A stretch of DNA of 42,674 nucleotides, taken from the IMG/VR virus record IMGVR_UViG_3300027917_000078, positions 1 to 42,674 of that record. The stretch is one strand, 5' to 3'. This DNA comes from a virus. The position numbers were made by a program, and so were the translations under genes. Within the stretch, counting starts at the first letter, position 1. Every line of letters starts with the position of its first letter. This document shows positions 1 through 42,674 of this stretch, one piece after another. The notes under the pieces are model-generated. The model was not told the origin of the DNA, did not search any database, and worked only from the letters and a program-made list of their open reading frames with translations.

Positions 1-633
1 AAGTGCAAGTATTGTGACCAGCCGGCAGCGGTGAGTCTCATCTGGGCTGACGGTCGGGCCTACATCCCGGTCTGCAAGGCCCACGAGCAGAAAGCTCGGA
101 ACCGGGTCAAGTCGCAGAACGACTCCGTGGTGGATGTGAAGAAGGTCGAGCAAGGCCCCATCGCCTACCGAGAGCACACCTTCATGCCACAGGCTCGTAT
201 GGAACAGGCCCTAGAGCCCGCTCTGGCGTTCGTGGAGGACGAGGAGCCAGGAACCTACTTCGGCCTTCAGGCGGACGACACGAGGCTGGAGAGCGCCTTC
301 CTGGAAGCCCCAGCGGACCCCCCTCCCCGGGCGCCAATCGGCCGGAGAGACATCCCGCGCGGTGCTGTCGTCCAGACGCGCACGGGCGGGGACATCATGG
401 GAGTGACGGGCCAGGCGATCAAGCGAGCCACCGGCAAGGGGCTCGGTCGTGGCACCCGTGGCGTCACTCGCCAGATCATGAAGCGGACCCGACGTCGGCA
501 GGAGATTCCCGACTCCCTCATGCAGATGCTCGGGACGGACTGGAAGACCATGCGTGCGACTCGCGTGCACGACAACCGCATGACCGTGACCATTGACGGG
601 GTGAGGTACTCGGTCTACACGAGGAGAGGGTAG
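1..633 (+). CDS. Partial zinc-ribbon-like protein (5' end outside window)
   Basis: The frame is open from base 1, so the gene enters from the left and its start is not visible. The first residues carry CKYC and, 20 residues later, CKAH, a CxxC/CxxH pair that could bind one zinc. The middle is acidic and the C-terminal third (window residues about 130-200) is rich in Arg and Lys. An internal GTG at 31 could be mistaken for the start but would remove the first cysteines. The stop lies 4 bases before the next ATG, which implies co-transcription with the virion polyprotein. I recognise no family; a structural or head-associated role is inferred only from the neighbour. Confidence 0.7.
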   Translation, partial: KCKYCDQPAAVSLIWADGRAYIPVCKAHEQKARNRVKSQNDSVVDVKKVEQGPIAYREHTFMPQARMEQALEPALAFVEDEEPGTYFGLQADDTRLESAFLEAPADPPPRAPIGRRDIPRGAVVQTRTGGDIMGVTGQAIKRATGKGLGRGTRGVTRQIMKRTRRRQEIPDSLMQMLGTDWKTMRATRVHDNRMTVTIDGVRYSVYTRRG

Positions 634-637
634 AACC

Positions 638-3600
638 ATGACAGACCATCACAGCCATCTTCACCGTCTCGTGGAGTCCCGCGCGGACGACATGGGCCGA
701 GACCCTATGACCCGTTTCCAGGCGCTCGCTGGCATCCATCCGACGCTTCCCGGCCTGGCAGAGATGAACCTCGGCGGCTTGGGAGTGCCTCCGAAGATGC
801 TGGCCAAGCTCGGAGACCCGGTGAAGGTCGAGAAGGCGGGCGTGATGAAGATCTACGTCTACCACGCCCCGAAGGCCAAGGTCGGCGGCAAGTACGTGGG
901 CGTCGTGCAGGCACGAGATGGACGGGAGCTTCCAGGGGCGAGCGGCAAGACCGCCGAAGAGGCCCTGGCCAAGACCAAGGCGCTCCTGAAGAAGGCCGGA
1001 GCCAAGGTCGAGTCGTCCGAAGAGGACATGGACGAGGCGAAGCAACAGGGCCTCGACTTCGGCGGCGGCAAGGCGACGAGCACGGAGCCCAAGCCCGGCT
1101 CCCGGATCAAGATCAAGGGGAAGATCTGGACCGTCACCAAGTCCAAGAAAAGCACGGGAGCTTTCGGCGGCAAGGCCATCTACTCCATCGAGTTGGACGG
1201 CCCCGGCGGGAAGAAGTTGAGGGGCACCTACCAGCCGCACTCCGGCGCGCTCCGCCTGGACCCGCCTGGCACCCTCACGAGGCTCGGGGGCCACATCTCC
1301 ACGGTCCACCAGAACGACATGAAATTCATCGAATCGGTCGAGGACGACGGGGAGAGCCTCACCGAAGCGATGAAGCGCATATCCGGGCTCGCGTTCGAGG
1401 TCATCGACATGCGCGGCCAGAGGGGATTCCCCTCGGGTGATGAAGGGCTCGTCTACCACCTGAAGGTGGAGTACAAGCTCAAGGACAAGTACACCGGGGA
1501 AGAGAAGAAGTGGAAGCGACAGTACGTCATCCGCACCGACCACAAGAACAAGGGCTGGCGGATCGATGAGGTGGCGCCTCCCATGCCGGCCGAGGCCGTG
1601 CCGGGCCTGGAGAGCTACTACAAGACCCCGCAGGCTGCCGCGAAGGCGCTGGCAGGGTACCTGAAGGGGATCAAGAGCAAGGGCGTCTATGTCGAGGAGA
1701 GGGAGAGCCTGACAGAGGAGCTACGCCTCTCCAAGGCCGATAAGAAGGTCATCGACGCCTTCATCGACGGCAAGCGGGCCTCATCGAAGAAACTCCACAC
1801 GGACGGCAAGACGCTGGACGGCATGTGGATGGGTGGCAAGAACATCGCCACCTGGGAGGGCGGCAAGATCGCCATGGACGACCCGCCCGGCCGCGCGGTG
1901 CAGACGGTCCAGCGAGCCCTTCGCCGGATGGCTCCCAAGCGCATGCTCGGAGAGGCGGACCTGACCGAGTACCTGAAGCCGGGCCGGTCCGGTGATGTGG
2001 ACATGAAGCTCTATCACATCATCCGCAAAAACCCGGGCATCGTGAACGGCGACCTGATCAAGCGCGCCCTGAAGACGATCAGGGAGCCGGGCCTCGACAA
2101 GGACGACGTGCTCGATTTCGTGCACCGCTACAGCAAGGCCCTTCTCATCCAAGCCAAGGGCCACGGATGGAAGGTGAACCCGGAAGCGGAGAAGCACCGG
2201 AAGGCTGGCACGAACGTCCCAAGCGACTGGTACTCGGAGGACGTGGACGACCTGGACGAGGCTCGGCCCTACGATCCGGAGGAAGACCCGCGCCGGGCGA
2301 CCGATCTCAACCTCTACAAGCTCCTCGCTATGGTGCAGGACGTCGGAGGCGAGAGGAAGCTGGGCAAGGGGGCCTTCAAAAAGGTCGCTGCGGTCAAGCG
2401 CGAGATGACCAAGCGCGGGCTCCCGAAGAAGATGCCGCCGAAGTCGGCGTTCCATCGTGGCTACATTCAGGACAAGCGACTGCTCAACCCGAAGGCCCCG
2501 GGCGGCGGCATCCGGGCCGAGGACGTGGACGCAGAGCAGACCGAAGCCAAGATGACCATGAAGACCGGCGGCCTGACGTTCAAGCGCAGCCTGTCCGGCT
2601 GGGAGACCATGGTGGGAGGCGTCCACTACACCGCGAAGAAGGAAGGCGGCAAGTGGGCGCTCTACAAGTGGCCGAAGGGCTCGAACCGCACCCCGGTCGC
2701 GACGGGCGCCACGCTCGGCAAGGCGATCCAGACGGCGAACCTGTCCGAAGACGCGGACGACCTCACCGAAGCCCCGAGGTACCGCGCCGGTCAGAAGATC
2801 AAGGTTCCGAAGGGGAGCCGGTGGCCGGGCGAGATGGACACCTACAAGATCATCCGCGTCTACCCGACCAAGGATGACGCGGTTGGCCCCTTCCCCTCGA
2901 CGCTCACTCGCCTGATCAAGAAAGGTGAGGGAGCGCTGCTCGGAGAGCTACTTCCCGGCAAGGGCGAGAAGAAGGAGAAGGGCGGAATCTCCGGCCCGAG
3001 CGATACCGGCGGGTACTGGAAGCCGGCGTACTACATCCTGTACGTCGGCAAGGATGGCAAGCAAGAGGGCGGGCCTGTCTCCCTGAAGCCGCATCAGTAC
3101 AAGCGGGCGATGAGCTACCAGTACAGCGAGAGCGTGGAAGACCTCGCTGAGAGCGTGCCCCCGAACGCGAAGAAGATGGTGGACTGGCTCAACAAGGCCC
3201 TGAAGGGCAAGGCCAAGGCCCACTACGACAGCGAATTCGGTGATGGCGGGGTTCGCATCGGGTTCTCCGAGCCGAAGGGCGCGCACCACCTGGAGAAGTG
3301 GGCAGTGCTCCCGAGCGGCTTCATCAACGTCATGCGGAGCGACCCGGGCAACATCGGGCGCGCGGTGGGGGACGTCTCCAAGGCGTTCAAGGCGTGGGTG
3401 AAGAAGGAGTTTGGAGAGGCGGTCGAGCCCCGAGCCGTGGCTGACGGCGCCGTGATCATCACGGAGGATGTGCGCCGGTTCAACGTGCTGGCCGGCGTGG
3501 CTCCGCTCCCTCCCCGCCGCCTGGAGGAGCGGAAGATCGGCCTGAAGCGCTGGATTCGGGACAACCGGGCTGAGATCGATCAGATGATCAAGCAAGCCTA

Positions 3601-3706
3601 CCCGTCCCTGCGGAACCGCAAATTCAGCGACAGCGACCGCGAGGAGTGGGTCATGAACGACGAGGGGCTCTACCGCTGGGCGGAGTCCGAAGGCGTCAAC
3701 GTCTAG
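638..3706 (+). CDS. Giant modular virion polyprotein with repeated prohead-protease-type sites
   Basis: A 1022-residue protein made of roughly 75-130 residue basic modules separated by short acidic linkers. The linkers repeat the pattern (S/D)-V-E-D-D-L-x-E-A: candidate cuts fall after E133 (MDE/A), E243 (LTE/A), E360 (LTE/E), E439 (LGE/A), E541 (LDE/A), E636 (QTE/A), E711 (LTE/A), E838 (LAE/S) and E943 (ITE/D). T4-type prohead proteases (gp21 family) are known to cut after Glu in hydrophobic-x-Glu before a small residue, so I infer maturation into about ten small basic internal head proteins. No module has a fold I can name. The start has a good AGGAGAGGG ribosome site. The internal RFQALAGI (26-33) and RFNVLAGV (947-954) motifs resemble each other, suggesting module duplication. 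Confidence 0.8.
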   Translation: MTDHHSHLHRLVESRADDMGRDPMTRFQALAGIHPTLPGLAEMNLGGLGVPPKMLAKLGDPVKVEKAGVMKIYVYHAPKAKVGGKYVGVVQARDGRELPGASGKTAEEALAKTKALLKKAGAKVESSEEDMDEAKQQGLDFGGGKATSTEPKPGSRIKIKGKIWTVTKSKKSTGAFGGKAIYSIELDGPGGKKLRGTYQPHSGALRLDPPGTLTRLGGHISTVHQNDMKFIESVEDDGESLTEAMKRISGLAFEVIDMRGQRGFPSGDEGLVYHLKVEYKLKDKYTGEEKKWKRQYVIRTDHKNKGWRIDEVAPPMPAEAVPGLESYYKTPQAAAKALAGYLKGIKSKGVYVEERESLTEELRLSKADKKVIDAFIDGKRASSKKLHTDGKTLDGMWMGGKNIATWEGGKIAMDDPPGRAVQTVQRALRRMAPKRMLGEADLTEYLKPGRSGDVDMKLYHIIRKNPGIVNGDLIKRALKTIREPGLDKDDVLDFVHRYSKALLIQAKGHGWKVNPEAEKHRKAGTNVPSDWYSEDVDDLDEARPYDPEEDPRRATDLNLYKLLAMVQDVGGERKLGKGAFKKVAAVKREMTKRGLPKKMPPKSAFHRGYIQDKRLLNPKAPGGGIRAEDVDAEQTEAKMTMKTGGLTFKRSLSGWETMVGGVHYTAKKEGGKWALYKWPKGSNRTPVATGATLGKAIQTANLSEDADDLTEAPRYRAGQKIKVPKGSRWPGEMDTYKIIRVYPTKDDAVGPFPSTLTRLIKKGEGALLGELLPGKGEKKEKGGISGPSDTGGYWKPAYYILYVGKDGKQEGGPVSLKPHQYKRAMSYQYSESVEDLAESVPPNAKKMVDWLNKALKGKAKAHYDSEFGDGGVRIGFSEPKGAHHLEKWAVLPSGFINVMRSDPGNIGRAVGDVSKAFKAWVKKEFGEAVEPRAVADGAVIITEDVRRFNVLAGVAPLPPRRLEERKIGLKRWIRDNRAEIDQMIKQAYPSLRNRKFSDSDREEWVMNDEGLYRWAESEGVNV

Positions 3707-3741
3707 CGCGAGAGACGGACGACTGCGAGGAGTGACGGACG

Positions 3742-4152
3742 ATGGACATCGTGGAGAGGACGTGGAACGAGCTAGGGTACAGCGTGGAGGCTACGGGCTA
3801 TCGGGTGTGGGTTCGTACCCTGCCCCATCCGAGGAAGATCGGGAGCATCTGGCTTCCACCGAAGGCGGCGAGCTTCCATGGCGAGCTACCGCACCTGCGG
3901 ACGATCTTCGCGGTGGTTCTGAGCGCTGGCCCGAGGGGTGTGGCGCAGGAATTGAGGCCAGGGGACATCGTAGCCTTCAAGCGCCTGGAGTTTGCGTGGT
4001 GGGCGAAGCTGGAGCCGACGCAGACCGATGAGTACGGCGGAGACGAGGAGTACGTCGGGTACATCGACGCCAACCACATCGTCTACGTCGTGGAGGAAGC
4101 CGATGGCGTTCGAGTCGCACAGGATCTTGAGCCAGTTGCGGCGGCTGTCTGA
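3742..4152 (+). CDS. GroES-like co-chaperonin fold protein (divergent)
   Basis: 136 residues whose order of elements follows GroES: a segment KIGSIWLPPKAA where GroES has its mobile loop, then FAVVLSAGPRG in place of the VVAVGxG strand, LRPGDIVAFKR in place of the VGDxVLF strand, an insertion rich in Tyr and acidic residues, and a final IDANHIVYVVEE resembling the GroES closing strand. T4 gp31 is a precedent for a divergent phage co-chaperonin used in capsid folding, and the neighbours here are virion genes. A clearer GroES lies at 37796, so the two may be specialised. The last 50 bases overlap the next gene in another frame. Confidence 0.55.
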   Translation: MDIVERTWNELGYSVEATGYRVWVRTLPHPRKIGSIWLPPKAASFHGELPHLRTIFAVVLSAGPRGVAQELRPGDIVAFKRLEFAWWAKLEPTQTDEYGGDEEYVGYIDANHIVYVVEEADGVRVAQDLEPVAAAV

Positions 4153-5008
4153 GGCTGCCCCGAGCACGCCGGTCGGCACCATGGTCGGCTGGAAGGCCGC
4201 CGGCAGCGAGGTCTACGGCGTGGTGATCGGCAGGAGCGGGAAAGACCTTCTGTGCCTGACGACCTACGACAAGACCCTGGAGAAGGACAAGGGCATCCGC
4301 CTCTATCGTGACGAGGCTATGTCAGGCAAGCTCCCGATGGTGACTCCGACCGTCCGGATGAGCCTCCAGCGCGTCCCGGCGGCCAAGGCGTTCACGCGCT
4401 CGCGACTGACGGGCTCGGCCCTGAAGCCCTACGTGCAGGCAGCTTCGGTGCTTCAGATGGAGGAAGCCACGCGGTGGATTCAAGGCGCCGTGAAGAAGCC
4501 CGGCCGGCTGCGGAAGATCCTCGGCGTGTCCAAAGAGGATTGGGAGGCGCTATCGAAGGAGAAGAAGCTGGCCATGATCAACCAAGCGCTGGCCGGCGAC
4601 CCAGATGATTCCGAGCGCGGTGCCCTGCTCCTCGGCAAGCGGTTCATCGGGGGCGAATTCAAGCGCAAGGGAAGGAGCGAGGACATGGACTTCACCACCG
4701 TCAACGCGAAGCTGGAGGGCATCCGGCAATCTCTCACCGAGGGACGGGTGCTGGCCGAGGACGCGGCGGAGAGCGCCTTCAGGCAGGAGCTTCGCACGTG
4801 GGCCGCGAACGAATTCGAGGGCTTTCTCAAAGACCTCGACAAGAAGATGCTGGCGATCAAGAAGGGGAAGTGGCCGACGCACGGCATGGAGTACGCCGTC
4901 ACGCGCTACCGCCCCGGGAGCATGACACACGAGGACTTCATTGACGAGGTGATGGACCACTACCTCGCGTGGCGCAGCAACATGAAGCACGCGGCCAAGA
5001 CGGAGTAG
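4103..5008 (+). CDS. Virion protein with N-terminal propeptide-like site
   Basis: 301 residues; the start at 4103 is chosen for its GGAGGAAG ribosome site and because upstream residues in this frame are antisense-like Ser/Arg repeats. Near the N-terminus the sequence RLSEAAPS offers an LSE/A prohead-protease cut after about 16 residues, and SLTEGRVLAEDA further on offers two more. The central segment after residue 130 (KPGRLRKILGVSKEDW and following) is a Lys-rich helical stretch. It starts inside the preceding GroES-like gene and ends 4 bases before the next start, a tight virion operon. Family not recognised; role as an internal head protein is inferred from the sites. Confidence 0.7.
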   Translation: MAFESHRILSQLRRLSEAAPSTPVGTMVGWKAAGSEVYGVVIGRSGKDLLCLTTYDKTLEKDKGIRLYRDEAMSGKLPMVTPTVRMSLQRVPAAKAFTRSRLTGSALKPYVQAASVLQMEEATRWIQGAVKKPGRLRKILGVSKEDWEALSKEKKLAMINQALAGDPDDSERGALLLGKRFIGGEFKRKGRSEDMDFTTVNAKLEGIRQSLTEGRVLAEDAAESAFRQELRTWAANEFEGFLKDLDKKMLAIKKGKWPTHGMEYAVTRYRPGSMTHEDFIDEVMDHYLAWRSNMKHAAKTE

Positions 5009-5012
5009 TCCT

Positions 5013-6806
5013 GTGTCCCGAGTCACGATCGACCTCTCAGCGCTCAAGAGCGACCTGGCCGGTGAAGCCGAGGACATGGCTCAACGGACGTTCACCGATC
5101 AGAAGAAAGCTCTCAAGAGCGGACTCACCCGAGACCGCATCGCGAATCGCCTCACGCAGGCGTTGGGTGCCCACGTGTCCGAGAAGGGCAAGATCGGAGA
5201 GCACCCGGAGATCGTGGCTTACAGGAATGGGGAGAAGAATCTGGGGAAGATCCTCACCCTGCTCATGGACGTGGACGACTACCGGCTGGCCCACGACCTC
5301 CGAAAGGACATGCTGTCCCTGTCGAAAGCGGAGGCAGGGCACGAGACCTACGACGAGATCCTGAAGGGCTACATGCTCGGCGTAGACGTCGTGATGAAAG
5401 ACACGGAGAAAAACGCCAAGCGGGTTGCCAAGGCGCTCGAACAGGCGGCCCGAAGGGTCCGGGAGTGGGGCAACCACTCGCTGTCCGTCAAGCCGGTCTA
5501 CGACCTCCAGGACATGGACTACGAGCACGGCGTCGGGTCGTTCAACGTGATCATGCAGCCGCACAACCTCAACTTCACGGTCTTCACGGACGCGAAGCTG
5601 GAGATGGGTGACGTGCTGGACGCCGGAGACCCTGAATTCTTCCACGATCCACAGGCCGAGATGAATTATTTCGACCTCGTGAAAGAGATCGAAAAGCCGG
5701 GCTCGTCATCGAAGCCTGGCAAGAACCTGACGCTCTGGACGGCGCGACCCACCAAGGATCGAAAACTCTACCTCCACGCGAAGCACGTGCCGTCCAACAT
5801 CTTCCTCACGACCGACATGCACCGGGCCTCTGGGATCGCGCACGACCTCGGGGCCGGAGAGGTGCGCGATCTGTGGAAGATGGTGATCAACGAGTTGCAT
5901 CTGATGAAGACCCTGGAGGCAGGGCGGATCAAGGACTACCAGACGATCGGGAAGAAGCAGGTTCCCGTGGTCCGCACCATCCTCGTCGCAGAAGGGGAGG
6001 CCGATATGAGCATCTACCAGCGGGCGCTCCCGCTCTTGCAGGAGCTACAGGCGCAGATGGGCGAGCGAAAGCTCCCCCTGGAGGAAGCGGACACCATCGA
6101 GGAGCGCACCCGTGGCGCGCTCCATTGGGTGAAGCAGAAGTACGGCGCCGCCAAGGCGGCAGCACACCGCGCGTTCCTGAAGATGGTCCGCAAAGATCCG
6201 GCCGCGCACCGCCGGAAGATGCGCCAGGACAAGAAATACCACCGGATGCACAAGTGGCACGACGCGCTCATGCGCCGGACCGCCCGGAAGGGGTGGAAGC
6301 GAGAAGCGGTTGCGGCCGGCGGCGACTACCGGCCCTACTGCGACTTCGGCTCGCAGGCGTTCTCCCGGTACCTGGAGGCCAACCCGGACATCGACCCCGA
6401 GGAATTCGGGAGGTTCGTGACGGCCTACAACCGGGCCGACCGTGACTCTGGCGAGTTGGAGGACATCGCCGCCGACGAGATCGCTCGCCTCGGTCAGGAG
6501 TTTGCGGCCAAGATGGGGCTGGAGGAGCGCGACCCGGGCCAGGCGTTCATGGACCTGCCGTTCGAGCTTCGCGTGACCGAGCGCAGTGACCCGTCCTCCA
6601 TGAAGGTGCAGACGCTCATCTTCTCCAAGGACCGATTCACCCGGAAGTCAGCGGTGAAGTGGGCCACGAGCCACGGGTTCACGGCGAGCAAGGTGGACGA
6701 GAAGGAGAACACCTTCCGCATCCGCCAGAAAGACCCCGGCCAATTCGAGACCTTCCGCACGATCACGTTCAAGCCGGGCCTGAAGGCGGTCGTCGCCAAG
6801 GTCTAG
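5013..6806 (+). CDS. Large structural protein with C-terminal phage domain
   Basis: 597 residues starting at a GTG 4 bases after the previous stop; an ATG at 5076 is the alternative start, and no strong ribosome site separates them. Residues up to about 340 form a charged mixed fold; the middle (about 370-430) is strongly basic. The C-terminal 65 residues contain the pattern DRFTRKSAVKWATSHGF then KVDEKENTFRIRQ and FRTITFKPGLKAVV, a module I associate with phage protease/morphogenesis proteins. Operon position suggests a head or portal-region component. No catalytic residues can be named. Confidence 0.65.
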   Translation: MSRVTIDLSALKSDLAGEAEDMAQRTFTDQKKALKSGLTRDRIANRLTQALGAHVSEKGKIGEHPEIVAYRNGEKNLGKILTLLMDVDDYRLAHDLRKDMLSLSKAEAGHETYDEILKGYMLGVDVVMKDTEKNAKRVAKALEQAARRVREWGNHSLSVKPVYDLQDMDYEHGVGSFNVIMQPHNLNFTVFTDAKLEMGDVLDAGDPEFFHDPQAEMNYFDLVKEIEKPGSSSKPGKNLTLWTARPTKDRKLYLHAKHVPSNIFLTTDMHRASGIAHDLGAGEVRDLWKMVINELHLMKTLEAGRIKDYQTIGKKQVPVVRTILVAEGEADMSIYQRALPLLQELQAQMGERKLPLEEADTIEERTRGALHWVKQKYGAAKAAAHRAFLKMVRKDPAAHRRKMRQDKKYHRMHKWHDALMRRTARKGWKREAVAAGGDYRPYCDFGSQAFSRYLEANPDIDPEEFGRFVTAYNRADRDSGELEDIAADEIARLGQEFAAKMGLEERDPGQAFMDLPFELRVTERSDPSSMKVQTLIFSKDRFTRKSAVKWATSHGFTASKVDEKENTFRIRQKDPGQFETFRTITFKPGLKAVVAKV

Positions 6807-6815
6807 CCTTTGCTC

Positions 6816-6844
6816 TTGACTAACAAACTCCTATCTGGTACGCC
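6816..6844 (+). promoter_or_regulatory. Promoter of the methyltransferase gene
   Basis: TTGACT, a 17-base spacer and TACGCC, preceded by the TTTGCTC box shared by this phage's promoters. The spacer contains an ACAAACTCC motif. The ATG follows the -10 by only 7 bases, implying a leaderless mRNA. Confidence 0.6.
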
Positions 6845-6851
6845 TCTGTGA

Positions 6852-7505
6852 ATGAGCAGCACAAAACGGGGCGGCCAGCGCTCTGAAGCCGACAACTATC
6901 CGACGCCCTTCTGGTGCACGCACCGCTTCATGGAGCGTGTGCCGCTGCCGACCCATGGCATCTGGTACGAGCCCTGCGCCGGAGACGGATCGATCATCCA
7001 AGCGATGAACGTCCGGAAGGAATACCGGCAGTGGTGGGCGAACGAGATTCGAGAGGAAGAGAAGCCGGTTCTGGGCATGGTCACGCCCCGCGACGGCGTG
7101 GTCACGATCGGGGACATCCTGGACCCCTCAACCCCGCTGCCTCCAAGCGACGAGGTGACGGTGGTGAAGACGAACCCACCCTACCGGATCGCGTGGGAGC
7201 TACTGCACAAGATGTTGCGGGAGTTTCCCAAGGCGTACATCGCGCTCCTGCTCAGGGTCAACTTCTACGCCTCGGAAGGTCGCCACGGCTTCATGAGCAA
7301 GTACGCCCCGGACATCCACGTCCTGCCGAACAGGCCGGGCTTCAAGGGCTGGGGAAAGACCGACAGCCCGGAGTACGGGTGGTTTCTATGGCCGCCGATG
7401 CCACGTGCGCGCACGCAGGGGATACACGATCTGCTGGACCTCACGCCGGTCGAGGAGCGGAAGCGCGTTCCCGATGCTCCGATCATCTATCCGGTGGAGG
7501 CGTAG
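6852..7505 (+). CDS. DNA adenine methyltransferase-like protein
   Basis: 217 residues with the two hallmark motifs of amino-methyltransferases: EPCAGDGSI (40-48, AdoMet-binding FxGxG equivalent) and TNPPY (107-111, the catalytic D/N-P-P-Y/F loop). The N-terminal YPTPFWCTHRFME resembles the lead-in common in phage adenine methyltransferases. No target-recognition domain of useful size is visible, so the specificity is unknown. It likely protects phage DNA or marks sites. It opens a new transcription unit with its own promoter and appears leaderless. Confidence 0.8.
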   Translation: MSSTKRGGQRSEADNYPTPFWCTHRFMERVPLPTHGIWYEPCAGDGSIIQAMNVRKEYRQWWANEIREEEKPVLGMVTPRDGVVTIGDILDPSTPLPPSDEVTVVKTNPPYRIAWELLHKMLREFPKAYIALLLRVNFYASEGRHGFMSKYAPDIHVLPNRPGFKGWGKTDSPEYGWFLWPPMPRARTQGIHDLLDLTPVEERKRVPDAPIIYPVEA

Positions 7506-7546
7506 AATGTGCTCCTGTGGCGAAGCGAGGCCAGCCGGCGGAGAGC

Positions 7547-7819
7547 ATGCCGCCTGTCAGCGATCCAAGGTGGGCGGAGTGGTCCGCCCCGCTCCTGGAG
7601 TACCTGACGGAGGCGCCCCGGACGTGGAAGCAACTGGAGAGGTGGCGCAAGTCCCAAGGTGTCAGCGGCTTCCTGTTCCGCAACTGCCTTGCCTGGCTGG
7701 AGGACGCGGGGGTTGCCCTGTCTGAGGGGAAGGGCAAGCGAGTGAAGTGGACGGCGAGAAAACTCGGAGAGGAGACGGACGATGGCGATCAGATTCAAGA
7801 ACGTGATGGTGCTCTGTGA
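7547..7819 (+). CDS. Small winged-helix-like protein
   Basis: 90 residues from the ATG at 7547, preferred over an in-frame GTG at 7517 because GGAG lies 5 bases before it. The segment LEYLTEAPRTWKQLERWRKSQGVSGFLFRNCLAWLEDAG and the following basic strand look like a helix-turn-helix with wing. It overlaps the next gene by 38 bases in another frame. A DNA-binding role is inferred from this pattern only. Confidence 0.5.
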   Translation: MPPVSDPRWAEWSAPLLEYLTEAPRTWKQLERWRKSQGVSGFLFRNCLAWLEDAGVALSEGKGKRVKWTARKLGEETDDGDQIQERDGAL

Positions 7820-8429
7820 TGCGTGTGAGAAGGGGCCGTTTCAGCATCGCATCACGGCCGAGACGAGCGCGGCTCTGGTCGATGGCCAGCTTCGCATTCT
7901 CATGCCGCATGGCTGGACGCAGGACGGAGACACGCTGATCTGCCCGACGTGCACCGAAGCGAAGGCACTGGCGAAGGTTCACGAGGCGGAAGTGCCGGAC
8001 CCGGCCAACGACCCCCCGGCGCTCAAAGAGACGCGAGAGGCCCGGCTGGAGACCATGAAAGAGGTGGTCCGCGCCGACCTGGAGGAGCGAGAGGCTGAAT
8101 TCCCCGAGCTACGGGATTTCGTGCGCCAGTTGGTCCTGAAGGACGGCGACGTGCCGGACTTCCTCGGCCACATCGGGGACGCGCAGGTCAAGACCGAGGT
8201 GAGGGTTCGCGGCAATTACGTCGAAATCTCCTTCGGTTCCGGCTTCGGTCCGTGGCTCAAGGGGGAGGGCATCGGGCAGGGAATGTCGTTGACGCTCTGC
8301 CACGACAACCTGGAGATCGTGGACCCCCCAGCATTCGTGGATCGACAGGTGCTCGATTGGGTCCAGAATTGCCTCCGGACGATGACGCCTGCCGAGGTAT
8401 CAGGTAGCGACGAGCCTGTGGCACAGTGA
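7782..8429 (+). CDS. Hypothetical protein with zinc-type cysteine pairs
   Basis: 215 residues, start supported by a GAGGAG ribosome site. CDAC near residue 12 and CPTC near residue 53 form a four-cysteine set around a segment resembling the HGW(T/S) strand of small phage zinc proteins. The rest is acidic, with a long helix (about residues 75-115), and has no motif I recognise. Confidence 0.65.
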   Translation: MAIRFKNVMVLCDACEKGPFQHRITAETSAALVDGQLRILMPHGWTQDGDTLICPTCTEAKALAKVHEAEVPDPANDPPALKETREARLETMKEVVRADLEEREAEFPELRDFVRQLVLKDGDVPDFLGHIGDAQVKTEVRVRGNYVEISFGSGFGPWLKGEGIGQGMSLTLCHDNLEIVDPPAFVDRQVLDWVQNCLRTMTPAEVSGSDEPVAQ

Positions 8430-8440
8430 GGAAGATCGGC

Positions 8441-8461
8441 TATACTGCCCCACCTTTGGGG
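8441..8461 (+). promoter_or_regulatory. Possible -10 and leader hairpin
   Basis: TATACT at 8441-8446 is followed by a 5-bp hairpin CCCCA-CCTT-TGGGG that ends against the ribosome site of the gene at 8470. The -35 (GTGGCA) is weak. Confidence 0.35.
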
Positions 8462-8469
8462 TGGACACG

Positions 8470-8670
8470 ATGTTGGAGACGAGGAGTGAAGTCCGCACCC
8501 TGTTCGGGAGAGCGGAGACGAGAGCAACGGACTCGCGGCGGAGCCAAGTGGCCGCTGCGAGCTACCTGTACCAACTGGCGGAGCAAGTACGCGCCGGGAC
8601 GGTGCAGGATTTCGACGTCCGGTGGGCTTCCCACGGAGACGTCGAGGCGAGCGTGACGCCCAGGCGGTAA
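8470..8670 (+). CDS. Small hypothetical protein
   Basis: 66 residues from ATG 8470 (a GTG 9 bases upstream is in frame but lies inside the GGGGTGG ribosome site). It contains a helical AAASYLYQLAEQVRAG followed by FDVRW, a helix-strand pattern frequent in short phage accessory proteins. No function can be proposed. Confidence 0.5.
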   Translation: MLETRSEVRTLFGRAETRATDSRRSQVAAASYLYQLAEQVRAGTVQDFDVRWASHGDVEASVTPRR

Positions 8671-8695
8671 GCTCCCGGGCGTCGAGGAGACGACG

Positions 8696-10027
8696 ATGGC
8701 GAAGAAACCGCAGAAGAAGGCCCCCGTCGATGCCGGCGGAGACCCCCTGTACGACAGCCTGCCTGAAGTGCCGCACCAGCCGTCGCCGGCCAAGGCAGCC
8801 AAGAACGTCGCGGCGACCAAGCCGCCGGCCCTGCGCCAGCGGTTCGAGGGCGCCCCCATGGACGACTCAGAGGACGACCCGCTCTCGGACGATGGCGGCG
8901 GTGGCGTGGTCATCCCGGACTACGATGAGGGCTACAGCCCCCCGACTGGTCCCAAGACCGTGGAGGACGACTTCGCGGGCGGGCATGCGGCGTCTGCGAT
9001 CCGCATGGCGTTCATCGGTGCCGGACAGGGTGGGGGGCGCATCGCGCAGTCGTTCTACGACTTCGGCTACCGGCGCGTGTGCGTGTGCAACACGACCTCC
9101 CAGGACATGGAGTCGCTGACGATCCCAGGGAAGCTGGTCATCGGCAACAACCGGGGCGGCGCGGGGAAAGACCCGGAAGAGGGAAAACTCGCTGCTCAGG
9201 AGTCCTACGAGGATCTGATGGACCTCATGATGCGCTCGTTCGGAGAGGGCGTGGAGCACATCTACATCTGCGTCGGCGGTGGCGGGGGCTCCGGGACGGG
9301 CTCGTGGCCGGTCCTGCTCGACGCGGCTCGGGAGTACGCCAAGAGCACGAACGTCGAGAAGCCCTTCGGCAAGCACCTCGGCGTGATCATGAGCCTGCCG
9401 AAGCGCTCCGAGGGCTCACGTGTCCAACGCAACGCGCACGCCGCGATCACGGACGCGCTATCGAAGCTCAACCGAGGGCTCATCTCCAGCCTGGTCATCG
9501 TGGACAACGCGAAGATCCACGAGCTATACCCGGGCCTGCCGGTCAAGCAATTCTGGACGGTGGCCAACCGCAACTTCGCGGCGGTCCTCCACACGTTCAA
9601 TCTCCTGGCTGCTCAGGACTCGGAGTACAACACGTTCGACCGGGCCGACCTCCGAGGCGTGGTGCAGAACGGCCTCATGGTCTTCGGCATGACGCGCGTG
9701 GAGCGCTGGCACGGCCGGGAGGACATATCGAAGGCGGTCCGGCAGAACCTCAAGGGCACCCTGCTCGCGGACGGCTTCGATCTGAGCAAGGCGAACATGG
9801 CCGGCGCCATCGTCCTGGCTCACGATGAGATCCTGTCCGAGATACCCATGGAGAACATCGACTACGCCTTCAACTCGCTCGGTCGGGCGCTGGGGAACGA
9901 GGGCATCACGCTCCACAATGGCATCTACGAGAGCAAGGGCCAGGTGACGATGCGGGTCTTCACGATCATCTCTGGCCTGGAGGCCCCGCAGAGCCGCATT
10001 GACGAGCTAGACCAACTGGCTCGCTAA
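8696..10027 (+). CDS. FtsZ/tubulin-like GTPase
   Basis: 443 residues. After a roughly 100-residue disordered acidic extension, residues 105-117 (FIGAGQGGGRIA) match the first nucleotide loop of FtsZ/tubulin, CNTTSQDME (131-139) takes the place of the FtsZ NTDxQxL element, and GGGGGSGTGS (194-203) matches the tubulin/FtsZ GGGTGTG signature. Filament-forming GTPases of this superfamily occur in large phages (PhuZ) and plasmids (TubZ), where they position DNA. The long N-terminal tail is unusual and could bind a cargo. Good GAGGAG ribosome site. A ParB-like gene lies 8 kb downstream, but no shell protein of nucleus-forming phages was seen in this window. Confidence 0.85.
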   Translation: MAKKPQKKAPVDAGGDPLYDSLPEVPHQPSPAKAAKNVAATKPPALRQRFEGAPMDDSEDDPLSDDGGGGVVIPDYDEGYSPPTGPKTVEDDFAGGHAASAIRMAFIGAGQGGGRIAQSFYDFGYRRVCVCNTTSQDMESLTIPGKLVIGNNRGGAGKDPEEGKLAAQESYEDLMDLMMRSFGEGVEHIYICVGGGGGSGTGSWPVLLDAAREYAKSTNVEKPFGKHLGVIMSLPKRSEGSRVQRNAHAAITDALSKLNRGLISSLVIVDNAKIHELYPGLPVKQFWTVANRNFAAVLHTFNLLAAQDSEYNTFDRADLRGVVQNGLMVFGMTRVERWHGREDISKAVRQNLKGTLLADGFDLSKANMAGAIVLAHDEILSEIPMENIDYAFNSLGRALGNEGITLHNGIYESKGQVTMRVFTIISGLEAPQSRIDELDQLAR

Positions 10028-10042
10028 CCCCTCAATCCCCGG

Positions 10043-10059
10043 GGAGTTTTCATCCCCGC
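10043..10059 (+). promoter_or_regulatory. Hairpin containing a reverse GAAAACTCC motif, with downstream -10
   Basis: GGGGA-GTTTTCA-TCCCC lies just after the GTPase stop. It could be a weak terminator, or a -35 region for the TACCAT -10 at 10070-10075 that sits 6 bases before the GTG at 10082. Confidence 0.35.
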
Positions 10060-10081
10060 CTCTTCGCGCTACCATGTAGCC

Positions 10082-10267
10082 GTGGCTGGTCAACAGGAGT
10101 GGGAGTCCGAAGTGACCCCGCCTCGACCGCAGCCGTTGTGGAAGCTATATGTGGACGGGCAACTGAAAGCCCTGTACGGAATCGAGAAACGAGCGAGCGG
10201 CACGAGGCAGGCGAAGCTCTACGCATGGGTGGGAGCCCACCCAAGGCGGCGTCGTCGCGCCTCTTGA
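10082..10267 (+). CDS. Small hypothetical protein, possibly leaderless
   Basis: 61 residues beginning at GTG with no ribosome site but a TACCAT -10-like hexamer 6 bases upstream. The core PLWKLYVDGQLKALYGIEKRA reads like a folded strand-helix. The tail is poly-Arg. Another frame (10099) overlaps it and is less protein-like. Modest confidence. Confidence 0.4.
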   Translation: MAGQQEWESEVTPPRPQPLWKLYVDGQLKALYGIEKRASGTRQAKLYAWVGAHPRRRRRAS

Positions 10268-10271
10268 TCCT

Positions 10272-10300
10272 GGTCTCGAAAGCTCGATCCATGCTATAGA
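10272..10300 (+). promoter_or_regulatory. Promoter with GAAAGCTC element, gene at 10309
   Basis: TGGTCTC, then GAAAGCTCG starting exactly 17 bases before TATAGA. The same arrangement occurs at 28957 and, on the minus strand, upstream of the AdoMet decarboxylase gene. Confidence 0.5.
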
Positions 10301-10308
10301 GGATGGCT

Positions 10309-11967
10309 ATGGGCGTACCGACGATCAACACGAGCACGTGGCGGTTGCCGAAGCGGGGACACTCCTCGCCCGAGAAGACCTTCACGGATGAGATGTACCG
10401 GGCCAAGGGTCTGCCCGTAGCCCCGACGCCGACGACTGGCGGCTCTGGCCTGCCTGTTCTCGACACCTCCGAGTGGAGACTCCCTCCGAAGGGGGCCGCG
10501 CTCACCGAGGGGAAGAAGCGGCAGCCCCACAAGTCGTTCGAGGTGGAGCTTTCCGACGAGGAATTCGATGACCTCGGGGACGACTACGACCCCAGCGACT
10601 TCTCCGACCTGGAGAGCGACTACGATGGGGACATGGACGAGATGTGCGGCGCTTCCCACGGGAAGAAGAAGCGCAAGCGGAAGGGCCAGCCACCCATGGC
10701 CGAGGCCGGCTGCGCTGGCGGGAAGAAGGGGAAGAAGTCCTACCTGGTCAAGCGCAAGGGCGCCGGCATGCCCGAAGAGGACACTCGCTCTGTCCAGCGT
10801 CGGCTCGCTGGCCTAGAGATGGACGAGCACCTGGAGTTTGCGACCGGCGCCCCGCACCGCCGCCTCCCGGAGCAGGCCGAGGCCCCGTTCCGGCCCGAGC
10901 GGCGGGAGCCCCTGTTCGAGGACAACCGGCAGAACGCGCTTCCGTCCGAGCAGGCGGCGCTGGCGGGCCTGACCGAGCGCGCCCCGCTGCCTCACCCGAT
11001 GCACGACACGAGGCCCCTGAGCACTCCGAGAGCCCACGGCGTCCTGGACGACGGCAAGGACTCCGGCGAAGCCTACGTGGAGCAGGTGCTCGCGGAGTCG
11101 CGCTGGTTCTTTCGCGACTTCGGAGACCTCGCCATCGGTGAGCGCCCTTTCGGAGAGGCCCCGGGCGGTAGAGCAGGACCGTGGCGGGGCTCCGAGGATG
11201 AACCGGCCGAGACGCCAGTGGTGCGGCACGGCAAGGTCAAGGGCGCGGTAGGCGACGAGCCGGAGGACGACGACGAGGACGAGAAGAAGCAGCCCCCGCC
11301 GGCCAAGGGCAAGCCGAAAGCTCCCCCAGAGGAAGAGGAGCCGGAAGAGGAGCCCGAGGGCGACGAGGAAGACGAGGACGAGGAAGAGGAGACCTCCGAG
11401 GCCAAGCGGCCGAAGATGCTCAAACCGGCCTACATGGACATGCTCATGACCCTGCCGATCAAGGTAGGGCAGCAGCCGAACCGAGCACGTGGGCAGAAGA
11501 CCAAAGCCCAGATGTTCTCCAAGCTGTTCAAGTCCGGCTACATCGCCTTGAAGAAGGGCGGCGGCACTTACATCCTCACCCCGAAGGGTGAGAAGATGGT
11601 GGCCCTGTGGATGGCTCATCCGCCGATGATCGAGGCCGAGGAGACCCGCGCCGGCCGCGCGGCCCGGGGGTTGGGCGGTCGCCTGAAGGCGGCTGGCGAG
11701 CGGATGCGATCGGGCAGTGCTGCCTCCAGAGCCAAGCACGGGCTCCACGTCCACCTGCGGAAATTCGCCAAGAAGCACGGCATCGACATCGAGAAGCACT
11801 TCCACGGCTCCGACGAGGACGGGAAGACCAAGCCCCACGTCCCGAAAGCTCCCAAGAAGAAGGCCAAGGCGAAGCCGACGCACGCGGCTCCGACCAAGCG
11901 ACATTCCGGCCCGCTCACCAAGCACGCTCCGGTCCTCCACGGACCGCAGATGAAGAAGCACAAGTAG
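10309..11967 (+). CDS. Virion/scaffold-like protein with acidic middle and basic tail
   Basis: About 552 residues. An in-frame ATG at 10303 lies only 2 bases after the TATAGA, so 10309 is preferred as a leaderless start. The N-terminal STWRLP and SEWRLPPKG repeat resembles tail-fibre or capsid tethers. Residues about 300-370 are an extreme acidic Glu/Asp run with Pro/Lys, followed by a compact winged-helix-like segment (GYIALKKGGGTYILTPKG) and a His/Lys-rich C-terminus. PMAEAG is a possible protease site. The charge pattern suits a scaffold or internal head protein; no family was recognised. Confidence 0.65.
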   Translation: MGVPTINTSTWRLPKRGHSSPEKTFTDEMYRAKGLPVAPTPTTGGSGLPVLDTSEWRLPPKGAALTEGKKRQPHKSFEVELSDEEFDDLGDDYDPSDFSDLESDYDGDMDEMCGASHGKKKRKRKGQPPMAEAGCAGGKKGKKSYLVKRKGAGMPEEDTRSVQRRLAGLEMDEHLEFATGAPHRRLPEQAEAPFRPERREPLFEDNRQNALPSEQAALAGLTERAPLPHPMHDTRPLSTPRAHGVLDDGKDSGEAYVEQVLAESRWFFRDFGDLAIGERPFGEAPGGRAGPWRGSEDEPAETPVVRHGKVKGAVGDEPEDDDEDEKKQPPPAKGKPKAPPEEEEPEEEPEGDEEDEDEEEETSEAKRPKMLKPAYMDMLMTLPIKVGQQPNRARGQKTKAQMFSKLFKSGYIALKKGGGTYILTPKGEKMVALWMAHPPMIEAEETRAGRAARGLGGRLKAAGERMRSGSAASRAKHGLHVHLRKFAKKHGIDIEKHFHGSDEDGKTKPHVPKAPKKKAKAKPTHAAPTKRHSGPLTKHAPVLHGPQMKKHK

Positions 11968-12019
11968 CTACACGCACCTACACTTCCCGACAAATCGACA
12001 TGGGCTCGCACGTTTGCCA

Positions 12020-12048
12020 TTGACAGCCGATCTTCGGTGCGCTAGGCT
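12020..12048 (+). promoter_or_regulatory. Promoter, TTGACA-N17-TAGGCT
   Basis: Preceded by CGTTTGCCA and by a 25-base block (CACTTCCCGACAAATC... from about 11981) that recurs upstream of the promoters at 20152, 27155 and 31425. Confidence 0.8.
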
Positions 12049-12060
12049 GGGTATTGACGG

Positions 12061-12079
12061 TCGGGGATGCGTTCCCCGA
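12061..12079 (+). promoter_or_regulatory. Leader hairpin, family member A
   Basis: TCGGGG-ATGCGTT-CCCCGA, a 6-bp stem with 7-base loop, 11 bases before the ATG at 12091 and directly before its ribosome site. Confidence 0.75.
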
Positions 12080-12090
12080 AGGAGAGTCAG

Positions 12091-12471
12091 ATGGCCAAAT
12101 CGAAGCAGGTTCCCTTGAAGGTCCAGTACCACCTCATTCAGAAGCGCTCGCTCGCTCCGAGCCCCGCAGCGTTCAACGACGCGGTGCGCGCGATCCTCGC
12201 GGGCGCGGGTATCACGGAGCCGACCCCGGAGCAGTGGGTTCAGGGCGCCAAGGCCGTCTCGTTCCCTTGCGCGCGGTGCGCGGGCACGGGCCAATTCATC
12301 ACGCAGGTCGTCAACGGCAAGCCGACCGGCCCCGGCGGCATCTGCTACCGCTGCGACGGCAAGGGCCGGCAGAACGACGCCGACCGCCGCCGCAACTACG
12401 GCTACGACAGCTACGCCTTCGCGAAGGCCGCGCACGCCATGATGGGTGGCTCGGACGCCGACGCCGCGTAG
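12091..12471 (+). CDS. DnaJ-type zinc-finger small protein
   Basis: 126 residues. CARCAGTGQF and, about 25 residues later, CYRCDGKG match the CxxCxGxG repeats of the DnaJ central zinc domain; only one pair of repeats is present, so one zinc is expected. There is no J domain. The start at 12091 is chosen because it follows AGGAGAG; the ATG at 12067 lies in the loop of the leader hairpin and would add 8 residues. Possible roles include protein or RNA binding; none is proven. Confidence 0.7.
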   Translation: MAKSKQVPLKVQYHLIQKRSLAPSPAAFNDAVRAILAGAGITEPTPEQWVQGAKAVSFPCARCAGTGQFITQVVNGKPTGPGGICYRCDGKGRQNDADRRRNYGYDSYAFAKAAHAMMGGSDADAA

Positions 12472-12511
12472 CTCACCGGCCCCGGGGGCGATCTCGGGGA
12501 GGTGGGGGTGA

Positions 12512-12560
12512 GAAATCTTCGCTCGGGGTGTCAGGAATCGGGCTCCCCGGGCGTCTATAG
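12512..12560 (+). promoter_or_regulatory. Conserved intergenic block with hairpin
   Basis: GAAATCTTC, then CGGGG...CCCCG pairing (12524-12528 with 12545-12549) around a TGTCAG loop, then GGGCGTCTATAGG. A homologous block with the stem polarity swapped lies at 16753-16800. Confidence 0.45.
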
Positions 12561-12566
12561 GATGGA

Positions 12567-12585
12567 TGGCCGATGCGTTCGGCCA
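12567..12585 (+). promoter_or_regulatory. Leader hairpin, family member B
   Basis: TGGCCG-ATGCGTT-CGGCCA, 10 bases before the ATG at 12596; the stem sequence differs from member A but the loop is identical. Confidence 0.75.
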
Positions 12586-12595
12586 TGGAGGCACC

Positions 12596-12874
12596 ATGAT
12601 CGACTTCTCAGAGCACGACCGACTCCGCTGGCGCTACATGACGAGCGACCTCGAATCGCTCCCGACGCTGTGCGAGGGCCAGGCGGAAGACCTGAAGGTG
12701 GAGACGACGCTCGCAGACGGCACGCCTGCGCGCGTGTGGCTGTCCCGCTGCGGCGTGGAAGACGGCGAGCCGTGGGAGAACACGGTGAGCCTGGAGACGC
12801 GCTCAGAGGGCCGCTGGGCGACCGTGCTGCGGTGGAACGGAGACGACCCCGTGGAGTGGGCCGAGACCGAATAG
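12596..12874 (+). CDS. Small acidic hypothetical protein
   Basis: 92 residues; ATG 12596 follows GGAGG at the correct distance, whereas the in-frame ATG at 12566 lies in the leader hairpin. The pattern RVWLSRCGVEDGEPWENTVSLE suggests a beta-rich fold. It is followed 8 bases later by the next gene. Function unknown. Confidence 0.6.
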   Translation: MIDFSEHDRLRWRYMTSDLESLPTLCEGQAEDLKVETTLADGTPARVWLSRCGVEDGEPWENTVSLETRSEGRWATVLRWNGDDPVEWAETE

Positions 12875-12882
12875 GAGACGCC

Positions 12883-13269
12883 ATGCAGAGCCAGATATCG
12901 TTCTCGTTCGAGCACGAGGGGGAGACCTACGTGGTCTACGGCATCGCCGGCTGGGAGGGGTTCGTGGAGCCCCAGCAAGCGCCGGACCCGGACTGCCCGA
13001 AGTGCCACGGCGAAGGCGTGGAGAAGATCGGCTACGAGCCCCCCGACGAGTGGAACGAGACCGGGGAGGACATCTACGACGGCTGCGATTGCTGGCGGGA
13101 CGTCCCCGGCACCGGCCGGGCCGGCTACCCGACGTTCGAGGCCGAGGAGATCGAAGGCCCGGATGGGGAGTACCTGACCGACGAGCAGGTGGTCGAATTC
13201 GTCGCGGCGGTGGGGGTGAAAGCTCTCGCCCTGGCGGCTGACGAGATGGTCGATGCTTGTCAAGGATGA
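12883..13269 (+). CDS. Small zinc-type hypothetical protein
   Basis: 128 residues with CPKCHGEG, a half DnaJ-type repeat, and CDCW about 25 residues later. It begins 8 bases after the previous stop with a GGAG ribosome site. The C-terminal helix includes a GAAAGCTCT motif at the DNA level (13218). Function unknown. Confidence 0.6.
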   Translation: MQSQISFSFEHEGETYVVYGIAGWEGFVEPQQAPDPDCPKCHGEGVEKIGYEPPDEWNETGEDIYDGCDCWRDVPGTGRAGYPTFEAEEIEGPDGEYLTDEQVVEFVAAVGVKALALAADEMVDACQG

Positions 13270-13280
13270 GGTCATCGAGT

Positions 13281-13298
13281 AGGCTCGATCGCGAGCCT
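13281..13298 (+). promoter_or_regulatory. Leader hairpin of the gene at 13312
   Basis: AGGCTCG-ATCG-CGAGCCT, a perfect 7-bp stem placed directly before GGGAGG, like the leader family but with a different loop. Confidence 0.55.
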
Positions 13299-13311
13299 CG
13301 GGAGGTAGACG

Positions 13312-13998
13312 ATGGGTTTCGAGAGCGATGCTTCAGTCGTGCGCGAGTTGGAGCTATTCATCGACAACGACGCGCAGTTGCATCGGCAACAGTACGTGCC
13401 GATCCTCAAGAACCTCATGACCAAGCACGGCCAAGGCCGCTACAACCGCGCGCTGGCCGTGAAGCTGTTCATGTACCTCGTGGACAACGGCGCGAAGAAG
13501 TACGCCAAGGAGCACGGCGGCCCCGGCGGCTCCCCCTGGCACCAGATGTTCCCCAAGCCGATCCGCGTGAAGGTCGCGGAGTCCCTGCGCGACTCGTTCG
13601 AGGACGAGGCCGAGTTGGGCAACTACGACGAGTACATCCCGAAGAAGTACCAGGGCAAGGTCTCCGGCAAGACGATCAAGGAAGGCCAGGAGCCCGAGGG
13701 TGAGCCCGTGGACGAGGACGGACCGCTGTTCTCCGGCGGGACGCGGCAAGCTCTCTCCGAGGCTGCGGGGTCCAAGCGTGGGTACGCAGCGCTCCCGGGG
13801 CTCCAACGGACGGCGCAGTACGTCCAGGACACCGTGTATCTCAGCAAGAAGATGCACGAGGCGTTCAAGGCCAACGACGAATCCAAGGCCAAGTCCCACA
13901 TGCGCGGCATGCTCGCCGCCCTCGAATTGGGCCTGAAGGGCATGGGCATCGAAGAAGCCTCTCGCCTCGTCTCCCAGGCTCAGAAGCTCGTCAAGTAG
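13312..13998 (+). CDS. Virion-type protein with internal protease site
   Basis: 228 residues. The N-terminal 70 residues form an alpha-helical domain (DNDAQLHRQQYVPILKNL and on), followed by a flexible acidic linker and RQALSEAAGSKRG, an LSE/A prohead-protease-type site near residue 150. The piece after the site (about 78 residues) is a helical bundle. The arrangement suggests a protein matured during head assembly. Start supported by GGGAGG. Family not recognised. Confidence 0.65.
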   Translation: MGFESDASVVRELELFIDNDAQLHRQQYVPILKNLMTKHGQGRYNRALAVKLFMYLVDNGAKKYAKEHGGPGGSPWHQMFPKPIRVKVAESLRDSFEDEAELGNYDEYIPKKYQGKVSGKTIKEGQEPEGEPVDEDGPLFSGGTRQALSEAAGSKRGYAALPGLQRTAQYVQDTVYLSKKMHEAFKANDESKAKSHMRGMLAALELGLKGMGIEEASRLVSQAQKLVK

Positions 13999-14009
13999 GG
14001 AGGACCGCG

Positions 14010-14345
14010 ATGCTCAGGCACACCACGGTATCCTCGGTCGGTCTCAGGAAAACTCTCCTGGCCGAAGCCTACAAGGGCTGGGAGAAGAGGATGGCTGGGA
14101 TCGGTCCGGCTGCACTCAAGGCCCCGAAGCTGGACAAAGCAGTGCTCCGTCGCCTGGACAACTACCTCATCCATGTGGAGGAGAGTGTGGCCGAGGCGCG
14201 AAGGGCGATGAACCTGCTCAAAGCGGCCGGCTCCCCGGCTTCGATCAAGATGCACGATGGCCGCGCAGCGTGGGCAGTCCTACTGAATGGTTTCAAGGGC
14301 GCCCTGTCATCCGCCACAACCGGGTACAACGCCCTCAAAGCGTAG
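14010..14345 (+). CDS. Small virion protein with KTLLAE/A propeptide
   Basis: 111 residues; GLRKTLLAEAYKGW near residue 11 gives an LAE/A cut that would release a mature basic helical protein of about 93 residues. The RKTL part is encoded by a GGAAAACTCT motif, as in the genes at 40508 and 41340. Starts 11 bases after the previous stop. Confidence 0.6.
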   Translation: MLRHTTVSSVGLRKTLLAEAYKGWEKRMAGIGPAALKAPKLDKAVLRRLDNYLIHVEESVAEARRAMNLLKAAGSPASIKMHDGRAAWAVLLNGFKGALSSATTGYNALKA

Positions 14346-14357
14346 ACGAGGTTCACG

Positions 14358-15383
14358 ATGGACTGGAGACGTTCCGATCCTCTCAAGCAAGGAAAACTCA
14401 GGTACGCCAAGGAATTGGGGTACCGCATGCAGCAGTGGCACTCCAGCGCGGGAGACCCGATCTACGCGGTGGGCTCCTTCATCTCCGGCGGGCACATGGA
14501 GACGCCCGAGCGTGTCCAGGCCGCGATCGATGAATTCGAGAAGATCCTCCATTGGGCCAAGGGCGGCGACCGCCAGGACGTGGAGAAGATCATCCGCGAC
14601 CTGAAGAAGGGCCTGAAGGAGAGCGCCGACGAACCCGAGGGCGAGGAGCTTTCCGAGAAGGTCCGCCGCCGGCAGCGCCGAGGCGAGCCCAAGCGCATCC
14701 TCCGGCGCATCATGGGTCAGGTCGCGCAGAAGCGACTTCGGGAGAAGGCATGCGCCATGGAGGGCAACTCGCTCGGCGCCTGCTCCCGGTTCGAGACCTT
14801 CCTCCGGGCGCAGTTGGCCACGGGGAAGAAGGTCGGCCGCAACGCGATGGTGAAAGAGCTATCGTCGCACTGGTACACGTCGCTGCCGAAAGAGACGATG
14901 GACGCCGTGCACGACTACGCCATCGCGCTCGCCAAGGCCGGGAACAAGGAAATCGAGCAGGGCTCCATGGATTGGGGCGAGAGCGTCTCCCACCTGCGGC
15001 GCACGATCGTCACGGAGGCGGGGATGCGGAGGACCGTGACCGAGGCCAGGCGCCCGCTCTCCTACTACCCGGGGATCAAGCCCCGGAAGCCGCAACCCGC
15101 TGTCGGAAAGCTCGCCACCTACGCGATCAAGGGGAAGGCCGGCATCGAGGTCAGCCAGCGCGGCTACATCGTCACTGTCAAGACGGACAAGGGTGTGAAG
15201 GATATCGTCTACATCCACACCCGAGATTTCGACAACGAGGACGCCGCCTACGCCGAGGCCAAGCGGATCGCGCTGTCGATCGACAAGGGCCACTGGTCCG
15301 GCGGCCGAGATGACCACCCGAGCAGGCGCATCCGGGAGATCCGGGTGAAGGGCAAGGTCATGACGGTCGAGCACGACAAGTAG
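14358..15383 (+). CDS. Virion-type protein with two tandem VTE/A sites
   Basis: 341 residues: an N-terminal helical domain, a central basic helical domain and a C-terminal beta-rich domain (KGKAGIEVSQRGYIVTVKTD). Between the last two domains, TIVTEAGMRRTVTEARRP provides two closely spaced VTE/A sites, and EELSEKVRRR provides another near residue 100. Cleavage would release three pieces. It continues the head-protein cluster begun at 13312. Family not recognised. Confidence 0.65.
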   Translation: MDWRRSDPLKQGKLRYAKELGYRMQQWHSSAGDPIYAVGSFISGGHMETPERVQAAIDEFEKILHWAKGGDRQDVEKIIRDLKKGLKESADEPEGEELSEKVRRRQRRGEPKRILRRIMGQVAQKRLREKACAMEGNSLGACSRFETFLRAQLATGKKVGRNAMVKELSSHWYTSLPKETMDAVHDYAIALAKAGNKEIEQGSMDWGESVSHLRRTIVTEAGMRRTVTEARRPLSYYPGIKPRKPQPAVGKLATYAIKGKAGIEVSQRGYIVTVKTDKGVKDIVYIHTRDFDNEDAAYAEAKRIALSIDKGHWSGGRDDHPSRRIREIRVKGKVMTVEHDK

Positions 15384-15390
15384 ACACACC

Positions 15391-15618
15391 ATGTCCGATG
15401 CCGCCCCGCCCACGGTCTGCCAGGCCGAAGGATGTTCCGCTCCGCCCGAATTCGTCTGTGACGCCTGGATCATGACGCCCCCGACGCGCGGGTTCCTGAC
15501 CGACGAGGTGTGCCTGTGCGCGAAGTGCGCGGAGAGGTTCGAGACGGACAAGCGCATCTCGGTCATCCTCTACCCGGACAATCTGGACCTCGTATCGGCG
15601 GCCAGGTGGCGGGACTGA
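15391..15618 (+). CDS. Small zinc-type protein
   Basis: 75 residues with CQAEGC at the N-terminus and CLCAKC near residue 49, a four-cysteine set. The tail (SVILYPDN...) looks like a strand. The ribosome site is poor (only AGTAGAC upstream), so translation may be coupled to the gene before it. Confidence 0.5.
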   Translation: MSDAAPPTVCQAEGCSAPPEFVCDAWIMTPPTRGFLTDEVCLCAKCAERFETDKRISVILYPDNLDLVSAARWRD

Positions 15619-15636
15619 AAAACTCCCTCCCAGGGG

Positions 15637-15664
15637 TTGACACGGCTCTCGGGCGACTTACCTT
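15637..15664 (+). promoter_or_regulatory. Probable promoter of the tRNA pair
   Basis: TTGACA, 16-base spacer, TACCTT; a GAAAAACTCC motif lies just upstream (15617). No coding gene follows before the tRNAs. Confidence 0.5.
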
Positions 15665-15690
15665 GCCAGCATGACCCGCTCATCCTGCCA

Positions 15691-15719
15691 TTGACAGCCA
15701 GCCCCCCGAGGGCTCCGCT
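15691..15719 (+). promoter_or_regulatory. Second possible tRNA promoter
   Basis: CTGCCATTGACAGCC matches the family -35 context exactly, but the hexamer at -10 spacing is TCCGCT, which is weak. Confidence 0.3.
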
Positions 15720-15780
15720 GTCGGAACACCCGACCTCGTAATCACCCCGCCGCGTGCGTTCGTGCGCGATGGTATCCTTT

Positions 15781-15873
15781 GCATGGGTAGCTCAGTGGTA
15801 GAGCGCCTGGACCCGAACCTGCTTCGGCAGGAGAGGGGCCGGGAGGCCGGTGGTTCAAGTCCATCCCCATGCA
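15781..15873 (+). tRNA. tRNA-like gene with no normal anticodon loop
   Basis: Acceptor GCATGGG/CCCATGC, D arm GCTC-AGTGGTA-GAGC, variable AGGCC and T arm GGTGG-TTCAAGT-CCATC are all standard and fully paired, with discriminator A and no encoded CCA. The anticodon stem CCTGG/CCGGG is closed by 28 bases (15811-15838) instead of 7. These continue as a hairpin: CCC/GGG, a purine internal loop GAA/AGA and CCTGC-TTCG-GCAGG. No U33-anticodon-R37 arrangement can be drawn. Either an intron-like insert is removed or this is a tRNA mimic that cannot decode. Confidence 0.8.
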
Positions 15874-15878
15874 CTCCA

Positions 15879-15954
15879 GGGCGTGTAGCTCAGGCTGGCA
15901 GAGCACCCGGTGTAATGAGCCGGGAGGCCGTGTGTTCGATCCACACCGCGCCCA
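15879..15954 (+). tRNA. tRNA with expanded anticodon loop, identity unclear
   Basis: Acceptor GGGCGTG/CGCGCCC (one U-G), D arm GCTC/GAGC, anticodon stem CCCGG/CCGGG, variable AGGCC and T arm GTGTG-TTCGATC-CACAC all form. The loop is 9 bases, TGTAATGAG, or 7 bases if a T-G pair closes it (GTAATGA, which would read anticodon AAT). GTA (Tyr) is possible if the first T is U33. Neither is a normal bacterial anticodon arm. It shares the variable loop and most of the 3' half of the anticodon stem with its neighbour 5 bases upstream. Confidence 0.8.
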
Positions 15955-16289
15955 AACTCTATGCGGTCGGGAGGGCCGACCTGTCCCCGGGGCTCCGGGT
16001 AGCGCAGATGTTCCACGCGCTCCGGCAGTACGCCTCGGAGTACCCGTTCGTGGAGAGCGAGTGGTTCCGCAACTCGAACACCATCGTTCTCCTGGAGGCC
16101 CCGGACGGGGAGGCCCTCTCCGACCTCGCTTCCCGAGCCCGCGCGAAGGGCGTCACGGTCACGGAGTTTTCCGAGCCGGACTTCCTGGACGTCGGGCTCA
16201 CTGCGCTCGCCCTCGGCCCCGATGCTCGGAAGCTGGTTTCGTCCCTCCCGCTGGCGCTTCGAGACCCACATCCACCTACAGGGGGGTGA
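15915..16289 (+). CDS. Pth2-family peptidyl-tRNA hydrolase-like frame
   Basis: From about 15954 the frame reads KLYAVGRADLSPGLRVAQMFHAL, matching the Pth2 opening (a strand, R-x-D-L, G, A-Q-x-x-H-A), and it ends with LTALALGPDARKLV, the Pth2 T-x-L-A-I-G-P strand. Pth2 frees tRNA from dropped peptidyl-tRNA; it is typical of archaea and eukaryotes but occurs in some phages. Start is uncertain: the in-frame ATG 15915 and GTG 15930 both lie inside the tRNA at 15879-15954, and no ATG exists between the tRNA and the conserved core. Either the mRNA runs through the tRNA or an unusual codon near 15954-15960 is used. Confidence 0.6.
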   Translation: MSREAVCSIHTAPKLYAVGRADLSPGLRVAQMFHALRQYASEYPFVESEWFRNSNTIVLLEAPDGEALSDLASRARAKGVTVTEFSEPDFLDVGLTALALGPDARKLVSSLPLALRDPHPPTGG

Positions 16290-16308
16290 TCTCCGGCCGA
16301 TCTTTTTT
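16278..16308 (+). terminator. Possible terminator with T-run
   Basis: A short GATC...GATC dyad followed by TTTTTT lies after the Pth2 stop and before the next promoter. The stem is short, so confidence is low. Confidence 0.35.
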
Positions 16309-16319
16309 CTCGTTTGCCA

Positions 16320-16348
16320 TTGACAGCCGCGCCGATCTGTGCGAAGCT
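16320..16348 (+). promoter_or_regulatory. Promoter, TTGACA-N17-GAAGCT
   Basis: CGTTTGCCATTGACAGCC context as in the promoters at 12020 and 20152. Confidence 0.75.
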
Positions 16349-16358
16349 GGTTCTCAGA

Positions 16359-16377
16359 TGGCCGATGACTTCGGCCA
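16359..16377 (+). promoter_or_regulatory. Leader hairpin, family member C
   Basis: TGGCCG-ATGACTT-CGGCCA, 10 bases before ATG 16388. Confidence 0.75.
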
Positions 16378-16387
16378 GGGAGGCAAC

Positions 16388-16738
16388 ATGCAGACACTCA
16401 GGTCCGACACCCGAGAGGCCGAAGGGCTCCCCTACTCCGTCAACCTGTGGGGCTCCGATCCCCAGGAAGGCAACGACGACTGCAACACGGGCGGCGACTA
16501 CGCCACGCGCGAAGAGGCGCTGGCCGTCTACAACAACCCGTGGAGCGACTTCAACCCGACCTTCTCCGCGTGCACGGCGTACATCGAGATCGACGGTCCG
16601 GACGTCTACGACTCCAGGCCCAACCCCGACTACGCCGGCCCGACGTGCGACGACGACTCGGACTGGATCGAAGAGATGGCCCGGCAGAACGGCATGGCGT
16701 TCGGCTGCCAGGGCTACAACGACACCTACGGCTGGTAG
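16388..16738 (+). CDS. Hypothetical acidic protein
   Basis: 116 residues rich in Asp, Asn and Tyr. The segment EGNDDCNTGGDYATREEALAVYNNP is a pattern I have seen in phage accessory proteins without function. Four cysteines are scattered (DDC, SAC, TCDDD, FGC). It heads its own promoter-hairpin transcription unit. Confidence 0.65.
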   Translation: MQTLRSDTREAEGLPYSVNLWGSDPQEGNDDCNTGGDYATREEALAVYNNPWSDFNPTFSACTAYIEIDGPDVYDSRPNPDYAGPTCDDDSDWIEEMARQNGMAFGCQGYNDTYGW

Positions 16739-16752
16739 GGAGGAGCGCGCGA

Positions 16753-16800
16753 GAAATCTTTACCCCGGCTGTCAGAGAAGGCGGTTCCGGGGCGTCTAGG
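16753..16800 (+). promoter_or_regulatory. Conserved intergenic block with hairpin (second copy)
   Basis: GAAATCTTT, CCCCGG...CCGGGG pairing (16763-16768 with 16787-16792) around TGTCAG, then GGGCGTCTAGGGGG. It aligns with 12512-12560, with compensating stem changes. Confidence 0.45.
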
Positions 16801-16807
16801 GGGCAGA

Positions 16808-16826
16808 TGGCCGATGACTTCGGCCA
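16808..16826 (+). promoter_or_regulatory. Leader hairpin, family member D
   Basis: TGGCCG-ATGACTT-CGGCCA, 11 bases before ATG 16838. Confidence 0.75.
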
Positions 16827-16837
16827 GGGAGGCAGCG

Positions 16838-17422
16838 ATGGCGACGTACTACCAGACGATCAAGAGCTACGACAAGTGCGAGCCCGACGAGCACAACGTC
16901 CTCAACAACCCGGCAAGCGTGGAGATGCACTTCTCCTCGTACAACGATCTCGTCAAGCGCTTCGGCAGGAAGATCAAGGCTGCCGGCGGGACGTACACCG
17001 CGTGCCGTGGGCGCCGCACCACGCGAACCGTGTGCCTGTCGCTCAGGGACGACACGCGCGCTCTGATCAACGCGCTCGTGAACGCCTACGGCGGACCCAA
17101 GACGCCGATGATCGCCAGAGGTACGGGCGTTCGAGGGTCGATGGCGTGGATGGACGTCCACTACGTCCACAAGAACGACGACGACCCCGTGGGGACGTTC
17201 CTGGGCCTCTACTGGCAGGCCGTCCGGCAAGCGATGGACCGGGGCATCTGCAACATCCACGAGGGCACTCCGCCCGAGCCCGACCACCTGCTCTACGCCC
17301 GGCGCCGACAGGCGAGGGCGGACGAGCGAGTGAACGCGGCGCGGGACGCCCTGGCAGAGGCCAAGGCCGCGCAGAAGGCGGCCTACGAGGAAGTGTGGCG
17401 GCTGGAGAAGCTGGGGGAGTAG
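16838..17422 (+). CDS. Hypothetical protein with C-terminal coiled coil
   Basis: 194 residues. The last 50 residues (RRRQARADERVNAARDALAE and on, Ala/Glu/Lys rich) should form a coiled coil. The N-terminal part is mixed alpha/beta with no recognised motif. Start follows GGGAGG; the ATG at 16814 is in frame but sits in the hairpin loop. Confidence 0.6.
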   Translation: MATYYQTIKSYDKCEPDEHNVLNNPASVEMHFSSYNDLVKRFGRKIKAAGGTYTACRGRRTTRTVCLSLRDDTRALINALVNAYGGPKTPMIARGTGVRGSMAWMDVHYVHKNDDDPVGTFLGLYWQAVRQAMDRGICNIHEGTPPEPDHLLYARRRQARADERVNAARDALAEAKAAQKAAYEEVWRLEKLGE

Positions 17423-17450
17423 GGCCGCGAAATCTTCGATGGAGGAGACG

Positions 17451-17825
17451 ATGGACGTCACGACGAAAGTGGAAGACACGCGCATCGCGGACCTGCTCTG
17501 CTGTGCGTTCGAGGGCGGCGTGGGCTACTGGTGTGTCATCACCGGCTACCGCGCGCCGGCCGAGCCCCGGAGCATCTGGGGAGAGGGCACCGTCTACAAG
17601 CACGTGGACTACCCCTTGACGGGCGGGGCGGTCGTGTGTCAGGTCAACGACGAGGACGACCCGGCCGACCTCGTGCTCGACCGGGAGGCCGTGGATCGCG
17701 GGCTGCGACTCATGGCGGAGAAGTACCCGAAGCATTGGGCCGACTTCATCTCCGAGAACGAGGACGCCATCACGGGCGACGTGTTCGTCCAGTGCGCTCT
17801 CCTCGGAGAGATCGTGTACGGGTGA
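17451..17825 (+). CDS. Conserved-looking phage hypothetical
   Basis: 124 residues. ATG 17451 is preferred because GGAGGAG lies between it and the in-frame ATG at 17439. The fold seems alpha/beta: FEGGVGYWCVITGY near the N-terminus and GDVFVQCALLGEIVYG at the C-terminus, which I associate with a phage family of unknown function. A GAAATCTTC motif sits between the previous stop and this start. Confidence 0.65.
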   Translation: MDVTTKVEDTRIADLLCCAFEGGVGYWCVITGYRAPAEPRSIWGEGTVYKHVDYPLTGGAVVCQVNDEDDPADLVLDREAVDRGLRLMAEKYPKHWADFISENEDAITGDVFVQCALLGEIVYG

Positions 17826-17826
17826 G

Positions 17827-18018
17827 ATGAGTCCTGACGCGAAGTTGCTTCTGGAGCTAAGAGAGCGCGGCTTCATCGACGCTGCGGATGCTCTGGAGGT
17901 CTGCGGCCGGTGTTGGCGACGAGCCGACCGCGCACTGAGGGAATTGACACGCGATGGCGTGTTGAAGAAGGCGGACGGCCGGGCGAGGCGGAAGTCACGC
18001 TGGACGTTCGTGGGTTGA
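17827..18018 (+). CDS. Small winged-helix-like protein
   Basis: 63 residues, one base after the previous stop. LLLELRERGFIDAADALEVCG then WRRADRALRELTRDGVLKKADG reads as helix-helix-recognition helix-wing, so a DNA-binding role is plausible. Basic C-terminus. Confidence 0.5.
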   Translation: MSPDAKLLLELRERGFIDAADALEVCGRCWRRADRALRELTRDGVLKKADGRARRKSRWTFVG

Positions 18019-18043
18019 CAATCTTCCGGTTAGCTGGTACGGC
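18015..18043 (+). promoter_or_regulatory. Promoter of the parB-like gene
   Basis: TTGACA-N17-TACGGC with an ATCTTCC element directly after the -35; the -35 overlaps the stop codon of the preceding gene. Confidence 0.6.
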
Positions 18044-18057
18044 TGATCGGGCAAGGG

Positions 18058-18078
18058 AGAGGCCGGAAGGCGGCCTCT
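18058..18078 (+). promoter_or_regulatory. Leader hairpin of the parB-like gene
   Basis: AGAGGCC-GGAAGGC-GGCCTCT, a 7-bp stem 25 bases before the start. Confidence 0.55.
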
Positions 18079-18103
18079 AGGACGCAAGCGAGGAGAACGG
18101 ACA

Positions 18104-19081
18104 ATGGGCGGACAAGCATTCAAGGCTCCCAGGACGAACGTGTTCCACGTCGATCCCAACGAGTTGGTCATCGTCGGCGGCGACGGGCCGAACGACACCG
18201 ACAAGAACGACGAGGACGGCAACCTGCACTTCCTCTACGACGAGCGCGTGGAGATCCCACTCAACGAGGCGTTCGTGGCCAACGTGATGAGCCTCGGCGT
18301 CAAGAAGAACGTGATCGTCCACAAGATCGGGGAGCGCGGGTACGTGGTGGACGGGCGCCAGCGGGTGCGCGCGGCCAGGGCCGCCAACCGCAAGCTGGCC
18401 GAGATGGGCGAGCCCACTCTTCGCGTGCCGATCGTGGCACAGAAGGGCGAGGAGTCGCTCCTCATGGCCATCGGCGTCTCGACCAACGAATTCAACCACG
18501 AGGACTCGCCCCTCAACAAGGCGCGCAAGGCCCAGCGGCTCCGCGACCGGGGGCTGACCGACGAGGAGATTGCCACGACCTTCGGTGTCTCGACCAAGGC
18601 GATCTCGAATTGGGAGAAGATGCTCTCTCTGAGCGCTCCCGTGAAGAAGGCGGTCGTCTCCGGCCAGGTCTCCGCGAGCGCGGCGGCCCAGCTTCACGAC
18701 CTGCCGGCGGCCGAGCAGAAGGCCCAACTGGACGCGCTCATCGAATCGTCCAAGGCCAACGGAGGCAAGGCGCCGACGATCAAGCAAGCCAAGACGGCGG
18801 CGAAGAAGGCGAAGGGAGAGAACACGAGCACGGCGCCATCGAAGAAGGTGCTGCGCTACATCGTGGACACGCGGAAGGATCACGAGGTGCTGTCGGACGA
18901 TTTCGTGGCCGGCGTGGCGTTCGCCATCGGCCTCCGTGACCCGAAGTCGATCAACGGGCTCACGGCGGTCCTGAAGGCGGCTGCGGACGCCAAGGCCGCG
19001 AAGAAGGCGAAGAAGGGCGACGGCGCGAAGAAGGCCGGTCCGAAGGTCGCGAAGAAGCGCGGCGCCCCCGCCTCCGCCTGA
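18104..19081 (+). CDS. ParB/Spo0J-like DNA-binding protein
   Basis: 325 residues. VVDGRQRVRAAR (81-92) fits the ParB box II (G-x-R-R-x-x-A), preceded by an N-terminal region fitting the ParB nuclease/CTPase fold. DEEIATTFGVSTKAISNW (153-170) is a clear helix-turn-helix. The C-terminus is a Lys/Ala tail. ParB proteins bind parS palindromes and some are nucleases or transcription factors; no ParA-like ATPase was seen in this window, so a regulatory or DNA-organising role is as likely as partition. The palindromes at the right end of the window are candidate targets (inference). Confidence 0.8.
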   Translation: MGGQAFKAPRTNVFHVDPNELVIVGGDGPNDTDKNDEDGNLHFLYDERVEIPLNEAFVANVMSLGVKKNVIVHKIGERGYVVDGRQRVRAARAANRKLAEMGEPTLRVPIVAQKGEESLLMAIGVSTNEFNHEDSPLNKARKAQRLRDRGLTDEEIATTFGVSTKAISNWEKMLSLSAPVKKAVVSGQVSASAAAQLHDLPAAEQKAQLDALIESSKANGGKAPTIKQAKTAAKKAKGENTSTAPSKKVLRYIVDTRKDHEVLSDDFVAGVAFAIGLRDPKSINGLTAVLKAAADAKAAKKAKKGDGAKKAGPKVAKKRGAPASA

Positions 19082-19127
19082 AGTCCTCCCCGACCTCCCG
19101 ACCCACAACCCGAATCCCGGACAACCG

Positions 19128-19664
19128 ATGCGAATCACGAGCAAGAGACAGATGTACGCGATGCTTCGACAGGGAAAACTCGGTAACACGCTCCGGACAT
19201 GGGACACGGAGGAGCAGTACCTCGCCTCGGGCTTCCGGGGGCGCACAAGCCTGCGGTGCCGACACCCGGGCGTGACGTTCCGCCATGGCATGACCCACGA
19301 GGACGCGCTCCGCGCCGGTCGCGAGTGTTTCGAGGGCTGCAAGCCGGAGGACTTCATCTACTGCGAGGCGGCTCCCGATTGGGAGTGCACCTTCCAGGGC
19401 GAAGTCCAGCGAGGGCTCTACGGTCTGGACCTGTTCTGGTCCACCAAGAAATCGAACCACCGCATCGCCATGCAGAACGCGAAGCAGACGCACGGCGTGG
19501 CGGCGCTCACTCTCCTGCAAACTCACCTGGACCCGCAGGACTTGGACGATCTGATGGCGCTGCTCGACCTGTACGAGGGCTGCGTGATCGAGTTTTCCGT
19601 ATTCCGGGTCACGCTGGGGCAGATGAACCGCCGGATGATCGTGTGGGAGGTCCGTCACTACTGA
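19128..19664 (+). CDS. Hypothetical protein
   Basis: 178 residues. An N-terminal zinc-like set (LRCRHPGVTFRHGM) precedes a helical middle with CFEGCKPEDF. The C-terminal strands (CVIEFSVFRVTLGQMNRRMIVWEVRHY) form a beta sheet. The last 56 bases overlap the convergent AdoMet decarboxylase gene. Confidence 0.6.
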   Translation: MRITSKRQMYAMLRQGKLGNTLRTWDTEEQYLASGFRGRTSLRCRHPGVTFRHGMTHEDALRAGRECFEGCKPEDFIYCEAAPDWECTFQGEVQRGLYGLDLFWSTKKSNHRIAMQNAKQTHGVAALTLLQTHLDPQDLDDLMALLDLYEGCVIEFSVFRVTLGQMNRRMIVWEVRHY

Positions 19665-20022
19665 CGAACCGCATCGGCTCCCGCCTTCCGCCTCGCTCCA
19701 TGAACCACCCCTTGCCGCGTCCGCCGAGGGTCTGGACAAGGGACACCATGGCTCTCCGAGGGTCGAGGTCTCCGCACGTGAAGATGTCGGCCGCGTAGTA
19801 GCCTAGCTCGGGGTAGGTGTGGATGGAAGCGTGCGACTCCGCCAGCCCGATCAAAGCGGTCACGCCCTGCGGCTCGAACGAGTGGTACCAGGAGTGCAGG
19901 AGCGTGGCTCCGGCCTTCTCACAGGCGGCTTGGAGGGCCGCCAGAACCTCTTTCTTGTCGTTGATCCGATCGGGGTCTGCGCCCCAGACGTCCACCACCA
20001 CGTGCCGGCCGACAATCGCCAT
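19609..20022 (-). CDS. speD: S-adenosylmethionine decarboxylase
   Basis: 137 residues on the minus strand. LAE62-S63-HASIHTYPELGYYAADIFTCGD matches the pyruvoyl-dependent decarboxylase of the small bacterial/archaeal class: self-cleavage before Ser63 makes the pyruvoyl cofactor, with His68 and Cys83 as processing and proton-donor residues at the same positions as in the Thermotoga enzyme. It makes decarboxylated AdoMet for spermidine synthesis, a polyamine useful for packaging DNA. No spermidine synthase is in the window. It is one of very few minus-strand genes, with its own motif-bearing promoter and an apparently leaderless start. Confidence 0.9.
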   Translation of the reverse strand: MAIVGRHVVVDVWGADPDRINDKKEVLAALQAACEKAGATLLHSWYHSFEPQGVTALIGLAESHASIHTYPELGYYAADIFTCGDLDPRRAMVSLVQTLGGRGKGWFMERGGRREPMRFVSSDGPPTRSSGGSSAPA

Positions 20023-20028
20023 GATCGG

Positions 20029-20058
20029 ACTCTACCGGATAGGGAGTTTTCCTACCAG
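20029..20058 (-). promoter_or_regulatory. Promoter of the AdoMet decarboxylase gene
   Basis: On the minus strand TGGTAG is followed by GAAAACTCC, 8 bases and TAGAGT; the ATG is 6 bases further. This matches the layout at 10272 and 28957. Confidence 0.5.
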
Positions 20059-20151
20059 GCGGGGCTCCGGAACCGGGTTCCTGCGACCACTGGTCCCGCC
20101 TACACCGTCGCACACTATCCGACAAAAATGCACGGGGGCTGTCGTTTGCCA

Positions 20152-20180
20152 TTGACAGCCGATCTTTGGTGCGCTAGGCT
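20152..20180 (+). promoter_or_regulatory. Promoter, TTGACA-N17-TAGGCT
   Basis: Together with its leader it is an almost exact copy of the 12013-12099 promoter/leader segment. Confidence 0.8.
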
Positions 20181-20192
20181 GGGTATTGACGG

Positions 20193-20211
20193 TCGGGGAT
20201 GCGTTCCCCGA
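20193..20211 (+). promoter_or_regulatory. Leader hairpin, family member E
   Basis: TCGGGG-ATGCGTT-CCCCGA, 11 bases before ATG 20223. Confidence 0.75.
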
Positions 20212-20222
20212 AGGAGGGTCAG

Positions 20223-20726
20223 ATGGCAGCAACGTTCAACGCAATCGCTTTCACCGCCCTTTCGACGTTTCTCAAGTCGATGGGGTTCGAGCCTACGACT
20301 ATCAAGACCAAGGACGGGCACGAGGTGGTGTTCGAGCGTCGGCACCACGGCGACGAGCAACTGATCGTGCTCATCTACACGTCGTGCTCGCCCGATGGGT
20401 CGGCCGTGCGGAAGAAGGGCAAGGACGCCATTCGCGTCTGCCTCGTGGCCGAGTCCGATCGCGTCAAGGCGGTCCAGAAGCACTACGGCAGCTACAGGCA
20501 AGACGGGCGCATCGGTCTCGCCAGTGCCACGCGCGTCAACCGGGCAGGCACGACGGAATCGATCTTCGCTCGCATCCGCTCCCGCGCGCAAGGGATGTAT
20601 CGGCTCGCGAACCAGATGCACCGCGAGGCTCACTGCACCTGCGGCGCCCCGCTGTTCCCTGACACCGGGAAGTGCGTTCTGCGTGGCTACTGCCCGGACA
20701 AGCCCAAGGCGACGGAGGCCGCGTGA
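20223..20726 (+). CDS. Hypothetical protein with C-terminal zinc motif
   Basis: 167 residues. The first 110 residues look alpha/beta (FLKSMGFEPTTIKTKDGHEV, then strands IVLIYTSCS). The C-terminus has CTCGAPLF and CVLRGYC, a four-cysteine zinc ribbon resembling ends of helicase-loader or transcription-factor fragments. The stop overlaps the next start (TGATG). Confidence 0.6.
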   Translation: MAATFNAIAFTALSTFLKSMGFEPTTIKTKDGHEVVFERRHHGDEQLIVLIYTSCSPDGSAVRKKGKDAIRVCLVAESDRVKAVQKHYGSYRQDGRIGLASATRVNRAGTTESIFARIRSRAQGMYRLANQMHREAHCTCGAPLFPDTGKCVLRGYCPDKPKATEAA

Positions 20727-21067
20727 TGCCGGACTTCGATATCGTCGCCACGTGGACGTGTGCGAGCAACTTCTATTTCGAGCGCGCCGTGAAGGGCTCC
20801 AAGGGCGATCTGTACGTCGTTCGGTGGGGCCGACTGACCGAGGCGCGCATCATGGAGACGGGCGCGCAGCACGGCTGGCAGTGCACGTGCCAGGGCTATC
20901 GGTTTCGAGGCACCTGCCGGCACATCCGGGAGGTCGAGGCGAGCGGCGAGCGGTGCGGGTGGAACGCCACGCTAGAGCCGGCGGTCGAGTGCGACCATGA
21001 CAGCGACGGCGAGCCTTGCTGCCCCGAGTGCGGCGGGCCGGTCCGAGCGATGCGGGTGGCGGTATGA
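20726..21067 (+). CDS. SWIM-type zinc-finger protein
   Basis: 113 residues. VVRWGRLTEARIMET then CTCQGYRFRGTCRHI matches the SWIM pattern CxC...CxH, a zinc fold that binds DNA or proteins and is found in nucleases, transposases and helicases. A second set, CCPEC near the C-terminus, may bind another zinc. It is coupled by one-base overlap to the preceding gene and by ATGA to the next. Confidence 0.7.
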   Translation: MPDFDIVATWTCASNFYFERAVKGSKGDLYVVRWGRLTEARIMETGAQHGWQCTCQGYRFRGTCRHIREVEASGERCGWNATLEPAVECDHDSDGEPCCPECGGPVRAMRVAV

Positions 21068-21378
21068 ACGTCCAGGACTTCCCAGAGTACGAGTCGGTCG
21101 AGACGTTCGTGCAGGAGTGCTTGGACGACGAGCGCGACTACTTCACGACGGCTGACATGCAGGCCCTCAACGCGGCGACTCAGATGCGCCTCCAGGACGT
21201 CCGGAAGGCGCTGGAGGGGTACGGGCTCCGGTTCGTCCCCCGGCAGCCTCAGAAGCGCGTGAGGGGCTTCAATAGCAACCCGCACGATCGCTGGTACGGC
21301 CCCGGCGCGGACCGGACCTATGGCGGCTCCGGCTGGGAGCAGATCAACGGCTTTGCAGGGGAGAAGTGGAACCCATGA
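21064..21378 (+). CDS. Small hypothetical protein
   Basis: 104 residues. The N-terminal 60 residues (VETFVQECLDDERDYFTTAD... then ALEGYGLRF) resemble a small helical DNA-binding fold. The C-terminus is rich in Gly, Trp and Tyr (HDRWYGPGADRTYGGSGW). Overlaps both neighbours by a few bases. Confidence 0.6.
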   Translation: MNVQDFPEYESVETFVQECLDDERDYFTTADMQALNAATQMRLQDVRKALEGYGLRFVPRQPQKRVRGFNSNPHDRWYGPGADRTYGGSGWEQINGFAGEKWNP

Positions 21379-21581
21379 GCAGCTACTACGACGGCAAGGT
21401 GCCCTGCCCCGACTGCGACGGGGAGTGCGTGGTCCACTACGACCACAACGGGCAGGACTGGCCCGAGCAGTGCTACCGCTGCGGGGGCTCCGGCTGGCTC
21501 CCCCGTGAGTCGCTCACGAACGAGGAGTGGCTCATCGCCACCTGCCAGGGCGGGATGGCGTGCAACGGGTTCGACCGATGA
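21375..21581 (+). CDS. Small DnaJ-type zinc protein
   Basis: 68 residues with CPDCDGEC and CYRCGGSG, two CxxCxGxG-like halves, similar to the protein at 12091 but without flanking domains. Start by ATGA overlap; an ATG 9 bases upstream is also in frame. The repeated use of this zinc module in the window suggests a family expansion. Confidence 0.6.
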   Translation: MSSYYDGKVPCPDCDGECVVHYDHNGQDWPEQCYRCGGSGWLPRESLTNEEWLIATCQGGMACNGFDR

Positions 21582-21620
21582 GTGGGGGCGAGAAATCTTC
21601 GCTCCCGGTGACGTTTGCTC

Positions 21621-21649
21621 TTGACTTGCCCTGCCGGCTGTGGTAGGGT
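21621..21649 (+). promoter_or_regulatory. Promoter, TTGACT-N17-TAGGGT
   Basis: ACGTTTGCTC context; a GAAATCTTC motif ends 20 bases upstream of the -35. Confidence 0.8.
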
Positions 21650-21659
21650 GGTCTCAGGA

Positions 21660-21678
21660 TCGGGGATGCGTTCCCCGA
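21660..21678 (+). promoter_or_regulatory. Leader hairpin, family member F
   Basis: TCGGGG-ATGCGTT-CCCCGA, 14 bases before ATG 21693. Confidence 0.75.
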
Positions 21679-21692
21679 GGGAGGATAGAGAG

Positions 21693-22064
21693 ATGAAGTG
21701 GCCATTCAAGACCTTGAAGCGTACCTCGTCCTGGCCCATGCAGCCGATCGTCGTGCAGTTGGCGGCGGCCGTGCTCCACACGCCCCCGGAGGACCGGCAG
21801 AAGGCGGCGGCGAAGGTCATCGAGCGGTGCATCCGCGCGGGCGCGCGGCTGGCGGTCGAATTCGGCATGCCCGCCCCGCTGTTCGTGGAGGTGGCCAAGG
21901 CGCAGATCGTCCGCGAGGCCGGTCCCGAGGCGCAGGCGGCCCTGGCCGAGGCGTTCGGGGAGGACGTGCTGGCGGCCATCGACAACGCCGACGAGGCGGT
22001 GGCCTCCGTGCAGGCGCAGGTGGCAGAAATCTTCGGCAGCGGTGACGAGGTGCCCGAAGCGTAG
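21693..22064 (+). CDS. Helical hypothetical protein
   Basis: 123 residues, Ala/Val/Glu rich and almost wholly alpha-helical. The N-terminus is basic (MKWPFKTLKR) and could touch membrane or nucleic acid. A GAAATCTTC motif lies in the last codons (22026). Function unknown. Confidence 0.6.
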   Translation: MKWPFKTLKRTSSWPMQPIVVQLAAAVLHTPPEDRQKAAAKVIERCIRAGARLAVEFGMPAPLFVEVAKAQIVREAGPEAQAALAEAFGEDVLAAIDNADEAVASVQAQVAEIFGSGDEVPEA

Positions 22065-22104
22065 GGTGACAGTCTGAAATCGGCTTGCCTCCGATGACGA
22101 CTTT

Positions 22105-22150
22105 TACCAGCCCGGCCCGGCGGCCCTCCCCCCAGGCTGCCGGGTCGGGC
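22105..22150 (+). other. Strong GC hairpin between genes
   Basis: CCCGGCCCGG and CCGGGTCGGG pair around a C-rich loop. There is no T-run, so it may be a processing or pausing structure rather than a terminator. Confidence 0.35.
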
Positions 22151-22162
22151 ACCCATAACCAG

Positions 22163-22180
22163 TGCGGGATGCTTCCCGCA
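22163..22180 (+). promoter_or_regulatory. Leader hairpin, family member G
   Basis: TGCGGG-ATGCTT-CCCGCA, 11 bases before ATG 22192; the loop is one base shorter. No good promoter is visible directly upstream. Confidence 0.65.
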
Positions 22181-22191
22181 GGGAGGACGAC

Positions 22192-22578
22192 ATGATCGGA
22201 CAGGAACCCACTCTCATCACGGCGTCCGGCGAGCCCGGCGCGACCCCGCCCGCTGGCGAGCCCGTGGCGGCCCCTCAGACGGCTCAGGAGACGCTCTGCG
22301 ACCCGAGGGCTGTCCTGGTCACGGAGCCCGTCGAGAGCGCTCAGGACGTCTCAGAGGGCGACTGGCTGGCGGCTGGCGGCTGGTCCCGCCCCCGGCGCGT
22401 CGAGTGCGTGGACGCGACCGGCGACGGCGCCGTGCTCCACATGGCCGACCCCGACGAGTCCCGGACCAACGACCACGGCATCCGGCGTCTCGACCCGAGC
22501 GGCTGGGTGGCCCGCGCTCCGTGGCGGCGCTACCCCAACCTGCGGCGCCTGTGGGACGCCGCGCACGGTGACTCCTGA
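22192..22578 (+). CDS. Hypothetical protein with Pro/Ala-rich N-terminus
   Basis: 128 residues: a disordered 45-residue N-terminus followed by a compact domain with GDWLAAGGWSRPRRVECVDA and a Trp/Arg-rich C-terminus (WVARAPWRRYPNLRRLW). Function unknown. Ends 30 bases before the next promoter. Confidence 0.6.
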   Translation: MIGQEPTLITASGEPGATPPAGEPVAAPQTAQETLCDPRAVLVTEPVESAQDVSEGDWLAAGGWSRPRRVECVDATGDGAVLHMADPDESRTNDHGIRRLDPSGWVARAPWRRYPNLRRLWDAAHGDS

Positions 22579-22607
22579 CGACGCCACTCCCGGACCGGAG
22601 ATTGCTC

Positions 22608-22635
22608 TTGACCTCAAGACGTGCGATAGTACGTC
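22608..22635 (+). promoter_or_regulatory. Promoter with inverted repeat
   Basis: ATTGCTCTTGACC, 16-base spacer, TACGTC. AGACGT and ACGTCT (22618-22637) flank the -10, a possible operator. Confidence 0.5.
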
Positions 22636-22648
22636 TGAGGTTGAGACA

Positions 22649-22888
22649 GTGGCTACGAGACAACGGGAGTGGCAACAGCGCATGCAGGCAGAGGGCAGGT
22701 GTATCATCTGCGGCGATGAAGCCGTAGTGTCCTGCTACTGCGAGGTCCACCGCGACCAACGCATGCAGAAGATACGGGAGCGACGGGGCGACGACTACCA
22801 GCCCCAGCAGTGCTCCATCTGTGGCGAAGAGGGGCACAACCGACGCACCTGCCCCAACGCCGACGCACCCCTGGAAGAAGCATCCTAG
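22649..22888 (+). CDS. Zinc-knuckle protein
   Basis: 79 residues from GTG 22649, chosen because it lies just after the promoter; the frame is open back to GTG 22568. CIICGDEAVVSCYC followed by HRD forms one zinc set, and CSICGEEGHNRRTC is a CCHC knuckle (C-x2-C-x4-H-x4-C), which usually binds single-stranded nucleic acid. A terminator follows immediately. Confidence 0.6.
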   Translation: MATRQREWQQRMQAEGRCIICGDEAVVSCYCEVHRDQRMQKIRERRGDDYQPQQCSICGEEGHNRRTCPNADAPLEEAS

Positions 22889-22925
22889 CGAACGCGGCCC
22901 GGAGACGGACCGCGTTTCGCTTTGG
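22889..22925 (+). terminator. Rho-independent-like terminator
   Basis: GCGAACGCGG pairs with CCGCGTTTCGC (one bulged T) with inner CCG/CGG and a GAGA loop, followed by TTT. The stop codon of the previous gene overlaps its start. Confidence 0.6.
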
Positions 22926-22958
22926 AGCCCGAGGAAAACTCAGGGGATGGAGGACGCC

Positions 22959-23483
22959 ATGGGAGGCATGTCACAGAACGACGAGAACGAGCTTCTGCTC
23001 ACCATGTTCGGAGACCCGGTGAGCGAGGTGGTCGATGAGGGCGAGTTGGCCGAGATGAGCGGCGGCCACTACTACGACCCGCCCGAAGGGTTCGTCAAGC
23101 CGGCCAAGTACCCCGGGCTCGCAGGCTTGGAGCACGAGAAGGCCCTGACGCAGGGGTACGTGGACCTCGGCCTGATCAACCCCGACATGAAGGGGCTGGA
23201 GGGGAACAAGAAGATCCGAGCCGTCATCTTGCGGCACGTGGTCAAACTCCTCATCGCGTCCAAAGGGAAGCAGGCGTTCATCCGAGACCCCGAGTGGGTT
23301 CTGAAGAAGGTCTACCCGGGGCAGATGGTCAAGACCAACCTGAAGGTGCACCTGGAAGAGGCCCTGGAGGCGATGTTCGACATGCCGGTCTGGGTCACTG
23401 TCACCGGGTTCAAGGGCAAGACCGGGTTCGGCTGGAGGTTCAAGGCTCCGGCCCTCTCGACTCACCCGAAGGTGGCAGCGTGA
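22959..23483 (+). CDS. Hypothetical protein
   Basis: 174 residues; ATG 22959 follows GGAGG, with alternatives at 22947 and 22968. A GGAAAACTCA motif lies 15 bases upstream. The middle (MKGLEGNKKIRAVILRHVVKLLIAS) is helical and the C-terminus (VWVTVTGFKGKTGFGWRF) is beta. Function unknown. Overlaps the next gene by 4 bases. Confidence 0.6.
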   Translation: MGGMSQNDENELLLTMFGDPVSEVVDEGELAEMSGGHYYDPPEGFVKPAKYPGLAGLEHEKALTQGYVDLGLINPDMKGLEGNKKIRAVILRHVVKLLIASKGKQAFIRDPEWVLKKVYPGQMVKTNLKVHLEEALEAMFDMPVWVTVTGFKGKTGFGWRFKAPALSTHPKVAA

Positions 23484-23809
23484 CCGAGCATGCCCCCACC
23501 ATGAGCCATCGGGGGCCGCATGCCGATGACGCTCTCGATTGGGATGAGGCCCGCGACCCCATGCGAGCGCCTGACAGGCCCGTCAAGGCCCCGTGGCGCC
23601 TGCTAGGGCTCAGAGACCGTCAGCTACTCGACGCGCTCTCAGACGGCACCTGGACGCCGGAGGACGCCCTTCGCGGGCTGCTCCGCTGGGGACGTCTGCG
23701 CTTCTTCCTGACGACGACGCGGATGGTCATCGCGGGATGGATCGAGGCGCGGCCGGCAAACTCCTTCCTCACGAGCGAGTACCGGCTGAGTCCGCAGGTG
23801 TGGCAATGA
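23480..23809 (+). CDS. Small winged-helix-like protein
   Basis: 109 residues starting at the GTG of a GTGA overlap. LRDRQLLDALSDGTWTPEDALRGLLRW, a strand FFLTTTRMVIAGW and the rest resemble a winged helix that reads DNA ends or ssDNA. Ends by ATGA overlap with the GGQ gene. Confidence 0.5.
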   Translation: MTEHAPTMSHRGPHADDALDWDEARDPMRAPDRPVKAPWRLLGLRDRQLLDALSDGTWTPEDALRGLLRWGRLRFFLTTTRMVIAGWIEARPANSFLTSEYRLSPQVWQ

Positions 23810-24297
23810 GCCGCGAGGTCATCTTCACGCTGTCCAAGGCGAACGGCGACTTCATCGTCAAGACGGCCCGGAGCAGCGGCCCCGGTGGGCAGAACGTGAA
23901 CAAGCGGGACACCAAGGTCCACATCACGCACCCCGCGTCGGGCGCGAAGGCCGAGTGCCAGACGCACCGGACGCAGGAGCGCAACCGGGCCGAGGCGTTC
24001 CGCCGGCTGGTCAACGGCGAGACCTTCCAGACGTGGCTGCGTCTGGAATTAGCGAGACGGGGCGTAGAGAGTGCGCCCCAACACGGGGGCACCGGACCGA
24101 CAGGCTCCCGTGGTGAGAAGGTGCGGACCTACCACTTCCCCCGCGACGAGGTGACGGATCACCGCGTCGGTTTGTCGGTCAAAGGGGTGAAGCGGGTCTT
24201 GGACGGAGACCTCGACGTCTTCATCGAAGCGTTGACTCTCCAAAGGTGCGAAGATGGCACAACCGAAAGCTCCCTACGTAAAGGGGTCATCGACTAG
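23806..24297 (+). CDS. Minimal class-I release-factor-like GGQ protein
   Basis: 163 residues. SSGPGGQNVNK (23-33) is the GGQ motif that triggers peptidyl-tRNA hydrolysis in the ribosome, followed by THPASGAKAECQTHRTQERNR, the RF domain-3 continuation. VRTYHFPRDEVTDHR (106-120) is the RF1/RF2 element R-x-Y-x-F-P-x-x-x-x-T-D-H-R, and DGDLDVFIEAL its usual ending. The codon-reading PxT/SPF domain and domain 1 are absent. Candidate relatives are PrfH and ArfB, which act on damaged or stalled ribosomes; the length is nearer ArfB, but the TDHR element is RF/PrfH-like. It overlaps both neighbours. Confidence 0.85.
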   Translation: MSREVIFTLSKANGDFIVKTARSSGPGGQNVNKRDTKVHITHPASGAKAECQTHRTQERNRAEAFRRLVNGETFQTWLRLELARRGVESAPQHGGTGPTGSRGEKVRTYHFPRDEVTDHRVGLSVKGVKRVLDGDLDVFIEALTLQRCEDGTTESSLRKGVID

Positions 24298-24721
24298 CAA
24301 AGCGGCGGCTCACGCCATTGAGCCCCACCTGGGTCGTCTGGAACGGCTCGTGATGGACGCGATCGAAGCGGCCGGAGCGAACGGCCTGACCGACAAGGAA
24401 ATGGAGCGGCAACTCAACCTCGAACACGAGACTGGTAGCCCGCGTCGGTGCCGGCTTGTGGACTTGGGGCTCGTGGTCGATTCGGGGATGACGCGGCCCT
24501 CAGAGAGGGGCAACCCCTCAAAGGTCTGGGTCGCCTCTGGCACGTCGGGGATCAACCCGCCGAAGAAGCCCCCGAAGCCGACGCCGAAGCAGGCGCTTGT
24601 TGCCATCGGAGAAATCGAGCGGGTATTCACCGAGCACGCCAAGCGCACGGGAGAGAAGCCTAGCGCCGAGTTGATCAAACTCCGGCATTGGGTCAAATAC
24701 TACGTGGGGAAGGTACGATGA
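24254..24721 (+). CDS. Winged-helix protein
   Basis: 155 residues. ERLVMDAIEAAGANGLTDKEMERQL then a second helix and a wing (GNPSKVWVAS) form a classical wHTH, and a Pro/Lys linker leads to a helical C-terminus (QALVAIGEIERVFTEHAKRTG). Starts 44 bases inside the GGQ gene; a transcription regulator or DNA-end binder is plausible. Confidence 0.6.
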   Translation: MAQPKAPYVKGSSTSKAAAHAIEPHLGRLERLVMDAIEAAGANGLTDKEMERQLNLEHETGSPRRCRLVDLGLVVDSGMTRPSERGNPSKVWVASGTSGINPPKKPPKPTPKQALVAIGEIERVFTEHAKRTGEKPSAELIKLRHWVKYYVGKVR

Positions 24722-24924
24722 CAGGAACAAGCGCGCCGGGAAACAAGCACTGCACGCACGACTGGCGCATCGTGGACACGCTGATCAACCGGATGCACGG
24801 GCCGGACAAGAACCCGACCTTCAGTCTGAAGTGCCGGCTGTGCGGAGCGGAGAAGCAGGCGCAGGGGCAGGCTGCTCTGAAGCAGATCGTGAACCAGACT
24901 CCCCTCGGTTCCGGACTAGGGTAG
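24718..24924 (+). CDS. Small zinc-ribbon protein
   Basis: 68 residues starting by ATGA overlap. CTHDW at residue 12 and CRLCGAEKQ later give a C-x-H...C-x2-C set. Function unknown. Confidence 0.55.
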   Translation: MTGTSAPGNKHCTHDWRIVDTLINRMHGPDKNPTFSLKCRLCGAEKQAQGQAALKQIVNQTPLGSGLG

Positions 24925-24934
24925 GAGTTTGCCA

Positions 24935-24963
24935 TTGACAGGTGTATAGCGCTCTGCTATACA
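24935..24963 (+). promoter_or_regulatory. Promoter overlapped by a perfect inverted repeat
   Basis: TTGACA-N17-TATACA. GTGTATAGC-GCTCT-GCTATACAC (24942-24964) is a perfect 9-base inverted repeat covering the spacer and -10: an operator, most likely for the encoded ribbon-helix-helix protein. GGAGTTTGCC precedes the -35. Confidence 0.85.
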
Positions 24964-24970
24964 CGTCCCG

Positions 24971-25168
24971 ATGGGAACCCGATTCAACCGCGTGCTGTTC
25001 GTCCGCGTGGACGACGAGCTACTTCGGATGCTGGACCGGCTCGTAGAGAAGCACCAGAAAGCCAACCCCCAGAATCCAGTGAGCCGATCTCGCCTCGTGC
25101 GTGACCTCTTATGGGATGAGGTCCGGGCCGAGTTGAAAGCGTGGGAGGATGGGGGCAGAGGGACGTGA
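24971..25168 (+). CDS. Ribbon-helix-helix repressor, autoregulated
   Basis: 65 residues. NRVLFVRVDDELLRMLDRLVE is the beta strand plus first helix of a MetJ/Arc ribbon-helix-helix fold, and SRSRLVRDLLWDEV the second helix. The operator overlapping its own promoter indicates autorepression. The ATG lies 7 bases after the -10 with no ribosome site, so the mRNA is probably leaderless. It is coupled by TGATG to RNase HII. Confidence 0.75.
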   Translation: MGTRFNRVLFVRVDDELLRMLDRLVEKHQKANPQNPVSRSRLVRDLLWDEVRAELKAWEDGGRGT

Positions 25169-25839
25169 TGCCGTATGTCATCGGAGTAGACGAGAGCGGG
25201 ACTGGCGCATGGGCCGGTCCCTTCCATGTCGGGGCGGTCGCCGTGGAGGTGCTGCCGTTCAACAAGGCGATCGGTCGCTATCTACGCGACTCCAAGAAAC
25301 TGAGCGACACCAAGCGGCGGAAGGCGTGCCCTCTCATCCGTGAGCACGCGGCGGCGACGTCCGTGATCGAAGTGCCGGTGTGGGAGATCAACCTCGGGCC
25401 GAAGACGGCGTGGCGCATCGCAATCTCCAAGGCCCTGGGAGAGATCAAGAAATCGCTCGGCATCGAACGGGAGCAAGCCGACGAGCACACGCTTCTGATC
25501 GACGGGCCGGACGATGACGGGCTGATCAAGATGCTGGGCAGCGGCGGGTGGTACCATCCTCGGTTCGAGGTGGAGGGAGACGACCGCTTCCCGGCCATCA
25601 TGGCGGCGAGCATCCTGGCCAAGACGGCGCGGAACGACGCGATGGTGGGGCTGTCCTCGGAGTTTCCCGAGTACGGCTGGGAGCGCAACGCGGGCTACGG
25701 TACTCCCGAGCACAAGCGCGCGTGCGAGGAGCACGGCGTCACCAACCACCACCGCCGGATCAGACGGCTGCGACGGTACAGCGGCTACGTGGAGAAGGGC
25801 AACTGGTTCGATGACGAGGGCGAGCGTGCCAACGACTGA
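25168..25839 (+). CDS. rnhB: Ribonuclease HII
   Basis: 223 residues. YVIGVDESGTGAWAGP carries the catalytic Asp8-Glu9 pair of the RNase HII N-terminal motif, followed by DSKKLS, LIDGP (Asp112) and AASILAKTARND. It removes RNA from DNA-RNA hybrids and single ribonucleotides. In the usual AKxxRD motif the aspartate follows Arg directly; here Asn156 occupies that place and Asp157 follows, which could shift or weaken metal binding. It shares a transcription unit with the repressor gene. Confidence 0.85.
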   Translation: MPYVIGVDESGTGAWAGPFHVGAVAVEVLPFNKAIGRYLRDSKKLSDTKRRKACPLIREHAAATSVIEVPVWEINLGPKTAWRIAISKALGEIKKSLGIEREQADEHTLLIDGPDDDGLIKMLGSGGWYHPRFEVEGDDRFPAIMAASILAKTARNDAMVGLSSEFPEYGWERNAGYGTPEHKRACEEHGVTNHHRRIRRLRRYSGYVEKGNWFDDEGERAND

Positions 25840-26398
25840 CGAACGGTGGCAGGCGGTCCTGGAGGCGCACAGGATGGGCGGACCGGAGTGGGAGCGCGAA
25901 GAGGAGTACCAGCCCCTCGGAGCACCGGGGGAGGTGGTCGGGATGAAGTGCGCGGAGAAGGGCTGCGATGGCATCTTGCGCCTGAAGTGGTCCGATCGGG
26001 TCCAGCGCTACTGGTACTCGTGCTCCCGGTGGCCGAAGTGCGACGGTTCGCTGCCGGCCGACAAGGCAGGAGCCCCGCGTGGGGAGCCCCGGACGAAAGA
26101 GCTACAGGGCTGGCGCTCCAAGGCGCACGGAGTTTTCGATCGGCTGTGGAAGGAGAAGCACTGCTCCCGGTCGGCGGCCTATGCGTGGTTCCGGCGCGTG
26201 ATGGTGTGCACGCCGGACCAGGCGCACATCTTCAAGCAAGACATCGAAGGCTGCAAGCGGCTCATCGCGCTCGTCGCGGAGAAGGGGCCGGGAACCGACT
26301 TCTGGACGTCCTGGTACAACCCGGGCAAGCGCGTGAAGCCGAAGAAGGGCAGCGGCACGCGGCGGCGTCGATCTACTTCTCGGGGGCGGGGTCGGTGA
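25811..26398 (+). CDS. Topoisomerase-type zinc-ribbon plus DUF3268-like protein
   Basis: 195 residues. MKCAEKGCDGILRLKW followed by YSCSRWPKCDGS resembles the C-terminal zinc ribbon of topoisomerase I. The part after residue 90 (W-x-KAHGVFDRLWKEKHCSRSAAYAWF...) matches my memory of DUF3268, a domain found in phages and bacteria after such ribbons. No nuclease motif is visible. GTG 25825 is an alternative start. The end overlaps a convergent small gene. Confidence 0.7.
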   Translation: MTRASVPTTDERWQAVLEAHRMGGPEWEREEEYQPLGAPGEVVGMKCAEKGCDGILRLKWSDRVQRYWYSCSRWPKCDGSLPADKAGAPRGEPRTKELQGWRSKAHGVFDRLWKEKHCSRSAAYAWFRRVMVCTPDQAHIFKQDIEGCKRLIALVAEKGPGTDFWTSWYNPGKRVKPKKGSGTRRRRSTSRGRGR

Positions 26399-26543
26399 TG
26401 AAGGTGGCGACCCACTTGCGGGCTGCCTCGTGGTCCTCTTCGGTCATGTCCTTGGTGAGGATGTTGATCAGGAGCCCGGGGTCGTCAGGGTCGTATGGCT
26501 TCTCCTCTGGCTTGGATGTTGCGAGCCAAGGTTCCCACGCCAT
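26373..26543 (-). CDS. Small minus-strand hypothetical
   Basis: 56 residues; GGAGG lies 5 bases before the start at 26543. The C-terminus LLINILTKDMTEEDHEAARKW looks like a folded helix. A shared CTATGATAG element around 26563 may serve it and the plus-strand gene at 26586 divergently. Confidence 0.5.
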   Translation of the reverse strand: MAWEPWLATSKPEEKPYDPDDPGLLINILTKDMTEEDHEAARKWVATFITDPAPEK

Positions 26544-26553
26544 GATCGCCTCC

Positions 26554-26569
26554 GGGAAAGCTCTATGAT
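26554..26569 (+). promoter_or_regulatory. GGGAAAGCTC directly joined to TATGAT
   Basis: The motif abuts a -10-like hexamer before the gene at 26586. No clear -35. Confidence 0.4.
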
Positions 26570-26585
26570 AGACAGGAGAGAGGCA

Positions 26586-26780
26586 ATGGACAAGTGTGAG
26601 TGCGGGGAGCGTCTGCCGATGCACCTTGCTGGACTAGGGCTGCCGAATTTCGAGCACGTGTGCTCATGCAACCGGGCCTATAAGGTGGAGGCCGGGAAAT
26701 TCGTTCCGAACGGGACGCAGCACAACCCCTTCGCGGAGTACGATCGGGCGCATGCTGTGGAGAAGAAGGGGACAACGTGA
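26586..26780 (+). CDS. Small zinc-type protein
   Basis: 64 residues with CECG at the N-terminus and CSCN near residue 30, enough for one zinc. Good AGGAGAGG ribosome site. The stop overlaps the next start (TGATG). Confidence 0.55.
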   Translation: MDKCECGERLPMHLAGLGLPNFEHVCSCNRAYKVEAGKFVPNGTQHNPFAEYDRAHAVEKKGTT

Positions 26781-27055
26781 TGAAGGTAGGAAAACTTCGC
26801 ATATTAGCGTACATCCGGGAGAAGGCCGACGCCGCTGTCCACAGGTTGCTCAGGCCCTACGTCGGGCGCCTCATGGAAGAGATCGTGGAGCGGTGGGAGT
26901 CCGACGCCGAGTGCGAGGACGAGGACATCCCGGACTGCGAGCACTGCGAGCATAGCGGGCACTGCCCCTACGAGCCGCAGGCGGTCTACGAGCCGCCGCC
27001 CGGCTACATCCTCGTTCGCCCCGGGCCGCCCCCGCCTCCGTGGTCGATCAACTAG
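26780..27055 (+). CDS. Hypothetical protein with CxxC cluster and poly-Pro end
   Basis: 91 residues. The basic N-terminal half looks amphipathic helical (YIREKADAAVHRLLRPYVG); the second half has C-x8-C-x2-C-x5-C and ends in PGPPPPPWSIN. A GGAAAACTTC motif covers the start region. Function unknown. Confidence 0.55.
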   Translation: MKVGKLRILAYIREKADAAVHRLLRPYVGRLMEEIVERWESDAECEDEDIPDCEHCEHSGHCPYEPQAVYEPPPGYILVRPGPPPPPWSIN

Positions 27056-27069
27056 GGGAGCTTTCCTCC
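27053..27069 (+). other. GGGGAGCTTTCCTCCCC dyad after a stop codon
   Basis: A reverse-orientation copy of the dispersed motif inside a GGGGA...TCCCC dyad, as at 10043. Possible terminator or protein-binding site. Confidence 0.4.
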
Positions 27070-27154
27070 CCGCGCGGGCTCCGGCCTCGCCTTCGGCTCG
27101 GCCTACATCGTCCTACACTATCCGACAAATCGACACGGGCTCGAACGTTTGCTC

Positions 27155-27183
27155 TTGACAGCCGGGCTCCCCTGTGCGATGCT
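27155..27183 (+). promoter_or_regulatory. Promoter, TTGACA-N17-GATGCT
   Basis: Preceded by the CACTATCCGACAAATCGACA block from 27116. Confidence 0.8.
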
Positions 27184-27193
27184 GGGTACATGG

Positions 27194-27211
27194 TCGCGGT
27201 TGCTACCGCGA
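27194..27211 (+). promoter_or_regulatory. Leader hairpin, family member H
   Basis: TCGCGG-TTGCTA-CCGCGA, 13 bases before ATG 27225; the most divergent loop of the family. Confidence 0.6.
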
Positions 27212-27224
27212 AGGAGAGGTCCAG

Positions 27225-27446
27225 ATGGCTACGACGACTGAGAGGCTCATCGCCCGCAACCACATCACGCACTGCCTCGCGAACGCCCGCGAATACGGGA
27301 CGCACGTGAGGGTTCTCGGTTTCGAGATGCACAACGGTCCGATCTCGAACACGGTGATCGAGACCGTCCTCTGCGAGATGCTGGCTCAGGGCACCGTCGA
27401 GGAGCACTTCGATGGCCACGGCACCTACTACGTGGAAGGGCGATAG
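27225..27446 (+). CDS. Small helix-turn-helix-like protein
   Basis: 73 residues. NHITHCLANAREYG then PISNTVIETVLCEMLAQGTVEEH looks like a small winged helix, ending in a strand (GTYYVEGR). Function unknown. Followed directly by the next gene. Confidence 0.55.
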   Translation: MATTTERLIARNHITHCLANAREYGTHVRVLGFEMHNGPISNTVIETVLCEMLAQGTVEEHFDGHGTYYVEGR

Positions 27447-27668
27447 GTGAGCACGATGATCGTCGCGAACGAGAATTTCACCCCCGCGCAGTCGGCCATC
27501 CTCAAGTCGATGGTCTACGCCCCGGCCGCGTGGCGCTGCCCGCTCGTGTCCGATGAGGACATGCTGGACGACCTGGCCTGGCTCGCGGAGCGCGGCTACA
27601 TCGCGGCCAGCGATTGGGACTGGCTGCCCACCCGGCTCGGCCGGCGCCTCGTCTGGTCCGTGGACTAG
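27447..27668 (+). CDS. Small winged-helix-like protein
   Basis: 73 residues from GTG 27447; ATG 27456 is the alternative, with AGGTGAG as its ribosome site. FTPAQSAILKSMVYAPAAWR, MLDDLAWLAERGYI and a final basic strand suggest a wHTH. Confidence 0.5.
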   Translation: MSTMIVANENFTPAQSAILKSMVYAPAAWRCPLVSDEDMLDDLAWLAERGYIAASDWDWLPTRLGRRLVWSVD

Positions 27669-27713
27669 GGAGAGGTGGGGGAGAGAAATCTTCGCCGCCA
27701 GGTACGTTTGCTC

Positions 27714-27742
27714 TTGACACCCACCGCCAGGCGTGGTAGGGT
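27714..27742 (+). promoter_or_regulatory. Promoter, TTGACA-N17-TAGGGT
   Basis: CGTTTGCTC context; a GAAATCTTC motif ends 20 bases upstream, as at 21621. Confidence 0.8.
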
Positions 27743-27752
27743 GAGAATGAGA

Positions 27753-27771
27753 TGGCGGATGTGTTCCGCCA
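27753..27771 (+). promoter_or_regulatory. Leader hairpin, family member I
   Basis: TGGCGG-ATGTGTT-CCGCCA, 12 bases before ATG 27784. Confidence 0.75.
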
Positions 27772-27783
27772 GGGAGGACCGAC

Positions 27784-28131
27784 ATGCCCAAGATCAACGT
27801 CACTGACAACGACCTCGACACGATCGTCGCCGCCTTGAAGGCGAAGGGGGAGGACGCGCTCGCGGACTCGCTTCTGTGCGACGACGAGGACGAGGACTAC
27901 GAGGCGGAGTGGGAGCGCTACAACGACCCCGACCACCCGGACTACCTCATCGACGGGGTGGGCTTCGCGGACCCCGGGGGCAACAGCGCCCTGCGCGCGG
28001 CCACGCGGGGCAATCCGCGCATCCACCCGTGCCCGACCTGCGGGCGCCCGAACATGCTGACGCCCATCGACGTCCAGCGCGGCTACCAGTGCGACCGCTG
28101 TGCCGACATGGCGGAGAGAGGGGGCTGGTGA
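27784..28131 (+). CDS. Hypothetical protein with zinc ribbon
   Basis: 115 residues: an N-terminal helical part (DNDLDTIVAALKAKGEDALAD), an acidic linker and a C-terminal CPTCGRPN...CDRCADM ribbon. One-base overlap with the next start. Confidence 0.6.
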   Translation: MPKINVTDNDLDTIVAALKAKGEDALADSLLCDDEDEDYEAEWERYNDPDHPDYLIDGVGFADPGGNSALRAATRGNPRIHPCPTCGRPNMLTPIDVQRGYQCDRCADMAERGGW

Positions 28132-28832
28132 TGTGGATCTTCACGCCGATCGGCTTCTTCAGTGCTACGCTCACGAACCCGAAGTACAAAGAGCTACCCG
28201 AGCACATGCAGCACGGACACATCATGGTCCGGGCGCGCGTGCGGGAAGACCTCGACCGTCTCGTCCACGAGCACCAGCGCATGGGCTACGGGAGTGAGCC
28301 AGAAATCTTCGCTCTGCCGGGGCACGACTACCCGTACCGGATCGTCGTCCCGTTCCCGGAGTGGGTCGCGCTCGCCGCGCACCTGGCCGAGATGATCGAC
28401 TACTCCAACTTCAAGAACGCCGTGGAGGAGAAGGCCCTTGACGGCTTCGCGGGGCAGGCCCGGCACGACCTCTACATGAAGGTCTGGGGCGTCATGCACG
28501 GCGCCGAGGAGTGGCTCAGGAAGCGCGTGGCCGACCTCAAGAGGCCCAAGGGCTACCAGGGCGGCTTCACCTTCTGGGAGAGCCCTGCGCGTCACAGGGG
28601 CGATCCTCGGACCGATGCCGACATGGCGGCCCTCTACCAGTCCCCGCGCGGCTGGGAGGACTGGCTGGAGGACGACGAGGCCGAGGCCGTGCTCTGCGAC
28701 CTCCCCGAAGGCACCGACGAGGCTATCGACCTGGATGACGACCCGGACGACCTCGTGATCGACAACCCGACCCCGGACGACATCGCTCGGTTCGAGGCTG
28801 CGATGCTCCGTCGCCGCCGTCGCCGCCACTAG
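28131..28832 (+). CDS. Conserved-looking hypothetical protein
   Basis: 233 residues. MWIFTPIGFFSATL, VRARVREDLDRLV, GHDYPYRIVVP and IDYSNFKNAV occur in this order in a widespread phage/bacterial family of unknown function (from memory). The C-terminal 80 residues are an acidic tail ending in poly-Arg. A GAAATCTTC motif lies inside (28302). Confidence 0.65.
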   Translation: MWIFTPIGFFSATLTNPKYKELPEHMQHGHIMVRARVREDLDRLVHEHQRMGYGSEPEIFALPGHDYPYRIVVPFPEWVALAAHLAEMIDYSNFKNAVEEKALDGFAGQARHDLYMKVWGVMHGAEEWLRKRVADLKRPKGYQGGFTFWESPARHRGDPRTDADMAALYQSPRGWEDWLEDDEAEAVLCDLPEGTDEAIDLDDDPDDLVIDNPTPDDIARFEAAMLRRRRRRH

Positions 28833-28914
28833 GCAATCGCCCTTCCAACAGCACCGCCCGAACCTGCTTCGCCATCCGTAGCTTCTGCTCGTCTGTCATC
28901 TCGTCCCAATCCAT
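28723..28914 (-). CDS. Possible small minus-strand gene
   Basis: 63 residues; MDWDEMTDEQKLRMAKQVRA is protein-like, the rest overlaps the 3' end of the plus-strand gene and is less convincing. No clear ribosome site. Confidence 0.3.
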   Translation of the reverse strand: MDWDEMTDEQKLRMAKQVRAVLLEGRLPSGGDGGDGASQPRTERCRPGSGCRSRGRPGRHPGR

Positions 28915-28956
28915 GACCCGAGCGTAACGGAACCAGGACCGCGATCTTGCACCGCT

Positions 28957-28985
28957 GGTCATGAAAACTCCCTGCGTGCTATGCT
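28957..28985 (+). promoter_or_regulatory. Holin promoter with GAAAACTCC element
   Basis: TGGTCAT, GAAAACTCC starting 17 bases before TATGCT. Same layout as 10272. Confidence 0.55.
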
Positions 28986-29010
28986 CGTGGCCGCCCAAAG
29001 GGAGGGAGTG

Positions 29011-29556
29011 ATGAAGAAGCTGATTCTTCTGGCGACGTTCGCAGTCGTCATCGTGTTGCCGTCCGTGGCGATGGGGCAGCCGTGCCCGCCCGTGGACGTG
29101 AACCTGTCCGTGGCCGATCAGGCGCAAGAGTGGTGGATGGTGCTCCTGGACTTCCTGGTCCAACTGTCGGCGCCGCTCGTCACCGGCATCCTGGGCGTGC
29201 TCGGCACCTGGCTCGTCCGCAAGCTCACCAAGAAGTGGGACACGGAGAAGCAGGAAGCCACGGTACGCCTGACGCAGAACATGATCCAGGCCGGTGTCGC
29301 CTTTGCCGAGGAGCAGGCACGCAAGGCCCTGAAGACCGACAGGGTGAAGACGGAGAGCGCCGACAAGATGCAGAGCGCCGTGGACTTCATCCAACAGCAA
29401 CTCGACGCCTCTGGGCTGCCTGGCATTGCCGAGGCCGAGTTGACCAAGCTGATCGAAGCCCGGCTCCAACAGGAGAGGGCGCGGCCCGATGGCGCCGTCC
29501 CGAGCGAGCCCGCCGACTCGACGCCGGAGCCCGATCCCGAGCCCGCCAAGTCCTGA
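29011..29556 (+). CDS. Holin-like membrane protein
   Basis: 181 residues. The N-terminal 22 residues are a signal-peptide-like stretch (MKKLILLATFAVVIVLPSVA). A transmembrane segment (about 46-69) is followed by the basic RKLTKKW stop-transfer. The cytoplasmic region has a long helix and ends LPGIAEAELTKLIEARL, the layout of LL-H-type phage holins (superfamily VI). It sits upstream of tmRNA and the amidase. Strong GGGAGG ribosome site. Confidence 0.75.
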   Translation: MKKLILLATFAVVIVLPSVAMGQPCPPVDVNLSVADQAQEWWMVLLDFLVQLSAPLVTGILGVLGTWLVRKLTKKWDTEKQEATVRLTQNMIQAGVAFAEEQARKALKTDRVKTESADKMQSAVDFIQQQLDASGLPGIAEAELTKLIEARLQQERARPDGAVPSEPADSTPEPDPEPAKS

Positions 29557-29586
29557 CTATCGCTCCCTACCACATAACGTTCGCTC

Positions 29587-29616
29587 TTGACACATCGGCA
29601 AACTCCTGCCTATGCT
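29587..29616 (+). promoter_or_regulatory. tmRNA promoter
   Basis: TTGACA, 18-base spacer, TATGCT. The spacer contains GGCAAACTCC, so factors binding the motif could control tmRNA. Confidence 0.75.
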
Positions 29617-29626
29617 GGAGTCCTTT

Positions 29627-29975
29627 GGGGCCGACTTGGATTCGACGGGTATTGAGAAGGTAGCAGGAGCGTGCCGGGCATGATCGTCGCCCGTAAAAAC
29701 GCGGTCAAAACACAGTTGCCAACCGTGACAACTACCCGGAGGCCCGCCTGGCGGCGTGACCTCCCGTTCCACCCCGGAGTGCCCACGGCTGGGGATGGGG
29801 CGCCATGCAGTGGGCTGGTCACAGCGCGGCTGCGTCCGAGCGCGTGACGAGACATAGGGCGCACCCTCGCGGCGCGCGGTCGCCGGTCCGAACGTCGCGA
29901 GTATCAAACCGGCTACGCACGTAGAGCCTACGACTGGACAGTGCGCGGACGCGGGTTCGACTCCCGCCGGCTCCA
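29627..29975 (+). ncRNA. ssrA: Transfer-messenger RNA (tmRNA)
   Basis: Both tRNA-like ends are present: GGGGCCG pairs with CGGCTCC, and the T arm reads GCGGG-TTCGACT-CCCGC. The mRNA part begins after CCCGTAAAAACGCG, and the tag frame (resume codon GCC) encodes ANRDNYPEARLAA then TGA, ending in the LAA that ClpXP recognises. The 3' CCA is not encoded (ACTA). It rescues stalled ribosomes and marks the product for degradation. Lying between holin and amidase, it probably supplies rescue during late infection or replaces host tmRNA. Confidence 0.95.
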
Positions 29976-29998
29976 CTAGGTGTTGGCAGCACCGTTAT

Positions 29999-30034
29999 GG
30001 CCTCGCCCTCTACTCGCAACCGGAGGGCGGGGCC
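29999..30034 (+). terminator. Strong hairpin downstream of tmRNA
   Basis: GGCCTCGCCCTC pairs with GAGGGCGGGGCC around a 12-base loop. No T-run follows, so it may be a processing or attenuation structure for the amidase transcript. Confidence 0.45.
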
Positions 30035-30055
30035 GCAAACTCCTGGAGGGGGTAT

Positions 30056-37356: not shown

Positions 37357-37796
37357 CGGACAGACGGGCCAAGGTCACACGACTGCCGGATGGAACCTAC
37401 GAGGTCGAGGGCGTGGCCTACGTCGCGGGCCAGCCCAACGTCAACGGCATGATCTACCCGAAGGGGGTTCTGGAGAAGGCGCTGGCCGAATTCATGGCCA
37501 AGGACTTCCGCCCTGTGACGTTCGGGTGCAAGGCGCAGCCGAAGCTCGGAGACATGATCGGGGAGGTGACGGACGGCGAGATGGTAGGGAACGAGGTTCG
37601 CATGAGGATCAAGACCCTGCCATCGCATTGGGCCGCTCACGGCATGGCGGCTCGGAAGCTGGACGCCGCGCTCGCCGGCTCGGGCATCGGAGACCTGGAC
37701 GAGAAGACCAACCACATCCGCGACTTTCACATCACGTCGATCGGAATCGTCGGCGTGGGCGACGTGGAGCCTGGGAAAGCTCCCGAGGAGGACTGA
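37353..37796 (+). CDS. Prohead-protease-like N-terminal domain protein
   Basis: 147 residues. VAYVAGQPNVNGMIYPKGVLEKAL matches the N-x-NG-x-x-YP-x-x-VL opening of T4/HK97-type prohead proteases, but the GEL-x-HP catalytic His region is replaced by FGCKAQPKLGDM, so activity is doubtful. If active it would explain the L-x-E/A sites in virion proteins; if not, the real protease lies outside the window. Starts after GGAAAGCTCC. Confidence 0.5.
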   Translation: MTDRRAKVTRLPDGTYEVEGVAYVAGQPNVNGMIYPKGVLEKALAEFMAKDFRPVTFGCKAQPKLGDMIGEVTDGEMVGNEVRMRIKTLPSHWAAHGMAARKLDAALAGSGIGDLDEKTNHIRDFHITSIGIVGVGDVEPGKAPEED

Positions 37797-38086
37797 TGAT
37801 TCAGCCATTGCAAGACAGGATCGTGATCAAGCAAGCCGAGGCCGAGGAGAGGATCGGCAGCATCGTCGTGCCCACGGGCGCGCAGGAGAAGCCGCTGGAG
37901 GGCGCTGTCGTCGCCGTGGGGCCGGGCCGTGTCCTCGACAACGGTGATCGCCTGGAAGTCAGCGTCAAGGTCGGGGACACCGTGCTGTTCTCGAAATTCT
38001 CGGGCACGGAGGTCGAGATCGACAAGACGTCCTACCTGATCATCCGGGAGCCCGACGTCATCGGCATCCTGCACAGGGACGACTGA
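37796..38086 (+). CDS. groES: GroES-like co-chaperonin
   Basis: 96 residues, normal GroES length. PLQDRIVIKQAEAEERIGSIVVPTGAQ includes the mobile loop with its hydrophobic IVV, GAVVAVGPGRVLDNG and VKVGDTVLFSKFSGTEV follow the GroES strands, and DVIGIL closes the fold. It would work with a host GroEL to fold capsid protein. Two GroES-like genes in one window is unusual. Overlaps the preceding and next genes by one base. Confidence 0.9.
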   Translation: MIQPLQDRIVIKQAEAEERIGSIVVPTGAQEKPLEGAVVAVGPGRVLDNGDRLEVSVKVGDTVLFSKFSGTEVEIDKTSYLIIREPDVIGILHRDD

Positions 38087-38256
38087 TGCGATTCGTGCGC
38101 CTCGTCACGAACCATTGGGGGTGGGGCCTACGAGGCATCCGCACGTGGCTGCGCTACGGGTGGGGGAAGCCTGTCGAGCGTTGGGGAGTCGAGGGAAAAG
38201 GCCGGTACGTCAAGGTCGGGCCGGTCTCATTCGGGCCGTTCCCGGAAAGCTCCTGA
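38086..38256 (+). CDS. Very small basic protein
   Basis: 56 residues beginning in the GroES stop (TGATG). Trp/Arg/Gly rich (NHWGWGLRGIRTWLRYGWGK), ending GPFPESS, with the last codons inside GGAAAGCTCC. Function unknown; its coupling supports translation. Confidence 0.5.
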   Translation: MRFVRLVTNHWGWGLRGIRTWLRYGWGKPVERWGVEGKGRYVKVGPVSFGPFPESS

Positions 38257-38281
38257 CCTTACCTCAAGTCTGATGTATAAT
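38253..38281 (+). promoter_or_regulatory. Promoter, CTGACC-N17-TATAAT
   Basis: Perfect -10 and near-consensus -35, directly preceded by GGAAAGCTCC (38244). Confidence 0.8.
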
Positions 38282-38317
38282 GATCCTCCCCCACGCAGGG
38301 GAGGAAGGAAGGGAACC

Positions 38318-39037
38318 ATGGACAACAACCTGTCAGAGATCATCGTCATCACGGACCGTAGCTCCTCCATGAGCAGCGTGCGGGACGAGGCGATCAAGGG
38401 CTTCAACGGCTTCCTGAAGGAGCAGCAAGAGGCCGACCTGGGGAAGTGCTTGCTCACCTACTGCCAATTCAACACGGAGTACGAGATCGTCCACAACGGC
38501 ATCCCGATCGAAGCGATGAAGCCACTGGACCACCGCACCTACCAGCCGGCCGGCATGACGGCTCTGCTCGACGCGGTGGGCCGGACCATCGACGCCGTGG
38601 GCGATCGTCTCGCCAAGACGCCGGAGAGCAAGCGCCCCGGCAGCATCACCGTCGTCATCCTCACGGACGGGGAGGAAAACTCCTCTGAGGAGTACGACCT
38701 CGACAAGGTGAAGGCGATGATCGAACACCAGGCCGACGTCTACAAGTGGACGTTCGTGTTCTTGGGCAAGGGCCTCGACGCCTTCCATGGCGGGGAGCGG
38801 TTCGTCAACGCCGACCATCCGCAGATGTTCATCGGCCAGGTGTCGGACAACCCGGACGGTCAACAGCACGCCTACTTCGCGGCGAGCGCGGCGGTGCTCG
38901 GCAACCGGAGCAAGGCACTGCGAGGCGTCCAGGCATCGTTCTCGGTCCAGGAGAAGGCAGCCTACACGAGCGCTCTCACCGGAGACCATGACGACGCCGA
39001 CGCGATCAAGAACGACTCGTCGTCCACGGGCTCGTGA
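38318..39037 (+). CDS. von Willebrand factor A domain protein
   Basis: 239 residues. EIIVITDRSSSMSSVRDEAI carries the MIDAS D-x-S-x-S (Asp13, Ser15, Ser17), GMTALLDA supplies the MIDAS Thr and LTDGEENSSEEY the second Asp. vWA proteins bind partners through a metal; phage copies of this size lack other domains and often have unknown roles. Strong GGAAGGAAGG ribosome site. A GGAAAACTCC motif lies inside (38674). Confidence 0.85.
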   Translation: MDNNLSEIIVITDRSSSMSSVRDEAIKGFNGFLKEQQEADLGKCLLTYCQFNTEYEIVHNGIPIEAMKPLDHRTYQPAGMTALLDAVGRTIDAVGDRLAKTPESKRPGSITVVILTDGEENSSEEYDLDKVKAMIEHQADVYKWTFVFLGKGLDAFHGGERFVNADHPQMFIGQVSDNPDGQQHAYFAASAAVLGNRSKALRGVQASFSVQEKAAYTSALTGDHDDADAIKNDSSSTGS

Positions 39038-39258
39038 TGGACAAGCTCCATCCCAGCCTGAGTGGCATGGAAGACACGATCTACCACCTGCCGATCATCG
39101 ACGTGAAGGCGACGGTCAATCGGGGGTGGTGGACCGTGATGGTGCGGTGCGAGCCCATGGGGCCGTGGTACGAGGGGAAGAAGGATCGAAGCTACTTCTC
39201 GGCCATGGCGAAGTCGTTGGACGAGGCGATGAAGAGGACCGGCCACCGGGCCACGTAG
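39037..39258 (+). CDS. Small hypothetical protein
   Basis: 73 residues, TGATG overlap. The beta-rich core (DVKATVNRGWWTVMVRCEP) is followed by a helix. The stop abuts a palindrome. Confidence 0.55.
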   Translation: MDKLHPSLSGMEDTIYHLPIIDVKATVNRGWWTVMVRCEPMGPWYEGKKDRSYFSAMAKSLDEAMKRTGHRAT

Positions 39259-39272
39259 CGACCAGTGGTCGC
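39258..39272 (+). promoter_or_regulatory. Palindrome GCGACCAGTGGTCGC, site 2
   Basis: Identical to the site at 33999; followed 24 bases later by the ATG at 39296. Confidence 0.7.
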
Positions 39273-39295
39273 AGAATGATGATCGGGTGAGGACG

Positions 39296-39484
39296 ATGGA
39301 AAACTCCAATGAATTCGCGGAAGCGCGGCGGACGATGGCGAAGCATCTGAGGGAGGACGAGGGCCTCATGATCGGGTACCAGGCCAACGTCGCCATGCTG
39401 CTTCACGACCGCTACGGCATCACGGACTACGAGACCCGGAACCAGGCGGCCAAGGACATCCTGGCTCTCGTGTTCGAGTCGTAG
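39296..39484 (+). CDS. Small helical protein
   Basis: 62 residues; codons 1-4 (ATG-GAA-AAC-TCC) contain the GGAAAACTCC motif. EARRTMAKHLREDEGLMIGYQAN is helical. Function unknown. Confidence 0.5.
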   Translation: MENSNEFAEARRTMAKHLREDEGLMIGYQANVAMLLHDRYGITDYETRNQAAKDILALVFES

Positions 39485-39485
39485 C

Positions 39486-39689
39486 ATGTCCAGGTGGGGC
39501 CAGCACTGTCACGACTGCCCGGAGTGCGGGAAGCGGTTCAAGTGCAAGTACGACTGCACCTTGACCGGGCTGACGACCAAGCCGATCTACCCGGACCGTC
39601 CTGTCGGCCCAACGGTGCATGGGGGATCGGGAGCGATGAAGTTGGGCGGTCCGAAGCTGTGCCCCCGGTGCGGCGGTGACAGGCAATGA
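39486..39689 (+). CDS. Small zinc-type protein
   Basis: 67 residues. CHDCPECGKRFKCKYDC and CPRCGG can bind one or two zincs. Overlaps the next gene by 4 bases. Confidence 0.55.
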   Translation: MSRWGQHCHDCPECGKRFKCKYDCTLTGLTTKPIYPDRPVGPTVHGGSGAMKLGGPKLCPRCGGDRQ

Positions 39690-40066
39690 CCGACTGCCCC
39701 AACTGCGGCCGACCTGCCGATGGTCCTCTGGTAGAGTGCTTCTGTCGTCAGTGTCTTCGGGAGATTGACGCCGAGGCCCGACCCCTCATCTTCGCGTTGA
39801 ACCGTCTGCCCGGCATCACCACTGTTGAGTCGTGCTGTGGTCACGGGTCTGAGCACTTCCGCATCTGGTTCGAGGTCAGCCTGTACGAGAAGGCAGGACT
39901 GACGGCCATCGAAGCGGCCATCGCTCACGAGGACTGGCCCAACGGCGAGCGATGGCGCGTCTACCACACGCAGATGGCGTACTTCACCTGGATTCTCGAA
40001 AGCGCGGATGTAGGCCCCCACGTCATCGGTCAGTCTCGACTGCTCGCTCGCCACCTGGTAGGGTGA
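39686..40066 (+). CDS. Hypothetical protein with CPNCG ribbon
   Basis: 126 residues. CPNCGRPADG...CFCRQC is a ribbon; GITTVESCCGHGSEHFRIWFEVS resembles a small enzyme-like alpha/beta core but has no recognised motif. A promoter lies in its final codons. Confidence 0.55.
   Translation: MTDCPNCGRPADGPLVECFCRQCLREIDAEARPLIFALNRLPGITTVESCCGHGSEHFRIWFEVSLYEKAGLTAIEAAIAHEDWPNGERWRVYHTQMAYFTWILESADVGPHVIGQSRLLARHLVG
40036..40064 (+). promoter_or_regulatory. Promoter, TCGACT-N17-TAGGGT
   Basis: Lies within the end of the preceding gene; followed by GGAAAGCTCC at 40069. Confidence 0.6.
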
Positions 40067-40080
40067 TCGGAAAGCTCCTG

Positions 40081-40111
40081 CCTTCCACGCGGCAACAGGG
40101 CCGCTGGAAGG
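40081..40111 (+). promoter_or_regulatory. Leader hairpin overlapping a ribosome site
   Basis: CCTTCCA and GCGG pair with CCGC and TGGAAGG. The GGAAGGAG ribosome site of the gene at 40120 is thus partly inside the stem, which could switch translation. Confidence 0.55.
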
Positions 40112-40119
40112 AGTGCGAG

Positions 40120-40425
40120 ATGGAACGGAAGCAGCCACACGTCGGAGACCACGTTCTCTACACGGACGCGCGGGGCGGGGATCGCAACGCGATCGTCATC
40201 TGCGTGTTCGGGGACGTCGAGCAAGAGGGGTCCAGCCCCTATGGTTCGATGCCCGGGGTGAACGTCGTCATGGCCAACAGCGACCCGGAGTGTGACGATC
40301 CCTACGGTCGGCAGATCGAACGGGAGACATCGGTGGTTCACAAGACGGACCAGCCGGCGCACGGGTGCTATTGGCGATGGCCCGGCGAGGAGCGGAACCC
40401 GATCCAGGAGCCCACTGAGAAGTAG
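40120..40425 (+). CDS. Hypothetical protein
   Basis: 101 residues. VGDHVLYTDARGGDRNAIVICVFGD looks like a small beta barrel (SH3/KOW-like) opening. Function unknown. Confidence 0.55.
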   Translation: MERKQPHVGDHVLYTDARGGDRNAIVICVFGDVEQEGSSPYGSMPGVNVVMANSDPECDDPYGRQIERETSVVHKTDQPAHGCYWRWPGEERNPIQEPTEK

Positions 40426-40507
40426 GCTCTGACCGTTCGCGCGGTGCCGATGAGGTGCCTCACCGTGTCCGGTTGTCGCGTGGAAGGCAGGTAGAAGAGG
40501 GCGAGCC

Positions 40508-40741
40508 ATGCGGAAAACTCTGTTCACAGAAGAGGAGAGGCAGGCGCTTCTGTCCGAGGTCAAGAGCCCCACGTTCTACGCGATGAAGGCAGGAGCCCGA
40601 GAGGCGGCCTCGTCACTGTTCGAGGCGTCCTATCCCGAGCAGGCCAAGGGCGGCCGGGCGAAGTGGGAGAAGGTGCTGGTCGAGTTGGAGAAGGGCTTCA
40701 AGCCGGTGGTCGAGAAGGTCTACCGAGAGTACATCCAATGA
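40508..40741 (+). CDS. Small protein with MRKTLFTE N-terminus
   Basis: 77 residues. The N-terminus MRKTLFTEEERQALL has an FTE prohead-protease-type site after residue 8; the mature part would be a helical basic protein of about 69 residues. The RKTL codons contain GGAAAACTCT. The same N-terminus occurs in the next two genes. Confidence 0.6.
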   Translation: MRKTLFTEEERQALLSEVKSPTFYAMKAGAREAASSLFEASYPEQAKGGRAKWEKVLVELEKGFKPVVEKVYREYIQ

Positions 40742-41340
40742 CCTGGAAAACTCTCTTCTCAGAGGCTCGGAGGAGAGCCCTCTATGAGGCCCGGCTGCCC
40801 GAGGCGGTGATCGACATCCTGCGGGACCACGTGGAGCAGTCGGGCGACCTGGACGATGCCATCTCGGATTTCGAGAGCTACGGCGACCGTGAGATGTTCC
40901 TGCCGGGCAGGGTCAAGGCCAAGGCGTCTGACATGGCGGCCGAGCTTCGCCGCTGGAAGCCGAAGCCGCACCCGGGCAACACGACGGTCTACCATGCGAC
41001 CTCACCGCAGACGGCGGCCTTCATGCTCAAGAACGGGGTCATCCCGCAGATGAAGCCCTGGACTCTCGCGGCCCGTCGTTTCGCGGCCGGGGAGCACGCC
41101 GAATTCCAGCCCGGCGCCGGAGTCGAGCGAGGCATCTACGTGGGCAGCACGCCGCACGTCGTCTCAGGGTTCGGTCACGTCATCCTCGCGATGAAGGTGC
41201 CCAAGGCGTGGGTCAAGGTGCCGGCCGAGTTGAAGGTGTTGGGCCACCATCCCAACGACGTCGAGGGAGCCATGGAGACCGAGCACGGCGGGCTCGTGAA
41301 GGAGCCCATCCATCCTCATGCGATCAAGAGGCACCACTGA
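40738..41340 (+). CDS. ADP-ribosyltransferase-like protein with KTLFSE propeptide
   Basis: 200 residues. MTWKTLFSEA gives an FSE/A cut after residue 9. The rest has VYHATS (84-89), AAFMLKNGVIP, GIYVGSTP (132-139) and a closing strand (VILAMKVPKAW), the order expected for small ART-like folds in which H-x-T/S contacts NAD. T4 packages the ART Alt in its head and its protease trims it, so a similar injected enzyme is plausible. No catalytic Glu could be assigned; this is a weak-to-moderate family call. Confidence 0.55.
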   Translation: MTWKTLFSEARRRALYEARLPEAVIDILRDHVEQSGDLDDAISDFESYGDREMFLPGRVKAKASDMAAELRRWKPKPHPGNTTVYHATSPQTAAFMLKNGVIPQMKPWTLAARRFAAGEHAEFQPGAGVERGIYVGSTPHVVSGFGHVILAMKVPKAWVKVPAELKVLGHHPNDVEGAMETEHGGLVKEPIHPHAIKRHH

Positions 41341-41630
41341 TGAGGAAAACTCTATTCACGGAAGCAGAGAGGCAGACGCTTTGCGAGGCGGCGGCTTCTC
41401 TGGACGACATCCTGAAGGCTGTCCACGCCGAGGTGCTGGCCACGGCTGGCGAGGCCACTGACCGGCTCATCGCGAAGAGAGTCGGGATGCCCGTGATGGC
41501 CCTTCGGAAGGTGCTCGCTCAGGCGAAGGAGCAGCGCCTCGTCCGGTCAACCGTTCCCAAGACCGGCCACAAGCGAACGGTCTGGTTTCTGTCGGCGTCA
41601 GGCAAGCGGAAGGTCGGGTTGAAGAAGTAG
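41340..41630 (+). CDS. Winged-helix protein with MRKTLFTEA propeptide
   Basis: 96 residues. After MRKTLFTE/A and a helix comes VLATAGEATDRLIAKRVGMPVMALRKVLAQAKEQRLVRS plus a basic strand, a clear winged helix. If processed like its neighbours it would be packaged with, and injected beside, the DNA. The DNA encoding KTL is GGAAAACTCT. Confidence 0.6.
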   Translation: MRKTLFTEAERQTLCEAAASLDDILKAVHAEVLATAGEATDRLIAKRVGMPVMALRKVLAQAKEQRLVRSTVPKTGHKRTVWFLSASGKRKVGLKK

Positions 41631-41664
41631 CGACCATCTGAGCGACCATGCGACCACTGGTCGC
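41630..41664 (+). promoter_or_regulatory. Operator array GCGACCAT, GCGACCAT, GCGACCACTGGTCGC
   Basis: Two half-sites followed by a full palindrome, site 3 of the series. Confidence 0.7.
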
Positions 41665-41668
41665 ACCT

Positions 41669-41697
41669 GGCAAACTCCCACCTTCCCGTGCTATACC
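41669..41697 (+). promoter_or_regulatory. Promoter with GGCAAACTCC, leaderless start
   Basis: GGCAAA and TATACC are 17 bases apart; the ATG at 41704 is 6 bases further with no ribosome site. Confidence 0.45.
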
Positions 41698-41703
41698 AGT
41701 GAC

Positions 41704-42210
41704 ATGGAGCGCGTCTGCTTCATACGGCCGAAGGGGCAGCCCGGACCCGTCCTCGTGATGGGCACTGAGGCACCCACTCGGATGCTGGCGATCGTCCAGG
41801 CCGGCAACCCGTCCGAGCTAGAGCTACTCGGCTCGGTAGACGCTGCTCTCTACCCAGAGGCGTGGTGGCACGACACGCTGGCCCCCTGGCGTCTCAGGGG
41901 GGCCTGGTACCAGCCCAAGGCCCAAGTCCTCTGTCGAGTCGAGGACGCGCTCAGAGGGCGCCTGGAGGCCCCGGAGAGGCTGGACCCTCTGTACGATGCC
42001 CCGGAGCCCTCAGAGAGCCCCACAGGGCCACTAGAGCGCGTTCCCGGGCACGTCCTGGCTCAGGTCGAGACCCCGGAGGACATCGCCCGCCGGAAGTGGG
42101 CCTTCCCGGAGGTGGACCAGGCCGACCTCTACCCGCCCGTGAAGACGACCCCGGTGTCCGTGACTCGGGCCTTGCCCCTCATCAGAAAGCTCCTCCAGGC
42201 GGCAGCGTAG
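41704..42210 (+). CDS. GIY-YIG/T5orf172-like nuclease-fold protein (divergent)
   Basis: 168 residues. VCFIRPKG, VLVMGTEAPTRMLAIVQAGNPSELELLGSV and LYPEAWWHDTLAPWRLRGAWYQP follow the order of the Mug113/T5orf172 GIY-YIG domain (substrate-like first strand, R in TRM, the E in the helix, G-x-W-Y/F). The tyrosines of the GIY-YIG core are replaced, so catalysis is uncertain. The C-terminal half is Pro-rich. Leaderless start behind three operator sites. Confidence 0.5.
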   Translation: MERVCFIRPKGQPGPVLVMGTEAPTRMLAIVQAGNPSELELLGSVDAALYPEAWWHDTLAPWRLRGAWYQPKAQVLCRVEDALRGRLEAPERLDPLYDAPEPSESPTGPLERVPGHVLAQVETPEDIARRKWAFPEVDQADLYPPVKTTPVSVTRALPLIRKLLQAAA

Positions 42211-42674
42211 GATCGGCTCCAACCGCGCCTCTCTCGTCTCTCGTAAGTCCTTGATTTCATGCTCTCTCGCACCCCATACTTTGCGACCTCATGGTCGCCC
42301 TTTCTGTGATCGCTACCCACTAACTCGATCGGCCGGATTCAGCCTGTTCGCGGCCCATCTCTACCCGACCGACGAGCGGCCCCTGGACCTCTGACCGGCT
42401 TTCGAGCGGCTCAAAGATCGGCTCGTCCAGACGACGCCCCGGGAGCCCCGGCGGAACCCGTCTCGCGGACCCGCCCTCTACGAACGCGCGCACGCGCTAG
42501 GCGGCAAATCGAACCAGCCACACCCGAGCACGACCTACAGCTACAGACCATCCCCCTATAGAGGCTGCTTATGGGCCTGTCAGCGTTCTAGCGTTCCAAG
42601 CCCTGCGACAACATGGTCGCACCCGGTCCCCCAGGTTGCCGGGGAAAACTCTCATTGATGTCGCGTACTTAGCC
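42211..42674 (+). other. Non-coding end of window with two more palindromes
   Basis: No convincing gene. It holds GCGACCTCATGGTCGC (42283-42298), GCGACAACATGGTCGC (42605-42620) and a GGAAAACTCT motif at 42643, and is probably the control region of a gene to the right. The minus frame at 42129-42320 was judged spurious. Confidence 0.5.

Follow-up and report, generated by a model that had tools for sequence, protein, structure and literature searches.

A modular phage protein with acidic L-x-E linkers, probably a polyprotein cut inside the virus head

The stretch of DNA analyzed here, called the window, is a linear virus record of 42,674 bases (GC 65%) from a large phage, with genes for a TubZ/FtsZ homologue, ParB, GroES, and a phage tmRNA. 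Near its start, an open frame on the plus strand (638..3706) encodes a 1,022-aa chain of basic modules separated by acidic linkers, which raises the question of whether this product acts whole or is cut into many small proteins. The frame lies directly behind an upstream gene (1..633) and has a strong SD ribosome-binding site (GAGGAGAGG) ahead of ATG 638, and the homology of relatives to it begins at the first residues. Searches with the whole 1,022-aa protein gave no match, either by tblastn against 50,697 phage records or in a direct scan of viral contigs, and Pfam and PHROG searches with the whole protein and with single modules returned no significant family. Likewise, no function could be assigned to the modules from Pfam, PHROG, or module-level families. 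Relatives were found instead through the neighboring tubZ and 5013 genes. Judging from sequence comparisons, the best reading is that the chain is probably a head-internal polyprotein, targeted to the prohead and cut there, while the virus head forms, to yield about ten small proteins.

The chain starts with an N-terminal leader (residues 1-42, 638..763; RFQALAGIHPTLPGLAE), a candidate head-targeting sequence with L-x-E at positions 13 and 42 that is conserved in the related contigs L002 and L008. Nine long modules follow on the same strand. Module 1 (43-133, 764..1036) ends in SSEEDMDE|A and is 62% identical to a module of the related genome G001, module 2 (134-243, 1037..1366) ends in VEDDGESLTE|A, module 3 (244-360, 1367..1717) in VEERESLTE|E, and module 4 (361-444, 1718..1969) in RMLGE|ADLTE|Y. 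Module 5 (445-541, 1970..2260) ends in SEDVDDLDE|A, a linker identical to G001 linkers, module 6 (542-636, 2261..2545) in AEDVDAEQTE|A, which is not L-x-E, module 7 (637-711, 2546..2770) in SEDADDLTE|A, and module 8 (712-838, 2771..3151) in SESVEDLAE|S. Module 9 (839-927, 3152..3418), which ends in KKEFGE|A, is weakly homologous to a module from another G001 polyprotein gene. The chain closes with a second leader-like segment (928-964, 3419..3529; DVRRFNVLAGVAPLPPRRLEE), which G001 and a second related genome, G002, also keep at this position, and with a C-terminal helical module (965-1022, 3530..3703). Each of the nine long modules has a basic core, with a net charge of +4 to +11 and a pI of 9.6-10.3.

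Strict L-x-E|A/S sites number five in this frame (E243, E439, E541, E711, and E838), and together with relaxed ones (M-D-E133|A, L-T-E360|E, L-T-E444|Y, F-G-E927|A, and L-E-E964|R) they represent the substrate motif of gp21, the S77 protease of T4. The original prediction of about nine L-x-E/A sites thus holds with the relaxed consensus only. Its proposal that E-D-L-x-E-A linkers fit the gp21 motif (L/I-x-E) is well supported by the comparison with relatives, with the exception of Q-T-E636|A. Motif count alone is weak evidence and was dropped, because the generic pattern [LIVMF]xE[AGS] occurs 8 times against 3.9 in shuffles (p ~0.05). This twofold excess would suit L-x-E matches that arose by chance in an ordinary multidomain phage protein, with no processing and no special role for the linkers. 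The linkers themselves argue against such a coincidence: the acidic pattern [DE]x?[DES][LMF]xE[AGS] is found 6 times in the chain against 0.107 expected (0 of 20,000 shuffles), and in none of the other called genes of the window. As this regular expression was picked after viewing the window protein, a fair check comes from the syntenic gene of G001, which had no part in defining it and gave 6 occurrences against 0.097 expected, again with 0 of 20,000 shuffles. Given also that homology breakpoints coincide with L-x-E sites and that the linkers recur in distant phages, both described below, we regard a chance origin as highly improbable. The pattern of the original prediction is thus confirmed, with nine basic modules of 75-127 aa and acidic linkers between them, mostly ending in L-x-E. 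A test of module-length regularity was post hoc and placed a boundary at 633 in place of 636, and it was not used as evidence.

The G001 linkers include EDVDDLDE|A, EDVDDLGE|A, and EDEDDLDE|A, and the linker copies differ by synonymous codons, which suggests that selection acts at the peptide level. Two linker types, EDVDDLDE|A and ESVELDE|A, are strongly conserved up to P1 and less so beyond it, with Ala as the commonest P1' residue, the P3 Leu and P1 Glu having been picked in part by the search pattern.

Comparison with the relatives revealed which parts of the chain stay and which are exchanged. The syntenic counterpart in G001 (L002:2783-5785) has 1,000 aa. What it has in common with the window protein is the leader (1-42), a single module at 51-133 that is 62% identical and in G001 sits behind an extra module, and a tail segment around 918-964. 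The counterpart at the same place in G002 (L008:6874-8943) has 689 aa and shares only the leader and the tail. Nearly all modules between leader and tail are thus replaced in these two genomes, with at most one kept. The window, G001, and G002 together have 37 internal homology breakpoints in their L-x-E-rich genes, and 23 of these fall no more than 5 aa from an L-x-E, where 10 would be expected (0 of 1,000). The control motifs L-x-D (6 versus 5.7) and L-x-K (5 versus 9.2) had no effect, and LE and LxxE were enriched too, but more weakly than L-x-E, as would be expected if the joints are acidic.

The modules are also found in other genes, as free-standing families, and in fused or split genes. 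The G002 polyprotein has at its end the module that is also C-terminal in window gene 14427..15383 (plus strand; E 3e-17). The C-terminal module of a gene like window gene 13312..13998 (plus strand; two modules with L-x-E) resembles a module within the G001 polyprotein (E 5e-4). The G002 homology of this two-module gene stops at TRxxLxE|, and the sequences are unrelated afterwards. Among known families, phrog_9437 (98 aa) matches directly after SLDE612|G in a second G001 chain, phrog_3308 (88 aa) and DUF3008 (57 aa) match modules of related chains on contigs L128 and L098, adjoining sites, and a weak KOW match lies between E812 and E880 of G001.

Several neighboring genes of the window, all on the plus strand, share these features. 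The upstream gene (1..633) is represented by its C-terminal part, and its intact relatives contain L-x-E sites and a HEIGH metallopeptidase-like motif. In the two relatives of 657-671 aa with HEIGH (L002:694-2709 and L008:4901-6874), zinc metallopeptidase matches are weak and below Pfam cut-offs. A second modular chain of 552 aa (10309..11967) has segments replaced in G001 and G002. An L-x-E-rich gene (4103..5008) and the L-x-E-containing gene behind it (5013..6806) are separate in the window, while in G002 the 4103-like protein and the C-terminal part of the 5013 product belong to one frame (L035:17905-19443), and covalent linkage is therefore dispensable. Positions 3742-4152 were considered as a GroES/gp31-like protein, a candidate that Pfam did not confirm.

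Exchange at the linkers could also be explained without cleavage. The chain might be an uncleaved multidomain internal protein of the polyvalent type, packaged and injected whole, in which the linkers are flexible spacers and recombination joints. Phage proteins of 2-15 domains injected with DNA are known (PMC5512222), acidic flexible linkers fit plain spacers, and recombination within linkers could produce the breakpoint enrichment by itself. We nevertheless consider this explanation unlikely: linkers of differing types all carry exactly L-x-E|A, the specificity of S77 proteases, homologous modules occur both fused and as separate genes, and Pfam, PHROG, and module-level searches detected no enzymatic domains in the window protein. 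Like the polyvalent proteins described by Iyer et al. in 2017 (PMC5512222), the chain has many domains in one polypeptide, shows module shuffling, and has a proposed delivery with DNA. Polyvalent proteins, in contrast, combine disparate, often enzymatic domains with autopeptidases. None of these was detected in the window chain, whose linkers instead match a prohead protease.

Leader and tail share the motif [FR]xx[LM][ASV]G[ILVM]xP, with an L-x-E behind it (examples are RFQALAGIHPTLPGLAE and RFNVLAGVAPLPPRRLEE). A count over the called genes of three genomes gave 8 copies, where 0.12 would be expected, and seven of the eight lie in these polyproteins. We propose that it may be the targeting sequence. 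A scan with the C-terminal module gave no match. In structure prediction, the full-length AlphaFold model was unusable (mean pLDDT 34.9), and only the C-terminal helical module reached a pLDDT of ~80 in it. A two-sequence model of module 1 yielded a beta4-alpha domain (pLDDT 74, core >80) with a linker of low confidence, so that module 1 is predicted to fold independently and its linker is consistent with disorder. Fold searches with module 1 found nothing below E 0.001, the best viral matches being mostly small phage proteins at E 0.01-0.1 and thus short of significance, and its PDB sequence matches were designed helical repeats and were discarded.

The protease and capsid required by the polyprotein reading are present in the relatives. 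Gp23 capsid and head maturation protease are encoded in G001, G002, G004, G005, and G006, phrog_207 is found in five relatives, and the two proteases tested with Pfam (L012 and L014) belong to Peptidase_S77, the T4 gp21 family (67 and 62 bits, cut-off 27). Four relatives have an L-x-E|G near the N-terminus of the capsid. Within the window, a 42.7-kb fragment, no clear S77 protease was found. A weak, diverged head-protease-like frame of 147 aa (37353-37796, E 0.0023) adjoins GroES and lacks the ELDHP and GISSRG motifs of full proteases. A short diverged protease-like frame is also present in L016, and a diverged protease paralog has been reported in phage SPN3US. On a separate 204-kb contig with a Gp23 match (L068, genome G010), the head-protease match is broken by one TAG and three TAA codons, possibly reflecting stop-codon reassignment or introns.

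Alternatively, the chain could be a scaffold-like prohead core protein comparable to T4 gp22, gp67, and gp68, the cut pieces of which exit the head. The resemblance lies in the several L/I-x-E sites within one chain, at which T4 core proteins are cut before most of the pieces leave. The T4 proteins guide the assembly of the shell and for the most part are cleared away as peptides, whereas the window modules are basic, diverse, and exchanged, one of them is predicted to be folded, and some are related to free-standing families. Moreover, the relatives have core-like components elsewhere: their protease is fused to a scaffold-like coiled-coil region, and a separate acidic core-like protein contains L-x-E sites. 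We therefore find a role as core protein very unlikely.

Chains of this kind extend beyond the immediate relatives. Contig L061 (GC 38%), reached through a gene like 13312..13998, encodes a 642-aa chain repeating ESVELDE|A, with linker DNA almost identical between copies, which would favor recombination and in that respect suits an uncleaved chain as well. A scan with ESVELDEA matched at least 120 viral contigs, and among the matches listed, 21 of the 81 frames examined had two or more copies, with up to five in an 815-aa chain. Module families recur in varying order among the listed chains, as judged from approximate, single-linkage clusters, and S77 together with Gp23 was found in seven of nine ESVELDEA contigs tested. 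The original description of an unusually large cassette is accordingly valid in relative terms only, since the relatives, like many other phage contigs, have comparable chains. Frames of 859-1,376 codons from stop to stop on high-GC contigs (L057:8219-12346, L058:9137-12169, L059:8330-12391, and L063:9395-11971) contain a 13312-like domain amid modules that are separated by N-P rich linkers and repeats of R(K/R)NIFTFNNP, which may represent a second type of linker served by a different protease.

These observations can be set against known head-protein systems. T4 gp21 cuts after L/I-x-E (PMC9026906), and a 10-residue propeptide targets the basic T4 internal proteins, which are ejected (PMC9026906, PMC3012670). 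As for T4 IPI, IPII, IPIII, and Alt (PMC9026906, PMC3012670), small basic proteins are predicted here. Their mature parts would vary behind a conserved candidate leader, which is short, N-terminal, and ends in L/I-x-E, and the phage group has a gp21-family protease and Gp23 capsid. The T4-type leader spans ~10-20 aa and ends in L/I-x-E, and the candidate leader of the window chain spans 42 aa with L-x-E at 13 and 42. Each T4 internal protein has its own gene and one leader, whereas the window chain joins about ten modules, with sites recurring inside it and a leader motif toward either end. It is therefore not a plain member of this class, as one gene is predicted to yield many products. In the large phages SPN3US and phiKZ, gp245 and gp175, respectively, process ejected head proteins by cutting behind a short x-x-E motif, in some cases more than once (PMC10052503, PMC5694885), but there the multiple cuts trim N-terminal propeptides (A-x-E in SPN3US) and do not release many products from one chain.

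For the polyprotein, we infer the following course from these sequence features. The N-terminal leader and its second copy near the C-terminus would bring the chain into the prohead core, and after closure of the shell a gp21-family protease would cut the acidic L-x-E linkers behind their Glu. This would release about ten small and mainly basic proteins, which would stay in the head with the packaged DNA. They would probably enter the host with it, like T4 IPI-III, although injection and action against the host are the most speculative part of the proposal. The linkers would double as neutral joints at which strains, and also genes, could acquire, drop, or swap modules, which would explain rapid change of cargo without loss of head targeting. 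T4 IPI blocks a restriction enzyme and IPIII is needed for infecting one E. coli strain, which makes the cargo of such cassettes, if they are real, a plausible pool of anti-defense proteins.

Polyproteins are well known from RNA viruses and retroviruses. None of this kind was described for tailed DNA phages in the open-access papers searched, which is not proof of absence. More tentatively, and with somewhat less than even confidence, phages of the Gp23/S77 type might widely use protease-cut polyproteins in which one leader loads a swappable string of cargo, possibly anti-defense proteins, into the head, with the linker as recombination joint. Such use would represent a genuine viral polyprotein strategy in tailed phages. 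If cutting were confirmed, the linkers would reveal hundreds of small head-cargo proteins in metagenomic phages.

Other features were observed in the window and its relatives. Positions 34499-35266 of the window match Tad6, a type I Thoeris inhibitor (PF25188, E 3e-27). The phage-encoded tmRNA (29627-29976) specifies the tag ANRDNYPEARLAA and, together with an RF-1-domain protein (23806-24297), could form a ribosome-rescue set. Finally, TubZ/FtsZ homologues of three contigs (L004:9512-12067, L005:9446-12064, and L007:9824-12022) carry an apparent intein-like insert after the Cys of YNC.
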